Assembly (NCBI RefSeq): GCF_001614315.2
Contig: NZ_LVEG02000001.1
Coordinates: 248,001-312,000, forward strand
From: Halofilum ochraceum
GTDB taxonomy: Bacteria > Pseudomonadota > Gammaproteobacteria > XJ16 > Halofilaceae
Reading direction: 5' to 3'
DNA length: 64,000 nucleotides
Below are positions 1 through 64,000 of this stretch, piece after piece. How positions within the stretch are numbered: the stretch's first letter is position 1; the number at the start of each line of letters is the position of its first letter. The notes beneath the pieces are model-generated. The model searched no databases, had not been told where the DNA came from, and saw nothing but the letters and a program-made list of their open reading frames with translations. The translations under genes and the position numbers were made by a program.

Positions 1-458
1 AGGAGATCGGGATCGACCGCGATGCCGGCCGTGAGGCGCTGCGCCAGATCGAGCAGGAGGGCTCGCGGCATCTGGCCGCGGGTCGTTGGGTCGTGGTCTT
101 CCCCGAGGGCACGCGGCTGGCTCCGGATGAATCCGGTCGTTACGGGCAGGGCGGCGCGCGGCTCGCGAACGCCGCCGGTGTCCCGGTCGTACCGGTGGCT
201 CTGGACTCCGGTTGGTGCTGGCCCAACGACGACTGGCGCAAGTACTCGGGGACGATCACGATGGAAATCGGCCCGGTCATCGAGACCGACGGCCGGAGTA
301 CGGCCGAAGTGAACCGGATGGCGCGGGACTGGATCGAGTCGGCCCGAGCCGCTATCGCACGCCCGCATGGCAGTGAGTCCGGGGCGGACGTGGCCGCGCT
401 GAGCGGTAATACGGAGCCCTCATCGGCGCGTGAAAGCGGGCTGGGATCGAGCTCTTAG
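1..458 (+). CDS. 1-acyl-sn-glycerol-3-phosphate acyltransferase, PlsC family (C-terminal part)
   Basis: Membrane-associated lysophospholipid acyltransferase of the PlsC/LPLAT family, which converts lysophosphatidate to phosphatidate. The frame is open from base 3 with no start, so only the last 151 residues are in the window and the catalytic HX4D box must lie upstream. Visible are FPEGTR at about residues 33-38 of the fragment (family motif III, acceptor phosphate binding) and the proline-containing motif VPVVPVALDSG at about 60-70. The last 35 residues are hydrophilic and family-atypical. Acyl-acceptor specificity cannot be read from this part, so PlsC versus a related LPLAT is open. Confidence 0.85.
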   Translation, partial: EIGIDRDAGREALRQIEQEGSRHLAAGRWVVVFPEGTRLAPDESGRYGQGGARLANAAGVPVVPVALDSGWCWPNDDWRKYSGTITMEIGPVIETDGRSTAEVNRMARDWIESARAAIARPHGSESGADVAALSGNTEPSSARESGLGSSS

Positions 459-565
459 TGCCTGTGCGAAAAGCCCTCGCTGTGGCGCTTCCGCAGTAGG
501 CGCAGGGGCTTGTACACGGGCTCTCTCAGGTCGATGTCGCGGGCCATTGTCTACCGGATGCCGAG

Positions 566-1036
566 TCATGGTGATCGCGGATCCGCGTGGTGCTGTACTG
601 CGCTGGAAGTCCGAATGGAAGCGAGATCGGCGCCGATCGCAGTCAGTTCCCGCCTGGACAAGGTGCGCTCGAGCAGCGGAAACGCCTGCCGTTCCTCGAC
701 GCGGACGTGGTGCTCCAGGACCTCCCCGAGCACGCCCAGACGCGTGCCGTCCAGTCGATCAGCGCGTGTGAGCGTGCGCCTGATCGCATCGTGCTCGCGT
801 TCAAGTTCTGTCGCGAGTTCGGCCTGTCCGTGTTCATGGAGGTGCGGAAATAACAGCCGCTCCTCGGCGGCAAAATGGGCTGACATCTCCGACTGCCAGG
901 CCTCGCGAAGCGCCTGCCAGCACGCGGTGATATCCGCTTCTGACGCCCCATCCGCAGCCTGACGCGCGCGGCGCGCCAACTGCAGCACGTGATTGTGATC
1001 CCTCGATAGCGGAATCAGCTCGGGAGTGCGTTTCAT
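566..1036 (-). CDS. Hemerythrin HHE domain protein
   Basis: A 156-residue cytoplasmic four-helix protein of the hemerythrin HHE family, expected to bind a non-haem di-iron centre. Candidate ligands are H14/H16 in SRDHNHV, H54 and E58 in HFAAEER, H82 in EHDA and H109/H110 with E114 in EHHVRVEER. The start at 1036 was chosen over an upstream in-frame ATG at 1132 because homology-like sequence begins at MKRTPELIPL and a GAGG Shine-Dalgarno motif lies about 7 bases upstream. Family members serve in oxygen or nitric oxide sensing, iron storage or iron-sulfur repair; nothing here decides between them. It converges on the plsC-like gene. Confidence 0.85.
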   Translation of the reverse strand: MKRTPELIPLSRDHNHVLQLARRARQAADGASEADITACWQALREAWQSEMSAHFAAEERLLFPHLHEHGQAELATELEREHDAIRRTLTRADRLDGTRLGVLGEVLEHHVRVEERQAFPLLERTLSRRELTAIGADLASIRTSSAVQHHADPRSP

Positions 1037-1250
1037 GGTCGACCTCGACTCGACCCGGATTTTCATCCGGATTTTGTTCGAATTCACTCCAGTGTGACCT
1101 TGCCGGCTTGGCGCGTCGTTGATCGCCGTCAAGTTTCACCATCCCCACAGGCTATCTATCCACTGAACGCATTCTTCCTGGCTCCGCTGCTCATGCGGGT
1201 GCCAGTGGCCGGGATGATCCGTGTCGCCGCAGCGTAGCGTTCATTGGCGC

Positions 1251-1580
1251 TCAGTTGGTCTCCCTGGTCAGCACCTCGCACAGTAACGGCATGAGCCTGC
1301 AGACGCGCGGATCCGAGATCCGGTAATGAATCGTCTGGGCTTCGCGTCGGGTCTCCACAAGGCCCTGGTTGCGGAGTACCGCGAGGTGCTGGGACAGCGC
1401 CGATTGGGACAGCGGCACGCGATCGAGGAGCGCTGAGACGGACAGCTCGCCGGGCACCAGGCTGCAGAGCACCATCAGGCGGTTGCGGTTGGCCATCGCC
1501 CGCAGGAAGCGCTCGGCTTCCTCCGCGTTCTCGGCAATAAGGTTCCCGGTAGAGGCGACTGCGGTCACTGAGTCATCCAT
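1251..1580 (-). CDS. bigR: ArsR-family repressor, BigR/SqrR type (sulfide/persulfide-responsive)
   Basis: A 109-residue winged-helix dimeric repressor. The recognition helix region LSQSALSQHLAVLRNQGLV spans about residues 57-75. Cysteines are at 39 (VLCSL), 94 and 101 (LLCEVL). The C39/C101 pair matches the spacing of the two cysteines that form a disulfide or polysulfide bridge in BigR/SqrR (known from that subfamily), which releases DNA when reactive sulfur rises. It is transcribed divergently from a persulfide dioxygenase gene, as in characterised BigR operons. An AT-rich imperfect palindrome lies between them. A metal-sensing ArsR is less likely because no metal-site cysteine cluster is seen in the recognition helix. 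Confidence 0.85.
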   Translation of the reverse strand: MDDSVTAVASTGNLIAENAEEAERFLRAMANRNRLMVLCSLVPGELSVSALLDRVPLSQSALSQHLAVLRNQGLVETRREAQTIHYRISDPRVCRLMPLLCEVLTRETN

Positions 1581-1613
1581 CGATTCGAGTCCAATGCATT
1601 CAGGTTATCGGCT

Positions 1614-1640
1614 CTAATATATCATAAATTGCTAAATTAG
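1614..1640. promoter_or_regulatory. Candidate BigR/SqrR operator between divergent genes
   Basis: A 27-bp AT-rich imperfect palindrome beginning CTAAT and ending ATTAG lies in an otherwise GC-rich genome between bigR and the dioxygenase gene. Known BigR boxes are AT-rich palindromes of similar size. A TTGACT hexamer at 1643-1648 just beside it could be a -35 for the plus-strand operon, so repressor bound here would block it. The -10 is not clear. Confidence 0.55.
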
Positions 1641-1699
1641 TATTGACTCAAAGAACGAGTCGATCTAGCCTTATAACCAATTTGACGGAGAGACGTTTG

Positions 1700-2566
1700 A
1701 TGCAACCACAAGTCCGCCACGTACTGCACGATGAGAGTTCGACCTACTCGTATGTCGTCTGGGATCCGGAGAGCCTGCATGGCGTGATCATCGATCCGGC
1801 GCTCGATTACGACGGGAAATCCGGGCGCACCGGGACGGACACGCCGGTACAGCTCCTGGACATCGTCGAGCGCGAGGGCCTGACGGTCGACTGGATCCTC
1901 GAAACGCACGCCCACGCCGATCATATTTCGGCCGCGCCGTTCCTGCGCGAACGCCTGGACCGGCCGCCGGTCGGAATCGGGGAGGGCATCCGGGTGGTGC
2001 AGGAGCGCTTCAAGCGGCTGTTCAACCTGGAACGCGGGTTCCTGCCGGATGGCAGCCAGTTCGACCATCTGTTCGTGGACGGCGAGACATTCCGCGTCGG
2101 CGGTCTTGAAGCCCGCGTGATCACGACGCCGGGACATACCAGCGACCACCTGTCCTACGTGATCGGGGATGCGGTTTTCGTTGGCGATACGCTGTTCATG
2201 CCGGATGCCGGTACGGCCCGCTGCGACTTCCCGGGTGGCGACGCCACGCTGCTGTACCGGTCGAGCCGGCGGCTGTTCGAGGCCCTGCCGGACGAGACGC
2301 GCATGTTTATATTGCATGACTATGGTCCGAATGGACGCGAGCGTCGGAACGAGACCACCGTGGGCGCGCAGCGCCGCGACAATATTCACGTGAGAGAGGG
2401 CGTGAGCGAGGCGGAGTACGTCGAGATGCGCGAAGCCCGGGATGCCACCCTTCCGATGCCGACGCTGATACTGCCGTCTGTGCAGGTGAATATCCGGGCG
2501 GGCGAGTTCCCGCCCCCGGAAGATAACGGCACGATCTATCTCAAGGTACCGATCGACGCGTTCTGA
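1700..2566 (+). CDS. Persulfide dioxygenase-like MBL-fold protein (Blh/ETHE1 type)
   Basis: A 288-residue metallo-beta-lactamase-fold enzyme, expected to oxidise glutathione persulfide to sulfite with non-haem iron in the cytoplasm. The metal motif THAHADH is at 69-75 (H70, H72, D74, H75), with further ligands H146 in TPGHTSDH, D163 in VGDTLF and a His near 229 in FILHDY. The block HGVIIDPALDYDGKSGRT near the N-terminus is typical of the Blh branch. The ATG at 1700 follows GGAGAG; a longer in-frame ATG at 1643 would run through the operator region and is rejected. First gene of the BigR-controlled operon, followed by two sulfur transporter halves. Confidence 0.88.
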   Translation: MQPQVRHVLHDESSTYSYVVWDPESLHGVIIDPALDYDGKSGRTGTDTPVQLLDIVEREGLTVDWILETHAHADHISAAPFLRERLDRPPVGIGEGIRVVQERFKRLFNLERGFLPDGSQFDHLFVDGETFRVGGLEARVITTPGHTSDHLSYVIGDAVFVGDTLFMPDAGTARCDFPGGDATLLYRSSRRLFEALPDETRMFILHDYGPNGRERRNETTVGAQRRDNIHVREGVSEAEYVEMREARDATLPMPTLILPSVQVNIRAGEFPPPEDNGTIYLKVPIDAF

Positions 2567-2651
2567 ACGCGGCTGCGCGTAGGCGGGCAGTCATGCGGCG
2601 GACGCGGATGTCCCCCGCCCGCCGCTTTAAGGGTAAGCAGAGGCAAGAGTG

Positions 2652-3089
2652 ATGGCGGAGTTCGATTGGCTCTCGGCCCTGGCGGGCGGGATCATGATCG
2701 GTCTGGCGGCGATGCTGCTGCTGGCCGGTAGCGGCCGCATCGCCGGGATCAGTGGCATTCTCGGCGGGGCGCTCGAACGCCCGGCTGGCGACACGCTGTG
2801 GCGCTGGCTTTTCCTGGCTGGGCTGATCGCCGGGGCGGCGGTGCACCAGTGGCTGGAACCGGGCGCCGTGGAGGCGCGGACCGGATTTCCCGTATGGGCG
2901 CTGCTCGCGGCCGGTCTGCTGGTGGGGATCGGCACCCGGATGGGCAGCGGCTGTACCAGTGGACACGGCGTCTGCGGCCTTGCGCGGTTATCACCGCGGT
3001 CGGGCGTGGCGACCGCCGTGTTCGTGGTGGTCGCGATGATCGTCGTGTGGTTACTGCGCCACGGGCCGATCGCGGGTGTGCTGCCATGA
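2652..3089 (+). CDS. YeeE/YedE (DUF395) membrane protein, first half
   Basis: A 145-residue membrane protein with about four hydrophobic segments. The motif GIGTRMGSGCTSGHGVCGLARLS near residues 96-118 is the signature of YeeE/YedE proteins, whose conserved cysteines are implicated in moving thiosulfate or other reduced sulfur across the inner membrane. It is half the length of a full YeeE; the next gene supplies the other half, with a 4-bp ATGA overlap. A GTG three bases earlier is an alternative start. Location behind the persulfide dioxygenase matches BigR-type operons. Substrate is inferred, not shown. Confidence 0.85.
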   Translation: MAEFDWLSALAGGIMIGLAAMLLLAGSGRIAGISGILGGALERPAGDTLWRWLFLAGLIAGAAVHQWLEPGAVEARTGFPVWALLAAGLLVGIGTRMGSGCTSGHGVCGLARLSPRSGVATAVFVVVAMIVVWLLRHGPIAGVLP

Positions 3090-3496
3090 ATGGCCTGATC
3101 GCGCTGGTAGCGGGGGTCCTGTTCGGCTTCGGGCTGGATCTCGCACGCATGACCGATCCCGAGCGGGTGCTCGGATTCCTCGACATCGCCGGCACGTGGG
3201 ACCCGACGCTTGTGTTCGTGCTCGCGGGTGCCGTCGTGACGACCACGATCGGCTTTCGCCTGATGGGGCGCGGCGATTCCTGGTTCGGCGGACCGATGCG
3301 GCTGCCGCAGCGCAGTGATGTCGATCGCCCGCTGGTGCTCGGCGCGACGCTGTTCGGCGCGGGCTGGGGTCTCGCGGGATACTGCCCGGGACCCGGGCTC
3401 GCCGCGCTCGTTCAGGGCGCCGCCGATCCCGCCTGGTTCGTGGCCGGGCTGGCACTGGGGATGATTATTTTCGCGCGGGTCTCCCGCCGCGCATGA
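3086..3496 (+). CDS. YeeE/YedE (DUF395) membrane protein, second half
   Basis: A 136-residue inner-membrane protein with four hydrophobic stretches. Near residues 20-35 it carries GLDLARMTDPERVLGFLD and near 90-105 GAGWGLAGYCPGPGLAAL; the single Cys in GYCPGP is the family-conserved one. It is translationally coupled to the first half by an ATGA overlap and probably forms a heterodimer equal to one full-length YeeE-type sulfur transporter. The longer in-frame start at 2798 lies inside the previous gene and is rejected. Confidence 0.85.
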   Translation: MNGLIALVAGVLFGFGLDLARMTDPERVLGFLDIAGTWDPTLVFVLAGAVVTTTIGFRLMGRGDSWFGGPMRLPQRSDVDRPLVLGATLFGAGWGLAGYCPGPGLAALVQGAADPAWFVAGLALGMIIFARVSRRA

Positions 3497-3530
3497 CACT
3501 GAGCCGCCTGTGCGGTTCTCGGAAAGGGAC

Positions 3531-4118
3531 ATGACTCTTCAGAAGATGATTGGTGCTGCTGGGCTCGGTGTGCTCCTGTTGCTCGCCGTTCCGGTGGGTG
3601 CAGAGGATATCGACCAGCGCCGTGCGGAGGCACAGGATGCAGCGATGACACTGATGCAGGCGCTCGGCGGTGAACTCAGGCAGGCAATGGAGTCCGGCGG
3701 ACCACAAGCGGCGGTATCCGTCTGTACCGAGCGTGCGCCGGCCATTGCGGCCCGGATTTCGCGCGAGCGGGGTATGCGGGTCACTCGGGTGTCGAGTCGC
3801 TACCGCAACGCGCTGCTGGGCATGCCCGATAGCTGGGAAGCGGAGACGCTCGGACGTTTCCGCGAGCGCCATGAGGCGGGCGAACCGTACAAGGGCATGA
3901 GCCGCGGCGAACGCGTAACGGACGGTGGGCGCTCCGAATATCGGTACATGCAGGCGATCCCGACGGAAGGCGTCTGTGTTGCCTGCCATGGTCCGCGAGA
4001 ACAGTTGACACCCGAGGTCCGTGCGATGCTTACGGAGCGCTATCCCCATGATCGCGCGACGGGGTTTGCGGTGGGTGATCTGCGCGGAGCGTTCAGCGTA
4101 CGCCAGCCGATCGATTGA
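3531..4118 (+). CDS. Periplasmic DUF3365 (Tll0287-like) c-type cytochrome
   Basis: A 195-residue exported protein: a Sec signal peptide covers about residues 1-24 (hydrophobic GLGVLLLLAVPVGA, then AED). A single haem c site CVACH is at 149-153. C65 in AVSVCTERAP corresponds to the Cys that, from memory of the Tll0287 structure, is the second axial haem ligand, so a His/Cys-ligated sensor-type haem is inferred. The domain is PAS-like and often fused to histidine kinases or cyclases; here it stands alone. The ATG at 3531 has GAAAGG upstream. It sits 34 bases behind the YeeE pair, so probably the same sulfur-responsive transcript. Confidence 0.8.
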   Translation: MTLQKMIGAAGLGVLLLLAVPVGAEDIDQRRAEAQDAAMTLMQALGGELRQAMESGGPQAAVSVCTERAPAIAARISRERGMRVTRVSSRYRNALLGMPDSWEAETLGRFRERHEAGEPYKGMSRGERVTDGGRSEYRYMQAIPTEGVCVACHGPREQLTPEVRAMLTERYPHDRATGFAVGDLRGAFSVRQPID

Positions 4119-4131
4119 CAGGACCGGGGAC

Positions 4132-4737
4132 GTGAGCCTGCGCGTCGCGTATACAGTTTGGGCCCCGATCTACGATCACGTAGTCGATGCGGCGACGCGC
4201 GGGATGCGCCGCCAGAGCCTCGCGGCGCTCGACGTTGAGGCCGGCGCCAGCGTGCTGCTGGTCGGGGTCGGCACCGGCCTGGATCTGCCATGGTTGCCGG
4301 CGGGACCGCGGTACTGCGGGATCGATCTGACACCGGCGATGCTGGAACGGGCCCGACGCCGCGCTGATCGTACGGGCTGCACGGTGGACCTGCGCGTCGC
4401 CGATGCCACCGCCTTGCCCTATGCGGATCACCGTTTTGACGCCGTGGTGATGCACCTCATCCTCGCGGTCGTGCCGGACCCAGTGGCGGCGCTGCGCGAG
4501 GCGGCGCGGGTGCTCCGGCCCGGTGGCGAGATCGTGATCCTGGACAAGTTCCTGCGCCCCGGGCAGCGGGCCCCGCTGCGGCGGCTCCTGGCGCCCCTGA
4601 TCAGGCGCATCGCGACCCGCACGGATGTCGTGTTCGAGGATTGTCTTGCGGCGGTCGATGGTCTCGAGGTGGTCGCGGATGCCCCGGCCGGGGCCGGAGG
4701 CTGGTTTCGTCGGATTCGACTGCGCCGGACGGGCTGA
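4132..4737 (+). CDS. Class I SAM-dependent methyltransferase (Methyltransf_11 type)
   Basis: A 201-residue Rossmann-fold methyltransferase. The SAM-binding segment VLLVGVGTGLDLPWLP is near residues 40-55, the acidic residue after it is in GIDLTPAML, and DATALPYADHRFDAVVMHL gives motifs II-III. The opening YTVWAPIYDHVVD resembles phospholipid N-methyltransferases of the PmtA/UbiE-like group. A GTG start at 4132 is chosen: it lies 13 bases after the cytochrome stop with AGGA before it, while the longer ORF would overlap the cytochrome gene by about 100 bases. Last gene of the likely sulfur operon; its substrate is unknown. Confidence 0.75.
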   Translation: MSLRVAYTVWAPIYDHVVDAATRGMRRQSLAALDVEAGASVLLVGVGTGLDLPWLPAGPRYCGIDLTPAMLERARRRADRTGCTVDLRVADATALPYADHRFDAVVMHLILAVVPDPVAALREAARVLRPGGEIVILDKFLRPGQRAPLRRLLAPLIRRIATRTDVVFEDCLAAVDGLEVVADAPAGAGGWFRRIRLRRTG

Positions 4738-4891
4738 GCCCGGCTGGAGGGATTCGGGGCGGCAATCACGGCATGGCGGTGACGCATGGGGTGACCCGAG
4801 CAATCGATCGTCATCGACGCCGGGCTGGACTCGTGCCAGTGCAGGTCGTGAGCCTACGCGCCCACTGTCTGTTGATTCGTTGTCTTGTGCG

Positions 4892-5179
4892 TCAGCGGTT
4901 GCGGTTGCGGCCGCCGCGGCGGCGTGGCTGGTTCTGCTCGAGCGGATAACCGAGCAGGCGCACGGCGACCGCCGGATGGGCGTTGGGCAGGTTGCGGCGG
5001 TTCGAGGCATCGCGCTGTTCCGGCGTCATCGAACCCCAGGCCGCGATCTCCGCACGGCTTCGGGCGCAACCGAGGCAGCGGTCGTGCGCGTCGAGCTGGC
5101 AGACACCCACGCAGGGGCTCTGGTCCAGCAGGTCGTCGGGCAGCTCTACGGCGGGATTGCCGGTGTTCGCGTCGGTCAT
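4892..5179 (-). CDS. DUF1289 family small Cys-rich protein
   Basis: A 95-residue soluble protein of the DUF1289 family. The core SPCVGVCQLDAHDRCLGCARS at about residues 21-41 holds four conserved cysteines in a CX3C...CX2C arrangement, followed by EIAAWGSMTPEQR. A metal or iron-sulfur site is plausible but unproven for the family. The C-terminal tail is basic (RRRGGRNRNR). It starts 4 bases after the ttcA stop on the same strand, so it is probably cotranscribed with that iron-sulfur tRNA thiolase. Confidence 0.85.
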   Translation of the reverse strand: MTDANTGNPAVELPDDLLDQSPCVGVCQLDAHDRCLGCARSRAEIAAWGSMTPEQRDASNRRNLPNAHPAVAVRLLGYPLEQNQPRRRGGRNRNR

Positions 5180-5183
5180 CGGC

Positions 5184-6068
5184 TCAGCTCAGTCGGGCGC
5201 GGTCGAACCAGCGCAGGGCGATCGGGTCGGTCGGGGCCGCTGCGGGCCCGACCGTGGTGTCGGTATCGGGCGTGTCCGCCTCGAGTCCGGCGAAGTCGAA
5301 CAGCTCGCGGTCCGCCAGTTGCGACGGCGCCACGTTCTGGAGCGCGGAGAACATGGTCTCCGTGCGTCCAGGGTGCTCGCGTTCCCAGTCGGCCAGCATG
5401 CCCTTGATGTTCTGGCGCTGCAGGTTTTCCTGCGAGCCGCAGAGGTTGCAGGGGATGATCGGGAAGTCCCGCAGGTGCGCGTATTTCGCGATATCGCGCT
5501 CGCTCGCGTACGCCAGCGGGCGGATGAGTACGTTGCGGCCGTCATCGGAGCGCAGTTTCGGCGGCATGGCCTTCAGCCGGCCGCCATGGAACAGGTTCAG
5601 GAAGAAGGTCTCGAGGATGTCGTCGCGGTGATGGCCGAGCGCGATTTTGTCGATCCCGTTCTCGGCGGCCCAGGCGTAGAGTGCGCCGCGGCGCATGCGC
5701 GAGCAGAGACCGCACATCGTCTTGCCTTCCGGCACGACGCGGGTGACGACCGAATACGTATCCTGCTCGATGATGTGCCAGTCCACGCCACGCTCGCGGA
5801 AATAGTCCGGCAGGATGTGCTCCGGGAAATCCGGCTGTTTCTGGTCCATATTGACGGCGACCAGTTCGAAACGCACGGGCGCGCGCCGCTGCAGCTCAAG
5901 CAGGATGTCCAGCAGGGCGTGTGAGTCCTTGCCGCCCGACATGCAGACCATGACGCGCTCGCCGTCGCGGATCATCTCGTAGTCCGCGATCGCCTGGCCG
6001 ACCTGGCGTTTCAGGCGGCGATGCAGTTTGCGGGCATTGACCGAATCGGGGAGCGGGGTGAGCGGCAT
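5184..6068 (-). CDS. ttcA: tRNA 2-thiocytidine biosynthesis protein TtcA
   Basis: Cytoplasmic ATP-dependent enzyme that thiolates C32 of certain tRNAs. The PP-loop SGGKDS lies at about residues 44-49. The cysteine pair in [11 protein letters not shown] and the later Cys in PCNLCGSQ match the residues that bind the [4Fe-4S] cluster in TtcA (known from the family). Length of 294 residues is normal. The start MPLTPLPDS at 6068 is preferred; an in-frame ATG at 6116 would add 16 residues without a better ribosome site. The cluster and sulfur need fit with the sulfur genes nearby, but TtcA is a general housekeeping enzyme. Confidence 0.93.
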
Positions 6069-6212
6069 CGTTTTTCCGGGCTGGATCGCGTACAACCTGT
6101 CAATTATAGCGGCCATGGCCTCCGGGGCGAAGCGCCACCTTCAGGCGATGGGCCGTACTGGTGAATTGCGGAGGTAAAAACGGCGCGCACCGGCGTGCCC
6201 GGGAGATCGGCG

Positions 6213-6509
6213 ATGAAAGTGATGGTGGAACTGTGTCTGGTGCCGCTCGGTGTCGGTGTATCCGTGTCGCCTTACGTGCGTGCCTGTCAGGATGTGTTGC
6301 GCGCGGCCGGGTTCGAGCCGGAACTGCACGCCTACGGGACCAATTTCGAGGGCGAATGGGAGGCGGCAATGGCGGCCGTGCGCGAATGCCACGAGCGCGT
6401 TCATGAGATGGGGGCGCCGCGAATCCACTCCAGCCTGAAACTGGGCACCCGCACGGACCGCGACCAGTCCCTCGCGGACAAGGTCGACAGTGTCGGCAGC
6501 CCAGGGTAA
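6213..6509 (+). CDS. MTH1187 family thiamine-binding protein (DUF77)
   Basis: A 98-residue protein of the MTH1187/YkoF fold family. The N-terminal strand VMVELCLVPLGVGVSVSPYV and the segment ELHAYGTNFEGEWEAAMAAV are diagnostic; family members form tetramers and several bind thiamine. ATG at 6213 follows GGGAG; the ORF opens slightly upstream at 6195 without a better site. It is transcribed away from ttcA with about 140 bases between the starts. The physiological role is not known for this family; thiamine sequestration or delivery is the usual suggestion. Confidence 0.8.
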   Translation: MKVMVELCLVPLGVGVSVSPYVRACQDVLRAAGFEPELHAYGTNFEGEWEAAMAAVRECHERVHEMGAPRIHSSLKLGTRTDRDQSLADKVDSVGSPG

Positions 6510-6591
6510 CACCGGCCATCGTGCCTGCCGCCATTGATTTCGGCCGATTCCTTGCCACACTCATCAACAGGATGGCGTCCTGGAGATGACG

Positions 6592-7017
6592 ATGGGCAAA
6601 TGGATTCTGCGGACGGTCGCGCTGGTGGCGCTGCTGCATGGCGGTGTCACGGTGGCGGCCGAGCGTACGCCGGCCCCCGAAGACGCGCGGCTGTATTTCA
6701 TTTCACCGGCCGACGGTGAGACCGTTCAGTCGCCGGTCAAAGTCCGGTTCGGCGCGCATGGAATCGGCGTGGCGCCGGCCGGCGTCGGGGTGGAAGCCAC
6801 GGGCCACCATCACCTGATCGTGGACGGTGATCTGCCGGCCATGGACCAGCCGATCCCTTCGAACGACACCTACCGGCATTTCGGCGGGGGGCAGACCGAG
6901 ACCGTGATCGAACTGGAACCGGGCGAGCATACGCTGCAGCTGTTGATGGGGGACCGCAATCATGTCCCGCACCGACCGGTGGTGGCCTCGCCCCGGATCA
7001 CGATTCAGGTCGAATAG
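6592..7017 (+). CDS. Exported DUF4399 protein
   Basis: A 141-residue secreted or periplasmic protein with a signal peptide over about residues 1-22 (hydrophobic ILRTVALVALLHGGVTVAA, cleavage near AAE). The rest is a beta-rich domain with FISPADGETVQSPVKVRFG and a histidine-rich stretch GHHHLIVDGDLP, plus GEHTLQLLMGD and NHVPH; these features define DUF4399. Clustered histidines suggest metal binding, but no function is established. ATG at 6592 is preferred to the one at 6586, because GGAG at 6582-6585 directly abuts the earlier codon. It converges on cysI. Confidence 0.8.
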   Translation: MGKWILRTVALVALLHGGVTVAAERTPAPEDARLYFISPADGETVQSPVKVRFGAHGIGVAPAGVGVEATGHHHLIVDGDLPAMDQPIPSNDTYRHFGGGQTETVIELEPGEHTLQLLMGDRNHVPHRPVVASPRITIQVE

Positions 7018-7064
7018 GCGTTCCGGCCTGGCAAGCGACGGGGTGTTGCCCGGCCGGACCCGAC

Positions 7065-8777
7065 TTACACGTGGTGGAAGTTCCGTCCGGCCGTCGTTGC
7101 GTGGACGTATCCGGCACGGATCACGAAATCGCCGAACGGCTCGCCGTCTTCGCGTTCTTTCGCGTACCGGCCGATCATCGGCTCGAGTTCCGCGAGAATC
7201 TCCGGCTCGCCGATATTCTCGCGGTAGAGCTTGTTCAGGCGTTGCCCTTGGAAACCGGCGCCCAGATACAGATTGTATTTCCCCGGCGCCTTGCCCACGA
7301 ACCCGATCTCCCCGAGGTAGGGCCGGGCGCAGCCGTTCGGGCAGCCGGTCATCCGCACGATGATGGCATCTTCCTGCAGTCCGTTCTCCGCCATCATGGC
7401 GTCGATCCGGTCGATCAGTGAGGGCAGGTAGCGCTCCGATTCCGCCATGGCGAGGCCGCAGGTCGGAAAGGCGACGCAGGCCATCGAACTGCGGCGCACG
7501 GCGGAGCGGTCGGCGTCGGGATCGATGCCGTGATCCCGAAGGATCGCCTCGATCCGAGGGCGATCCTGGTCGGCCACCTTCGAGATGATCACGTTCTGGT
7601 TCGGCGTCATCCGGAATTCGCCGTCATGTACCCGCGCGATCTCGCGCAGGGCCGTCAGCATGCGACACTCGCCTTCATCCTTGATGCGGCCGTTCTCGAC
7701 AAACAGCGTGAAGTGTCCGCGCCCGTCCGCGCCGTCGACCCAGCCATAGCGGTCGGCGTTCGACTCAAAATGGAAGTCGCGCGGGTCTTCGAGTGACCAG
7801 CCAAGGCGGTGTTCGAGCTCGCTGCGGATCCATTCCGGACCATGATCGTCGACCGTGTACTTGAAGCGCGCGTGTTTTCGGTTCACGCGGTCGCCATAGT
7901 CGCGCTGAAGGGCCACGATCTGCTTGGCGACGGCCACGCTCTGATCGGGGCGGCAGAACGCGATCACGTCGGCGAGACGCGGATACGTCGCCGTATCACC
8001 ATGGGTCATGCCCATGCCGCCGCCGACCGTGACATTGAAGCCCGCCAGTTCGCCCTTGTCATCGGTGATCGCGATGAATCCGAGGCAGTTGGCGTAAATG
8101 TCGACATCGTTCATCGGTGGCACGGCGACCGCAATCTTGAATTTGCGCGGCAGATAGCGCGGGCCATAGATTGGCTCGAAGTCGGGCTCGCCGCCGGCCA
8201 CCTTATCGCCGTCGAGCCAGATCTCATGGTAGGCACTGGTACGCGGCAACAGATGATCACTGATCCGTTTCGACCACTCGAATACCTCGGAATGGATCTC
8301 CGATGCGTAAGGATTCGGGCTGCACATCACATTGCGATTGACGTCGCCGCAGGCGGCGATGGTATCCAGCAGCGTGTCGTTGATGGCGCGCATGGTCGTT
8401 TTCAGATCACGCTTGATGACGCCGTGATACTGGAAGGTCTGCCGGGTGGTTATCCGCAGCGTGCCGTTGGCGTGCCGGGTGGCGATATCGTCGAGCGCCA
8501 GCCACTGCTGCGGCGTGCACACGCCCGCGGGCATACGCAGGCGGATCATGAACGAGTACGCCGGCTCGAGCTTCTTCTTCTGGCGGGCGGCGCGGACGTC
8601 GCGGTCGTCCTGCATATAGCTGCCGTGGAATTTCAGCAGCTTGGTATCCGACTCGGCGATCGCCCCCGTGACCTCGTCCGCCAGGCCCTGCTCGATCGTG
8701 CCGCGCAGGAAATTGCTGTCATGCTTGATGCGCTCGGTCGGGTCGAGTGCGTCGAGATCGATGTCATCGTTGCTCAT
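7065..8777 (-). CDS. cysI: Assimilatory sulfite reductase (NADPH), hemoprotein beta subunit
   Basis: CysI (570 residues) reduces sulfite to sulfide with six electrons delivered by CysJ, for cysteine synthesis in the cytoplasm. The four cysteines that bind the coupled [4Fe-4S]-sirohaem are in [15 protein letters not shown] and [11 protein letters not shown] in the C-terminal third; the repeated ferredoxin-reductase-like domains carry [13 protein letters not shown] and the Arg/Lys substrate-binding residues. Length equals that of the enterobacterial protein. It follows cysJ on the minus strand, but 314 bases containing an inverted-repeat element separate them, where an overlap or short gap is usual. 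cysH is not in the window. Confidence 0.96.
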
Positions 8778-9091
8778 GCAAACCTCGTTCGGGGCGCCAG
8801 GTCCGACGCCAGATTATCGTAATCAAAAAACGTAGGTCTCTCGCCAAGACGCCAAGCCCGCCAAGGAAGGCGGAGAAAAGCATGATGCAATGGTGCCAGT
8901 GCACGGCAGCCTACCGCGGTCCGGTCCGTGATCGAACTGACCTGACGCGACTACGTATGCGGTCGGCGCTCCAATCGCATTCGCCGTTTTCGGCGCATTC
9001 ATCGCCTTCCTTGGCGGGCTTGGCGTCTTGGCGAGAGATCGACTTTCCGGGGAGCCACACTTCCACCGCATCATGGTCCCAAGGTCGCTGG
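8778..9091. other. 314-bp cysJ-cysI spacer, mostly an inverted-repeat element
   Basis: No gene is seen. Most of the spacer is the element at 8837-9038; the outer 53 bases on the cysJ side and 59 on the cysI side hold no recognisable terminator. The cysI ribosome site region (GAGGTTTGC just upstream of the ATG on the minus strand) lies outside the element, so cysI can still be translated from a cysJI message. Confidence 0.6.
8837..9038. repeat. Inverted-repeat-bracketed element A (36-bp perfect arms)
   Basis: Arms at 8837-8872 and 9003-9038 are perfect reverse complements of 36 bp. Each arm contains three copies of a GCCAAG core spaced about 9 bases apart (GCCAAGAC, GCCAAGCCC, GCCAAGGAA). A 130-bp centre between them has no coding potential that I recognise. 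On a transcript through cysJI the arms would pair into a long stem. It resembles a miniature non-autonomous element or a recombined repeat; no target-site duplication was found by eye. Confidence 0.8.
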
Positions 9092-10909
9092 TCAGTACAC
9101 GTCGCGCTGGTAGCGCTTGTCCTTTTGCAACTGGCCGAGCCACGCGGCCGCGTCTTCCTGGGAACGGTTGCCGTGCTCGGCGATGACGTCGACCAGGGCC
9201 TGATGCACGTCCGGCGCCATGTACTCCGCGTCGCCGCAGACGTATACGTAGGCGCCCTGGTCCAGCCACTCGTAGATTTCGGCACCGCGCTCGCGCAGCT
9301 TGTCCTGGACATACACCTTCTCGGCCTGGTCGCGCGAGAATGCGACGTCGATGCGGTCGAGCACCCCCTGTTCACGCCAGCGCAGCCACTCGCGCTGGTA
9401 GAGGAAGTCGGTGTGGAAATGCTGTTCGCCGAAGAACAGCCAGTTCGCGCCCTCGGCGCCACGGTGTTCACGTTCCTCAACGAACGCCCGGAACGGTGCG
9501 ACCCCGGTGCCCGGGCCGATCATGATGACGGGGGCACCGTCGTCATCGGGTAGTTTGAAATTCTTGTTGTGATCGATGTACACCGGCAGCGGCGTGTCGT
9601 CATCGATGCGATCGGCGAGCCAGGTGGACGCCACGCCCTCGCGCTCGCGGCCGTGAGTCTCGTAGCGCACCGTCGCGACCGTCAGGTGCACCTCGTCCGG
9701 ATTCGCGGCGCAACTCGAGGCGATCGAGTACAGGCGCGCCGGCAGTTTGCGCAGGCGGTCGATAAACGATTGCGGCGTCAGCGAGTCGCTGGGCCAGGCC
9801 TGCAGTACGTCGATCAACTGGCGGCCATGCATCCATTCGCGCAGGCCGTCGCGGTTATCGTCGCCCAGTAGCGCGTGGAGATCGTCGGCACCGGTCAGTT
9901 CAGCCCACCCCTGCAGAAACGGCCGGGTCAGAGTCGTGATCTCATAATCGTGCGTCAGCGCCTCGGTCAGCGTGATATCGCCGCGCGGGCCGGTGACCGT
10001 TTCGTCGCCCGAGAAGCGGATCGCGGCGAGCACGTCCTGGACGTCGCGCTCGCTGTTGCGCGGCAGTACACCGAGCGAATCACCCGGCTGCCACTCGAGG
10101 CCGCTGTCTTCGACCGAGACCTCGATGTGCCGGGTCTCTTTGCCGGAGCCCTGGTCATTCAGGACGACGTTGTCGAGCAGACTGGCCGTGAACGGATTTT
10201 TCTTCGACCAGGCGGATTTGTCACTCTGGCCTCCGACCGGGCCGAAGGCGACGACGTTCGATGGCGGTGCCTCGAGGTCGCCGGCCAGGGCCTCGATGGT
10301 GCCGTCGATCCACGCCTCGGCGGGATCCTCGAAATCGACGTCGCAGTCGGTGCGGGGGTGAACGCGGGTCGCGCCCAGCGCCTCGAGGCGGCGGTCGAAG
10401 TCCCGTCCGGTCTGGCAGAAGTGCTCGTAGCTGGTGTCGCCAAGCGCCAGCACGGAGAATTTCGTGTCCTTGAGCGGCGGGCCCTTTTTCGAACCGACCA
10501 GTTCGTGCAGCTCGGCGGCCGTGTCCGGCGGATCGCCTTCCCCATGGGTGGAGACGACCACCAGCAGGCGCTCGGCCGCTTTGAGCTGGGGCTTCTTGAT
10601 ATCCGCCATGTCGATGACTTGCGGACGGAAGCCGCGCGCTTCGGCCCTGCGTGCGGCCTGCTGCGCGACCTCTTCGGCATTGCCCGTCTGCGAGCCGAAC
10701 AGGATCGTGACCTCCGGCGCCTCGGCCGGGGCAGCCGCCTGCTGTGCGTCCGCGGGCGCCCCGGCGGCGCCGGCGGCGGTCAGGCCAGCGAGGTATCCGC
10801 TCAGCCAGGTAATCTGATCGCTCCGCAGGTCGGAAACGACATCACTCAGACGCTGCGCCTGATCCCGGTTCAGCGGGCTGTTGGATTCGGTCAGTAACGG
10901 GTTCGACAT
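9092..10909 (-). CDS. cysJ: Assimilatory sulfite reductase (NADPH), flavoprotein alpha subunit
   Basis: CysJ (605 residues) passes NADPH electrons through FAD and FMN to CysI. Domains in order: an Ala-rich N-terminal linker, flavodoxin FMN domain from about residue 67 (TILFGSQTGNAEEVA, then STHGEGDPP and LGDTSYEHFC), FAD-binding domain with RLYSIASS near 385, and NADPH domain with MIGPGTGVAPFRAF near 460 and the terminal DVY that stacks on the flavin. The Ala/Pro linker before the flavodoxin is the variable part. Minus strand, upstream of cysI; a LysR-type palindrome and a -10-like sequence precede it. Confidence 0.96.
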   Translation of the reverse strand: MSNPLLTESNSPLNRDQAQRLSDVVSDLRSDQITWLSGYLAGLTAAGAAGAPADAQQAAAPAEAPEVTILFGSQTGNAEEVAQQAARRAEARGFRPQVIDMADIKKPQLKAAERLLVVVSTHGEGDPPDTAAELHELVGSKKGPPLKDTKFSVLALGDTSYEHFCQTGRDFDRRLEALGATRVHPRTDCDVDFEDPAEAWIDGTIEALAGDLEAPPSNVVAFGPVGGQSDKSAWSKKNPFTASLLDNVVLNDQGSGKETRHIEVSVEDSGLEWQPGDSLGVLPRNSERDVQDVLAAIRFSGDETVTGPRGDITLTEALTHDYEITTLTRPFLQGWAELTGADDLHALLGDDNRDGLREWMHGRQLIDVLQAWPSDSLTPQSFIDRLRKLPARLYSIASSCAANPDEVHLTVATVRYETHGREREGVASTWLADRIDDDTPLPVYIDHNKNFKLPDDDGAPVIMIGPGTGVAPFRAFVEEREHRGAEGANWLFFGEQHFHTDFLYQREWLRWREQGVLDRIDVAFSRDQAEKVYVQDKLRERGAEIYEWLDQGAYVYVCGDAEYMAPDVHQALVDVIAEHGNRSQEDAAAWLGQLQKDKRYQRDVY

Positions 10910-10971
10910 GCTGCGCTCCGCAGTGGGTCCGCCGATCGGGCGGCATTGCGGAGAAAAGGTATACCGGCACC

Positions 10972-11012
10972 GTTATAATGAAAAAGTCTCGATTTTTATA
11001 TTGATATTCAAT
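10972..11012 (-). promoter_or_regulatory. Candidate cysJ promoter region with LysR-type (CysB?) palindrome
   Basis: Upstream of cysJ, the perfect palindrome ATTGATATTCAAT spans 11000-11012 and has the T-N11-A form that LysR-family regulators such as CysB bind. Reading the minus strand, TATAAC at 10977-10972 could be the -10. The stretch is strikingly AT-rich (runs of A and T) in a GC-rich genome. Assignment to CysB is inference from gene function. Confidence 0.4.
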
Positions 11013-11102
11013 CGGGACCTATGCAACGGAGCCGGCCGGCGGCACGGCGTCGCAGAGAGGCCGGAGGCCATCACTTCAGGGGTAGGTGTTCCCGGGTTTC
11101 GG

Positions 11103-11597
11103 TCACACCGTACTGGCGACCAGCCGGTGGATCGTTTCGCGTGAAATCGATTCGAGTCGGGAGCCGGCGTGCATCTCGTAGAGGGCACTGATCAGCCGCG
11201 CCTTGCGCCCTGCCGCCAGCTGGCTTCCGGCGTCCTCCAGCACCTGCTCCGCGATCTCGATGATCGATTCGAGCAGATCCCGGTCGACCGGGGCATGATC
11301 GGCGACTGCTGGCTGAGCGGATGAGTCGGAGCGCCCGGTGGCGATCCACTCCACGGTGGTTCCGCCCGCTTCGGCAATGGCGAGGAGTTTGGTACGGGTC
11401 GGTTCGGTCCTGCCTGCCAGGCACTGGCGCAGGAAGGTATCCGATACGCCGGCCTTACGCGCGAAAGCGCGTACGCTCATGCCGCCAATCAACGCCTCCA
11501 GGCGGGCCGGGAATGCGGCCGGATCGTTCAGCTCGGGGCTGCCCGGGTACACGATATCCTGGTCTTCTATGGTCACGGCAGTATCCTGAAGCCTCAT
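11103..11597 (-). CDS. Phage-repressor-like XRE/HTH regulator
   Basis: A 164-residue DNA-binding protein. A lambda-repressor-type helix-turn-helix spans about residues 30-88 (FPARLEALIGGMSVRAFARK, then AGVSDTFLRQCLAGRTEP, ending EWIATGR). The C-terminal half is helical and acidic, without an S24 peptidase (no Ser/Lys self-cleavage motif), so it is not a LexA-like cleavable repressor. It faces a Ner-like gene across 116 bases that contain a perfect operator-like palindrome, the arrangement of a Mu-type immunity switch. No other phage gene surrounds it, so it may be a domesticated remnant or a plain chromosomal regulator. Confidence 0.7.
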   Translation of the reverse strand: MRLQDTAVTIEDQDIVYPGSPELNDPAAFPARLEALIGGMSVRAFARKAGVSDTFLRQCLAGRTEPTRTKLLAIAEAGGTTVEWIATGRSDSSAQPAVADHAPVDRDLLESIIEIAEQVLEDAGSQLAAGRKARLISALYEMHAGSRLESISRETIHRLVASTV

Positions 11598-11661
11598 GTC
11601 GAGGCGAAGTTATATTTTTTGAATTATGACCCAGCCACCAACTGCTGGGGTAGCGGTCTCT

Positions 11662-11684
11662 TGTAACAACCTGTTACATTGACA
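11662..11684 (+). promoter_or_regulatory. Operator-like palindrome overlapping a -35 box, between divergent regulators
   Basis: TGTAACAACCTGTTACA at 11662-11678 is a perfect 7-bp inverted repeat with a 3-bp spacer. It abuts TTGACA at 11679-11684, a consensus -35 for the Ner-like gene, with a poor -10 (TAAGTT, 11702-11707) 17 bases on. A regulator bound to the palindrome would block RNA polymerase. Most likely the binding site of the divergent repressor, by position. Confidence 0.5.
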
Positions 11685-11713
11685 TGCAACATATAGCGCG
11701 CTAAGTTCCTTCC

Positions 11714-11974
11714 ATGACTACGGTTCCCGATCCCGAAACAATTCCTGCTGATCCCATGCAGCGCAACGAATGGATCAAGTTCCAGTTGCGCATACGGGGC
11801 AGCTCCCTGTCACAGCTTGCCCGTGATCTGGGCGTTACGCGCCAGGCGGTTCGCAACGCACTGTCCTCGCGTTACCCGCGCATGGAGCGGGTCATCGCCG
11901 CGGAAATCGGTCTCGACCCGGAAATCATCTGGCCGGAACGATATCGCAAGGACTACACCGCACCAAACGAATGA
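11714..11974 (+). CDS. Ner/Nlp-family winged-helix regulator
   Basis: An 86-residue DNA-binding protein resembling Ner of transposable phages and the chromosomal Nlp/SfsB proteins. The helix-turn-helix LSQLARDLGVTRQAVRNAL is at about residues 34-52, and the tail GLDPEIIWPERY is characteristic of the family. In Mu, Ner represses the early promoter and lies divergently next to the c repressor gene; here it lies divergently next to an XRE repressor. The ATG has a weak ribosome site. It stands alone: the next 222 bases hold no gene, and no transposase genes follow. Confidence 0.75.
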   Translation: MTTVPDPETIPADPMQRNEWIKFQLRIRGSSLSQLARDLGVTRQAVRNALSSRYPRMERVIAAEIGLDPEIIWPERYRKDYTAPNE

Positions 11975-12053
11975 ATCACACTCGCGGATTTCTCCGGGGC
12001 CGCGATCCCGGGGGCATGGAAGGTTATTCGCCTGCTCAGGCCACCCGGTTTCC

Positions 12054-12082
12054 ATAGATATTCTATAGCCATGTAAACATGG
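12054..12082. promoter_or_regulatory. Two adjacent perfect palindromes downstream of the Ner-like gene
   Basis: ATAGATATTCTAT (12054-12066, 5-bp arms) and CCATGTAAACATGG (12069-12082, 6-bp arms) lie two bases apart in an AT-rich patch about 80 bases after the Ner-like stop. They look like protein-binding sites; which protein is unknown. Confidence 0.4.
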
Positions 12083-12171
12083 AGCATAACCAGCGCGATG
12101 AGGTTGTGCAATCGCGCCCCGACTTCGGACCGTGAAAAGGGCGTTTGGTTCCGTTCGCGACACCTGGGAGG

Positions 12172-12192
12172 CTGTCCGGGTCTCTCGGACAG
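12172..12192 (-). terminator. Hairpin just after yggX
   Basis: CTGTCCG and CGGACAG form a perfect 7-bp stem with a 7-base loop, 4 bases beyond the yggX stop on the minus strand. There is no clear U-tract, so it may end or stabilise the yggX message rather than act as a strict intrinsic terminator. Confidence 0.4.
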
Positions 12193-12196
12193 ACTC

Positions 12197-12475
12197 CTAG
12201 GACTCCTCTCCCGGCGGCACGTATCCTTCCGGCCGCTGCGAGCCCTCACCGAAGAAGAATTTTTCCATCTCGCTCTCGAGAAACTGCCGTGCCTTCGGGT
12301 CCACGGGCGTCAGGCGCATTTCATTGATCAGCATCGTCTGATGCTGCAGCCACATCTGCCACGCCTCTTTCGAGACCTGGGCATGGATGCGCTGTCCGAG
12401 TTCGCCGGGGTAGGGGGGGCGGTCCAGGCCCTCGGCTTCGCGGTCGAGTTTGATGCAGTGAACGGTGTTGCCCAT
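12197..12475 (-). CDS. yggX: Fe(II)-trafficking / oxidative damage protection protein YggX
   Basis: A 92-residue cytoplasmic protein linked to iron handling and protection of iron-sulfur clusters from superoxide. The N-terminal [20 protein letters not shown] with the conserved Cys7, and the motif [16 protein letters not shown] at about 37-52, are diagnostic. It usually follows mutY; here no mutY is adjacent and the gene stands between a Ner-like regulator and a cation antiporter, so the typical neighbourhood is broken. A hairpin follows the stop. Confidence 0.95.
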
Positions 12476-12587
12476 GACGTCTCCGCTTGTGGTCGGGAGG
12501 ACAATGTGATCCTCAGCCCTCTATGGTGACATCCCTTGCGCCAATGCGGGAATCCGCGACCCGCGAATCGGGCGAAACGGCGCGCGC

Positions 12588-14543
12588 TCAGCGACGGATC
12601 AGGCGCTTTTCCGCCCGGTCGAGGGCCGCCGGCGTTCCGGTAATCACGACCACATCCCCCGGGGCAAGCGTGGTGCCATCGTCCGGGGCGTCGGTTCGGG
12701 TGCCCGCGCGGGTCAGTGTAGCGACCTGCACGCCCAGGGCATCCAGCCCCAGGGCGCCGATCGACTCGCCGACGCTGCCGGCCGCTCCCGGGAGCGTGAC
12801 CGCGCGCATTTCCAGCCGCTCGGGATCGGCGTCCTCCGATCCCGGAAACAGGGCGCGCAGCATCTCGTAGCGGTCGTGTCGCACCGACCGGATCCGTCGC
12901 ATGACGTCGTCGGTTGATTGACCCAGCAGGAACATCAGATGCGACGCCACCATCAGGCTCGCTTCGAGCGTCTCCGGGATCACCTCCGTCGCGCCCGCGT
13001 CCAGCAGTTCGTTCAGATGCCCGTCGTCCGGGGCCCGGACGAGAATGGGCAGATCCGGCTGCGCGGTGCGCACCTGATGGATCGTGCGGATGGCGGCATC
13101 CGGGTCGTCGAGGGTCAGCGCGAGCGCGCGGGCCCGGTTGAGCCCGGCCGCTTCGAGCAGATTGAGGTGCGTGCCATCGCCGTAGGTGACCGGGGCGCCG
13201 CTCGCGCGGGCATTCTGCACGCGCACCGGATCGCGATCGATCGCGTTCCAGGTGAGACCGGCTTCATCGAGCAGCCGCGCCACCTGCTGTCCGACACGCC
13301 CGAACCCGACCAGCAGAACGGCGCCGGCCGACTCGTTGTCCGGTCCCGGTGCCGCTCCAGCGGCGTTCGCCGCTGCCGGGGGTACGAACCACTGCACGAT
13401 CGCCCGGTTGAAACGCAGGGCAAGCGGGGCCACTGCCATCGACAACAGCAGTGCGGCGAGCACGGCCTGCCCGTAATCGGGCGGCAGGAGATCGCCATCG
13501 AGCGCGATCGTCAGGAGGGCGAATCCGAACTCGCCACCGTGCGCCAGCACCAACGCGGTACGCGCGCCGGCCTCCAGCGGCATCCGGGCGAGGCGACAGA
13601 GGAGGAACACCAGTGCGAACTTGAAGACGACCAGGGCGCCGAAGAGGAGCAGGATCCACGGCCACGCCACCGGCAGGATCGAGAGGTCCAGCAGCATGCC
13701 GATACTGACGAAGAAAAGCGCCAGCAGGACGTCGCGAAACGGGCGGATTTCCGCCTCGATGGTGTGCCGGTAGGGGCTCTCGCCGAGCATGATGCCGGCC
13801 ACGAAGGCGCCGAGAGCGGGCGATAGACCGAGGCTCGCCGTCAGCCAGGCCGAACCCAGGGCGACGCCGAGGGCCGTCAGCGTGAACAGTTCACGTGACT
13901 GCAGGGCCGCGACGCCGGTCAGCGCGGGCCGCAGCAGAAAGCGGCCTGCGACCAGGATGGCTCCGAGAGCAAGTGCGCCTTTTACCAGCGCGATACCGAG
14001 CGCCACGGCGATGGGCGATTCGCCCGGGTTGGCGAGGCCGGATACGATCACGAGGAAAGGCACCACGGCCAGATCCTGGAACAGCAGGACCCCGAGTGCG
14101 GAGCGGCCGTGGTGCTGACCGAGTTCGAGCTGATCGGTGAGCTGTTTGGTGACCATCGCGGTGGACGACATGGCGACGACGCCGCCGAGGACGACCGCGC
14201 CCGGCACGTCGATGCCCATGGCACGGGCGGCGAAGTACGTGACGACCGACGCGATCACGACCTCGGCGCCGCCGAGCCCCAGCAGTGCGCCGCGGATGCG
14301 CGCAAGCGCCGGGAGGGACATCTCGAGGCCGATGGTGAACAGCAGCAGGACGACGCCGAGTTCCGCGAGTGAACGGATCGTTTCGACGTCCTGAACCAGC
14401 GCGAACGCACTGGGCCCCGCGGCCAGGCCGACCGCCAGATAGCCGAGCACGGCGGGCAGGCGCAGGCGCAGGAATACCGCCGCGGCGCCAACCGCGATCA
14501 ACAGCAGCATCAGGAGGTCGTAGAAGGCTTCGGGTGCGTGCAT
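12588..14543 (-). CDS. CPA2-family monovalent cation/proton antiporter (Kef/YbaL type) with TrkA domains
   Basis: A 651-residue inner-membrane protein. Residues 1-385 form about 12-13 membrane segments of the Na_H_Exchanger domain with LLLFTIGLEMSLPAL and LLFQDLAVVPFL as family landmarks. A cytoplasmic TrkA-N (RCK) domain begins near 415 with VLLVGFGRVGQQVARLL (GXGXXG NAD site) and a TrkA-C domain covers about 565-651. It should exchange K+ or Na+ for protons under nucleotide control. Kef proteins are glutathione-gated; whether this one is cannot be read from sequence. Useful for a halotolerant cell. No kefF/kefG partner lies beside it. Confidence 0.88.
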   Translation of the reverse strand: MHAPEAFYDLLMLLLIAVGAAAVFLRLRLPAVLGYLAVGLAAGPSAFALVQDVETIRSLAELGVVLLLFTIGLEMSLPALARIRGALLGLGGAEVVIASVVTYFAARAMGIDVPGAVVLGGVVAMSSTAMVTKQLTDQLELGQHHGRSALGVLLFQDLAVVPFLVIVSGLANPGESPIAVALGIALVKGALALGAILVAGRFLLRPALTGVAALQSRELFTLTALGVALGSAWLTASLGLSPALGAFVAGIMLGESPYRHTIEAEIRPFRDVLLALFFVSIGMLLDLSILPVAWPWILLLFGALVVFKFALVFLLCRLARMPLEAGARTALVLAHGGEFGFALLTIALDGDLLPPDYGQAVLAALLLSMAVAPLALRFNRAIVQWFVPPAAANAAGAAPGPDNESAGAVLLVGFGRVGQQVARLLDEAGLTWNAIDRDPVRVQNARASGAPVTYGDGTHLNLLEAAGLNRARALALTLDDPDAAIRTIHQVRTAQPDLPILVRAPDDGHLNELLDAGATEVIPETLEASLMVASHLMFLLGQSTDDVMRRIRSVRHDRYEMLRALFPGSEDADPERLEMRAVTLPGAAGSVGESIGALGLDALGVQVATLTRAGTRTDAPDDGTTLAPGDVVVITGTPAALDRAEKRLIRR

Positions 14544-14680
14544 TCAGTCCTCGTGAGACGTCCGTGTATGCGGATCGCGGTCGCTGAACCGATCGGTCTA
14601 CCAGCTTGTTTCACTGACGCGGTTCACGGGGGATAATACATGCCCGCCCCGGTGGCGGTCCCTCCTGCCAGCAATACGGA

Positions 14681-16000
14681 ATGGATACGATGGTCGACAT
14701 GAATCGCCTCGACAGCGCGGACGCGGATTTCACTCGACGTCTGGCGAATCTGCAGCACGATGGTGGAACCGCGGATGCCGACATCCTTCAGACCGTCCAG
14801 CAGATCATCGAGGATGTCCGCGTGCGGGGTGACGCGGCGGTCGTGGAATTGACCAACCGTTTCGATCGGCGCGACGCGCAGAGCATGGCCGATCTGGAAC
14901 TCGGACGTGAAGCCCTCGATGCCGCGCTCGCAAGATTGTCGGCCGCTGAGCGGGGTGCCCTCGAGCACGCCGCGGAGCGGCTCGCGGACTACGCCCAGCG
15001 CCAGAAGCTTGATAGCTGGAGTTATCGCGACGCGGACGGCAGCCTGCTGGGGCAGCAGGTCACGCCCCTCGACCGGGTCGGTCTGTACGTTCCCGGTGGC
15101 AAGGCGGCCTATCCCTCCTCCGTGCTGATGAATGCGATCCCGGCGAAAGTCGCCGGGGTCGATGAGCTCGTGATGGTCGTGCCCATGCCGGGTGGCGAGG
15201 TGACCGATCTGGTGCTCGCCGCCGCGGCGATCGCGGGGGTGGATCGGGTGTTCGCCATTGGCGGTGCCCAGGCGGTTGCGGCGCTGGCCTTCGGTACCGA
15301 ATCCGTGCCGGCGGTGGACAAGATCGTCGGGCCGGGCAATTCCTATGTCGCCACCGCCAAGCGACTCGTTTATGGCGTAGTCGGCATCGATATGATCGCG
15401 GGGCCTTCGGAGATCCTCGTGGTGTGCGACGGCGCGACGGACCCGGACTGGATCGCGCTGGACCTGTTTTCCCAGGCCGAACACGATGAGGAGGCCCAGG
15501 CGATCCTCGTCTCCTGGGACGGCGATTTCCTCGACCGGGTGGCCGCCGCGATCGACCGCCTGCTGCCGGAGCAGGAGCGGCGGGACATCATCGGCGCGTC
15601 GCTCGCCGCCCGCGGCGCCCTGATCCGGGTGCGGGACCTCGACGAGGCGGTCGCCGTGGCCAACCGTATCGCGCCCGAGCACCTGGAGCTCTCCGTCGAC
15701 GATCCCGAATCGGTTGCCCCCCGGATCCGGCACGCGGGCGCGATTTTCCTCGGTCGTCATACGCCCGAGGCGTTCGGGGATTATTGCGCCGGTCCGAACC
15801 ACGTGCTGCCGACCTCGCGCACGGCCCGTTTCTCGTCGCCACTCGGCGTCTACGATTTCCAGAAGCGGACCAGCCTGCTCGGGTGTTCCCCGGAGGGCGC
15901 GGCGCGCCTCGCACCGACCGCGGCGACCCTCGCGCGCGGTGAGCGCCTGGCCGCGCACGCGGAATCGGCCGAAGCCCGGCTGCCCGGGACGGAGACATGA
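14681..16000 (+). CDS. hisD: Histidinol dehydrogenase
   Basis: Zinc enzyme for the last two steps of histidine synthesis, oxidising histidinol to histidine with NAD. The block [19 protein letters not shown] at about residues 127-145 and the segment [16 protein letters not shown] near 213-228 are the family signatures; the conserved zinc and catalytic residues follow in [10 protein letters not shown] and IAPEHLEL. At 439 residues it is full length. The start could be 14681, 14690 or 14699 (three in-frame ATGs); ACGGA precedes the first. It overlaps hisC by 4 bases (ATGA). hisG, often directly upstream, is absent here. Confidence 0.95.
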
Positions 16001-17082
16001 GCCCGGCCAGCGACTGGATCCGGCCGGATATCCAGGCGCTCGCGGCCTATCACGTCCCCGAGGTCGGGGAGGTGGTGAAGCTGGACGCGATGGAAAATCC
16101 CTACACTTGGCCCGATGAAGACATCCGGGCCGAGTGGGCGGCGCGGGTGGCCGGGGTCGGCGTCAACCGCTACCCCGATCCGCGGGCTACCGAACTGGTG
16201 GCAAGCCTGCGGGAGCACACCGGGTTGCCCGAAGACCAGGCGCTCCTGCTCGGCAACGGCTCGGACGAACTGATCCAGCTGGTGACCCTGGCGCTGGCCC
16301 GGCCCGGCGCGAAGGTCCTTGCGCCCGAGCCCACCTTCGTCATGTATCGCATGATCGCCACGTTCTGCGGGCTGGAATTCGTCGGCGTCCCGCTCACGGC
16401 CGATTTCGGTCTGGATATGCCGGCGATGGAGGCCGCGATCGAGGCGCACGATCCGGCGGTCATCTGGCTTGCGTGGCCGAATAATCCGACCGGCAACGCA
16501 TGGCCGCGTGCCGAAGTTCACCGGGTTGCCGACGTGGCACGCGGTCTGGTCGTTGTGGATGAGGCCTATCAGCCCTTCGCCCAGGACAGCTTTATCGGCG
16601 AGCTCGGTGACCGTGACAACGTCGTCGTGTTGCGGACATTGTCCAAGCTGGGGCTGGCGGGGTTACGGCTGGGTTTCCTGGCGGGGCCGACCGCCTGGCT
16701 CGGCGAAATCGACAAGCTGAGACTGCCGTATAATGTCAACGCGTTGACCCAGGCCGGGGCCGCGTTCGCGCTCGAACATTTCGACCGCCTGGACCGTCAG
16801 GCGACAGAGATCCGCAGGGAACGGGATGCGCTGGCTGCGGCACTGGCCGCCCTGCCGGGTGTGACGGTTTATCCAAGCGCCGCCAATTTCATACTCCTGC
16901 GGGTACCGGCGGGATCCGCCCGAAGGCTGTTCGAGGGGCTGCTCGCCGAAGGTATCCTGATCAAGTGCCTGGATGGCGCGCATCCGGCCCTGGCGGATTG
17001 CCTGCGCGTGACCGTCGGTACACCGACCGAGAACGCATTGCTCGCGGAGGCGCTGAAGCGCCAGGTCAGCGCGGTGGCCTGA
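15997..17082 (+). CDS. hisC: Histidinol-phosphate aminotransferase
   Basis: Pyridoxal-phosphate enzyme (361 residues) making histidinol phosphate from imidazole-acetol phosphate and glutamate. Class I/II aminotransferase landmarks: ENPYTWP substrate loop near residue 33, [13 protein letters not shown] near 85, WPNNPTGN near 163, DEAYQPF near 187 and the PLP lysine in [14 protein letters not shown] near 216. Its ATG overlaps the hisD stop (ATGA), and its own stop overlaps the start of the DUF3565 gene (TGATG), so the three are translationally coupled. Confidence 0.95.
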
Positions 17083-17339
17083 TGGAACGCCGGATCGTCG
17101 GATTCCACACCGATGCGGAAGATGACTGGGTCGCCGACCTCGACTGCGGCCACACCCGGCATGTCCGCCACCGACCCCCCTGGTTCAGCCGCCCGTGGGT
17201 CATCGACCCCGAACAGCGCGCCGCCGCCATCGGCACTCCCATGGACTGCGTCAAATGCGACCGCGGCGAGCCTGTGCCCGCGGGATCCGATACTTCTGCG
17301 GGGCATGGGAGGTCGGGAACCACGAATGAACACGAATGA
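17082..17339 (+). CDS. DUF3565 family protein with repeat-encoded C-terminus
   Basis: An 85-residue cytoplasmic protein. RRIVGFHTDAEDDWVADLDC, then GHTRHVRHRPPW, and DCVKCDRGE near residue 60 define DUF3565; the C/H-rich pattern (Cys23, His25, His28, Cys59, Cys62) suggests a zinc site, inferred only. The start ATG shares one base with the hisC stop. The last residues, GTTNEHE, and the stop codon are read from the left arm of repeat element B, so the original C-terminus has probably been replaced or extended. Function unknown. Confidence 0.82.
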   Translation: MERRIVGFHTDAEDDWVADLDCGHTRHVRHRPPWFSRPWVIDPEQRAAAIGTPMDCVKCDRGEPVPAGSDTSAGHGRSGTTNEHE

Positions 17340-17626
17340 ACACGAATGGGTATGAGGGCGTCCGGTCCTTCTGAAATTGCGCTGATGCGTCGGTGGTGCC
17401 GGGATGCTCACGGGGAACCACAGACAAACACAGATAAGGCAAAAAATCAGCGATAAGTTGAACTTAAGCGTTCGCGGCCACTTTCCGCCGACTTTTTCTT
17501 TTGTCGGTGTTCATCTGTGGTTTGTATCTTCGGGTTCTCCCTGGAAGCAACCTTCCAGCGAAGCTCCTCCGCGGGCTGATACGCCCTGCGGCAGCATTCG
17601 TGTTTATTCGTGTTCATTCGTGGTTC
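17317..17626. repeat. Nested inverted-repeat element B
   Basis: Outer arms at 17317-17348 and 17595-17626 are 32-bp reverse complements with one mismatch. Each starts GAACCACGAATGAAC and repeats a 10-bp unit ACGAATGAAC. Inside, a second imperfect pair at about 17414-17436 and 17502-17524 starts (G)AACCACAGA and has its own ACACAGATA-like unit. The remaining centre is non-coding. The DUF3565 stop is inside the left arm. Together with 17627-17719 this fills the 380-bp gap; beyond the right arm only the proX terminator is seen. Similar CACGAATGAA and CACAGATAAA repeats recur in unrelated genomes as far as I remember, which I cannot verify here. Confidence 0.82.
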
Positions 17627-17655
17627 TATTTCCTCAGTAATCGCTGTTCGTTCGC

Positions 17656-17692
17656 CGCAAACAGAAAGGGCCCGACCTTGCGGCCGGGCCCT
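17656..17692 (-). terminator. Intrinsic terminator of the betaine-binding protein gene
   Basis: AGGGCCCG at 17667-17674 pairs with CGGGCCCT at 17685-17692 (perfect 8-bp GC stem, 10-base loop); on the minus strand it is followed by TTTCTGTTT. It lies 28 bases past the proX-like stop. Confidence 0.75.
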
Positions 17693-17719
17693 CGTACAGC
17701 GAGAGGCTGCAGGTGCGTC

Positions 17720-18595
17720 TTACATCTCGCCGGTGACCCAGTAGTTCACCAGCTTCGGATGGTTCTTGACGTACCACTCGGCCGCCTGCTCGTAGTCGGT
17801 CTGCTCACCCTTGTCCATGCCCTTCTGGACCTGGTCCAGCGGGATGGTCATGCGGTCGAGCATCTCGAAAACGTCGGGGAATTCGCGATAGAAACCGGTA
17901 CGGGCAACGATGTCGGCGCGCTCGATGCTGCCGAGCGTGCCCTTGGGATCGTCGATGTAGCGCAGATCCCAGCGCCCGAATTTCCAGTGCGGCTTCCAGC
18001 CGGTGACGACGATCGGCTCTTCGTTGTTGATCGCGCGCTTGAGCGCGGCCGTCATGCCGCTGCCGGAGGAGATAACGAGGTTATAGCCCATGTCCTTCAG
18101 GCCATACTCGTCCATCGCTTTCTTCGACAGTCGCGTGAGACCGGCGCCCGGGCCGATGCCGATGATCTTGCCGTCGAGCATCTCCATCACGTCCTCGTTC
18201 TTGAGGTCCTCGATGGAGCTCAGCTTGTCCTTCGACACATAGTCCGGGACCACCCAGCCGAGACTGGCACGGCTGTAGACCGGCCCGAGGTTGACCACCT
18301 TGCCGGCCGTCCGGTCGAAGTAGTCCGAGTGCGTGTCGGGCAGCCAGGCGTCCGTGTGGAAATCGAGGTCGCCGGAAGCAACCGCCTGATATACGGCGGC
18401 CGGATCGGCCTTGGTCATCTCGACCTCATGGCCCATCTTCTCGGTGACGATGTATTCGGCCACGTGAGAGGTGAACAGGGCGTCCGACCAGTTGAAATAA
18501 CCGATCTCGACGACGTCATTGTCTTCGGCATGGGCCGTCCCGAAAGCCGAAAGGCCTACGGCGACAGCCACTCCAATTGCTGCAAAGCGTTTCAT
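17720..18595 (-). CDS. Glycine betaine/proline ABC transporter substrate-binding protein (ProX/OpuAC type)
   Basis: A 291-residue periplasmic binding protein. A Sec signal peptide covers about residues 1-23 (KRFAAIGVAVAVGLSAFGTA, then HAED). The OpuAC domain shows WSDALFTSHVAEYIV, DLDFHTDAWLPDTHSDYF and GWKPHWKF, with several Trp/Tyr residues that typically form the aromatic cage for quaternary ammonium ligands. ATG at 18595 follows GGGAG; an upstream ATG at 18634 has no such site. No permease or ATPase gene is nearby, so it must serve a transporter encoded elsewhere. It occupies the place where algW/degS usually lies in related gene orders (inference). Confidence 0.88.
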   Translation of the reverse strand: MKRFAAIGVAVAVGLSAFGTAHAEDNDVVEIGYFNWSDALFTSHVAEYIVTEKMGHEVEMTKADPAAVYQAVASGDLDFHTDAWLPDTHSDYFDRTAGKVVNLGPVYSRASLGWVVPDYVSKDKLSSIEDLKNEDVMEMLDGKIIGIGPGAGLTRLSKKAMDEYGLKDMGYNLVISSGSGMTAALKRAINNEEPIVVTGWKPHWKFGRWDLRYIDDPKGTLGSIERADIVARTGFYREFPDVFEMLDRMTIPLDQVQKGMDKGEQTDYEQAAEWYVKNHPKLVNYWVTGEM

Positions 18596-18924
18596 GGTGA
18601 ATCTCCCATGGTTTCTGCTTTTGCGAGTGGTCACCGGAATCGGATCCGGTGTGCGTATGACGGCACCGTCTTACCGGCGCCGCTCCCCCGCGCCGAACGC
18701 GATGGGGAGGGACATGAGCGTGTCACTGTCGAGTACAGCATAAAGCCCATGCCGCACTTGATGCCAGGCGGCGGGATGTGGAAACGCGCGCGACGGCCCC
18801 TCAAGCCACTGGGCGAGCGCCCGCGTCCCGCTCCCGGCGGGCCGCCAGGGTTCGCCGGACGGGGTGCGCCATGTACACTTGTGCAATAGAGTTCGCGCGG
18901 GAGCGGGCCGAACCGGGGGAGGGT
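18596..18924. other. 329-bp divergent intergenic region, proX side with an operator-like palindrome
   Basis: No gene is seen. CACCGGA (18632-18638) and TCCGGTG (18645-18651) are a perfect 7-bp inverted repeat in the leader of the minus-strand proX-like gene, about 37 bases from its start, and could be an operator. The rest, toward the Nif3-like gene, is GC-rich and shows no convincing promoter to me. Confidence 0.4.
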
Positions 18925-19683
18925 ATGGCCGAGACGGGAACGCTGGTCGACTATGCGAACAGTCTGCTGGAGGTCAACGCGCTGCGTGACTACAGCCCGA
19001 ACGGCCTGCAGGTTGCGGGCCGGTCCGAAACCGTACGCCTGATGACCGGTGTAACCGCCTGCCAGGCGCTGCTCGAAACCGCCCGTGAGTGGGAGGCCGA
19101 CGCGCTGCTCGTGCATCACGGCTGGTTCTGGAAGAACGAACCGCCACAACTGACCGGCATGAAGCTCCGACGCGTGCGTACGGTCCTCGAGGCCGGTTTC
19201 AGCCTGCTCGCGTACCATCTGCCGCTCGATATCCACCGCGCGTATGGCAACAATGCCGAGCTCGCGCGGCTGCTCGGGATCACGGTCGCCGGCCAGCAGT
19301 CGGCCGGCGGGGTTCCGGATCTGTTGTGGTTCGGGCGTCTGGATGAGCCGGTCGAAGCCCGGGCATTCGGCGAGCGGATCGGCGAGCGTCTCGGGCGTGC
19401 CCCGCTGCATCTGGGGCCCGATGGTGGCGCCATCGAAACGGCCGCGTGGTGCACCGGTGCAGGGCAGGATTTTATCGACGACGCGGTCGCGCGTGGGGTC
19501 GATGCGTTCATTACCGGGGAAGTGTCCGAGCGCACCGCGCACACCGCGCGGGAGCGCGGAATCCATTTCTTTGCCGCCGGTCACCATGCCACCGAGCGCT
19601 ACGGTGTTCAGGCGTTGGGGGGCCATCTGGCCGAGCGTTTCGGCCTGGAGCACCGCTTCGTCGATATCGATAACCCGGTATGA
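18925..19683 (+). CDS. Nif3-like dinuclear metal centre protein (YbgI/DUF34)
   Basis: A 252-residue cytoplasmic protein of the Nif3/YbgI family, hexameric with a two-metal site. Metal-binding landmarks are LLVHHGWFW near residue 63, LAYHLPLDIH near 94 and GHHATER near 215; the family core DYSPNGLQVAG is at about 20-30. ATG at 18925 with GGAGGG ahead is chosen over earlier in-frame codons that extend into non-conserved sequence. Some family members act as GTP cyclohydrolase-like or NAD-related hydrolases; the role here is unknown. It lies 120 bases upstream of petA, a neighbourhood shared with pseudomonads. Confidence 0.9.
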   Translation: MAETGTLVDYANSLLEVNALRDYSPNGLQVAGRSETVRLMTGVTACQALLETAREWEADALLVHHGWFWKNEPPQLTGMKLRRVRTVLEAGFSLLAYHLPLDIHRAYGNNAELARLLGITVAGQQSAGGVPDLLWFGRLDEPVEARAFGERIGERLGRAPLHLGPDGGAIETAAWCTGAGQDFIDDAVARGVDAFITGEVSERTAHTARERGIHFFAAGHHATERYGVQALGGHLAERFGLEHRFVDIDNPV

Positions 19684-19690
19684 GCGGCGC

Positions 19691-19719
19691 TCCACAGGTC
19701 CGGGGGGCTATGGTATCCT
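19691..19719 (+). promoter_or_regulatory. Candidate petABC promoter
   Basis: TCCACA (19691-19696) and TATCCT (19714-19719) with a 17-base spacer, 85 bases before petA. Both hexamers match the sigma-70 consensus at only four positions. Confidence 0.3.
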
Positions 19720-19803
19720 CGCGCCCTTTGAGCCATCGTGCGTGCGTATGCGCCGCGCGCTGGCGTAACCAACACCAGAACACTGACCCCCGGGAGACAT
19801 TCG

Positions 19804-20397
19804 ATGGCCTCGGATGAGATGGATCCCACGCGCCGCCGCTTCCTGACCGGCGCCACGACCGTGGTCGGCGGTGCCGGCCTGCTGGCGGGGATCGTGCCGT
19901 TCGTAAATTCCATGTCGGTCAGCGCGCGTGCGCAGGCGGCGGGGGCCCCCGTCGAGGCCGATATCAGCAGACTGGAACCCGGGCAGAAGGTCACCTACGA
20001 GTGGCGGGGGAAACCGGTCTGGGTCGTCCGCCGAACCGACCGTATGCTGGAGACGCTCGCGAAACTGGAGCCGCAGCTCGCGGATCCCGACTCCAGCGGC
20101 TCTGACCAGCCGCCATACTGCGAAAATCCGGAGCGCGCGCGCCAGGACCGCCGTGACGTGCTGGTCATGGAAGGCGTCTGCACCCACCTCGGGTGCTCTC
20201 CGAGCTACTTCCCGGATGCGGGTGGCGAACTGGGTTCCGACTGGCTGGGCGGTTTCTTCTGCCCCTGTCACGGCTCGAAGTACGATATCTCCGGGCGGGT
20301 CTACGCGGGTCAGCCGGCGCCGAAGAACATGCCGGTTCCGCCGCATATGTACGTCAGCGAGAATGTTCTGCTGATCGGCGACGACGAGAGGGGCTAA
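19804..20397 (+). CDS. petA: Ubiquinol-cytochrome c reductase, Rieske iron-sulfur subunit
   Basis: Membrane-anchored [2Fe-2S] subunit of the bc1 complex; takes the first electron from ubiquinol and passes it to cytochrome c1. A twin-arginine-type signal anchor is at the N-terminus (TRRRFLTGA, residues 9-17, then a hydrophobic stretch to about 40). Cluster ligands are C126 and H128 in CTHLGC and C153 and H156 in CPCHGS, with disulfide cysteines C131 and C155. 197 residues, normal length. ATG at 19804 follows GGGAGA. First gene of petABC, 4 bases before petB. Confidence 0.96.
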   Translation: MASDEMDPTRRRFLTGATTVVGGAGLLAGIVPFVNSMSVSARAQAAGAPVEADISRLEPGQKVTYEWRGKPVWVVRRTDRMLETLAKLEPQLADPDSSGSDQPPYCENPERARQDRRDVLVMEGVCTHLGCSPSYFPDAGGELGSDWLGGFFCPCHGSKYDISGRVYAGQPAPKNMPVPPHMYVSENVLLIGDDERG

Positions 20398-20401
20398 GGG
20401 G

Positions 20402-21634
20402 ATGGGCAAGGTTCTGGCCTGGGTGGATGACCGCTTCCCGCTCACGAAAATGATGCGGGAGCATCTCACCGAGTATTACGCACCGAAGAACTTCAACTTC
20501 TGGTACTACTTCGGTTCGCTCGCGTTGCTCGTGCTGGTATTGCAGATCGTGACGGGGATCTTCCTCACGATGCACTATCAGCCGTCGGCGGAGCAGGCCT
20601 TCGCCTCCGTCGAGTACATCATGCGCGATGTCGAGTGGGGCTGGTTGATCCGGTACATGCACTCCACCGGCGCATCGATGTTCTTCGTTGTCGTCTATCT
20701 GCACATGTTCCGCGCGCTCTTGTACGGGTCGTACAAGAAGCCGCGCGAACTGATCTGGATCTTCGGCGTACTGATCCTGCTCGTGCTCATGGGTGAGGCC
20801 TTCATGGGTTACCTCCTGCCCTGGGGCCAGATGTCCTACTGGGGCGCGCAGGTCATCATTTCGCTGTTCTCCACGATTCCGTGGATCGGCCCGGATCTCG
20901 CACAGTGGATTCGTGGCGATTACGTGATTTCCGGCGCGACGCTGAACCGTTTCTTCGCGCTGCACGTGATCGCGATGCCCCTGATCCTGCTGGCGCTGGT
21001 CGTCGCGCATATCCTCGCGCTGCACGAGGTCGGCTCGAATAATCCGGATGGCGTGGACATCAAGAAGAACAAGGATGCGGACGGCAAGCCGAAAGACGGC
21101 ATCCCGTTCCACCCCTACTACACGGTCAAGGATCTGGTTGGTGTGGCGGTGTTTTTCATCGTCTTCTTCCTGATCGTCTTCTACATGCCGACGATGGGCG
21201 GGTATTTCATTGAGCCGCCGAACTTCAAGCCCGCGGACCCGCTGAGCACGCCCGCGCACATCGCGCCGGTATGGTATTTCACGCCGTTCTACTCGATTCT
21301 GCGATCCGTGCCGTCGATGTACGGCTCGGCATTCCCGGGCGTGATCGCGATGGGGCTGTCGATCGTGTTGCTGTTCTTCCTGCCCTGGCTGGATCGCACC
21401 GACAACAACCCGGTCAAGTCGACACGCTATCGTTCCATCTGGCACAAGCTGCTGCTGGGGATGTTCGTCGTCGCCCTGTTCGGCCTGGGCTATCTCGGGA
21501 CGCAGGCGCCCAGCCCGGTCAAGACGCTGATTGCACAGATACTGACCGCGGCGTATTTCGGGTTTTTCCTCGGTCTGTATCTGGTGAGCCGTTTCGAGAA
21601 GACCAAGCCCGTGCCGGAAAGGGTGACGCACTGA
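20402..21634 (+). CDS. petB: Ubiquinol-cytochrome c reductase, cytochrome b subunit
   Basis: Eight-helix inner-membrane subunit (410 residues) that carries haems bL and bH and the quinol/quinone sites. Paired His ligands appear in helix II (YMHSTGASMFFVVVYLHMFRA) and helix IV (HVIAMPLILLALVVAHILALH). The Qo motif of mitochondria-like PEWY appears here as PVWY (APVWYFTPFY), a common proteobacterial variation. A hydrophilic insert (GVDIKKNKDADGKPKDGIPF) precedes the C-terminal domain. It overlaps petC by one base (TGATG). Confidence 0.96.
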   Translation: MGKVLAWVDDRFPLTKMMREHLTEYYAPKNFNFWYYFGSLALLVLVLQIVTGIFLTMHYQPSAEQAFASVEYIMRDVEWGWLIRYMHSTGASMFFVVVYLHMFRALLYGSYKKPRELIWIFGVLILLVLMGEAFMGYLLPWGQMSYWGAQVIISLFSTIPWIGPDLAQWIRGDYVISGATLNRFFALHVIAMPLILLALVVAHILALHEVGSNNPDGVDIKKNKDADGKPKDGIPFHPYYTVKDLVGVAVFFIVFFLIVFYMPTMGGYFIEPPNFKPADPLSTPAHIAPVWYFTPFYSILRSVPSMYGSAFPGVIAMGLSIVLLFFLPWLDRTDNNPVKSTRYRSIWHKLLLGMFVVALFGLGYLGTQAPSPVKTLIAQILTAAYFGFFLGLYLVSRFEKTKPVPERVTH

Positions 21635-22389
21635 TGATCAAGCGAATCGCACTGATCGCGGCGGTCCTGTTCCCACTGAGTGGATTCGCCGCCGGCGGCG
21701 GCGCGCAGGGCGCCTACTGGGAGCAACCGAACGTCAACCTCGATAACGAGGCATCGTTGCAGCGTGGCGCGCAGTTGTTCGTGAACTACTGCATGGGCTG
21801 CCACACCGCGAAGTACCATCGGTGGATGCATGTCTCCGAGGATCTGGATATCCCGGCGGATGTGGTCGAAGCGAATCTGATCTGGACCACCGACGAAAGC
21901 GGCAAGAAGGATCAGGTCGGTACCCTGATGAAGAACGCCATGAGCAAGGAATATGGTTCGGACGTCTTCGGCAAGGCGCCGCCGGATCTGACGCTGACCG
22001 CCAGGGAGCGCGGACCCGGCTGGATCTACAATTACCTGCAGACATTCTATGTCGACGAATCGTCGCCGACCGGCGTGAACAACGCCGTGCTCGCCGGCGC
22101 GTCGATGCCGCACGTGATGTGGGAACTGCAGGGATTCCAGCGTCCGGTTTACACGGAAGACTCTGATGGCGAAAAGCACATCGAGTCGTTCGAGCTGGTC
22201 CAGAAAGGGTCCATGTCGCCGGAAGAATTCGATCGCGCCATGAACGATCTCGTGAACTTCATGGTCTACCTCGGCGAGCCGGCCCGGATGGACCGCACCG
22301 CGATTGGCGGCTGGGTCATCCTCTTCCTGCTGGTCTTCCTCGGCTTCGCCTATGTCCTGAAGAAGGAATACTGGAAGGACGTCCACTGA
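21634..22389 (+). CDS. petC: Ubiquinol-cytochrome c reductase, cytochrome c1 subunit
   Basis: Periplasmic haem c subunit (251 residues) anchored by one C-terminal helix (GGWVILFLLVFLGFAYVL near 226-243). Signal peptide about 1-19; haem site CMGCH at 53-57; the likely Met ligand is in GASMPHVMWELQG. It passes electrons from the Rieske subunit to soluble cytochrome c. The long upstream ORF extension is inside petB and is rejected, because ATG at 21634 overlaps the petB stop. Unlike some proteobacteria, b and c1 are separate genes. Confidence 0.95.
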   Translation: MIKRIALIAAVLFPLSGFAAGGGAQGAYWEQPNVNLDNEASLQRGAQLFVNYCMGCHTAKYHRWMHVSEDLDIPADVVEANLIWTTDESGKKDQVGTLMKNAMSKEYGSDVFGKAPPDLTLTARERGPGWIYNYLQTFYVDESSPTGVNNAVLAGASMPHVMWELQGFQRPVYTEDSDGEKHIESFELVQKGSMSPEEFDRAMNDLVNFMVYLGEPARMDRTAIGGWVILFLLVFLGFAYVLKKEYWKDVH

Positions 22390-22403
22390 CAGCACCGCAA
22401 TCC

Positions 22404-22431
22404 CCCGGCGCGACCCGATGGGTCCGCCGGG
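22404..22431 (+). terminator. Strong hairpin between petC and sspA
   Basis: CCCGGC...GACCC pairs with GGGTC...GCCGGG around a 3-base GAT loop, with a small internal bulge. It begins 15 bases after the petC stop. No U-tract follows, so it may limit rather than end transcription into sspA, or protect the petABC message. Confidence 0.4.
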
Positions 22432-22468
22432 CGATACCACATTCGCGTCTTCGAGTCGGAAAATCCGC

Positions 22469-23086
22469 ATGACGGTAACGCACCGCAGCGTAATGACGCT
22501 GTTTTCTTCGCCCGATTCGGTCTTCAGCCATCGTGCACGCATCGTTCTGGCCGAAAAGGACATACAGGCCGTGATCCAGCAGATCGACGGCGGTCAGCCG
22601 GCCGAGGATCTGTACGATCTGAATCCGTATGGATCGCTGCCGACCCTGGTCGACCGGGATCTCGCGCTGTATGACTCGCGCGTGATTGTCGAGTATCTGG
22701 ATGAGCGATTCCCGCATCCGCCCATGATGCCGGTCGATCCCGTCTCCCGGGCCCACGCGCGACTGGCGCTCTATCGCGTGGAAACCGACTGGTACACGCT
22801 GCTGGATGATCTGGAGACCGGTGAGAAATCGCGCCGCGACAAGGCGCGGACCGCCTTGCGGGACAGCATCAGTGCGGCCGCGGATGTCTTCGCCGCCCGG
22901 CCGTTTTTCCTCAGCGAGGAGTTCAGTATGGCCGATGCGTGGATCGCCCCGATCCTCTGGCGGCTCCCGCATTGGGGGGTGAAACTGCCCAAGCAGGCCA
23001 GCGCAGTAGAGGCCTACGCGGAGCGGATCTTTGCGCGTGAGGGATTCCGCCGCAGCCTCAGCGAAGCGGAACGTACCCTGCGCTGA
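22469..23086 (+). CDS. sspA: Stringent starvation protein A
   Basis: A 205-residue glutathione-S-transferase-fold protein that binds RNA polymerase as a transcription factor in stationary phase and stress (known in E. coli). The N-terminal thioredoxin-like part shows TLFSSPDSVFSHRARIVLAE at about residues 9-28, with NPYGSLPTLVDRDLALYDSR next; the helical C-terminal domain follows. ATG at 22469 with GGAAAA upstream is chosen over 22418. It sits between petABC and sspB, the classic pairing. Confidence 0.94.
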   Translation: MTVTHRSVMTLFSSPDSVFSHRARIVLAEKDIQAVIQQIDGGQPAEDLYDLNPYGSLPTLVDRDLALYDSRVIVEYLDERFPHPPMMPVDPVSRAHARLALYRVETDWYTLLDDLETGEKSRRDKARTALRDSISAAADVFAARPFFLSEEFSMADAWIAPILWRLPHWGVKLPKQASAVEAYAERIFAREGFRRSLSEAERTLR

Positions 23087-23234
23087 GACGGCCTGGCGGC
23101 ACATTCCAGTCGGACCTCCCGGCACGGATACGTGGCCGCCCGGCCCGGATTCGCTGCACTGCGAGCCCCTGGTGCTGGCCGGATCGGGGGCCGGGCGCGT
23201 ATCATGGGTGGCCAGCATTACGCGGAGCCGGCCC

Positions 23235-24279
<1,045 letters not shown>

Positions 24280-24657
24280 TCAGCCCGCGCTATCCGCGTC
24301 GAATGCCGCTTCGATCCATTGGATCCGGTCGTAGCCGTCGACCGCCACCACATCGAAACGCGCGGGTCGCTGGTCCAGTCCGTGACAGTGGAGGTAGGCG
24401 CGGGCGGCATGGATCAGCCGCTGGCGTTTGCGGGCGTCGACGCTGGCGACACCGCCGCCGTAATCGCGCCGCGAGCGATAGCGGACCTCGACGAATATGA
24501 TCTGACCGTCCCGGGCCTCCATGACGAGATCGATTTCACCACGCCGGGCGCGGAAATTCGCATGCCGGAGCCTCAGGCCCGCCGCCTCGAGGCGCTGTCG
24601 GGCGAGGTTTTCCGCGGCCTCGCCCACCGCGGCGCGCGAGGTCGCGCGGGGGCTCAC
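24280..24657 (-). CDS. yraN: UPF0102 protein YraN (putative endonuclease fold)
   Basis: A 125-residue protein with a restriction-endonuclease-like core: GEAAENLARQRLEAAGLRL, then NFRARRGEIDLVMEARDGQI with the catalytic-type E...D and VEVRYRS, the E-X-K-like strand (here EVR). Biochemical role is not established. The GTG start at 24657 overlaps the lpoA stop (GTGA), and the longer ORF upstream lies entirely inside lpoA. Standard position between lpoA and diaA. Confidence 0.88.
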   Translation of the reverse strand: MSPRATSRAAVGEAAENLARQRLEAAGLRLRHANFRARRGEIDLVMEARDGQIIFVEVRYRSRRDYGGGVASVDARKRQRLIHAARAYLHCHGLDQRPARFDVVAVDGYDRIQWIEAAFDADSAG

Positions 24658-26594
24658 GAATCGCCGGCCCGCGTCCGGATGTCCTCGCCGAGTTCTTCCT
24701 CTTCCGGGGTCGCTTCGGGTCGATTGACCGGAACCGGGCGCCCCTTGATGAAAGTCGCCCAGCGCGGTTGCCTGTGGATACGCTGCTCGGCGTCGAGTGT
24801 GAGCCGACCGGTGCGTCCGTTCAGAACGGCCCGGTCGTTTTCGCCAAGGCGCCCCAGGTGTGGCAGTACGGCGAATGCATCGATGCCCAGGGCGTAGAGC
24901 CTTGGATACTGCCCGCGCGACCCAGGCCAGTGCTCGGTGACCGACCGGTAGAGCGGGTCCGGATCGTCGAGATTGTCGAGAATCCACGGCAGGTCCGTGA
25001 AGAACAGGCCATTGAGATCCCAGTCGGAGTCCGGATCCGGTACGCCCGAGAAAACGTGCGACGTGGCGTAGACTGGTAGATCGCCGGCTCGATGGAACTC
25101 GAGCTGCGGCTCGAGCAGGCGCGCCTGGCGGGGCATGGCCGCCATGAAGATCACCTCGATATCCTGTCGGCGTCGGGGCTCGAACCGCACGTCCCTGCCG
25201 ATGGTGTTCTGCAGCCGGCGTTCACGCGCGTAGCTGCTGTCGAGATTCAGCAGGGCCTGAATCGAACGTCCGTAATCACTGGCCTCGCTGTTATAGCGCG
25301 AGCTCTCGACGATGACGCCGCCCATGGTTTCGTAGCGTGAGCGGAAGCCATCGATCATGCGCCCACCCCAGTTGCCCGCCGGAACGAGCGTGACCGCGTT
25401 GAAGTGATCGTTCTGGATGGCGGCATCCGCGGCCTCGCGCGCTTCGTCTTCGGGCAGCAGGCCGAACTGGTAGAGATCCTGAGGCCGCTTTTCGGCGTTG
25501 TCCGGCAGGTAATTGAGGCTCAGGATCGGTGTTTCCAGTGGCCCGCGCCCGGCGAGCTCCGCGACCGCGTCCTTGGACAGCGGACCGATCACGAACTCGG
25601 CGCCGGCGTCGACCGCGCGCTCGTAGGCGGCCGTTACGCCAGGGCCTTCGGAGCCGGTGTCATAGACCGCGATCCGTGGACGCTCGACATAGTCGGGCTG
25701 GTCATAGTACGCCGCCATGAGGCCATCGCGGATCGCCTGACCGGCATTGGCCAGCCGACCGCTGAGCGGAACCAGCAGGGCCATACGCCGGGGCCAGGTC
25801 ATCTCCTCGGTTACTCGATCACGAAGGGTGGCCACAAACCGGGCGCTTGCCGGGTGACCGGCGTAGTCCTCGCGCCAGGCATCGAGCACCGTCGGCACCG
25901 GTTTTTCGCCCATACGGGCACGCTGGACGGCAAGCGCGAGTTCCGCCCAGCCGTTGAGCACGGGCGCATCCTCTTCTGCGCCCAGCTCTCGCAGGCGGTC
26001 GGCCGGCAGTCCCTGGAGCAGGGACCAGATCGCCTCGTGGTTCGCGTCGATGGCGTCATCCGCGGAGAGCAGTTCTTCGCGCTCGATGCGGATGGCCAGC
26101 GCCCGCCCCGGTTGTCCGGTGATGCCGTAGGCATCCGCCCGTACCGCGAGGATGCGCGCCCGCAATTCGTCGTCCATGTCCTCGGTGACCGGCGGCAGCA
26201 GCCGCAGGGCGCGCACGCCCTGGCGCTGCACGATCGCCCCGCGGGCGTCGACGATCGCTTTGCGGGTCTCGAGTTCCGGGGGGACCGTCCGGGCATCGAG
26301 TTCGCGTTGCCACTCGAGCGCCAGTTCGGGAAAGCCCGCGTCGAACAGAGCCTCGACGATCTGCAGCCGCCAGCGCTGGGCCTGCTCGGGCTCGGCCTCG
26401 TCGGCCAGGTCGCGATAGATCCGCACGGCAGCCAGGGGCTTGCCCGCATCGAGCAGGTCGCGGGCCTCGGCCTGGGCCTGTTCAACAGCCTGTTCCTCGG
26501 CCGACGGCCCCGCCGGAGGGCGGGTCGCGCAGCCGGCGATCAGGACGAGCAGCAGAGCCGGGATTGTGACGGCGCGAAGCGCTTTGAACCGCAT
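24654..26594 (-). CDS. lpoA: Outer-membrane lipoprotein activator of PBP1A, LpoA
   Basis: A 646-residue lipoprotein that reaches through the periplasm to activate peptidoglycan synthase PBP1A. Signal peptide with lipobox LIAGC at about residues 19-23. The N-terminal half is helical TPR-like and Ala/Glu-rich; the C-terminal half (from about residue 270, [20 protein letters not shown]) is a periplasmic-binding-protein-like domain. The ATG at 26594 is chosen because the signal peptide begins there; the ORF continues 104 residues further with low-complexity sequence. First gene of the lpoA-yraN-diaA run, with a good promoter at 26778-26806. Confidence 0.9.
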
Positions 26595-26662
26595 GGTGGT
26601 TTCCACAGGTGTGGGCGTGCCGATCGCAGCGCGCGAACCTCGTCGCGCGGCAGGGTCCTTAT

Positions 26663-26686
26663 GCGGCCCCCCGGTAACGGGGCCGC
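26663..26686 (-). other. GC-rich hairpin in the lpoA leader
   Basis: GCGGCCCC (26663-26670) and GGGGCCGC (26679-26686) form a perfect 8-bp stem with an 8-base loop within the inferred 5' leader of about 175 bases between the lpoA promoter and its start. Possible mRNA-stability or attenuation element. Confidence 0.4.
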
Positions 26687-26777
26687 GATGCGCCGTGCCG
26701 GGACAGTTGGCCGGATGGCCAGGGACTGCCGGTGGCGATGGCGCAGGGGCGCTCGCGGGGCCGGGCGGCGCGGTGGC

Positions 26778-26806
26778 AGTATCGTGAGCGCTCAGTCGCC
26801 TGTCAA
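26778..26806 (-). promoter_or_regulatory. Sigma-70 promoter for lpoA-yraN-diaA
   Basis: Reading the minus strand: TTGACA (26806-26801, perfect -35), a 17-base spacer and GATACT (26783-26778, -10 with four of six matches). It is the only strong promoter in the 279-bp divergent region between lpoA and rsmI. Confidence 0.65.
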
Positions 26807-26873
26807 CGGCGGTGTGCTGGGCGGCGCGCGGCCGCGACTTGTTTCCATCGCGGCGCATGGGCACAGTCGCGCC

Positions 26874-27755
26874 ATGTCCACGTCCCCGCCCTCCGAATCC
26901 ACCCATGGAATCCTGTATGTCGTCGCCACGCCGATCGGCAATCTGGCCGACCTGAGCGAGCGCGCCAGGACCTTACTGGCGACCGCGGATGTCATCGCGG
27001 CAGAGGATACCCGGCACACGGGGCGTCTGCTGGCCACCTTTGATAGCCGGGCCGAGCTCGTGTCACTGCATGAGCACAACGAGCAGGCGCGGGTTCCGAG
27101 CCTCGTCGCCCGCCTACAGGCGGGTGCGTCGATCGCGCTGGTCAGCGACGCGGGTACACCCGGTGTCAGCGATCCAGGTTATCGCTTTGTGGTGGCTGCG
27201 CATGAGGCGGATTGCCGCGTGGTACCGATCCCCGGGGCCTCGGCGGTAATCGCGGCATTGTCGGCCGCCGGCCAGCCGACCGATCGGTTCGTGTTCGAGG
27301 GGTTCCTGCCGTCCCGCGCGAGTGCGCGTCGGGAGCGACTGAAGACGCTCGCGCGCGAGGAGCGGACCCTCGTGCTGTACGAGTCCTCGCATCGAATCGG
27401 GGCGGCGCTGGCGGATCTGTCGGCGGTATTCGGGGCGCAGCGGCCGGCGACCCTGGCGCGGGAGCTCACGAAAGCCTACGAAACGGTGTATCGGGCCACA
27501 CTGGGCGATCTGGCGGCATGGGTCGATGCCGATCCGAATCAGCGCCGTGGCGAAATCGCCCTCGTGGTCGCGGGGGCCAGCGAGGCGCCGGCCGGGTCCG
27601 CCGGCATCACGCTTGCGGATGCACTGGATGCCCTCCTGCCGGAATTGCCGCCGGCGCGAGCGGCGGCGGTGGCCGCCCGCCTGACCGGAATCAAGCGTCG
27701 CGATGCGTACCGGGCGGCGTTGGCCCACCAAAGCGGGGGCGATGAGGGCGATTGA
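26874..27755 (+). CDS. rsmI: 16S rRNA (cytidine1402-2'-O)-methyltransferase RsmI
   Basis: A 293-residue enzyme of the tetrapyrrole-methylase fold that 2'-O-methylates C1402 at the decoding centre of 16S r[23 protein letters not shown] at about residues 12-31 and [11 protein letters not shown] near 43 are its signatures; [13 protein letters not shown] near 99 and [16 protein letters not shown] near 121 form the SAM site. The true start is at 26874; the very long frame upstream is opposite lpoA and not coding. It is divergent from lpoA and upstream of rnpB, as in many gammaproteobacteria. Confidence 0.95.
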
Positions 27756-27809
27756 AGGCGTCGGGTCCACGATCCCCCACGCGTCGCCCCACTTTGTACC
27801 ACCCGAAAC

Positions 27810-27825
27810 CGTACGGGCCCGTACG
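27810..27825. promoter_or_regulatory. 16-bp perfect palindrome between rsmI and rnpB
   Basis: CGTACGGGCCCGTACG is self-complementary over all 16 bases and lies about 90 bases upstream of the rnpB start. It could be a binding site or part of an rsmI 3' hairpin (no loop space, so a DNA site is favoured). Confidence 0.4.
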
Positions 27826-27887
27826 CGTCGCCGCGCGATCGGGGCGCTAGCGGGCCGTGCCTCTGGCGTAGGGTCGCCCGAACGCAG

Positions 27888-27893
27888 TATATT
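27888..27893 (+). promoter_or_regulatory. -10 box of the rnpB promoter
   Basis: TATATT followed by seven bases (discriminator CATCCCC) and then the first base of the RNase P RNA at 27901. The GC-rich discriminator is typical of stable-RNA promoters; the -35 is poor (TGGCGT). Confidence 0.5.
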
Positions 27894-27900
27894 CATCCCC

Positions 27901-28242
<342 letters not shown>

Positions 28243-28259
28243 TTTTTCGGATCGATCAG

Positions 28260-28292
28260 GCGGCGGCATTCCCTCGGGATGCCGCCGCTTTC
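28260..28292 (+). terminator. Intrinsic terminator after rnpB
   Basis: GCGGCGGCAT (28260-28269) and ATGCCGCCGC (28279-28288) make a perfect 10-bp stem with a 9-base loop, followed by TTTC. A short T-run (TCTTTTTC, 28241-28248) also follows helix P1 of the RNA. Confidence 0.75.
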
Positions 28293-28419
28293 ATGTCGGG
28301 CATCAGGTTGCGTTCGCAACTTCATGATTCCTTGGGCGCAACTGCCGGTCCACTCCCACCGTATTTCGTAAGTCCCTGTCGCTGCTGGACTTTCGGTATT
28401 CCACAAAGTCGGTTTCAGC

Positions 28420-28449
28420 TTGACAGGTGGTTTTGGCGCTACCTATAGT
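28420..28449 (+). promoter_or_regulatory. Main dcw (mraZ) promoter
   Basis: TTGACA (28420-28425, perfect -35) and TATAGT (28444-28449, five of six) with an 18-base spacer, just upstream of the MraZ boxes. It should drive the dcw cluster from mraZ onward. Confidence 0.75.
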
Positions 28450-28458
28450 GTCTTCTAG

Positions 28459-28493
28459 TGGGGAATAGTGGGTAATCGTGGTTCCCCGTGGCG
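28459..28493 (+). promoter_or_regulatory. MraZ operator: four GTGG boxes at 10-bp spacing
   Basis: GTGGG at 28459 and 28469, GTGGT at 28479 and GTGGC at 28489 repeat at exactly one helical turn. MraZ is known to bind TGGGN direct repeats separated by 5 bases upstream of its own gene and to repress the dcw promoter. The first two boxes are canonical and the last two degenerate. They lie between the -10 and the mraZ start, so binding would block transcription initiation or clearance. Confidence 0.8.
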
Positions 28494-28503
28494 AGGACCG
28501 ACA

Positions 28504-28962
28504 GTGTTTCGAGGCGTCACCAATCTCAGTCTGGATACCAAGGGCCGCATGGCGGTCCCTGCGCGCTATCGCGAGCGCCTCCAGGCCGAGTCGGATGGTC
28601 GCGTCGTCATCACGGTGGACCGTGACGGCTGCCTGCTGCTGTACCCGATGCGCGAATGGGAGGCGATCGAGCGCGAACTCGTGCGCCTGCCCAGTCTCAA
28701 CAAGCAGGCCCGGCGCCTGCAGCGCCTGTTGATCGGCCACGCGACGGAATGCGAATTCGACGGTCAGGGCCGGATTCTCGTGCCGGGGCCGCTGCGCGAG
28801 TTCGCCGGCATCGATCGGCGGGTCGTGTTGATCGGTCAGGGCAACAAATTCGAGCTCTGGGACGAGCAGACCTGGAATGAGCGTCGCGCGGCCTGGCTGG
28901 CCGCCGACGATGACGAGGAGGGGCTCGAGCTGCCGGAAGCGCTCGAGTCCCTGTCGATCTGA
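28504..28962 (+). CDS. mraZ: Transcriptional regulator MraZ
   Basis: A 152-residue AbrB-fold regulator forming a ring that represses its own dcw promoter. Two SpoVT/AbrB-like repeats: [20 protein letters not shown] at about residues 5-24 and [20 protein letters not shown] near 82-101. GTG at 28504 is chosen over ATG at 28468 because the sequence VFRGVTNLS is the conserved start and GAGG lies upstream. The earlier codon would fall inside the operator boxes. Acidic C-terminal tail. Confidence 0.95.
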
Positions 28963-28966
28963 CCGG

Positions 28967-29920
28967 GTGGCGGAGCCATCCGATCACCGGCCGGTACTCC
29001 TGGAGGAAGTACTGACCGGGTTGGCGATACGTCCGGAAGGGGCGTACGTCGACGCGACGTTCGGACGCGGCGGTCATGCCGCCGCGATCCTCGAGCGCCT
29101 CGGCAGGGAGGGTCGATTGCTGGCGGTGGATCGCGATCCGGATGCGGTCACCGCCGCCGCGGACCGATTCGGTGATGATCCGCGGTTTCGGGTAGCGCAG
29201 GGAGATTTCGCCATGCTGCGCGCGATCGCAGGCAACAATGCGCCGGCCAACGGCTACGACGGGATCCTGCTGGATCTGGGCGTGTCGTCTCCGCAACTGG
29301 ACCGGCCCGAGCGGGGGTTCAGTTTCCGCCACGACGGTCCACTCGACATGCGCATGGACACGACCGCCGGTGAAACGGCGGCCGAGTGGCTGGCCCGGGT
29401 AGAGGTGGGCGAGCTTGAGCAGATCATCCGGACGCTCGGTGAAGAACGGTTCGCGCGCCGGATCGCGCGGGCGATCGAGGCCGCCCGGGTTGAACAGCCG
29501 ATCGAGACCACTGCCCGGCTCGCCGCGATTGTCGATGCGGCCGTGCCGCGCCGGGAGCGTGACAAGCACCCGGCTACCCGAACCTTCCAGGCCATCCGCA
29601 TGGCCGTCAATGCCGAGCTCGAAGCGCTCGACGCGGCCCTCGAGGCGGCGCCGGACCTGCTGGCCCCTGGCGGGCGGCTCGCCGTGATCAGTTTCCACTC
29701 ACTCGAGGATCGCCGGGTGAAACGCTTCATCCGCTCGGCCGCGGGCGAGCGGCCGGCGGCTGTGCGCGATAGCCGCGGTCGCCTGCCGCCGATCGAGACC
29801 GAACGGCCGGAAGTGCGGCTGCGCCCGGTCGGGAAGCCGGTCACACCCGGGGATGAGGAAGCTCGGCGCAATCCGCGCGCTCGGAGCGCCCGCCTGCGAA
29901 TCGCGGAGCGGCCGGCATGA
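28967..29920 (+). CDS. rsmH: 16S rRNA (cytosine1402-N4)-methyltransferase RsmH
   Basis: RsmH/MraW (317 residues) N4-methylates the same C1402 that RsmI, encoded 1.2 kb upstream, methylates on the ribose. The opening [15 protein letters not shown], the SAM motif [17 protein letters not shown] near residue 29 and the [14 protein letters not shown] block near 102 are diagnostic; [15 protein letters not shown] lies near 244. GTG at 28967 is 4 bases after the mraZ stop. It overlaps ftsL by 4 bases (ATGA). Confidence 0.95.
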
Positions 29921-30189
29921 ACGGCCAACACGCCATCGCGCTGGGGCTGACGCTGGGCGTGACGGCGAGCGCGCTCGCCGTCGTCTACAGCCAGCATCAG
30001 TCGCGCGCGCTGTTCGTGGAACTGCAGCGCCTCGAGCAGGAGCAGGCGGAACTGGATACCCAGTGGGGGCGGCTCGAGCTGGAGCAGAGCACCTGGGCGA
30101 CACACGGGCGCATCGAGCGCCTGGCGCGGGAGCAGCTCGGTATGCGGCTGCCCGATTTTGAGCGCGAGGAGATCGTGGTTCTGCAATGA
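29917..30189 (+). CDS. ftsL: Cell division protein FtsL
   Basis: A 90-residue single-pass bitopic protein of the FtsQLB complex. A short cytoplasmic start is followed by a membrane helix ([20 protein letters not shown], about residues 6-25), then a leucine-zipper-like coiled coil rich in Glu and Leu ([20 protein letters not shown]) and the C-terminal [13 protein letters not shown]. Overlaps rsmH and ftsI by ATGA, its standard location. Confidence 0.92.
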
Positions 30190-31901
30190 AACGCACAGCG
30201 GCCAATACGGCATCCAACTGGCGGCGCCACGTCGTCACGGCTGCCTGTGTGCTCGCCGGTGTCGTGCTGGTCATCCGGGCGTTCGATCTGCAGGTCGTGC
30301 GCCGGGATTTCCTGCAGGGACAGGGCGACGTGCGCCATGTGCGTACGGTCCCGGTTCCCGCCCACCGCGGGATGCTGGTCGACCGCAACGGCGAGCCGCT
30401 CGCCATCAGCACGCCGGTGTGGTCGGTGTGGGCCGACCCGGCGCCCTTGTTGGAGCACCGCGACCGCTGGGGGGCGCTGGCGACCGCCCTGGATATGCCG
30501 GTACAGGTACTCGCCGAGCGGGTCGGCGCGAGGGCCGACCGCGAATTCGTCTGGCTGCGGCGCCACATGCGCCCCGAGCGGGCGGAAGCGGTCGCCGAAC
30601 TCGACGTGCCTGGCGTAGGGCGCCGCCGCGAGTATGAACGCTACTACCCGACCGGCGAGGTTTCCGGACATGTGCTCGGTTTCACAGACGTGGATGATCG
30701 TGGCCAGGAAGGTCTCGAACTGGCGTACGATGACTGGCTGTCCGGCCGCCCGGGTCGTAAACGCGTCGTCCAGGATCGGCTCGGCCATGTGATCGAGGAC
30801 CTTGAACTCCTGCGCCCCGCCGAACACGGCCGGGATCTGCGGGTCAGTCTCGATCGCCGCCTGCAGTATCTCGCGTACCGTGAACTCAAAGCGGCGGTCT
30901 CCCGTTCCGGCGCCAAGGCCGGCTCACTCGTGATGCTCGACGTCCACACCGGTGAAGTGCTGGCGATGGTCAACCAGCCCGCGTTCAATCCCAATCCTTC
31001 CGGTGACCGGTCGGGCGCCAGTGTGCGGAACCGGGCCGTTACCGACGTGTTCGAGCCCGGCTCGACCATGAAGGCCCTGACCATCGCCGCCGCCCTCGAG
31101 ACTGGCCGGTTCGATCCTGACACCCGTATCCAGACCGCGCCGGGGACTCTGCGCGTCAGCGGCCACAGCATCTCCGACTACAAAAACCTCGGCGAGCTCG
31201 ATGTCAGTGGCGTGATCCGCATGTCGAGCAACGTCGGTGCGACCCGCATCGCCATGTCCCTCGAGCCCGAGACGCTGTGGCGCACCTACGCGCGGTTCGG
31301 GCTGGGCACGGATACCGGCAGCGGCTTTCCCGGTGAGGCGAGCGGCAAGCTGATGCCGGCCCGATCATGGGGGCCGGTGGAGCAGGCGACGATGTCGTTC
31401 GGCTACGGTCTGTCGGTAACGCCGTTACAGTTGACGCGGGCGTACGCGGCGATCGCCGCCGATGGGGTGCTCCCGCCGGTCCATTTCCGGGCCGTGCCGG
31501 GTCGCGACGCCGTTGCCGACGAACGCCGGCGCGTGCTGAGTCCGCAGACGGCGCGCGAACTCCAGGGCATGCTGCAGTCCGTCGTCGATGCCGGTACCGG
31601 GCAACGCGCGTCGATCTCCGGTTACCGCGTCGCGGGCAAGACCGGGACCGTTCACAAGGTGTCCGCCGACGGCTACGCCCGCGATCGCTATCGCGCCCTG
31701 TTCGCCGGTTTCGCGCCGGCAAGCGATCCGCGCCTGGCGGCCGTGGTCGTGCTCGACGAGCCCCAGGGCGAGAAGCACTACGGTGGCCAGGTCGCGGCAC
31801 CGGTATTCGGCCAGGTGATGGCCGGGGCGTTGCGGCTTCTCGATATCCACCCGGATGGCGGCGCCAGCCCCATGCTCGCGCGGCGTGGAGGCGACTCATG
31901 A
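30186..31901 (+). CDS. ftsI: Septal peptidoglycan transpeptidase FtsI (PBP3)
   Basis: Class B penicillin-binding protein (571 residues) that cross-links septal wall with FtsW. One N-terminal membrane helix at about residues 16-36, the pedestal domain, then the transpeptidase with all three active-site motifs: S293-T-M-K296, S347-S-N349 and K485-T-G-T488. Its start overlaps ftsL (ATGA) and its stop overlaps murE. No changes at the active site that would suggest altered beta-lactam binding are visible by eye. Confidence 0.97.
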   Translation: MKRTAANTASNWRRHVVTAACVLAGVVLVIRAFDLQVVRRDFLQGQGDVRHVRTVPVPAHRGMLVDRNGEPLAISTPVWSVWADPAPLLEHRDRWGALATALDMPVQVLAERVGARADREFVWLRRHMRPERAEAVAELDVPGVGRRREYERYYPTGEVSGHVLGFTDVDDRGQEGLELAYDDWLSGRPGRKRVVQDRLGHVIEDLELLRPAEHGRDLRVSLDRRLQYLAYRELKAAVSRSGAKAGSLVMLDVHTGEVLAMVNQPAFNPNPSGDRSGASVRNRAVTDVFEPGSTMKALTIAAALETGRFDPDTRIQTAPGTLRVSGHSISDYKNLGELDVSGVIRMSSNVGATRIAMSLEPETLWRTYARFGLGTDTGSGFPGEASGKLMPARSWGPVEQATMSFGYGLSVTPLQLTRAYAAIAADGVLPPVHFRAVPGRDAVADERRRVLSPQTARELQGMLQSVVDAGTGQRASISGYRVAGKTGTVHKVSADGYARDRYRALFAGFAPASDPRLAAVVVLDEPQGEKHYGGQVAAPVFGQVMAGALRLLDIHPDGGASPMLARRGGDS

Positions 31902-33421
31902 TGGCCGCCGCTCTCGCCACCGATCCGCGCGCCCTGACGGCGCTTTGCGCCGGTCTGACCGGAGGTGCGGGCATCGCCGACACCACGGTCACCGATCTGA
32001 CCCTGGACAGCAGGCGCGTCACGCCGGGTGCCGGTTTTGTCGCGCTGGCCGGCACGCGGACGCATGGGCTCGATTTCCTCGACGCGGCATTGCGCGCGGG
32101 GGCGGGCGCCGTGTTGTTCGACGCCGATGACCCGCGCTGGACCGATGCGTCTGCTGAGCGCTGCCGGACCGCGGGCGTCCCGGCGGTCGGCGTCTCGGCG
32201 CTCGCGCGGCAACTCGGGACGATCGCGGCCCGCTTCTGGCTGGAGCCGGCCGAAGCGCTGGAGGCGGTGATCGCGGTCACCGGCACCGATGGCAAGACCT
32301 CGGTGTCGCATTTCATCGCGGCCATGCTCGATGAACCCGATGCGCCTGCAGCCGTGCTCGGAACACTCGGTCGCGGGCGCAGTGGCCAGACCACGGACGC
32401 CGGGCTGACGACGCCCGACGCCATCGGCGTGCAGGCTGCACTGGCCGCACTCGTCGACGACGGCGCGCGCCGAGTGGCACTGGAAGCGTCCTCACACGGA
32501 CTGGCCCAGTATCGCCTCGACGGGACCCGCATCGATGTGGCCGTGCTGACCCAACTGGGCCGCGATCATCTGGATTATCACGCCGACGAAGCGGCCTATG
32601 CCGCCGCGAAGGCGCGCCTGTTCGCGTGGCCGGGCCTCAAGGCCGCGGTCCTCAACGGCGATGACCGCTTCGGTCGGGCGCTCCGCGAGGATCTCGATCC
32701 CTCGGTGCGCGCGGTTACGTGGGGGCGCTCGCGCGGTGATGTGTACGTGAACAACGTGGTCGCGGAGCCGGGAGGGCTGCGCTTTGAACTGGTGCTGGCG
32801 GACACGGTGGTCCCCGTCAGCGTGCCGCTGATCGGCGGTTTCAATATCGACAACGTGCTGGCCGCGTGCGGGGCGCTGGTGGCCCTTGGTTACGGTCCCG
32901 ATGAGATCGCGCGCCGGCTCCGGCAGGTGCAGCCGGTCGCCGGTCGCATGGAGGCGTTCCAGACGGCCGGACGCGCCACCGTAGTGGTCGATTATGCGCA
33001 CAACGCCGGTTCCCTGGCGGCGGCGCTGGCGGCCTTGCGTGAGCATTTCAGTGGTCGAATCTGGTGCATCTTCGGCGCCGGTGGCGACCGCGACAAGGGC
33101 AAACGGCCGCTCATGGCGGCTGCCGCGGCCGCTGGCGCCGATCGGATCGTCGTCACGGACGACAACCCGCGCCATGAGGATCCGGACGCGATTGTCGCCG
33201 AGATCCTCGCCGGGCTGCCCGCCGATCAGGCCGTGACCGTAGAGCGTGACCGCGAGCGTGCGCTGGCGTTGGCGCTGCGCGAGGCCGATCCCGCGGATGT
33301 GATCCTGCTTGCCGGCAAGGGCCATGAGTCGGTCCAGATCCGGGGCGACGAAACGCTCGCCTGGAGCGACCGCGAGGCCGCACGGCGTCAACTCGGTCTG
33401 ACCGGCGGGGTGGTTTCATGA
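31898..33421 (+). CDS. murE: UDP-MurNAc-tripeptide synthetase MurE (meso-DAP adding)
   Basis: ATP-dependent ligase (507 residues) that adds the third stem residue to UDP-MurNAc-L-Ala-D-Glu. The P-loop TGTDGKTS is at 128-135; the late motif DDNPRHE contains DNPR, the known meso-diaminopimelate specificity signature, so the wall is Gram-negative type. Two adjacent ATG codons at 31898 and 31901 are possible starts after GGAG; the first overlaps the ftsI stop. The long upstream frame is inside ftsI and rejected. Confidence 0.96.
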   Translation: MMAAALATDPRALTALCAGLTGGAGIADTTVTDLTLDSRRVTPGAGFVALAGTRTHGLDFLDAALRAGAGAVLFDADDPRWTDASAERCRTAGVPAVGVSALARQLGTIAARFWLEPAEALEAVIAVTGTDGKTSVSHFIAAMLDEPDAPAAVLGTLGRGRSGQTTDAGLTTPDAIGVQAALAALVDDGARRVALEASSHGLAQYRLDGTRIDVAVLTQLGRDHLDYHADEAAYAAAKARLFAWPGLKAAVLNGDDRFGRALREDLDPSVRAVTWGRSRGDVYVNNVVAEPGGLRFELVLADTVVPVSVPLIGGFNIDNVLAACGALVALGYGPDEIARRLRQVQPVAGRMEAFQTAGRATVVVDYAHNAGSLAAALAALREHFSGRIWCIFGAGGDRDKGKRPLMAAAAAAGADRIVVTDDNPRHEDPDAIVAEILAGLPADQAVTVERDRERALALALREADPADVILLAGKGHESVQIRGDETLAWSDREAARRQLGLTGGVVS

Positions 33422-34773
33422 TCGCCGCGGATCTGGGCAAAGTGGCCGAGTGGATCGGCGGGCGGCTCACGCGAGGGGCCGCCCGTGCCGCATTCCGGGG
33501 GATATCCACCGACAGCCGTTCGCTTGAGCCGGGCAATCTCTTCGTGGCCCTGTCGGGGCCGCGATTCGACGGCCGCGAGTTCCTCGACGATGCGATCGCA
33601 CGCGGCGCTTCGGCGGCGATCATCGAACGCGATCCGCCGGACGATTTCCCTTGCCTCGTGGTGGACGACGCGCGCCGGGCGCTGGGACAGCTTGGCCATG
33701 CCTGGCGCACGCGCTTCGGGGCCCCCGTGATCGCCCTTACCGGGAGCAACGGCAAGACCACGGTCAAGGAGTGCATCGCGGCGATCCTGCGTCAGCGTGG
33801 TGAAGCCTTCGCGACGCGCGGCAATCTGAATAACGATATCGGCGTGCCCATCATGCTCTGCGAACTGGACGCCTCGCAGGGCGCCGCCGTGTTCGAGATG
33901 GGGGCGAACCATCCCGGTGAGATCGATTATCTGACCCGTTTGGTGGTGCCGGATGTCGGTCTGGTGACCAACGCAGCGGCCGCCCACCTCGAGGGTTTCG
34001 GATCGATCGAGGGCGTGGCCCATGCCAAGGGCGAACTCTTCAAGGCGTTGCCGGAGCATGCGATCGCCGTCATCGCGGCGGATGAGCCGTGGGTGGATCT
34101 CTGGCGCGGTTTCGCCGGTGAGCGCCGCCGTCTGACTTTTGGCCGTGCCGCGGACGCGGACGTCCGGATCGTGAACGAGGACCCGTTCGAACTCGCCATC
34201 GGCGACCGCGTCGAGCGGATCGAGTGTCCGTTGCCGGGCGCCCACAACCGGACGAATGCCGCGGCGGCAGCCGCCGCCGCGCACGCGGCCGGCATCGATA
34301 CCGATGCCATCGTGGCCGGACTGGCCGCGGTGGCGGCGATCGGCGGCCGTCTGCGCCGGTGCACCGGCCCGCGCGGGAGCACGCTCTTCGACGACAGCTA
34401 CAACGCCAATCCGGGCTCCTTCGCCGCGGCTTTCGCGGTGCTTGCGGAGGCCGCCCCGCGGCGCTGGGCCGTGGTTGGCGAGATGGGCGAACTCGGCGAC
34501 GAGACCGAGTCGGCCCACCGCACGCTCGGCCAGCGGGCCCGGGCGGCCGGGATCGAACGGCTCTGGGCTTTCGGGCCGAGCCGGGAAGTGACCTGTCAGG
34601 CCTTCGGGTCCGGGGCCGAGCCGGTCGACGACCTCGATACGCTGGCGGCCTCGTTGCGGGAAATGCTGGATGCCGACACCGCGCTGCTGGTGAAAGGCTC
34701 GCGCAGCAATCGCCTCGAACGCCTCGTCGCCGCGCTCGGCGAAGGGGCGGAGGAGGGCAGTCATGCTGTATGA
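33418..34773 (+). CDS. murF: UDP-MurNAc-tripeptide-D-alanyl-D-alanine ligase MurF
   Basis: Adds the D-Ala-D-Ala dipeptide (made by Ddl) to the UDP-MurNAc-tripeptide in the cytoplasm. 451 residues in three domains: N-terminal uridine-binding part with [18 protein letters not shown], the ATPase core with [12 protein letters not shown] near residue 107, and the C-terminal domain with [15 protein letters not shown] near 323. Overlaps murE by ATGA and mraY by 11 bases. Confidence 0.96.
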
Positions 34774-35845
34774 GCTGACCGAGTGGCTGGCGCAGTATCA
34801 CTCCGGCTTCGACGTATTCCGCTATCTCACGCTGCGGGCGATTCTGGGCGTGTTGACCGCACTCGTGCTGGCGCTGCTGGTCGGGCCGCTCGTGATCCGT
34901 TTCCTCACGGTGGCGAAGGTTGGCCAGTACGTGCGCAGCGATGGCCCGCAGACGCATATGACGAAAACCGGTACGCCGACCATGGGCGGCGTACTGATCC
35001 TCGTGTCGATGGCGCTCGGCACGCTGGCCTGGTGTGACCTGGCCAATCATCGCGTCTGGGTCGTGCTGCTGACCACGCTCGCGTTCGGCCTGGTCGGGGG
35101 TATCGACGATTGGCGCAAGCTCCGCTACGGCAACTCGAAGGGGCTGCCGGCGGCGCTCAAATACACCGCCCAGTCAGTAATTGCACTCGCGGTAGCCGTC
35201 TATCTGTATGGGGCGGCCCAGATTCCGGCGGAAACCGAACTGATCGTGCCGTTCTTCAAGGATATCGCCATCCCGATGGGGATCGCGTTCGTCCCGTTCG
35301 TGTATTTCGTCGTCGTGGGCAGCAGCAACGCGGTCAATCTGACGGATGGGCTCGACGGACTGGCGATCCTGCCGACGGTCATGGTCGCCGGCGCGCTCGG
35401 CGTGATCGTGTACGCCGCCGGCCACACCGAATTCTCGGCCTATCTGCAGATCCCCTATGTGCCGGGCGTGGGAGAACTGGTGGTGTTCGCCGGCACGATG
35501 GTCGGCGCCGGGCTCGGGTTCCTCTGGTTCAACACCTATCCCGCCCAGGTGTTCATGGGCGATGTCGGTTCATTGTCGCTTGGCGCCGCGCTCGGCCTGC
35601 TGGCGGTGATCGCGCGCCACGAGCTGGTCCTCGTGATCATGGGCGGCGTATTCGTGGTCGAAACGCTTTCGGTGATCGTCCAGGTGGCCAGCTACAAGCT
35701 GACGGGGCGCCGCGTATTCCGCATGGCGCCGCTGCATCACCACTTTGAACTCAGCGGCTGGCCGGAACCGCGCGTAATCGTGCGCTTCTGGATCGTGACC
35801 GTGATTCTTGTCCTGGTCGGCCTTGCAACGCTGAAGATCCGATGA
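34763..35845 (+). CDS. mraY: Phospho-MurNAc-pentapeptide transferase MraY
   Basis: Inner-membrane enzyme (360 residues, about ten helices) that transfers phospho-MurNAc-pentapeptide to undecaprenyl phosphate to make lipid I. Family landmarks: KTGTPTMGG near residue 72, GGIDDWRKL near 112, [14 protein letters not shown] near 190 with the catalytic Asp residues, and the cytoplasmic [12 protein letters not shown] motif near 327. The 11-bp overlap with murF is the longest in the run. Confidence 0.97.
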
Positions 35846-37194
35846 CTGCCGCGACCCGCAAACCGGAACCCGTACTGATCGTCGGCCTCGGCGCGACCGG
35901 GCTGTCGTGCGCGCGCTTCTTCGAGCGTGCGGGCGAGCCGTTCGAAGTAGTCGATAATCGCGCGGATCCGCCGGGCCTGGCCGAATTCCAGGCCCGCTGG
36001 CCGGATGTGCGGATCAGTCTCGGGGCGTTCGACAGCCGCCGCTTCGCGCGGGCCCGGCGCATCGTGATGAGCCCGGGGGTGTCGCCGCACGAACCGGCGA
36101 TCGCGGCCGCGGCCCAGGCGGGTGTCGAATGCATCGGCGATATCGAGCTGTTCGCGCGCGCGGCGGACGCGCCGGTGATCGCCATTACGGGCTCGAATGG
36201 CAAGAGCACGGTGACGACGATGGTCGGCACGCTGCTGGAAGCGGCGGGGTACCGGGTCCGGGTGGGCGGCAATCTCGGTCCGCCGGCTCTGGACCTGCTC
36301 GCGGATGGCGCCGAGGCGCCCGACTTCTACGTGCTCGAGCTCTCGAGTTTCCAGCTCGAGACGACGTTCAGTCTGCAGGCCGCGGCGGCGACCGTGCTCA
36401 ATGTCAGCGCCGATCACATGGACCGCTACCGTTCGCTGGCCGAATACGCGGCGGCGAAAGGCCGGATCTATAACGGGAGCCATGCGGCGGTGGTCAACCG
36501 CGACGATCCCGGTGCCGCCCGACTCGCGAGCCGCGTCGCTACCCGGATCGGATTTACGGCCGGTGAGCCGACCGATGACGATTTCGGCGTGATTGAGCGC
36601 CAAGGGGCGCTCTGGCTCGCTCGCGGCAACGCGCCGTTGCTGGAGGCCGGGCGGCTGCCCCTGGCCGGTGCCCATAACCGTGCGAACGCCCTGTCCGCGC
36701 TCGCGCTCGTGACTGCGGTGGGCGTCGACCCGGCCGCCGTGGCGCCGGCACTGGCCGATTTCGAAGGCCTGCCGCATCGCACCCGCCTCGTGGCGGAACT
36801 CGATGGCGTTCGCTGGTACGACGATTCGAAGGGCACCAATGTCGGCGCGACGACGGCGGCCCTTGATGGAATGGATCGCCCGGTGGTCCTGATCGCGGGT
36901 GGCGATGCGAAAGACGCCGATTTTTCACCGCTGCGCGGGGCGGTCGAGCGCCGCGCCCGCGCCGTGATCCTGATCGGCCGTGATGCGCCGTTGCTGGAAT
37001 CGGTGCTGGAAGGCGCCGTGCCGATCGAGCGCGCGGCCGATCTGGACGCCGCCGTCACGCGCGCGGCCGAACTCGCTCGGCCCGGCGACGCGGTCCTGCT
37101 GTCGCCGGCCTGTGCCAGCTTCGACATGTTCCGTGATTACCATGAGCGCGGTGAGGTGTTCGTCGCCGCGGTCCGTAAGCGGGGGGCTGCATGA
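35842..37194 (+). CDS. murD: UDP-MurNAc-L-alanine:D-glutamate ligase MurD
   Basis: Cytoplasmic ligase (450 residues) adding D-Glu to UDP-MurNAc-L-Ala. N-terminal Rossmann part with [17 protein letters not shown]-loop [13 protein letters not shown] at about 114-126, then the central ligase and the C-terminal domain with [17 protein letters not shown] near 327. Overlaps mraY and ftsW by ATGA-type junctions. Confidence 0.96.
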
Positions 37195-38381
37195 CGGCCG
37201 TCGCCGCAAGCGCAAATGGCCGCACGACACAGCGGTGGCTCGTGCGCCCGGACGAGCTCGATCCGGTCCTGCTGGTGAGCGCGGGTGTGTTGCTTGCGCT
37301 GGGACTGGTCATGGTCGCCTCCGCCTCGATCACCGTCGCGGCGCGCGAGTTTGGTGATCCGTGGCACTTCCTTGTCAAACAGGCGGTGTTCGCAGGCGCC
37401 GGCCTTGTCACCGCATGGGTGATGGTGCAGTTGCCGCTGGCGCGCTGGCAGCAGCTCGCGCGCCCGCTGCTGGTGCTCAGCCTCGTCCTGCTGGCGCTCG
37501 TTCTGGTGCCGGGGTTCGGACGGACCGTCAACGGCAGTACCCGCTGGCTCGAACTGGGCGCAATCGGCTTCCAGGTCTCGGAGGCTGCCAAACTGGCGAT
37601 GATCGTCTACCTGTCCGACTTTGTCGTTCGCCGGTCGACGGCCGTGCAGTCGAGCTGGGGCGGTTTCCTGAGTCCGCTCGCCCTGGTCGCGCTGGCGGCG
37701 GTTCTGCTGCTGCTGGAGCCGGATTTCGGCGCCGCCGTCGTGCTGGTTGCCTGCGCGCTGACCATCCTGTTTCTGGGGGGCGTGCCACTCGCCCGGTTTG
37801 CCCTCCTGGTGGGGACCGCGACCGCCGGTCTGGTGGCGCTGGCATTCTCGTCGCCTTACCGGATGGAGCGGATCAGCGCCTTCCTCGATCCCTGGGCGGA
37901 TCCATTCAACAGCGGTTTCCAGCTGACCCAGTCGCTGATCGCGATCGGCAGCGGTGCATGGACCGGTGTCGGACTCGGCGCCAGCGTGCAGAAGCTGTTC
38001 TACCTGCCGGAGGCCCACACCGATTTCCTGTTCGCGATCTTCGCCGAGGAAATGGGGCTGCTGGGCGTGCTCGCGGTCATCGTCCTGTACTTCGTGCTGG
38101 TCGGGCGCGCCTTCGATATTGCCGGGCGCGCGCACCGCGCCTCCATGGCCTTTGCCGGCTACCTGGCGAGCGGTCTCGGGGTCTGGATCGCGCTGCAGGC
38201 GTTCATCAATATCGGCGTGAACATGGGTCTGTTGCCCACCAAGGGCCTGACCCTGCCGCTGATGAGCTATGGCGGTTCCAGCACGCTGACGATGTGTGCC
38301 GCGATCGGCCTGTTGCTGCGGGTCCAGTACGAGGTCGCCGCGGTGCAGCGCCAGGCCAAACGGCGCGGAGGGAAACGATGA
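37191..38381 (+). CDS. ftsW: Septal peptidoglycan glycosyltransferase FtsW
   Basis: SEDS-family membrane polymerase (396 residues, about ten helices) that polymerises lipid II at the septum with FtsI. Recognisable: [14 protein letters not shown] in helix 1, [14 protein letters not shown] near residue 107, the catalytic-site loop region around [20 protein letters not shown] near 274, and the C-terminal [21 protein letters not shown] cytoplasmic basic tail (RRQ/KRRGGKR-like) ends the protein. Overlaps murD and murG. Confidence 0.96.
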
Positions 38382-39454
38382 TGGGGCCCGTGCTCATCGC
38401 GGCCGGCGGCACCGGCGGCCACGTTTTCCCGGCGCTCGCCGTGGCGCACGAGCTGCGTGCGCGTTCCGTGCCCGTGGTATGGCTCGGTACCCGCGCGGGT
38501 CTGGAAGCGCGGTTGGTGCCGGCGGCCGGCATCGACATGGAATGGCTCGATGTCGGCGGCGTCCGTGGCAAGGGCCTGGCCACCCGCCTGCGCGCGCCGT
38601 TCGCGCTCGCGCATGCATGCTGGCAGGCATGGCGTGTGTTACGCCGGCGGCGGCCCCGTGCGCTGCTGGGCATGGGTGGATTCGTGGCCGGACCCGGCGG
38701 GCTGGTCGCCCCGCTCGCGCGGGTGCCGCTGGTCGTTCACGAGCAGAATGCGGTCGCCGGTTTGACCAATCGGATCCTCGCGCGGTTCGCCCGGCGCGTG
38801 CTCGAGGCGATGCCGGGTACGTTCCCGACGAGCCGGGCCGCGGTCCACACGGGCAATCCGGTGCGTGCGGACATTGCCGCCCTGCCGGCGCCCGCCGACC
38901 GGTTCGCCGGGCGGACCGGCGCATTGCGGCTGCTGGTGCTCGGCGGCAGCCAGGGCGCGCGGGCCCTGAACGAACGCCTGCCGCAGGCGCTGGCGCAGCT
39001 GCCCGCTGCCGCGCGCCCGGCGGTGCATCACCAGTGCGGGGCACGCCATATCGAAGCGGCCCGCGACGCGTATGCCGCCGCCGGGGTCGACGCCGAGATC
39101 ACGCCCTTCATCGAGGACATGGCCAGCGCGTACGGCGCGGCCGACCTGGTCATCGGCCGCGCCGGTGCCATGAGCGTCTGGGAACTGGCGGCCGCCGGTG
39201 TCGGCGCGCTGCTCGTCCCGTATCCGCATGCGGTCGACGATCACCAGACCGTGAATGCCCGCTGGCTGGCCGACGCCGGTGCGGCGGTCGTCGTGCAGGA
39301 GCGGGAGCTCGATGTCGAGCGGCTCACGCGCGAACTCACGACCCTGCTGGGCGACCGGGCGACGCTGGCCGACCGTGCGGAGCGTGCGCGTGCACTGGCG
39401 CGTCCCGATGCGGCCCGTACGGTCGCCGATATCGTCGAGGAGGTGGCGCGATGA
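38378..39454 (+). CDS. murG: Lipid II synthase, UDP-GlcNAc transferase MurG
   Basis: Membrane-surface glycosyltransferase (358 residues, GT-B fold) adding GlcNAc to lipid I. The G-loop [16 protein letters not shown] at about residues 8-23 and the second G-loop [14 protein letters not shown] near 187 bind donor and diphosphate; the motif [15 protein letters not shown] near 262 is diagnostic. Two adjacent ATGs (38378, 38381) follow GGAGGGAAACG; the first overlaps the ftsW stop. The longer upstream frame lies inside ftsW. Confidence 0.96.
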
Positions 39455-40908
39455 GCGGCGACACGCACCTGCAACCGACGCCGCCGGCCACCATGCGCCG
39501 GATCCGCCGGATCCATTTCGTGGGGATCGGCGGCGTGGGCATGGGCGGCATCGCCGAAGTGCTGCTCAATCTCGGCTACACGGTGAGCGGGTCGGATCGA
39601 CAGGAGAATGCCCTGATCGAGCGCCTGCGTGGCCTCGGTGCCGATATCCAGCTCGGGCACGATCCCGACCGGGTCGCGCTGGCGGATGTGGTGGTCGCCT
39701 CCGCCGCTATCCCGGCCGGCAATCCGGAACTGGTCGCCGCCCGCGACCACCGTATCCCGGTGATCCCGCGCGCCGAGATGCTCGCGGAGCTGATGCGATT
39801 CCGCCACGGCATCGCCGTCGCCGGTACGCACGGCAAGACCACGACGACGAGCCTGGTCGCGAGCCTGCTCGCCGAGGGCGGTCTCGATCCGACCTACGTG
39901 ATCGGTGGGCAGCTGAATCGCTCCGCGAGCAACGCGCGCCTGGGCACCGGCGATTATCTGGTGGCGGAGGCGGACGAGAGCGACGCGTCGTTCCTGTACC
40001 TCCAGCCCGTGATCGCGGTCGTCACCAATATCGATGCCGATCATCTCGAGACCTACGAGGGCGACTTCGGACGGCTCAGCGATACCTTCGCCGAGTTCCT
40101 GCACCACCTGCCGTTTTATGGCCTGGCCGTCGTCTGCAACGACGACGCCAACGTGCGCGCCCTGCTGCCGCGCATCACGCGCCCCGTGCTCAGTTACGGG
40201 ATCGAGACCGACGCCGATGTGATGGCGCGTAATGTGCGCGCCGATGGCCCGCGCACGCGGTTCGATGTGCGACTCCCCGAGGGGGACGCGATCGATGACA
40301 TCACCCTGAACCTGCCGGGTCGCCACAACGTGCACAACGCGCTTGCGGCGATCGCCGTCGCGTGGGAACTCGGCGTCACGCCGGAGGCGATCCGTTCCGG
40401 TCTGGCCGGTTTCGAGGGCATCGGGCGCCGTCTGCAGCGCAATGGCGAAGTCGCGCTCGATGGCGGCGAGGTCGTGCTGGTGGACGATTACGGTCACCAC
40501 CCGACGGAACTCGCGGCGACCTTCGAGGCCGTGCGCTCGAGCTGGCCGGAGCGTCGCCTGGTGGTGGCGTTCCAGCCCCATCGTTACAGCCGCACGCGGG
40601 ATCTGTTCGATGACTTCGCCCGCATCCTGGCTGCCGGCCCGGATGTGCTGCTGGTGGCCGAGGTCTATGCCGCGGGCGAGACCCCGATCGCCGGTGCGGA
40701 CGCGCGCTCGCTCTGCCGGGCGATCCGTGCCCGCGGCGGTGTCGATCCGGTCCTGGTCCCCGATATCCACGAACTGCCGGCCGCCCTGCGCGCCGTGATC
40801 GCCCCGGGCGATCTCGTGCTCACCCTTGGCGCCGGCAACATCGGCGCCGTGGCTCGCGAACTGCCGAAGAGCCTCGGTGTGGATGAGAAAGGAGGGAACC
40901 ACGAATGA
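39451..40908 (+). CDS. murC: UDP-MurNAc-L-alanine ligase MurC with repeat-encoded C-terminus
   Basis: Cytoplasmic ligase (485 residues) that starts the stem peptide. [19 protein letters not shown] at about residues 20-38, the P-loop [11 protein letters not shown] near 125-135 and [13 protein letters not shown] near 350 define MurC. The start overlaps murG (ATGA). The last residues GGNHE and the TGA come from the left arm of repeat element C, so the ancestral C-terminus was probably a little different; the conserved [16 protein letters not shown] block is intact. The usual tight junction to murB is lost. Confidence 0.95.
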
Positions 40909-41088
40909 ACACGAATGAACACGAATGGAATCAAAACCGTGCAAGTGCAGGTCCGCGGGCGTTCGGGGTCGGTATCCAGACGATCTCTGGTGTGAGTCGG
41001 GCCCGTCCGGCGTTCTACCGAAGCGACGTTTCTGGACCGCGGCCAGTGAATTCGCCTTTTTCATCATTCGTGTTCATTCGTGTTCATT
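40896..41088. repeat. Inverted-repeat element C inside the dcw cluster
   Basis: The left arm 40896-40927 is identical in sequence over 32 bp to the left arm of element B (GAACCACGAATGAAC...). The right arm 41065-41088 is a perfect 24-bp reverse complement of 40904-40927. The 137-bp centre is non-coding and differs from that of B. The final CGTGGTTC expected of a full right arm is missing at 41089 but a CGTGGTTCT occurs at 41154-41162, as if about 65 bases were inserted. The murC stop is inside the left arm. Confidence 0.85.
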
Positions 41089-41092
41089 GCTC

Positions 41093-41153
41093 GGCGCTTC
41101 CCTGCGCCTCGCCACTTCGTGGCGTGCGCTCCAATTCGCTCCCGGCGAATTGG
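41093..41153 (+). repeat. Three tandem perfect hairpins upstream of murB
   Basis: Stems in order: GGCGC/GCGCC (41093-41108), CGCCAC/GTGGCG (41110-41124) and CCAATTCG/CGAATTGG (41131-41153), with loops of 6, 3 and 7 bases. They end 14 bases before the murB ribosome site AAGGAG (41167-41172). In RNA they would form a row of stems between murC and murB; whether they are part of element C or a separate insert is open. Confidence 0.6.
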
Positions 41154-41179
41154 TCGTGGTTCTCAAAAGGAGTGCCCTC

Positions 41180-42079
41180 ATGAGCGCGGCCGAGCACACA
41201 ACGGTGCTGCGGGGCGAGTGGCGCGAGAACGAGCCGCTGGCGCGGTATACGTCCTGGCAGATCGGCGGTCCGGCTGATCGCCTGTATGTGCCCGCGGATG
41301 TCGACGATCTGGCCGCTGCGCTCGCGGGGCTGCCCGTGTCGGAGCCCGTGTTCTGGCTCGGGCTCGGGAGCAATCTCCTGATCCGTGATGGCGGTATCCG
41401 CGGGACGGTGATCTCGACGCGGCAGGCCCTCGGTGGGCTGGAAGCGCTGGGGCGTGGCCGGGTGTACGCGGGCGCCGGCGTGGCCTGTGCCAAGGCGGCA
41501 CGGTTCTGCACGCGCAACGACCTGGTCGGTGCCGAGTTCCTCGCGGGGATCCCGGGCACGATCGGCGGCGCGCTGGCGATGAATGCCGGCGCATGGGGTG
41601 GAGAGACCTGGCCGCATGTCGAGGTGGTCCAGACCGTCGACCGCCACGGCGTGCAGCGCGAGCGCCCGACCGAGGATTACCGGATCGGTTACCGCACGGT
41701 TGAAGGACCGGCCGATGAGTGGTTCACGGGCGTCCGGTTCGTGTTCGAGGAAGGCGATGGCGGCGCGGCGCGCGAGCGTATCCGGCGCCTGCTGGAAGAA
41801 CGCGGCCTGCGCCAGCCGACCGGCACGAAGAACTGCGGGTCGGTGTTCCGTAATCCGCCCGGCGATCACGCGGCGCGCCTGATCGAAGCCGCCGGCCTGA
41901 AGGGCACCAGCATCGGCGGTGCCGCGGTGTCGGAGAAACACGCGAATTTCATCCTCAATCGCGGCGACGCCCGGGCCGCGGACATCGAGACCTTGATCGA
42001 ACGGATTCAGGCGCAGGTGGAGCGCCGCTTCGGTATCCGTCTGCAGCGGGAAGTCGAGATCGTGGGAGAACCGGCATGA
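41180..42079 (+). CDS. murB: UDP-N-acetylenolpyruvoylglucosamine reductase MurB
   Basis: FAD enzyme (299 residues) that makes UDP-MurNAc using NADPH. Landmarks: NEPLARYTSWQIGGPADRL at about 15-33, LGLGSNLLIRDGGIRGTV near 60, AGIPGTIGGALAMNAGAWGG near 116 and NCGSVFRNPPGDHAARLIE near 217, the type I MurB pattern with the active Ser in GSVF. The ATG at 41180 has AAGGAG upstream and follows the repeat region; the longer frame reading through the repeat is rejected. Overlaps ddl by ATGA. Confidence 0.96.
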   Translation: MSAAEHTTVLRGEWRENEPLARYTSWQIGGPADRLYVPADVDDLAAALAGLPVSEPVFWLGLGSNLLIRDGGIRGTVISTRQALGGLEALGRGRVYAGAGVACAKAARFCTRNDLVGAEFLAGIPGTIGGALAMNAGAWGGETWPHVEVVQTVDRHGVQRERPTEDYRIGYRTVEGPADEWFTGVRFVFEEGDGGAARERIRRLLEERGLRQPTGTKNCGSVFRNPPGDHAARLIEAAGLKGTSIGGAAVSEKHANFILNRGDARAADIETLIERIQAQVERRFGIRLQREVEIVGEPA

Positions 42080-43014
42080 GCGGCATCGGCGATCCGACGC
42101 GCTTCGGCCGCGTGGCCGTGGTCTATGGCGGCTGGTCGGCGGAACGCGAGGTCTCGCTCCGCAGCGGCGGCGAGGTCCTCGCCGGTCTGCAGCGCGCCGG
42201 TGTGGACGCGGTCGGGATCGATGCCGATCGCGACATCCTGCGGGTGCTGGCGGACGGCGGATTCGACCGGGTCTTCCTGATCCTGCATGGCCGCGGCGGT
42301 GAGGACGGGCAGATCCAGGGCGGCCTCGAAATCCTCGGGCTGCCGTACACCGGCAGTGGCGTGCTCGGGTCGGCGCTGGCCATGGACAAGCTCGGGACCA
42401 AACGCTTCTGGGCCGGCGCGGGTTTCCCGACGCCCCTGTGGCGCACGCTGGATACGCTCGCCGACGCCGAGGCCTGTGTCGACACGATCGGACTGCCGCT
42501 GATGGTCAAGCCGACGCTGGAAGGCTCGAGTATCGGCATGACGAAGGTTACCGCGCGCGATCAGATCGAGGGGGCGTGGCGGGCGGCGACGGCGTTCGGC
42601 CCGGCCATCGCCGAGCGCTTCATCGACGGCCCGGAGGTCACCGTCGCCCTGGTCGGCGATCGGGCGCTTCCGGCGATCCGGCTGGAGACGCCGCGGACGT
42701 TTTATGACTACGAGGCGAAGTACGAGGCGGATTCGACGCGGTATCACCTGCCGAGCGGTCTGTCGGCGACGCTGGAAAAGCGCTGTCAGGAACTGTCGCT
42801 CGCGGCCTTCCGCGCGCTGGGCGGCGCCGGCTGGGGCCGGGTCGATCTGATGATCGACGCGGTCGGCGAACCCTGGCTGATCGAGGCCAACACGGCGCCC
42901 GGGATGACGGATCACAGCCTGGTGCCAATGGCCGCCGCGCACGCGGGGATCGGCTTCGATGAGCTCGTGGTGTGGATTCTCGAGCAGACGCTGCCGCGGG
43001 AGGCGGCCGAGTGA
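42076..43014 (+). CDS. ddl: D-alanine-D-alanine ligase
   Basis: ATP-grasp ligase (312 residues) giving D-Ala-D-Ala for MurF. VVYGGWSAEREVSLRSGGEV at about 15-34, LHGRGGEDGQIQGGLEILGL near 72, KPTLEGSSIGMTKV near 144 and DLMIDAVGEPWLIEANTAPG near 257 (Mg-binding Asp, Glu and Asn) are all present. It is the DdlB-type copy, embedded between murB and ftsQ. Overlaps ftsQ by one base. Confidence 0.96.
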   Translation: MSGIGDPTRFGRVAVVYGGWSAEREVSLRSGGEVLAGLQRAGVDAVGIDADRDILRVLADGGFDRVFLILHGRGGEDGQIQGGLEILGLPYTGSGVLGSALAMDKLGTKRFWAGAGFPTPLWRTLDTLADAEACVDTIGLPLMVKPTLEGSSIGMTKVTARDQIEGAWRAATAFGPAIAERFIDGPEVTVALVGDRALPAIRLETPRTFYDYEAKYEADSTRYHLPSGLSATLEKRCQELSLAAFRALGGAGWGRVDLMIDAVGEPWLIEANTAPGMTDHSLVPMAAAHAGIGFDELVVWILEQTLPREAAE

Positions 43015-43766
43015 TGGCGGCGACTCTGCCACTGGAGATTATGCCCATGGCGCATCCGGGCACCTGGAAAACACTGATCGGCGTGTTGGCGCTGGCGATT
43101 CTGGCCGGAGGCCTGATTTCGTGGGCGCGCTCGGTCGACTGGCCGATCGAGGTCGTGCGGATCGACGGACCGGTCCGCCATACCGACCGCGAGAGCATGA
43201 AATCGATCATGGCGCGCCACGCCGAGGCCGGTTTCGCCGCCATGGATCTGACGGCGCTGCGGCGTGACCTCGTGGAATTGCCCTGGGTGCGCGAGGCATC
43301 GCTGCGGCGCGTCTGGCCGGACACCCTGCGTGTCGAAGTGCGTGAGCATGAACCGGTCGCTGTCTGGAACGGGGATGCGCTGGTAAGCGATGAGGGCACG
43401 GTATTCCGGCCCGCGACCTTCAGCGAAGATGGTCTGGCACGGCTTTCGGGGCCGAGCGGGCAGGGCGGCGCCATGCTCGAGCGCCTGCGCGCGTTTGAAC
43501 AGCGCCTCGCGCCGCTCGACCTGGACGTCGCGGCGCTTGAGCAGGATGCCCGGCGCGCCTGGCGCCTGACGCTCGAAAACGGAATCGTCCTGCGGCTCGG
43601 GCGGGATCGGGTCGCGGAACGGCTCGGGCGTTTCCGGGCCGTCTGGTCTGGCGTGCTGGAACCGCGCGCCGCACGAATCGACGCGATCGATCTGCGTTAC
43701 ACGAATGGATTCGCCGTCGCATGGCGTGACGGCGAGAAACCGCAAGCGCCTGGAGGGGAGGCTTGA
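43014..43766 (+). CDS. ftsQ: Cell division protein FtsQ
   Basis: Bitopic division protein (250 residues) and partner of FtsL/FtsB. A short cytoplasmic part is followed by one membrane helix (LIGVLALAILAGGLISW, about residues 21-37), then a POTRA domain (VRIDGPVRHTDRESMKSIM, near 46-64) and the beta domain with DLVELPWVREASLRRVWPDT, the latter a strong FtsQ signature. ATG at 43014 shares a base with the ddl stop. Confidence 0.94.
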   Translation: MAATLPLEIMPMAHPGTWKTLIGVLALAILAGGLISWARSVDWPIEVVRIDGPVRHTDRESMKSIMARHAEAGFAAMDLTALRRDLVELPWVREASLRRVWPDTLRVEVREHEPVAVWNGDALVSDEGTVFRPATFSEDGLARLSGPSGQGGAMLERLRAFEQRLAPLDLDVAALEQDARRAWRLTLENGIVLRLGRDRVAERLGRFRAVWSGVLEPRAARIDAIDLRYTNGFAVAWRDGEKPQAPGGEA

Positions 43767-45001
43767 TGTCGAAGAAATCCGACCGTCGGATGATCGTGGG
43801 CCTGGACATCGGTACGTCCAAGGTCGTGTCCATCGTGGGCGAACTGGGGCCTGATGGGGACATCGAGATCATCGGTATCGGCTCGCATCCTTCGCGCGGT
43901 CTCAAGAAGGGCGTGGTGGTGAATATCGAGTCCACGGTCCAGTCCATCCAGCGTGCGATCGAGGAGGCCGAGCTGATGGCCGGCTGCCAGATCCAGGCGG
44001 TCTATGCCGGTATCGCCGGCAGCCACGTGAAGAGCCTCAACTCCCACGGAATCGTCGCGATCAAGGAGCGCGAGGTCGGCCCGGGTGAGGTCGAGCGGGT
44101 CATCGATGCGGCCAAGGCGGTGGCGATCCCCGCGGACCAGCGGATCCTCCATGTGCTGCCACAGGAATTCATCATCGATGACCAGGAGGGCATCAAGGAG
44201 CCGATCGGCATGTCGGGGGTGCGCCTGGAGGCGAAGGTGCATCTCGTGACCGGCGCGGTGTCGGCGGCGCAGAACATCATCAAGTGCGTGCGCCGCTGCG
44301 GACTCGATGTCGACGACATCATCCTCGAGCAGCTCGCCTCGAGCTACGCGGTGCTGACCGAGGACGAGAAGGAACTGGGCGTATGCCTGGTCGACATCGG
44401 CGGCGGTACGACGGATATCGCGGTGTTCACCGAGGGCTCCATCCGCCACACCGCGGTGATCCCGATCGCCGGTGACCAGGTGACCAACGACATCGCCGTG
44501 GCCCTGCGGACACCGACCCAGAACGCCGAGGAGATCAAGGTCAAGTACGCCTGCGCACTGCGCACGCTGACCAATGCCGAGGAGACCATCGAGGTGCCGG
44601 GCGTGGGCGATCGACCCTCGCGGCGGCTCGCGCGGCAGACGCTCGCCGAGGTGGTCGAGCCCCGCTACGAGGAACTGCTCGGGCTCGTCCAGGCGGAGCT
44701 CCGCCGCACGGGCTTCGAGGACATGGTGGCGGCCGGCGTGGTCCTGACCGGCGGCAGCGCCAAGATGGAGGGCGTCGGCGAACTGGCCGAAGAGGTTTTT
44801 CACATGCCGGTGCGGATCGGGATGCCGAAAGGCATCTCGGGTCTCGCCGACGTGGTCCGCAATCCGATCCATTCGACGGGTGTCGGGTTGCTTCTGTTTG
44901 GACGGGAACACCAGGCCGGCGGCGGCGCGAGGCTGTCGTCGGATGACGGCGGGCAGGGACTCTGGGCCCGGATGAAGGCCTGGTTCAACGGGCAGTTCTG
45001 A
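43766..45001 (+). CDS. ftsA: Cell division protein FtsA
   Basis: Actin-like ATPase (411 residues) that tethers FtsZ to the membrane. MIVGLDIGTSKVVSIVGEL at about 11-29 and LVDIGGGTTDIAVFTEGSIR near 209 are the phosphate-binding loops; LTGGSAKMEGVGELAEEVF near 330 is the adenosine motif. The C-terminus (LWARMKAWFNGQF) is the amphipathic membrane-targeting helix. ATG at 43766 shares a base with the ftsQ stop; a TTG three bases earlier is possible. Confidence 0.97.
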   Translation: MSKKSDRRMIVGLDIGTSKVVSIVGELGPDGDIEIIGIGSHPSRGLKKGVVVNIESTVQSIQRAIEEAELMAGCQIQAVYAGIAGSHVKSLNSHGIVAIKEREVGPGEVERVIDAAKAVAIPADQRILHVLPQEFIIDDQEGIKEPIGMSGVRLEAKVHLVTGAVSAAQNIIKCVRRCGLDVDDIILEQLASSYAVLTEDEKELGVCLVDIGGGTTDIAVFTEGSIRHTAVIPIAGDQVTNDIAVALRTPTQNAEEIKVKYACALRTLTNAEETIEVPGVGDRPSRRLARQTLAEVVEPRYEELLGLVQAELRRTGFEDMVAAGVVLTGGSAKMEGVGELAEEVFHMPVRIGMPKGISGLADVVRNPIHSTGVGLLLFGREHQAGGGARLSSDDGGQGLWARMKAWFNGQF

Positions 45002-45068
45002 TCAGGTGGGTGGGCCGCACGGGGCGATGTGGCGAGAGGCAGAAAACGGGGAATACCGCAGTTCAGCA

Positions 45069-45083
45069 GTGGCGAGAAGCCAC
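45069..45083 (+). other. Hairpin just upstream of the ftsZ ribosome site
   Basis: GTGGC (45069-45073) and GCCAC (45079-45083) form a perfect 5-bp stem with a 5-base loop, three bases before the GAGGA ribosome site (45086-45090) of ftsZ. It could tune ftsZ translation or mark a processing site in the 96-base ftsA-ftsZ gap. Confidence 0.35.
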
Positions 45084-45097
45084 GCGAGGAGACGGCA

Positions 45098-46249
45098 ATG
45101 TTCGAGTTGATGGATTCATACAATCAGCAGGCGACAATCAAGCTGATCGGCATCGGTGGTGGCGGCGGTAATGCCGTTGATCACATGGTCCGATCCGGTA
45201 TCGAGGGCGTGGATTTCATCTGTGCGAATACCGACGCACAGGCACTGAATAACGTCCAGTCCAAGACGACGCTCCAGCTCGGGGCGAATATGACCAAGGG
45301 CCTCGGTGCCGGCGCCAACCCGGATATCGGGCGGCAGGCCGCGCTCGAGGACCGCGAGCGGATCCAGGAGTTGATCGAGGGCACCGATATGCTGTTCCTC
45401 ACCGCCGGTATGGGGGGTGGGACTGGCACCGGAGCCGCACCGGTGGTCGCCCAGCTCGCCCGCGAGATGGGGATTCTCACGGTCGCGGTGGTGACCAAGC
45501 CGTTCCCGTTTGAGGGCAAGAAGCGGATGAAAACCGCCACTGACGGCATCGCGGAACTGCAGGAGCACGTGGATTCGCTGATCACGATCCCGAACGAGAA
45601 GCTCCTGACCGTGCTCGGCAAGAATACGTCCCTGCTCGACGCGTTCAAGTCGGCCAATGATGTCCTCCAGGGCGCAGTGCAGGGGATCGCCGAGTTGATC
45701 ACCCGTCCGGGCCTGATCAACGTCGACTTCGCGGACGTGAAGACCGTGATGTCCGAGATGGGTATGGCGATGATGGGCTCCGGTGTCGGTACCGGCGAGG
45801 AGCGGGCCCGCGAGGCCGCCGAGGCCGCGATCAACAGCCCGCTGCTCGAGGACGTCCACCTCTCGGGGGCGCGCGGTATCCTGGTCAACGTCTCCGCGGG
45901 CATGAACATGGCGATCGGCGAGTTCGAAGAGGTCGGTACGACCATCCGCCAGTTCTCCTCGGAGGATGCCCAGGTGGTCGTCGGCACCGTGATCGATCCG
46001 GAACTCGAGGACGAGCTCCGTGTGACCGTGGTCGCGACCGGGCTGGGACAGCCTCAGCAGCAGCAGGCGCAGCGCCCGCGTGCGGTCGCCCGCACGGCCG
46101 ATGGCCAGGTGGATTACGGCGAAATGGACCGTCCAACCGTGATGCGGACCGCCCGAAAAGCGGCCGGCGACGGCCTCAGCAGCGGTGGCCGCGAAGAGGA
46201 TATCGAGTACCTGGATATCCCGGCATTCCTGCGCCGTCAGGCCGACTGA
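45098..46249 (+). CDS. ftsZ: Cell division GTPase FtsZ
   Basis: Tubulin homologue (383 residues) that forms the division ring. IKLIGIGGGGGNAVDHMV at about 14-31, the tubulin signature GGGTGTG at 106-112, and FADVKTVMSEMGMAMMGSG near 212 with the catalytic Asp. The linker is Gln/Arg-rich, and the C-terminal peptide EYLDIPAFLRRQ is the conserved FtsA/ZipA/ZapD-binding tail. ATG at 45098 follows GAGGAGACGGCA; an earlier ATG at 45029 would add unconserved residues. Confidence 0.98.
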   Translation: MFELMDSYNQQATIKLIGIGGGGGNAVDHMVRSGIEGVDFICANTDAQALNNVQSKTTLQLGANMTKGLGAGANPDIGRQAALEDRERIQELIEGTDMLFLTAGMGGGTGTGAAPVVAQLAREMGILTVAVVTKPFPFEGKKRMKTATDGIAELQEHVDSLITIPNEKLLTVLGKNTSLLDAFKSANDVLQGAVQGIAELITRPGLINVDFADVKTVMSEMGMAMMGSGVGTGEERAREAAEAAINSPLLEDVHLSGARGILVNVSAGMNMAIGEFEEVGTTIRQFSSEDAQVVVGTVIDPELEDELRVTVVATGLGQPQQQQAQRPRAVARTADGQVDYGEMDRPTVMRTARKAAGDGLSSGGREEDIEYLDIPAFLRRQAD

Positions 46250-46365
46250 CGGCGCGGGTTTCCGGCGGCGGTGTGAACCGGTTCACGGCCCTGTCCATGA
46301 CAGGATGATAACGTCGTCCGCGACGATCGGGAGTTTTTCGGGCTGTGAATCCCGAATGACTGTTC

Positions 46366-46371
46366 TATAAT
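46366..46371 (+). promoter_or_regulatory. -10 box of a candidate lpxC promoter
   Basis: TATAAT, a perfect -10, lies about 66 bases before the lpxC start in the 187-bp ftsZ-lpxC gap; CTGTGA at 46343-46348 is a weak -35 at 17 bases. It suggests lpxC has its own promoter besides dcw read-through. Confidence 0.55.
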
Positions 46372-46436
46372 GCGTCGTTTGACAATGGCCGGCATATATT
46401 GTCCGGTTGCGGAACAAGCGAGGGAGTAGCGGTCGA

Positions 46437-47354
46437 GTGATCCGCCAGCGAACACTGAAAAACGTCATCCGCGCCACCGGCGTGGGCCTGCACACAGGCG
46501 ACAAGGTCTATCTGACCCTGCGCCCCGCCGCGGTCGACACCGGTATCGTGTTCCGGCGCGTGGATTTCGACGAACCGCGGATCATCCCGGCCGACCCGTA
46601 CAACGTCGGCGAAACCGTCCTCAATACGACCCTGCTGGTCGATGGCGTCCGCGTCTCCACGGTGGAGCACCTGCTGTCGGCCATGGCCGGGCTGGGCATC
46701 GACAATGCCTACGTCGACCTGAGTGCCCCGGAAGTGCCGATCATGGATGGCAGCGCCGGCCCGTTCGTCTTCCTGATCCAGTCGGCGGGCATCGTCGAGC
46801 AGAAGGCGGCCAAGAAATTCATCCGCATCCGTAAGCCGGTGCAGGTGGATGGCGAGGACGGCAAGTACGCCCGTTTCTCACCGTACAATGGCTTCAAGGT
46901 CGACTTCACCGTGGAATTCGACCATCCCCTGTTCAACGGCTCCAGCCAGAGTGCGGCGATCGATTTCTCGACGACCTCGTTCGTGAAGGAGATCAGCCGT
47001 GCCCGAACGTTCGGTTTCATGAAGGATATCGAGGCGATGCGCGCGCGCAATCTGGCGCTCGGGGGCAGCCTCGATAATGCGATCGTGGTCGACGACTACC
47101 GGGTCCTGAATGAAGACGGCCTTCGGTACGAAGACGAATTCGTCAAACACAAGATTCTTGACGTGATCGGCGACCTCTACCTGCTCGGGCACAGCCTGAT
47201 CGGGGCATTCGAGGGCTACAAGTCGGGGCACGCGCTCAATAATCAGCTCCTGCGGCAGCTGTTGTCGGATGAATCCGCGTGGGAGGCAGTGACCTACGAA
47301 GATGCCGCCACGGCTCCGATTTCGTACGCCGAGACCGCGGAAGTTCTCTCGTAA
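46437..47354 (+). CDS. lpxC: UDP-3-O-acyl-N-acetylglucosamine deacetylase LpxC
   Basis: Zinc enzyme (305 residues, same length as E. coli) for the committed step of lipid A synthesis. Zinc ligands H78 ([10 protein letters not shown]), H238 and D242 ([11 protein letters not shown]), with H265 (SGHALNN) and catalytic E77, all present. GTG at 46437 after GGGAG is chosen over an ATG at 46407 because [19 protein letters not shown] is the conserved beginning. In enterobacteria LpxC level is set by FtsH proteolysis via a C-terminal tail; the tail here ([10 protein letters not shown]) differs. Confidence 0.97.
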
Positions 47355-47378
47355 ACCGGGCGACGGGCGCCGGTTTTC
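47354..47378. terminator. Terminator between convergent lpxC and dciA
   Basis: AAACCGG (47354-47360) and CCGGTTT (47371-47377) form a perfect 7-bp stem with a 10-base loop, then TTCC on the plus strand; its first base is the last of the lpxC stop. Symmetric A/T ends allow it to work both ways. Confidence 0.6.
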
Positions 47379-47398
47379 CGGTCGCTGCGGCGGCGGGA

Positions 47399-47821
47399 TC
47401 AGGACCGGCCGGCGCGCGAGGCCAGACGTTCGAGTGCTCTGCGCAGATCGCGGTCATCGGTATCGCGGGCCAGCGAAGCGAAGCCGCGAGCCGCTTCCGC
47501 CGGCAGGCGCAGCGGCGGATCACGGCGCGGCGCGGGGGGTTGGATGCCCGTCCCGGCGGTTACCCGAATCCGAACATGATGGACCGGTGATTTGCCCAGG
47601 TGACTGAAATGGCTGACAATCCGGTCCGTATAAAAATGCAGGCGCGAACGCCAGGCCGGGGAATCGGCCACGAGGAGAAGCGTTTCGCCGTAGATACCCG
47701 CTACCCGGCAGTGGTTGCAGTACTCCGCCGGGAGGCAGTCCCGAAGTGCATCCTCCAGGACCCGCAGATGCGTGACCTGCTGACGGATGTGTGCGGGGAT
47801 GGTGCCGCGGATGCTCTTCAT
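47399..47821 (-). CDS. dciA: DUF721 protein, DciA-type replicative helicase loader
   Basis: A 140-residue basic protein. The N-terminal DUF721 domain includes TIPAHIRQQVTHLRVLEDAL, LPAEYCNHCRVAGIYGETLL and LLVADSPAWRSRLHFYTDRI. This family includes DciA, which loads DnaB in bacteria that lack DnaC. The start MKSIRG at 47821 is chosen; the frame remains open for over 400 residues upstream opposite the peptidase gene, but that is not coding. Its site between lpxC and the M23 peptidase/secA pair is conserved in pseudomonads (recalled, not checked). The C-terminal tail is basic. Confidence 0.82.
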   Translation of the reverse strand: MKSIRGTIPAHIRQQVTHLRVLEDALRDCLPAEYCNHCRVAGIYGETLLLVADSPAWRSRLHFYTDRIVSHFSHLGKSPVHHVRIRVTAGTGIQPPAPRRDPPLRLPAEAARGFASLARDTDDRDLRRALERLASRAGRS

Positions 47822-47920
47822 TGATGGGGCCGCGCATCGGAATGAACAGAGGATACACGATCCGCGGGCCATATACCGACACTGTCGGGTGCCGTTCGAG
47901 GCGGTCGGGGGAGTGAAACG

Positions 47921-48847
47921 ATGTTCAACCTGATACTCATTCGCCATGATGGCAGGGGCAATTCGGTGCGGCGTTCGCTGCACGCGCCCGGGCACTTCAT
48001 TGCGCTCGGTACCGTTGCCGCCTTGCTGCTGGGTGTGGTCGGCACCGCCGGTTTCTTCGTCGGGCAGCGCACGGGCACCGCTGGTGCCGACGTGCCGGCC
48101 GCGTGGCAGGCGCGCCTTGCGCGACAACAGGATGAACTCGCGGCGGTGCGTGAACAGGCGTCCTCCGAGGTGAACGCGATGACACGGCGCCTGGCTCACC
48201 TCAAGAGCCACGTTACCCGCCTGGATGCACTTGGCCGGAAACTGGTCGACGTGTCGAATATCGACGCGGACGAATTCGATTTCGGCAGTACACCGGGTAT
48301 GGGCGGGCCAGAGACTGTCACGGGTCGAGGGCTCGACGCGGCTGAGCTCGAAGACGAGGTGGCGTCGCTCGCCGAGGTGCTTGAGGATCGCGAACGGCAG
48401 CTCTCGGTGCTGGACGATGTGCTCGCGGAACGCCGCCTCGATGCGGCCTCGATGCCGGCGGGCGAGCCGATTGTGGAAGGCTGGATGTCCTCGGCGTACG
48501 GTTACCGTGAGGACCCGTTCAGCGGTGAGCGCGCGTGGCATGGTGGTGTCGATTTCGCCGGCCGGGAAGGCTCGCCGGTCAATGCGGTCGGCGCCGGTGT
48601 CGTGACGTACGCCGGAGAGCGCTGGGGCTACGGCAATCTGGTCGAGATCACCCATAGTGACGGTTATGTGACCCGTTACGGTCATAACGCCGATATCCTG
48701 GTCGACGAAGGCGAAGTGGTGCGCCGCGGTGATCAGTTGGCGGAAATGGGCTCGACCGGTCGCTCGACCGGCCCGCATGTCCACCTCGAAGTGCTCAAGA
48801 ACGGGGAGTCCGTCAATCCCTGGAAGTACGTCCAGGCCGAGCGCTGA
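47921..48847 (+). CDS. M23 (LytM-type) peptidase family membrane protein
   Basis: A 308-residue protein with one N-terminal membrane helix (ALGTVAALLLGVVGTAGFFV, about residues 28-47), a coiled-coil segment rich in Arg, Glu and Leu, and a C-terminal LytM domain. The zinc motifs HGGVD near residue 207 and HVHLEV near 287 with H in RYGHNADI are intact, so it should be an active peptidoglycan endopeptidase in the periplasm rather than a degenerate EnvC-like activator. It lies upstream of secA with a conserved neighbourhood, diverging from dciA. Confidence 0.88.
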   Translation: MFNLILIRHDGRGNSVRRSLHAPGHFIALGTVAALLLGVVGTAGFFVGQRTGTAGADVPAAWQARLARQQDELAAVREQASSEVNAMTRRLAHLKSHVTRLDALGRKLVDVSNIDADEFDFGSTPGMGGPETVTGRGLDAAELEDEVASLAEVLEDRERQLSVLDDVLAERRLDAASMPAGEPIVEGWMSSAYGYREDPFSGERAWHGGVDFAGREGSPVNAVGAGVVTYAGERWGYGNLVEITHSDGYVTRYGHNADILVDEGEVVRRGDQLAEMGSTGRSTGPHVHLEVLKNGESVNPWKYVQAER

Positions 48848-49159
48848 AATACGGCGCTCCGCGCCGCAGTTGGAATCCTCCCGCGCTGCATTTACCATAG
48901 CGCGTTGATCCGTCCCGCGGCCGTCCGGTCGGGGTCCGTTTCGAGTCGCGAACCATCGACCAGGAGCGCTTGTGGCGCTGGCGTCGATACCCTCTGGGAT
49001 GGCCTGATCGGCCCGCCCGAGGGGTCGATACAAGACGCCCCGGCCGGGCAGGCCTGCCGGGGAGCCCCATAGACGCCGCGCGCCCGCTTCGACGACCCGA
49101 ATCGCCATCCCGCCGCGTGTGTGTACGGGGCGGCCATGCTCGCTCTGCAGGAACCGCTC
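48848..49159 (+). other. 312-bp spacer before secA with palindromes, no gene
   Basis: No secM or other leader gene is recognisable in any frame. CGGCGC/GCGCCG with a 3-base loop at 48852-48866 follows the peptidase stop, without a U-tract. GGCAGGCCTGCC at 49047-49058 is a perfect 12-bp palindrome within a larger CCCCGG...CCGGGG arrangement. A secA promoter is expected here but I cannot pick a convincing one. Confidence 0.45.
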
Positions 49160-51925
<2,766 letters not shown>

Positions 51926-51930
51926 GCCCG

Positions 51931-53133
51931 ATGACCGACGTGGAGATGGCGGCGGCCCCGGTCGCCGGTGTGGAACTGGCCGCGGCGACCGCCGGCATCA
52001 AGGCGTCCGGGCGCCCGGATGTCGCGCTTGTGCGCTTCGTCGAGGGGAGCCGCACGGCCGCGGTGTTCACCCGGAATGCCTTCCGCGCCGCGCCGGTTCA
52101 CGTGGCGCAGCGCCACATGGCGGCCGCGGCCCCGCGCGTGCTCCTGATCAATTCCGGGTGCGCCAACGCCGGGACCGGGACGGCGGGCGATAGCGATGCG
52201 GTCGTGAGCTGCGGCCATGCCGCCAGCGCCTGTGGTGTTACGGCGGAGGCGGTCCTGCCGTTCTCCACAGGGGTCATCGGTCAGCCGCTGCCGGTCGATC
52301 GCCTGTGTCACGGTATCGACGAGTGCGCGGGCGCGTTTTCGTCCGCCGGCTGGGATGCGGCCGCCGATGCCATCCGGACCACCGATACGCTGAGCAAGAC
52401 CGCCAGCGTGCGTGTGACGCTGGCCGGCGGCGCCGTGACCGTCACCGGCATGGCGAAGGGCTCGGGCATGATCCGCCCCGATATGGCGACCATGCTGGCC
52501 TTCGTGGCGACCGATGCGGCCGTCGACTCGGATGAGCGGGTCGACTCCATGCTGCGGACGGCCGTCGACGAGTCCTTCCACTGCATTACCGTCGACGGTG
52601 ATACATCCACCAACGACGCTGTCACGTTGACCGCGACGGGGGCGTCCGGCATTGCCGCGGAAGGTGGCGAGGACCTGCGCGCACTGCAGAAAGCCGTTAC
52701 AAGCGTCTGTGGCGCTCTTGCGCGGGCGATCGTGCGTGATGCCGAGGGTGTCACGCGTCTGATTGAAGTCGCCGTCACAGGCGCCGAGACGCGCTCCGAG
52801 GCGCGAGCGGTGGCTTTCACCGTCGCCCATTCACCGCTGGTGAAGACCGCCGCGTTCGGCGGTGACCCGAACTGGGGACGGATCCTGGCGGCCGTGGGTC
52901 GCGCACCGGTGGACGATCTCGATGTGCACCGGGTCGATGTCACCCTCGGCGATATCGCGCTGGTCGCCTCCGGCGAGCCCGTGCGTTTCGACGAAACGGC
53001 GGCCGCCGCGGCCATGAGCGGCGATGAGATCCGGATCGGTATCGGTCTCGGGCGCGGGATGGCGGCCGAGACCGTGTGGACCAGCGACCTGTCCTGCGAC
53101 TACGTCCGGATCAACGCCGACTACCGTACCTGA
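51931..53133 (+). CDS. argJ: Bifunctional glutamate N-acetyltransferase / amino-acid acetyltransferase ArgJ
   Basis: Transfers acetyl from N-acetylornithine to glutamate in the cyclic arginine pathway (400 residues). It cleaves itself at the Ala-Thr bond in GMIRPDMATMLAFVATDA near residue 188, where Thr becomes the nucleophile. The GVELAAATAGIKASGRPD start and DPNWGRI-like block (GGDPNWGRILAAVG, near 310) are also typical. ATG at 51931 is given; GTG at 51922, overlapping the secA stop as GTGA, is equally possible. Whether it also uses acetyl-CoA cannot be told. Confidence 0.94.
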   Translation: MTDVEMAAAPVAGVELAAATAGIKASGRPDVALVRFVEGSRTAAVFTRNAFRAAPVHVAQRHMAAAAPRVLLINSGCANAGTGTAGDSDAVVSCGHAASACGVTAEAVLPFSTGVIGQPLPVDRLCHGIDECAGAFSSAGWDAAADAIRTTDTLSKTASVRVTLAGGAVTVTGMAKGSGMIRPDMATMLAFVATDAAVDSDERVDSMLRTAVDESFHCITVDGDTSTNDAVTLTATGASGIAAEGGEDLRALQKAVTSVCGALARAIVRDAEGVTRLIEVAVTGAETRSEARAVAFTVAHSPLVKTAAFGGDPNWGRILAAVGRAPVDDLDVHRVDVTLGDIALVASGEPVRFDETAAAAAMSGDEIRIGIGLGRGMAAETVWTSDLSCDYVRINADYRT

Positions 53134-53144
53134 GGTTACGCGCC

Positions 53145-54128
53145 ATGCCTGACTCGGTAGCCGCCGATGTGCTGCGGGTCGCCGTAGGGGTCGTTCAGCG
53201 CTCCGATGGTCAGGTGCTCGTGGCGGAGCGGCATGAACGGCGGCACCAGGGCGGACGGCTCGAGTTCCCCGGCGGCAAATGCGATCCGGGGGAGTCGGCC
53301 CGTGATGCGCTGCGCCGGGAACTGCGGGAAGAGATCGGCATTGAAGTGACCGCCTCGGAGCCGCTGATCCGCGTGCGCCACGACTACCACGATCGTCGGG
53401 TCGAACTGGAAACCTTCCTGGTAACCGCATGGCGCGGCGAGCCGGGCGGCGCGGAAGGGCAGGCGATCCACTGGGCCGATCCCGCGCAACTGACGGCGGA
53501 TCGCTTCCCCGCCGCCAATCGACCGATACTCGCTACCCTGAATCGTCCCGCACTGTGCCTGATTACGCCCGACATCGATGCCGTGTCGGCTGCCGACGAA
53601 CTGCTTTCAGGACTGGATCAAGCGATGGCAACCTGGTCCGTCGGACTGGTTCAGATCCGCCGCCGCGATCGCGGGTCGTCGGCATGGCGGGATCTGGTGT
53701 TCGCGGCTGCCGAGCGCTGCACCGCGCGCGGCATCAGGCTGATGGTAAACGGGACCCCGGAACTGCTCGAGGGCCTGCCGGAAGAGGTCGGCCTGCATCT
53801 GCCCGCGGCTGTACACCGGTCGATATCATCCCGTCCGGTTGCGGTCGACCGCCTGCTCAGCTGTGCCTGCCACGACGCGACCGAAATCGCGAACGCGGAG
53901 CGGATAGAGGCCGATCAGGCCCTCATCGGCCCGGTCCTGCCAACGGGCACCCATCCCGGCGCGCCAACCCTCGGCTGGAACGGCCTCGCCAGGCTGGCGG
54001 CACGGACGACGCTGCCGGTGTATGCACTCGGGGGGCTGGAGGTGAGCGATCTCGTGCGAGCGCGGGATGCGGGGGCGATCGGAGTGGCAGGTATCCGCGG
54101 TTTCTGGCCGGGAACCGAAACCGTCTGA
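53145..54128 (+). CDS. MutT Nudix hydrolase fused to a ThiE/TenI-like domain
   Basis: A 327-residue fusion. Residues about 8-135 are a MutT-type Nudix domain: the Nudix box runs from GGKCDPGES to RELREEIGI near 42-63, expected to hydrolyse 8-oxo-dGTP and protect DNA. Residues about 145-327 resemble thiamine-phosphate synthase (LVQIRRRDRGS, VGLHLPAA, LIGPVLPTGTHPG, ALGGL) but several ThiE phosphate and Mg residues look altered, so activity is doubtful. Start ATG at 53145 after GAGG in the argJ stop region. Similar fusions occur in pseudomonads. It stands where E. coli has mutT, downstream of secA. Confidence 0.88.
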   Translation: MPDSVAADVLRVAVGVVQRSDGQVLVAERHERRHQGGRLEFPGGKCDPGESARDALRRELREEIGIEVTASEPLIRVRHDYHDRRVELETFLVTAWRGEPGGAEGQAIHWADPAQLTADRFPAANRPILATLNRPALCLITPDIDAVSAADELLSGLDQAMATWSVGLVQIRRRDRGSSAWRDLVFAAAERCTARGIRLMVNGTPELLEGLPEEVGLHLPAAVHRSISSRPVAVDRLLSCACHDATEIANAERIEADQALIGPVLPTGTHPGAPTLGWNGLARLAARTTLPVYALGGLEVSDLVRARDAGAIGVAGIRGFWPGTETV

Positions 54129-54132
54129 TGAC

Positions 54133-54236
54133 CGTAGGCCGGCCTGCGACCGAAGGGAGCCGGCCGGCGGTACCCCGTGATCGCTGCATCCCTGTCTCGA
54201 ATGCCGGCTGTTGCCTTCGGCAAAAGCCGGCCTACG
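54133..54236. repeat. REP-like palindrome pair
   Basis: CGTAGGCCGGC at 54133-54143 and its perfect reverse complement GCCGGCCTACG at 54226-54236 bracket a segment with a long hairpin: GCCGGCT (54203-54209) and AGCCGGC (54225-54231), continued inside by TTGCC/GGCAA around a 3-base TTC loop. The GTAGG-start GC-rich hairpin form is that of REP sequences. It fills the 138-bp gap between the convergent mutT-thiE and zapD genes and may serve as a two-way terminator. yacG, expected here, is absent. Confidence 0.7.
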
Positions 54237-54266
54237 ACGGCGTTTATACGCACAGTCGAGCAGCGG

Positions 54267-55046
54267 CTACAACCCGCAGCAGGCCAGATCGAAATCGATG
54301 TCCTCATCGAGCTGCACGGCCCGGGCAGCGGGGCTGTCCTGGTGGAAGAAACGGATCGTGAAGCGCTGCCGCCCGGCGCTGATCTCCGGGAAATAATGCC
54401 CGGGCGCTTCGAGCTTCAGGCGCAGGAGCTGGATGGGCGAGGAGTGCTTCAGGGGCTGCTCGAAGAAGCCGCCCGCGGCGGTCACCCGGTTCCATTCGCC
54501 CGCATCGCGCACCATGGCCAGCCCGCGGTCGATCGCACCTCGGGCCGCCGCCATCGGTTCAAGCCACGACCGGATCGCATCGTGGCGCTCCGCCGAGGGC
54601 CGCTGCAGCCACTCCTGATAGGACGGCAGCTCCAGCATGCCGGGCCGGCCGCCGGCCGTCGCCCGCTGCTGGAGCTGTGCGAGCAGATCGTTGTCACGCA
54701 GCTCTTCCCCGAGCGCGCCCGTGCCCCCGTGCAGTGCGTTCACAAGGCGTTCGTGCTCGGCGACGAGGGTAGTCAGGCGGTCGCGATCCACGGCCGGGAG
54801 ATCGTCGAACCGGTTCAGGGCCGCCCGTTGACGATCGAGTTCCTTGATGAGTTCGCGCTTGGAATCGCCGCGCGACACCGTCTGGAGCAATTCAAGAACG
54901 GCCTGCAGCGCGGCATGGGTCTGCCAGACGTCGTCGTGCCCGAGGTGGGCGTCGATCCGCTCGAACAGCTGTTCGAGCCGCAGCATCAGGCGGAAACGCT
55001 CGTTCAGCGGTTGTTCGAATGTCTGTATGTCACCCACGCGTTTCAT
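54267..55046 (-). CDS. zapD: Cell division protein ZapD
   Basis: FtsZ-bundling protein (259 residues) that binds the FtsZ C-terminal peptide. The helical N-terminal domain (FEQPLNERFRLMLRLEQLFE at about 10-29, then LELLQTVSRGDSKRELIKEL) and the beta domain toward the end (LLRLKLEAPGHYFPEISAGR) are typical. It lies downstream of coaE, the standard order, but yacG, which normally follows, is not found in the next 138 bases. Confidence 0.93.
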   Translation of the reverse strand: MKRVGDIQTFEQPLNERFRLMLRLEQLFERIDAHLGHDDVWQTHAALQAVLELLQTVSRGDSKRELIKELDRQRAALNRFDDLPAVDRDRLTTLVAEHERLVNALHGGTGALGEELRDNDLLAQLQQRATAGGRPGMLELPSYQEWLQRPSAERHDAIRSWLEPMAAARGAIDRGLAMVRDAGEWNRVTAAGGFFEQPLKHSSPIQLLRLKLEAPGHYFPEISAGRQRFTIRFFHQDSPAARAVQLDEDIDFDLACCGL

Positions 55047-55130
55047 GCTCCTCGTCTGTCCGGTGCCTGTCGCGACCGCGCTCGTCGATCCACCGTGAGC
55101 CGCAGATTCTCCGGCAAGCGCGGGGGTGAT

Positions 55131-55751
55131 TCAAATCCGGATGCCGGATAGCAGGCGGAATTTCCGGTCCAGGGCGAGCATTTGGCAGGCGACCCCGGTT
55201 TCCGGGGCGACCGAGTCGCCATTGGCCACCACGTCGTGCGCCGCCGCGAGGCGTCGCCATCGGCCCGCCTGTGCCGCGAGCATGGCATCCGCGGCGGCGG
55301 CGTCCATCCCGTCGCGCCGGCAAAGACGGGCGCGCTGGACCTCGGCGGGGGCATCCACCACCACCACCCGGTCATAGTCGGACGCCTGGTCCGTTTCGAT
55401 CAGCAGCGGAATGACGCAGAGCAGGTACGGATGCCCCTGCTGCTCCAGGGATGCGGAGGCGTTCGCCATCCATGCGCGGATCCGTGGATGCAGAATCGAT
55501 TCGAGCCGATGGCGGGCGGCATCATCCTCGAAAATCCGTCCACGCAGGGCCCGACGGTCGAGCGAGCCGTCCGCCGCCAGTATCCCTTCACCGAATGCCT
55601 CTATGACCTCGGCCAGACCGTCCGTACCGGGGCGAACCACCTCCCGCGAAACGGCGTCGGCATCGATGACCCGCGCGCCCAACGCCTCGAAATATCGGGC
55701 GACCAGGCTCTTGCCCGATGCGGCTCCGCCGGTCAGGCCGATCCGGAGCAT
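55131..55751 (-). CDS. coaE: Dephospho-CoA kinase
   Basis: Last enzyme of CoA synthesis (206 residues), phosphorylating dephospho-CoA at the ribose 3'-OH. P-loop GLTGGAASGKSLVARYF at about residues 5-21, the lid and CoA-binding residues around IDADAVSREVV near 33, and ILHPRIR near 83. Its ATG overlaps the pilD stop by one base on the minus strand, so it is coupled to the pilus genes, as in many gammaproteobacteria. Confidence 0.95.
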   Translation of the reverse strand: MLRIGLTGGAASGKSLVARYFEALGARVIDADAVSREVVRPGTDGLAEVIEAFGEGILAADGSLDRRALRGRIFEDDAARHRLESILHPRIRAWMANASASLEQQGHPYLLCVIPLLIETDQASDYDRVVVVDAPAEVQRARLCRRDGMDAAAADAMLAAQAGRWRRLAAAHDVVANGDSVAPETGVACQMLALDRKFRLLSGIRI

Positions 55752-56626
55752 CAGGCCACCGATGTGAGATAGGCACGCGTCAGTTCATCGCCCCAGAACA
55801 GGGCGACCCAGCCGCCGGCGGCGAGGTACGGTCCGAACGGTATGGGGATATTCCGGTCGCGCCCGAGGGCGACAATCAGACCGATTCCGACCGCTGCACC
55901 GACCACCGACGAGAGCAGGATCGTCACCGGCAGCCCCTGCCACCCGGTCCACGCGCCGAGCGCGGCCAGCAGCTTGAAATCGCCGTAGCCCATCCCTTCC
56001 TTGCCGGTCAGGAGCCGAAACGCATGGAACAGACCCCAGAGGATCAGATAACCGACCGCCGCGCCGATGATGGCATCCACGGGGGTCACCCCGGTCACGC
56101 CAAGGGCCGCTCCGACCAGACCGAGCCAGAGGAGTGGCAACGTCAGGTCGTCCGGGAGGAGGGTCGTGTGCAGGTCGATGACCGCCGCGGTCAGCAGCCC
56201 CCAGCTGAAGACGATCGCAAAGAGCCCCATCCAGCCCGTACCGAAATGCCAGATTGCCACCACCGCGAGGACGGCGCTCGCGATTTCGACGATCGGATAT
56301 TCGACGCCGATGCGTTTACCACATCCCCGGCAACGACCGCGAAGCAGCAGCCAGCTCAGCACGGGGATGTTGTCCACGGCTCGGACCGGCGTTGCGCATT
56401 CCGGGCACCGCGAGCGGGGAGTGACGAGATCGAATCGTTCTTCGGCGGCGATCGCCTCGCCAGCGCCACCGTCCTCCGCCAGCAGCGCCTGACACTCACT
56501 GCGCCACTGCCGTTCGAGCATAACGGGCAGGCGCCGGATCACGACGTTCAAAAAGCTCCCGACCACCAGCCCGAACAGGACGAGGGCGACCACGATGAGC
56601 CAGTCTGGTCCGATGATATTCAGCAT
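55751..56626 (-). CDS. pilD: Prepilin leader peptidase / N-methyltransferase PilD
   Basis: Inner-membrane aspartyl protease (291 residues, about eight helices) that cleaves the prepilin leader and N-methylates Phe1. The cytoplasmic zinc-type domain has two CX2C pairs (CPECATPVRAVDN and GRCRGCGKRIG). The active-site aspartates are in AAVIDLHTTLLPDDLT and the GXGD-type motif GMGYGDFKLLAALG. It should process PilA encoded 3 kb upstream. Between pilC (8-base gap) and coaE (overlap). Confidence 0.96.
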   Translation of the reverse strand: MLNIIGPDWLIVVALVLFGLVVGSFLNVVIRRLPVMLERQWRSECQALLAEDGGAGEAIAAEERFDLVTPRSRCPECATPVRAVDNIPVLSWLLLRGRCRGCGKRIGVEYPIVEIASAVLAVVAIWHFGTGWMGLFAIVFSWGLLTAAVIDLHTTLLPDDLTLPLLWLGLVGAALGVTGVTPVDAIIGAAVGYLILWGLFHAFRLLTGKEGMGYGDFKLLAALGAWTGWQGLPVTILLSSVVGAAVGIGLIVALGRDRNIPIPFGPYLAAGGWVALFWGDELTRAYLTSVA

Positions 56627-56634
56627 CTCCGGCG

Positions 56635-57858
56635 TCAGAACGCCTGGCCCATCTGGAAGATGGGGAGATACATGGCGATTACGAGGCCACCGATCACGAT
56701 GCCCAGGAATGACATGATAATCGGTTCCATCAGGCTGGTCAGGCTGTCGACGGCGTTATCGACTTCTTGTTCATAGAAGTCGGCGACCTTCGCAAGCATA
56801 CCGTCCAGCGATCCCGATTCCTCACCGATTGCGGTCATCTGCACAACCATGTTCGGAAACAGGTTCGTCTGGGCCATGGCCGCCTGGAGCTGTTGGCCCG
56901 ATGACGCCTCATCCCGCATTTGATAGACGCCACGACGGAATACGGCATTGCCAACGGTCTCGGCGACGGATTCCATTGCTTCCACGAGAGGAACGCCGGC
57001 GGTCGACATGGTTGACAGGGTCCTCGCGAATCTCGCAATCGCCGCCTTTTTGGCAATGTCACCAAGAATAGGCAGCTTCAGTACCAATGCATCGATACGA
57101 TCACGGAATTTCCGTGATTTTTTGTGTGCCTGCAGGAATCCGATTATGACGGCTGCGATTGACCCGAAAATGATGTACCAGTATTGCTGGAATGCTTCGG
57201 ATAAATCGACAACGAACTGTGTGAATGCCGGGAGGCCACCACCGATACCCGAAAACAGGGACTCGAACATCGGAACGACATACATCAACAAGATTGCCGT
57301 CACGACAAATGCAACAATAAGAACGGCTGCGGGATAATACATCGCTTTCTTGATTTTTGCTTTCAGCGCTTCCGATTTCTCTTTATACGTCGCGATTTTA
57401 TCCAGAAGCGTTTCAAGAGTCCCTGATTGTTCGCCGGCAGCAACCAGGTTTACGAAAAGGTCGTCAAAGTGATTTGGATGCTGGGCGAGGGCCTGACTGA
57501 GGTTGCTGCCACCCTCGATATCGGTCTTGATCCGGAGGATCAGGTCACGCATCGAAGGATTTTCATGACCGTTGCCCACGATGTCGAAAGCCTGTACGAG
57601 GGGTACGCCGGCACTCAGCATGGTCGCAAGCTGCCGGGCGAAGATCGCGATATCCTCGGTCCTGATCTTTTTCCCGCCGCCCGAGAACAGGGACTTAGAC
57701 TGCTTCCGGACCTTGACCGGCGTCGTACCCTTGCGCCGGATCTGTGCCTTCACCCAGTCCGCGTTTGGGCCCTCCATCTGGCCCTTGACGCGATTCCCCT
57801 TGGCATCCTTGCCCTCCCAGTCGAATATCGTCTTCTTGCTGGTCGCTGCTTCCGCCAT
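56635..57858 (-). CDS. pilC: Type IV pilus inner-membrane platform protein PilC
   Basis: Polytopic assembly platform (407 residues) that couples PilB and PilT to pilin movement. Two T2SSF/GspF repeats: first near residues 70-195 (IAIFARQLATMLSAGVPLVQ), second near 275-395 (RFARTLSTMSTAGVPLVEAM), with three membrane helices including AAVLIVAFVVTAILLMYVVP. The middle of the gene (about 57040-57480) is clearly more AT-rich than its neighbours, with many A/T third positions, possibly from recombination. Four bases after the pilB stop. Confidence 0.96.
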   Translation of the reverse strand: MAEAATSKKTIFDWEGKDAKGNRVKGQMEGPNADWVKAQIRRKGTTPVKVRKQSKSLFSGGGKKIRTEDIAIFARQLATMLSAGVPLVQAFDIVGNGHENPSMRDLILRIKTDIEGGSNLSQALAQHPNHFDDLFVNLVAAGEQSGTLETLLDKIATYKEKSEALKAKIKKAMYYPAAVLIVAFVVTAILLMYVVPMFESLFSGIGGGLPAFTQFVVDLSEAFQQYWYIIFGSIAAVIIGFLQAHKKSRKFRDRIDALVLKLPILGDIAKKAAIARFARTLSTMSTAGVPLVEAMESVAETVGNAVFRRGVYQMRDEASSGQQLQAAMAQTNLFPNMVVQMTAIGEESGSLDGMLAKVADFYEQEVDNAVDSLTSLMEPIIMSFLGIVIGGLVIAMYLPIFQMGQAF

Positions 57859-57862
57859 GATC

Positions 57863-59584
57863 TCAGTCCACGGTGATGCGGTTGGCTTCCTCGAGACTCA
57901 TCACGCCGGCACGGACTTTCTTCAGCGCGGAAGTGCGCAGATCGGCGACGCCCTCTTTCTCCGCCTGATCGGCGATATCCAGCGAGTTTCCGCCTTCCAT
58001 CATGATACGTCCAATCGCGTCCGTTACCGGCATGACCTGGTAGATGCCCACGCGCCCTTTATAGCCCGTGTCGTTGCATTGGCTGCAGCCGACGGCCTTG
58101 TATAGTTTCAGATCATCGACCTCGTCTTCCGTGAACCCTTCCTCAATCAGCGCCTCGCGCGGGATATCGTCCAGCGCCTTGCATTGCTCGCACAGCCGCC
58201 GCCCAAGACGCTGGGCGATGATCAGGGATACCGCAGTGGCAACATTGAAGGGCGGCACGCCCATATTGATCATTCGGGACAGGGTCTGTGGCGCATCATT
58301 GGTGTGCAGTGTCGACAACACCATGTGGCCGGTCTGGGCGGCCTTGATCGCGATCTCCGCCGTCTCGAGGTCACGAACCTCGCCGACCATGATCACGTCC
58401 GGATCCTGCCGCAGGAATGAGCGCAGCGCCTCGGCAAAGGTCAGTCCGACCTTGTTGTTGACGTTGACCTGGTTGATTCCGGCGAGGTTGATCTCGGCCG
58501 GATCTTCCGCTGTCGAGATGTTCCGATCGGCCGTGTTGAGAATATTCAGGCCCGTATACAGTGACACGGTCTTGCCCGACCCAGTGGGGCCGGTCACGAG
58601 GATCATTCCGTATGGTTTGCTCAGGGCATCCATGTAGAGTTGCTTCTGATCCTCTTCGTAGCCGAGCTTCTCGATGCCCATCTGGGCACTGCTCGGATCG
58701 AGGATCCGCAAAACGACCTTTTCACCGAAAAGGGTAGGGCAGGTATTGACGCGGAAGTCGATGGCCCGCTGGCGCGAGATCTTCATCTTGATCCGGCCGT
58801 CCTGGGGCAGCCGGCGCTCGGAGATATCCATCCGGGACATCACCTTGATCCGGGCAATCAATCGGTGGGACATCGCCAGTGGGGGCTTCGCGATCTCCAG
58901 AAGGACGCCGTCGATCCGATACCGGACCCGCATGTACTTCTCGTAGGGTTCGATATGGATATCCGAAGCGCCCCGATTGATCGCATCCAGTAGGACCTTG
59001 TTGACATAACGGACGACCGGGGTGTCGTCGGCATCGGCGCGGCTGACGTCGCCGGCGTCTGCATCCTCATCATCGCCGCCGACGTCCAGATTTTCGAGAT
59101 CCTCGTCGAGGTCTTCGACTCCGGACCCCATCTCCTGCGCGCTCAGGATCTGGTCGATCCGGCGGGTGAGCTTGTCGTCCTCGACGAGCACCGGCTCGGT
59201 CGTGAGCCCGGTCGCGAATTTGAACTCGTCCAGGGCGACCATGTTGGTGGGGTCGGCGATGCCCAGATAGAGCCGGTTGCCACGCTTGTGGAGGGGGACC
59301 GCCCGGTGTTTTTCGATCAGTTTATGCTCAACCAGACTCACCGGCTGGACTTCCGGGTCCAGCGTGTCTAGGTCGACGAGTGGCAGACCGAATTCCTGCA
59401 TCGCGGCCGTGGCCACCTGCCGCCCGGTCGCCTGCTTGTTGCCAACGAGGTAGCGGACGACAGCCTGTTTTTCTTTTTGTGCGCCTTCAGTGGCTGCACG
59501 GGCATCCTCATCGGACAGAATGCCATCGTGTACGAGGCGGCGGACAATGCCGCCGAGCGCCAGCTTTGGATTGGGTGTTGCCAT
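57863..59584 (-). CDS. pilB: Type IV pilus extension ATPase PilB
   Basis: Hexameric ATPase (573 residues) that powers pilus extension. N-terminal MshEN/GspE domain, Walker A GPTGSGKTVSLYTGLN near residue 327, Asp box and Walker B DPDVIMVGEVRD near 390, His box HMVLSTLHTNDAPQT, and a C-terminal zinc tetracysteine (CEQCKALDDIP with GCSQCNDTGYKG). An acidic insert (SGVEDLDEDLENLDVGGDDE) is notable and fits a halophile. Start MATPNPKLAL at 59584; a longer frame from 59689 lacks conservation. Confidence 0.96.
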   Translation of the reverse strand: MATPNPKLALGGIVRRLVHDGILSDEDARAATEGAQKEKQAVVRYLVGNKQATGRQVATAAMQEFGLPLVDLDTLDPEVQPVSLVEHKLIEKHRAVPLHKRGNRLYLGIADPTNMVALDEFKFATGLTTEPVLVEDDKLTRRIDQILSAQEMGSGVEDLDEDLENLDVGGDDEDADAGDVSRADADDTPVVRYVNKVLLDAINRGASDIHIEPYEKYMRVRYRIDGVLLEIAKPPLAMSHRLIARIKVMSRMDISERRLPQDGRIKMKISRQRAIDFRVNTCPTLFGEKVVLRILDPSSAQMGIEKLGYEEDQKQLYMDALSKPYGMILVTGPTGSGKTVSLYTGLNILNTADRNISTAEDPAEINLAGINQVNVNNKVGLTFAEALRSFLRQDPDVIMVGEVRDLETAEIAIKAAQTGHMVLSTLHTNDAPQTLSRMINMGVPPFNVATAVSLIIAQRLGRRLCEQCKALDDIPREALIEEGFTEDEVDDLKLYKAVGCSQCNDTGYKGRVGIYQVMPVTDAIGRIMMEGGNSLDIADQAEKEGVADLRTSALKKVRAGVMSLEEANRITVD

Positions 59585-59685
59585 CAGGGATCGAGACTCT
59601 GGGGCACGGTGGACGCCAAAGATTAACCCATATCCGTGGCCGCGTGTCCACAGGTGGTCGGGCTGTAACCCGTGAGTTGGCAATA

Positions 59686-59718
59686 ACAAAAAAAGCCCCG
59701 GTCGACGTGACCGGGGCT
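59686..59718 (-). terminator. Intrinsic terminator after pilA
   Basis: AGCCCCGGTC (59694-59703) and GACCGGGGCT (59709-59718) form a perfect 10-bp stem with a 5-base loop; on the minus strand TTTTTTTGTT follows. It separates the abundant pilA message from pilB. Confidence 0.85.
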
Positions 59719-59753
59719 TTCGGGGACGTCCATCTTGAGTTCAGCTTTTAGAC

Positions 59754-60206
59754 TTAGCTGACCGGACATCCGGACGGTGCGTAGCTGTCGTCCCAGCCAC
59801 TCGAGCCAGCGGCGGTCACCGTGCACGACCAAGATCCGTTCGCGCTCCGTGCGAGTGTGATAACGGCACCGTTCACTGCTGGCTGCACATTCTGGTCAAG
59901 CGTTGCAACGATTTCCATATCCTCATCGCCGGCATTGTTCAGCGTGAGTGTCGCATACTCGGTTGTGATTGTGCCTCCTGCTGTACCAGCGGCGCCGAGA
60001 TCCGTCGGATCGGAGATACTCCGCCCCGAAAGCAGTTTCTCTTCAGCCGCCGTCTTCAGCGGGCTGATTTCCTGGAGAGCCGAAGTTACCTGGGAACGGG
60101 CGACATAGTCCTGATACTGCGGGATCGCGATTGCCGCCAGGATGCCGATGATCGCTACAACGATCATCAGCTCGATGAGCGTGAAGCCTTTCTGCATGGT
60201 TTTCAT
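59754..60206 (-). CDS. pilA: Type IV major pilin PilA
   Basis: Structural pilin (150 residues). Type IVa prepilin leader MKTMQKG, cleaved by PilD before F of [19 protein letters not shown]; Glu5 of the mature protein is present, and the hydrophobic helix follows. Two cysteines near the C-terminus (WSCTV and SGCPV) form the disulfide loop. Thr- and Ala-rich variable region with few basic residues. ATG at 60206 follows AAGGAG; an in-frame ATG at 60197 would shorten the leader. A sigma-54 promoter lies 102-117 bases upstream and a strong terminator follows. Confidence 0.96.
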
Positions 60207-60307
60207 TGCGGAACTCCTTCCACGTGTAATGGTGTGGTCAATCCACGGACGCCGGTCGCCGCTCCCCTCCACGGACAAGCCGACTGTTCGGCGTTGCCTG
60301 TTTAGCA

Positions 60308-60323
60308 AGCAGGGACCGTGCCA
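60308..60323 (-). promoter_or_regulatory. Sigma-54 promoter of pilA
   Basis: On the minus strand TGGCACGGTCCCTGCT matches the -24/-12 consensus (TGGCACG, four bases, TTGCT) except one position. GTGTC-type motifs farther upstream (plus-strand GTGTC at about 60387 and TGTCGTGTC at about 60418) lie where PilR would bind. The pilSR genes immediately upstream make PilR the expected activator. Confidence 0.85.
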
Positions 60324-60427
60324 GAACGTATTCAGCCCCGAGGGGAGGCACACTGCGGGCGTTTCGGGGGTAGCGGGAGGAATCGGTGTCAAAATGTGAC
60401 GCGATCCGTCGCCGATTGTCGTGTCAG

Positions 60428-61807
60428 TCAGTCGATTCCCAGCTTCTTCAGACGGTAACGCAGCTGCCGGTAGGTCAGGCCCAGTTCCTGCGCCGAGGCG
60501 GTGCGGTTCCAGCGGTTGCGCTCCAGGCTTTCCGTCAGCAGGCGGCGCTGGTTGTCCTCGATCTGGTCATCGATCGAGGTGGCCGCTGTTGGCGTGGCGT
60601 GTGAGGAAGGTTCGCTGATATCGCCCGCGGGCATGCCATTGGTCGCGCCACCACCACCGCCACCGGGGGCAAGCTGGAGGTCTTCCGCGCTGATTCGATT
60701 GCCGTCGACCAGTGTCAGGGCGCGTTCCAGGATGTTCTCGAGTTCGCGGACGTTGCCGGGGAACGGGTAGGCGGCGAGGGCTTCGAACGCGTCCTGGGTC
60801 AGGGTAACCGCTCCGGCCTGATACTCCTCGGCCAGGCGGCCGACGATGTGGTCGGCGATCGTGGCGATGTCGCCGCCGCGCTCGCGCAGGGGCGGGACCC
60901 GCAGCGCGATCACGTGGATACGGTAGAAGAGGTCCTCCCGGAAGCGCCCGTCCCGGACCGCCTGTTCGAGATCGGCGTGGGTGGCACAGACGATGCGGGC
61001 ATCGATGGGCTGTTCGCTTGTCGCCCCGACGGGGCGGATGCGTTTCTCCTGGATGGCCCGCAGGAGCTTCACCTGCATATCGGGCGGCAGTTCCACGACC
61101 TCGTCGAGGAACAGGGTGCCGCCATGGGCGGCCGCGAACAGGCCGTCGCGGTCGCTGTTGGCGCCGGTGAAGGCGCCGCGGCGGTGGCCGAAGAATTCGC
61201 TCTCCATGAGTTCCCGCGGGATCGCGCCGCAGTTGACCGGCACAAAGGGGCGCTCGGCTCGCGGGCCCTGTTCATGGATCAGTCGGGCGACCAGTTCCTT
61301 GCCGGAGCCGGATTCGCCACTTATGACCACCGGGGCCTGGCTGCGGGCGACCTTAGCGATCCGCGTGCGGAGCGTCTCGATCGCTGGCGACTGTCCGATC
61401 AGGCGGGTACCGGTGTCGCTGGCCCGGTGCTCGCCGGCCGGTTCCAGGCGGAGGGCCTGGGTTACCAGGCTGCGAAGGTCTTCGAGTTCGACCGGTTTCG
61501 CCACGAAATCGAAGGCGCCGGATTTGAGCGCCTTCACCGCGGCGTCCATGTTTCCGTGAGCGGTAATGACGGCGACCGGGGTGCCGGGATAATCGCGATT
61601 GATGTGGTCGACGAGATCGAGGCCGTCGCCGTCCGGGAGTCGCATATCGGTCAGACACAGATGGTAGCCGCGTTCTGCCAGCGCGGAGCGGGCGGACTCC
61701 AGTGTACCGACAGCGACCGTCTCCAGCCCCATGCGGCCGAGCGTGATCTCCAACAGTTCGCGGATGTCGGGTTCGTCGTCGACGATCAGGACGGTCTGTT
61801 CAGCCAT
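60428..61807 (-). CDS. pilR: Sigma-54-dependent response regulator PilR
   Basis: NtrC-family activator (459 residues). Receiver domain with phospho-acceptor D54 ([12 protein letters not shown]) and K104; AAA+ domain with Walker A GESGSGKE at 164-171 and the sigma-54 contact loop GAFTGA at 211-216; C-terminal Fis-type helix-turn-helix ([20 protein letters not shown]). A Gly-rich run (six Gly) links AAA+ and DNA-binding parts. It overlaps pilS by 8 bases and faces the pilA sigma-54 promoter, its likely target. Confidence 0.96.
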
Positions 61808-63443
61808 GGTGCCTCGGTCGGTCGTCGATGGCCTGCAGGGTCACGCGGAAGCAGTTGCCGGTATCCGATGCCACGAAATGCAGACGGGCGTTGTTCGCCT
61901 CACAGAGTTCGCGGGCGAGGAACAGGCCGAGGCCGGTGCCCGAGTGACTGGTCGTGAAAAACGGCTCGAAGATCTCATCGACCTGGCGCCGATCGATCGG
62001 ATTGCCGTCGTCACGGACGTCCAGCCAGGTGTGCCCCTCACGATCGGTGCCCGCGCAAAGCGTGACGATAACCGATTCCCCATCGCTCCGTCGCCCGTGA
62101 CGCAGGCTGTTATCGCACAGATTGCGGACGATCTGATCGAGCTGCCCCGGATCGAAGTGTACCCGAAGGGCCGTCCCGGGCGCCGTGTGACGCAGCCGGT
62201 CGGTCCCGAGTTGGTGGTCGTGCGCATACTGCCGGGCGAAATCCGGCAGCCACTCTGCGAGTTCGACGGTCGTGCCCTCGCCGCCACGCTGACGCGAGAG
62301 TTCAAGCACGCTCTCGACGATGTGATTCACGCGGCGACTGTGCGCGAGCATGATGCCGGTCAGGCGCCGATCGGCCTCCGGAATCGCCTCCGACTCTTCC
62401 AGCAACTGGGCGGAGTGACTGATCGCCCCGAGTGGATTCCGGATTTCATGGGCGATGCTGGCGGTGAGCCGCCCGAGTGACGCCAGCTTGAGCTGCTGGA
62501 CCTGCTCCTCGATGAACCGGGCATCCTCGATCGAGAGCAGCGTGCCCGGTTCGCCGAGCGCCGTGAATTGCACCTGCAGACGGCGGTTCGCGCCCGGTTT
62601 CGCCGTCAGCGGCTCCGGGCTGGTGCGCCCGTCGCGGCTCCAGCGATCGAGTGCCGCCACGAGACCGGGAGCGACATCGTCGACGCGGCGCCCGGTGAGT
62701 GTCGCGGGATCGTCGAGCAGCACCCCGGCGCTGGCGTTCGCCAGCGAGATTCGGCCCGAAGGGTCGACCACGAGAATCCCGGCTTCCATGTGCTGGACAA
62801 TGCGCTCGTTGAGGGCGGAGAGCCGCTGTACGTCGACCGATCGGCGGCGAGCGATCTCGGCGCTCTCCGCGGAACGCCTGGCCAGCGCGGCGGCCAGCAG
62901 TGCGGCCGCGAACAGCGTGATTCCTAGCACCGCCGCTTGCGGATAGGCGGCGGCGCCAGCATCGATCCGGAACGCCCGGATGGATTCAATGCCGAGCAGC
63001 AGCAACGATCCGAGTGCGGCGGCCAGCAGGGCGTGGCGTGCGGCCAGCAGGGTGCCGGCGCCGGCGATCGGCACGACGAGCAGCGTACCGAGACCGCTCG
63101 CCACCCCCCCGGAGCCGTAGGTGGCGACTGTGAGCAGGATCAGGTCGGTGTAGAGGTGCAGATACGCCTGTATTCGGGCGTCCGGGACGCGACGATGGAT
63201 GGTCCAGGCGAACGCGATCGCTGCGAAGAGGTAGACCGCGCTCGCGGTGTAGAACAGCAGGGGAGCCGTAACGCCGAACTCGACCGTGCGCACATCCGCG
63301 AGAAAAGCCACGAGCAGGGCGATCGCGATGAACAGCCGGTAGCTGTTCAGGATCCGGATGGACTCCCAGTCCTCTCTCCGCAGAGAGGCGTCGGGATGTT
63401 CGTCCGGTCCATCCGGCATGAGTTGTATCTGCTGGTCACTCAT
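61800..63443 (-). CDS. pilS: Sensor histidine kinase PilS
   Basis: Inner-membrane sensor kinase (547 residues). About six N-terminal membrane segments span residues 35-187 (as in PilS of Pseudomonas), then a PAS-like domain (ALNERIVQHMEAGILVVDPS), the dimerisation domain with phospho-acceptor H332 in IAHEIRNPLGAISH, and the ATPase with N (NLCDNSLRHG), G1 (DVRDDGNP) and G2 (GTGLGLFLARELCE) boxes. In Pseudomonas it senses PilA in the membrane and signals to PilR. Start MSDQQIQLM at 63443; the longer frame upstream overlaps nadE on the other strand. Confidence 0.95.
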   Translation of the reverse strand: MSDQQIQLMPDGPDEHPDASLRREDWESIRILNSYRLFIAIALLVAFLADVRTVEFGVTAPLLFYTASAVYLFAAIAFAWTIHRRVPDARIQAYLHLYTDLILLTVATYGSGGVASGLGTLLVVPIAGAGTLLAARHALLAAALGSLLLLGIESIRAFRIDAGAAAYPQAAVLGITLFAAALLAAALARRSAESAEIARRRSVDVQRLSALNERIVQHMEAGILVVDPSGRISLANASAGVLLDDPATLTGRRVDDVAPGLVAALDRWSRDGRTSPEPLTAKPGANRRLQVQFTALGEPGTLLSIEDARFIEEQVQQLKLASLGRLTASIAHEIRNPLGAISHSAQLLEESEAIPEADRRLTGIMLAHSRRVNHIVESVLELSRQRGGEGTTVELAEWLPDFARQYAHDHQLGTDRLRHTAPGTALRVHFDPGQLDQIVRNLCDNSLRHGRRSDGESVIVTLCAGTDREGHTWLDVRDDGNPIDRRQVDEIFEPFFTTSHSGTGLGLFLARELCEANNARLHFVASDTGNCFRVTLQAIDDRPRHHG

Positions 63444-63550
63444 CGCGCGGGTAGTCTCGGGATTTCGTGTCCGCCAGGCAAGGTCCGATGCTTGGCCCGG
63501 CGGTCGACGGGGCGCACAATCCGCATCGTCGTGGTTCCCGGAGATACTTC

Positions 63551-64000
63551 GTGCAGCACACAGGTGATTCCCTGAAGATCGGGCTGGCGCAGGTGGATGC
63601 CGTCGTCGGTGATATCGAGGGCAATGCGCGCCGCGTGATTGCCGCGGCGCAGAATCTGGAAGTCCGTCATGGTGCCCGCCTTGCCGTCTTCCCGGAACTG
63701 TGCCTGCTCGGATATCCGCCGGATGATCTCCTGCTGCGCCCCGATCTTCCCGGGCGCATCGATGCGGCGGTCGATGAGATCGCCGTGGCGCTGGAGGAGA
63801 CGGGGATCGCCGCACTGGTTGGTTTGCCGCTGTTCGAAAATGACGTCTGCTACAACGGCGGTGTGCTGCTGGACGCAGGCAAGCGCGTCGCCGCGGTCCG
63901 CAAACGCTGTCTGCCCAACTACGGTGTGTTCGACGAAAAACGGTATTTCAGCGCGGGCGACAGCGCTGTCACCGTGTCCATCGACGGCCATACGCTGGGG
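63551..64000 (+). CDS. nadE: Glutamine-dependent NAD+ synthetase, N-terminal part
   Basis: First 150 residues of a nitrilase-fold glutaminase domain joined, in the full enzyme, to an NAD+ synthetase. Starts at GTG 63551 with GGAG about 7 bases ahead; the frame is open to the window end. KIGLAQVDAVVGDIEGNARR at about 9-28, catalytic E49 in FPELCLLGYPPDDL and K118 in RKRCLPNYGVFDE are typical; the catalytic Cys lies beyond the window. The enzyme makes NAD+ from nicotinate adenine dinucleotide with glutamine-derived ammonia. Divergent from pilS, 107 bases between starts. Confidence 0.9.
   Translation, partial: MQHTGDSLKIGLAQVDAVVGDIEGNARRVIAAAQNLEVRHGARLAVFPELCLLGYPPDDLLLRPDLPGRIDAAVDEIAVALEETGIAALVGLPLFENDVCYNGGVLLDAGKRVAAVRKRCLPNYGVFDEKRYFSAGDSAVTVSIDGHTLG

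Follow-up and report, generated by a model that had tools for sequence, protein, structure and literature searches.

The window, meaning the whole stretch of 64,000 nucleotides analysed here, contains the genes murC and murB, between which a repeat termed element C is situated. The arms of element C consist of CACGAATG(A/G)A units, and its right arm is interrupted by a 66-nt segment with three hairpins, hereafter unit E. The features of the locus are listed below, the score being that of a covariance model of E (R1, described below) and a vertical bar marking an insertion point.

40897-40928, + strand: left arm of element C (AACCACGAATGAACACGAATGAACACGAATGG), uninterrupted
40906-40908, + strand: murC stop codon, inside the left arm of element C
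41065-41087, + strand: inner portion of element C's right arm, which E interrupts; member of the arm repeat family
41088-41153, - strand: unit E, a 66-nt three-hairpin unit of the RtT-core type, probably mobile (R1 85.6 bits, E-value 3.9e-19); insertion point CGA|AT, its boundaries confirmed at orthologous arms, where excision is exact
41093-41108, - strand: hairpin D of E, 5 bp stem adjoining the 3' end GAGCA (fold and covariation)
41111-41123, - strand: hairpin C of E, 5 bp counted, GAA loop (fold and covariation)
41131-41153, - strand: hairpin A of E, 9 bp stem, CGGGA loop (RNA and DNA folds)
41154-41161, + strand: outer end of element C's right arm (TCGTGGTT), resuming directly 3' of E
41165-41172, + strand: murB ribosome site (AAAAGGAG)
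41180-42079, + strand: murB, open frame, named from the original prediction and the murC/murB order

On the + strand the site reads ...TTCAT, E and then TCGTGGTTCT; on the minus strand it reads AACCACGA, E and then ATGAACACGAATG. The three successive perfect stems originally predicted at 41089-41162 are present (+ strand 41093-41108, 41111-41123 and 41131-41153), and the predicted break of the right arm after CATT, followed by its resumption, is the junction given here, shifted by one ambiguous base (CATT/CGTGG split). None of 200 shuffled sequences was as stable as E when folded as RNA (z -4.72), and the same was true of the DNA fold (z -4.94, 0/200). Across the 64-kb window, the runner-up site scored 20.1 bits with R1, against 85.6 bits for the E copy.

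With element C and E in place, the stop of murC and the start of murB are 271 nt apart. In the congeners G001 (AAGGAGGGAACCACGAATGAGCG) and G002 (GGGGAGGTGCGATGAACG) murC and murB overlap at an ATGA, the murC stop overlapping the murB start, and E is absent from the murC/murB site in 2/2 of these other congeners. G001 carries GGAACCACGA immediately before the murB start; since this sequence has been kept, G001 may have lost element C via the ATGA direct repeat. Alternatively, the target of element C may have looked like its arm before element C arrived. E probably entered the right arm of element C, itself sited between murC and murB, and murB now has a AAAAGGAG ribosome site of its own. The separation of two genes that overlap in two congeners is a clearer consequence of element C than any control of murB, and control of murB by E is an unsupported reading. 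A 384-aa frame also extends without a stop from element C's left arm across E and into murB (window 40925-42079), the insert keeping the frame because E amounts to 22 codons; an N-terminally extended MurB is possible, although this frame is probably due to chance.

Distribution of unit E and its relation to RtT RNA

A search of the source genome (G000) with the triple-hairpin segment alone returned five more copies in element C arms, at 79-83% identity, giving six with the window copy. The segment is not a part of every element C copy, as only these six arm copies hold it. A two-unit arm motif matched 220 times in this genome and 0 times in the reversed control; since one arm yields one to three such matches, E is present in a small minority of arms. 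In 24 arm loci without E that were tested, no E was found, the one match being a chance-like 30 nt at 16 bits. The arm copies lie in two registers: the outermost arm unit houses the window copy and that at C11:30840, and the next unit houses the other four. Moreover, the window copy has a stem A sequence of its own, unlike the other five.

E also occurs outside arms in the same genome, at two loci (L041, L042) and in tRNA-linked copies. Sequence matches to the window segment were obtained in 9/56 related genomes, several of those copies lying outside arms, and R1 matched 20 sites in G000 at an E-value of 0.01 or better and 23/56 relatives. Farther afield, 70/369 genomes of the class contained R1 matches at 1e-5 or better, and 6/398 phylum-wide genomes did so at 1e-7 or better, all six belonging to the same class. 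The exact pattern was found in 58 stretches of the named collection, all of them titled as Gammaproteobacteria, gammaproteobacterial genera or orders, or unclassified Proteobacteria. No match to E was found in the plasmids searched, viral contigs gave 0 exact pattern matches, and the phages searched gave one partial match of 42 nt.

Several other nested arrangements were observed. In Thioalkalivibrio sulfidiphilus ALJ17 (L236, L239, L249), E lies within another palindromic repeat at GA|A, flanked by GGTTACTTTTCTTGGACAAGCAAGA and AAAAGTAACC; in G030 (L043-L052, L159-L162) it forms part of a larger repeat that has GAATCCTCATGTATTTCAATATACACTCCGG to one side of it. Additional arm families of the same pattern (AACCAAAAAATGAACAAAA, AACCACAAAATGGACACAA, AACCACAGATAAACACAGAT) are nested in or adjoin element C copies (L003 interior; L006 1641-1690; L018 interior). 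At one element C-like spot (L002 1244-1612 vs G001:C3:85560-86040, L300), the arms are CACGAATG in G000 and CACAGATG in G001, so both arms of this orthologous spot changed together between the two genomes; arm flavours seem to switch or replace one another.

The R1 alignment comprised 28 copies from G000, G001 and G030, picked outside tRNA contexts. In this alignment 96.8% of cells were paired and 10/19 pairs had changed on both sides, values somewhat favoured by the fact that the three-helix structure was drawn from the same 28 sequences; 0/500 shuffles matched this covariation, and slid versions reached at most 43.9% paired. Hairpin A alone had both-side changes at 7/9 pairs across the 28 copies. 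The alignment shows a predicted structure that is kept by compensatory changes.

RtT is a tRNA-linked RNA first found in E. coli, and its function is unsettled. Like the conserved core of RtT RNA (E. coli rttR of the tyrT operon), E consists of successive hairpins ending in GAGTAATCC; its A, C and D hairpins, its GAG(C/T)A end and its insertion at CGA|AT are all features of the RtT core. RtT RNA is located in a T-loop, that of a repeated tRNA 3' end, and E is likewise found in tRNA contexts. The two differ in that RtT is catalogued as a tRNA-operon RNA, whereas E also occurs without any tRNA context: the window copy, between murC and murB, occupies an arm of element C and not a repeated tRNA 3' end behind a tRNA gene. 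PMC4986893 describes RtT RNAs as released from transcripts of tyrT and other tRNA operons, with a link to the stringent response.

The Rfam model of RtT (RF00391) gave 43 matches at an E-value of 1 or better in 56 genomes, with four genomes, G000 among them, above the cut-off. The RtT of G000 lies behind tRNA-Tyr (C13:10623-10755) and scored 46.9 bits, against a gathering score of 45. R1 was built independently of RF00391 and without any RtT sequence. Its matches overlapped 11/43 of the RF00391 matches when the lists were compared by eye, and it still found tRNA-associated RtT copies that had played no part in its building. Conversely, RF00391 gave sub-threshold matches at E copies adjoining tRNA genes. 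The window copy had no match to RF00391, and no Rfam family reached threshold there; at relaxed thresholds the window gave only chance-level matches, to COG3610-DE and sucA-II, which were discarded. The Rfam searches that gave the sub-threshold RF00391 matches also returned many microRNA and other eukaryotic families below threshold, and these were discarded too. A wider model, R2, scored 17.9-18.6 bits (E-value 0.03-0.045) at each of the three repeats of E. coli rttR, and R1 scored 12.9-13.3 bits; the parts of rttR are ordered as in E (GGTTCGA...CCCGAAGGG...GCGC..GCGC..GAGTAATCC). On its own this sequence link from E. coli rttR to E is weak. Taken together, the comparisons indicate that E and RtT RNA are related.

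Two RtT/E units stand behind tRNA-Glu(ctc) in G000:C18 (L128) and one was seen in the corresponding G001:C11 stretch (L142), which is a tandem copy-number change between congeners. Another RtT/E unit was observed behind tmRNA, within a copy of the tmRNA 3' end (L083, G050:C182).

Insertion sites, occupied and empty

E was found in three loops of partial tRNA copies beside an intact tRNA: the T-loop (GGTTCGA|E|ATCC), the D-loop (GGTCGA|E|A, GGCTGA|E) and the anticodon loop (CTCGA|E|AA), as well as in the T-loop of a copied tmRNA. When the flanks were joined across the junction, they reproduced a neighbouring intact tRNA or tmRNA in 23/71 copies (score 20 or more), 16 of the 23 being gap-free, as in L056 with 67/67 nt. 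The joined flank of L137 was recognised by ARAGORN as a new tRNA-Ser. The remaining 48/71 copies had no nearby tRNA match at score 20 or more, and 33 or more of these 48 are near no tRNA on that strand.

Among 131 copies with distinct flanks (from 159 matches), which come mostly from few lineages and are not independent, the two bases before E were GA in 99/131 and CA in 17/131, and the next base was A in 105/131. The copies in T-loops were sense in 31/31 cases and antisense in 0, although the target TTCGAA is palindromic; a further row with the end ATTCGA has a sense context.

Occupied and empty versions of the same site were compared. By blast of the arm loci of G000 against the E loci of the congener, six orthologous arms were identified that carry E in G001 and none in G000; these pairs were found from the side lacking E and are not a census. 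Excision of exactly 66 nt led to alignment across the junction in 6/6 of them, with other gaps nearby in one pair (L017/L057). This difference by exactly one 66-base unit bears out the prediction of a second structured insert within the right arm of element C. In the single reverse case viewed (L002), G001 has a different element at that place.

Open frames that span E were tabulated for every copy; most of them arise by chance in GC-rich DNA, on one strand or the other, and were set aside, frames being retained only where paralogs without E exist. Thus, a G127 gene contains a 72-nt E in frame (L215, L216), and two G127 paralogs and one in G028 are without it. Another G127 paralog has E directly behind ATGA, in frame, with 115 upstream bases identical to those of a paralog lacking E. 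Since in both G127 cases the occupied and the empty copy do not share the base that follows the junction (GTCC vs ATCC; ATGAAATC vs GCGAAATC), a one-base change there is possible. Head-to-tail tandems of E were also found, with four units in L212 and two each in L213 and L214. In summary, these comparisons show apparent insertions that are precise, have no clear target duplication and favour a GA|A junction, and the in-frame G127 insertions with near-identical empty paralogs point to recent activity.

Nature of unit E

We consider it probable that E is a REP/RPE-like mobile palindrome, non-autonomous and ~66-76 nt long, which is common across Gammaproteobacteria and is called RtT RNA where it resides in tRNAs. 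The comparisons show what would be expected of such an element, namely a discrete unit, presence or absence at given sites, varied targets, tandems and compensatory changes. Presence and absence with exact boundaries, by which a non-autonomous mobile palindrome is recognised, was seen in 6/6 arms and in the G127 paralogs. Mobility is most likely the correct reading of these sequence comparisons. For the copies within arms, gene conversion between arms could mimic it. No account of E as a mobile element was found in the open-access papers searched, subscription papers being mostly outside that search.

E might instead be a normal part of some element C arms, spread by arm recombination or gene conversion and not by its own mobility. 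Arms are abundant, and all six orthologous differences between G000 and G001 are in arms, as such spreading would predict. It is nevertheless most improbable, being largely refuted by the copies outside arms in the source genome (L041, L042 and the tRNA-linked copies), and the two arm registers, the distinct stem A of the window copy, and the G127 copies in coding genes and tandem also speak against it. A second alternative is that the three hairpins form a leader RNA controlling murB translation, as the original prediction had raised, or transcript stability. The hairpins adjoin the murB ribosome site and fold strongly as RNA, the whole leader (40897-41200) folds far better than shuffles (z -6.0), and REP-like hairpins are able to affect transcripts according to PMC3733652. 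This role for E is, however, very unlikely, given that E recurs in many unrelated places (tRNA copies, other repeats and coding genes) and in both senses relative to genes, that its RtT-sense strand in the window is antisense to murB, that it is missing at murB in both congeners examined, and that no Rfam family was matched at threshold. Nor was any promoter- or terminator-like site found in the insert region (40850-41200).

E might also be a repeat of the REP family, moved by a RAYT transposase. By the account in PMC3733652, GTAG and CGTC REPs resemble E in being small palindromic repeats, mobile in theory and sometimes intragenic, and CGTC REPs have no known transposase, in which they again resemble E. 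The absence of target duplication and the presence of Y1_Tnp genes in 10/10 genomes searched would also suit a REP moved by a RAYT. We regard this origin as unlikely, though it keeps some plausibility. REPs measure 20-40 bp in the same source, whereas E has three hairpins in 66-76 nt, precise GA|A junctions and a use of tRNA loops. The GTAG tag is missing (GTAG or the complementary tetramer lies close to the left end in 1/131 and to the right end in 4/131), and CGTC occurs at the left end in 5/131 and the right end in 15/131 but not at the window copy, so that no consistent tag emerges and E does not qualify as a REP by either sequence. Furthermore, around the 20/32 Y1_Tnp matches examined (ten genomes), no significant R1 match lay within ~1.5 kb, the best score being 15.6 bits.

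Other known elements provide partial parallels. The Rickettsia palindromic elements, compared by description (PMC10969869), are likewise palindromic units in frame in protein genes, but they are ~150 bp long and alphaproteobacterial, whereas E is 66-76 nt and gammaproteobacterial. We file E as a variety of small mobile palindromes, RtT core included. Mini-elements derived from IS200/IS605 have subterminal hairpins and insert behind a short target with no duplication. E is like them in all three respects, by sequence only, and unlike them in having no linked tnpA.

As to how a mobile E might move, we tentatively suggest, at somewhat less than even chances for the two steps together, that it is recognised in the form of folded single-stranded DNA, which a putative trans-acting enzyme, HUH/Y1-like and comparable to those of REP and IS200/IS605 elements, joins behind a ..GA target. 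Joining of this kind would account for three features: the subterminal hairpins, a flank preference on one side only and the absence of target duplication. In a bolder version, which we think rather unlikely, an active mobile element invades its targets as RNA or as one transcribed strand, and RtT is its tRNA-resident form. E would then open tRNA loops (T, D and anticodon), the tmRNA T-loop and mRNA start codons, always in the sense orientation, a proposal with the same low probability. The sense bias in T-loops would reflect either strand- or RNA-specific insertion or the retention of sense copies that make RtT RNA; selection for RtT RNA could thus be an alternative source of the bias.

If the bolder version were true, bacteria would host a new kind of parasite, a mobile element of RNA or single-strand nature that shelters in tRNA loops. 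At the locus studied here, E within element C would constitute a second mobile layer between two essential cell-wall genes. With E as a probable mobile palindrome, the obscure RtT RNA would become one face of a widespread element with a defined junction, and its origin would become testable.
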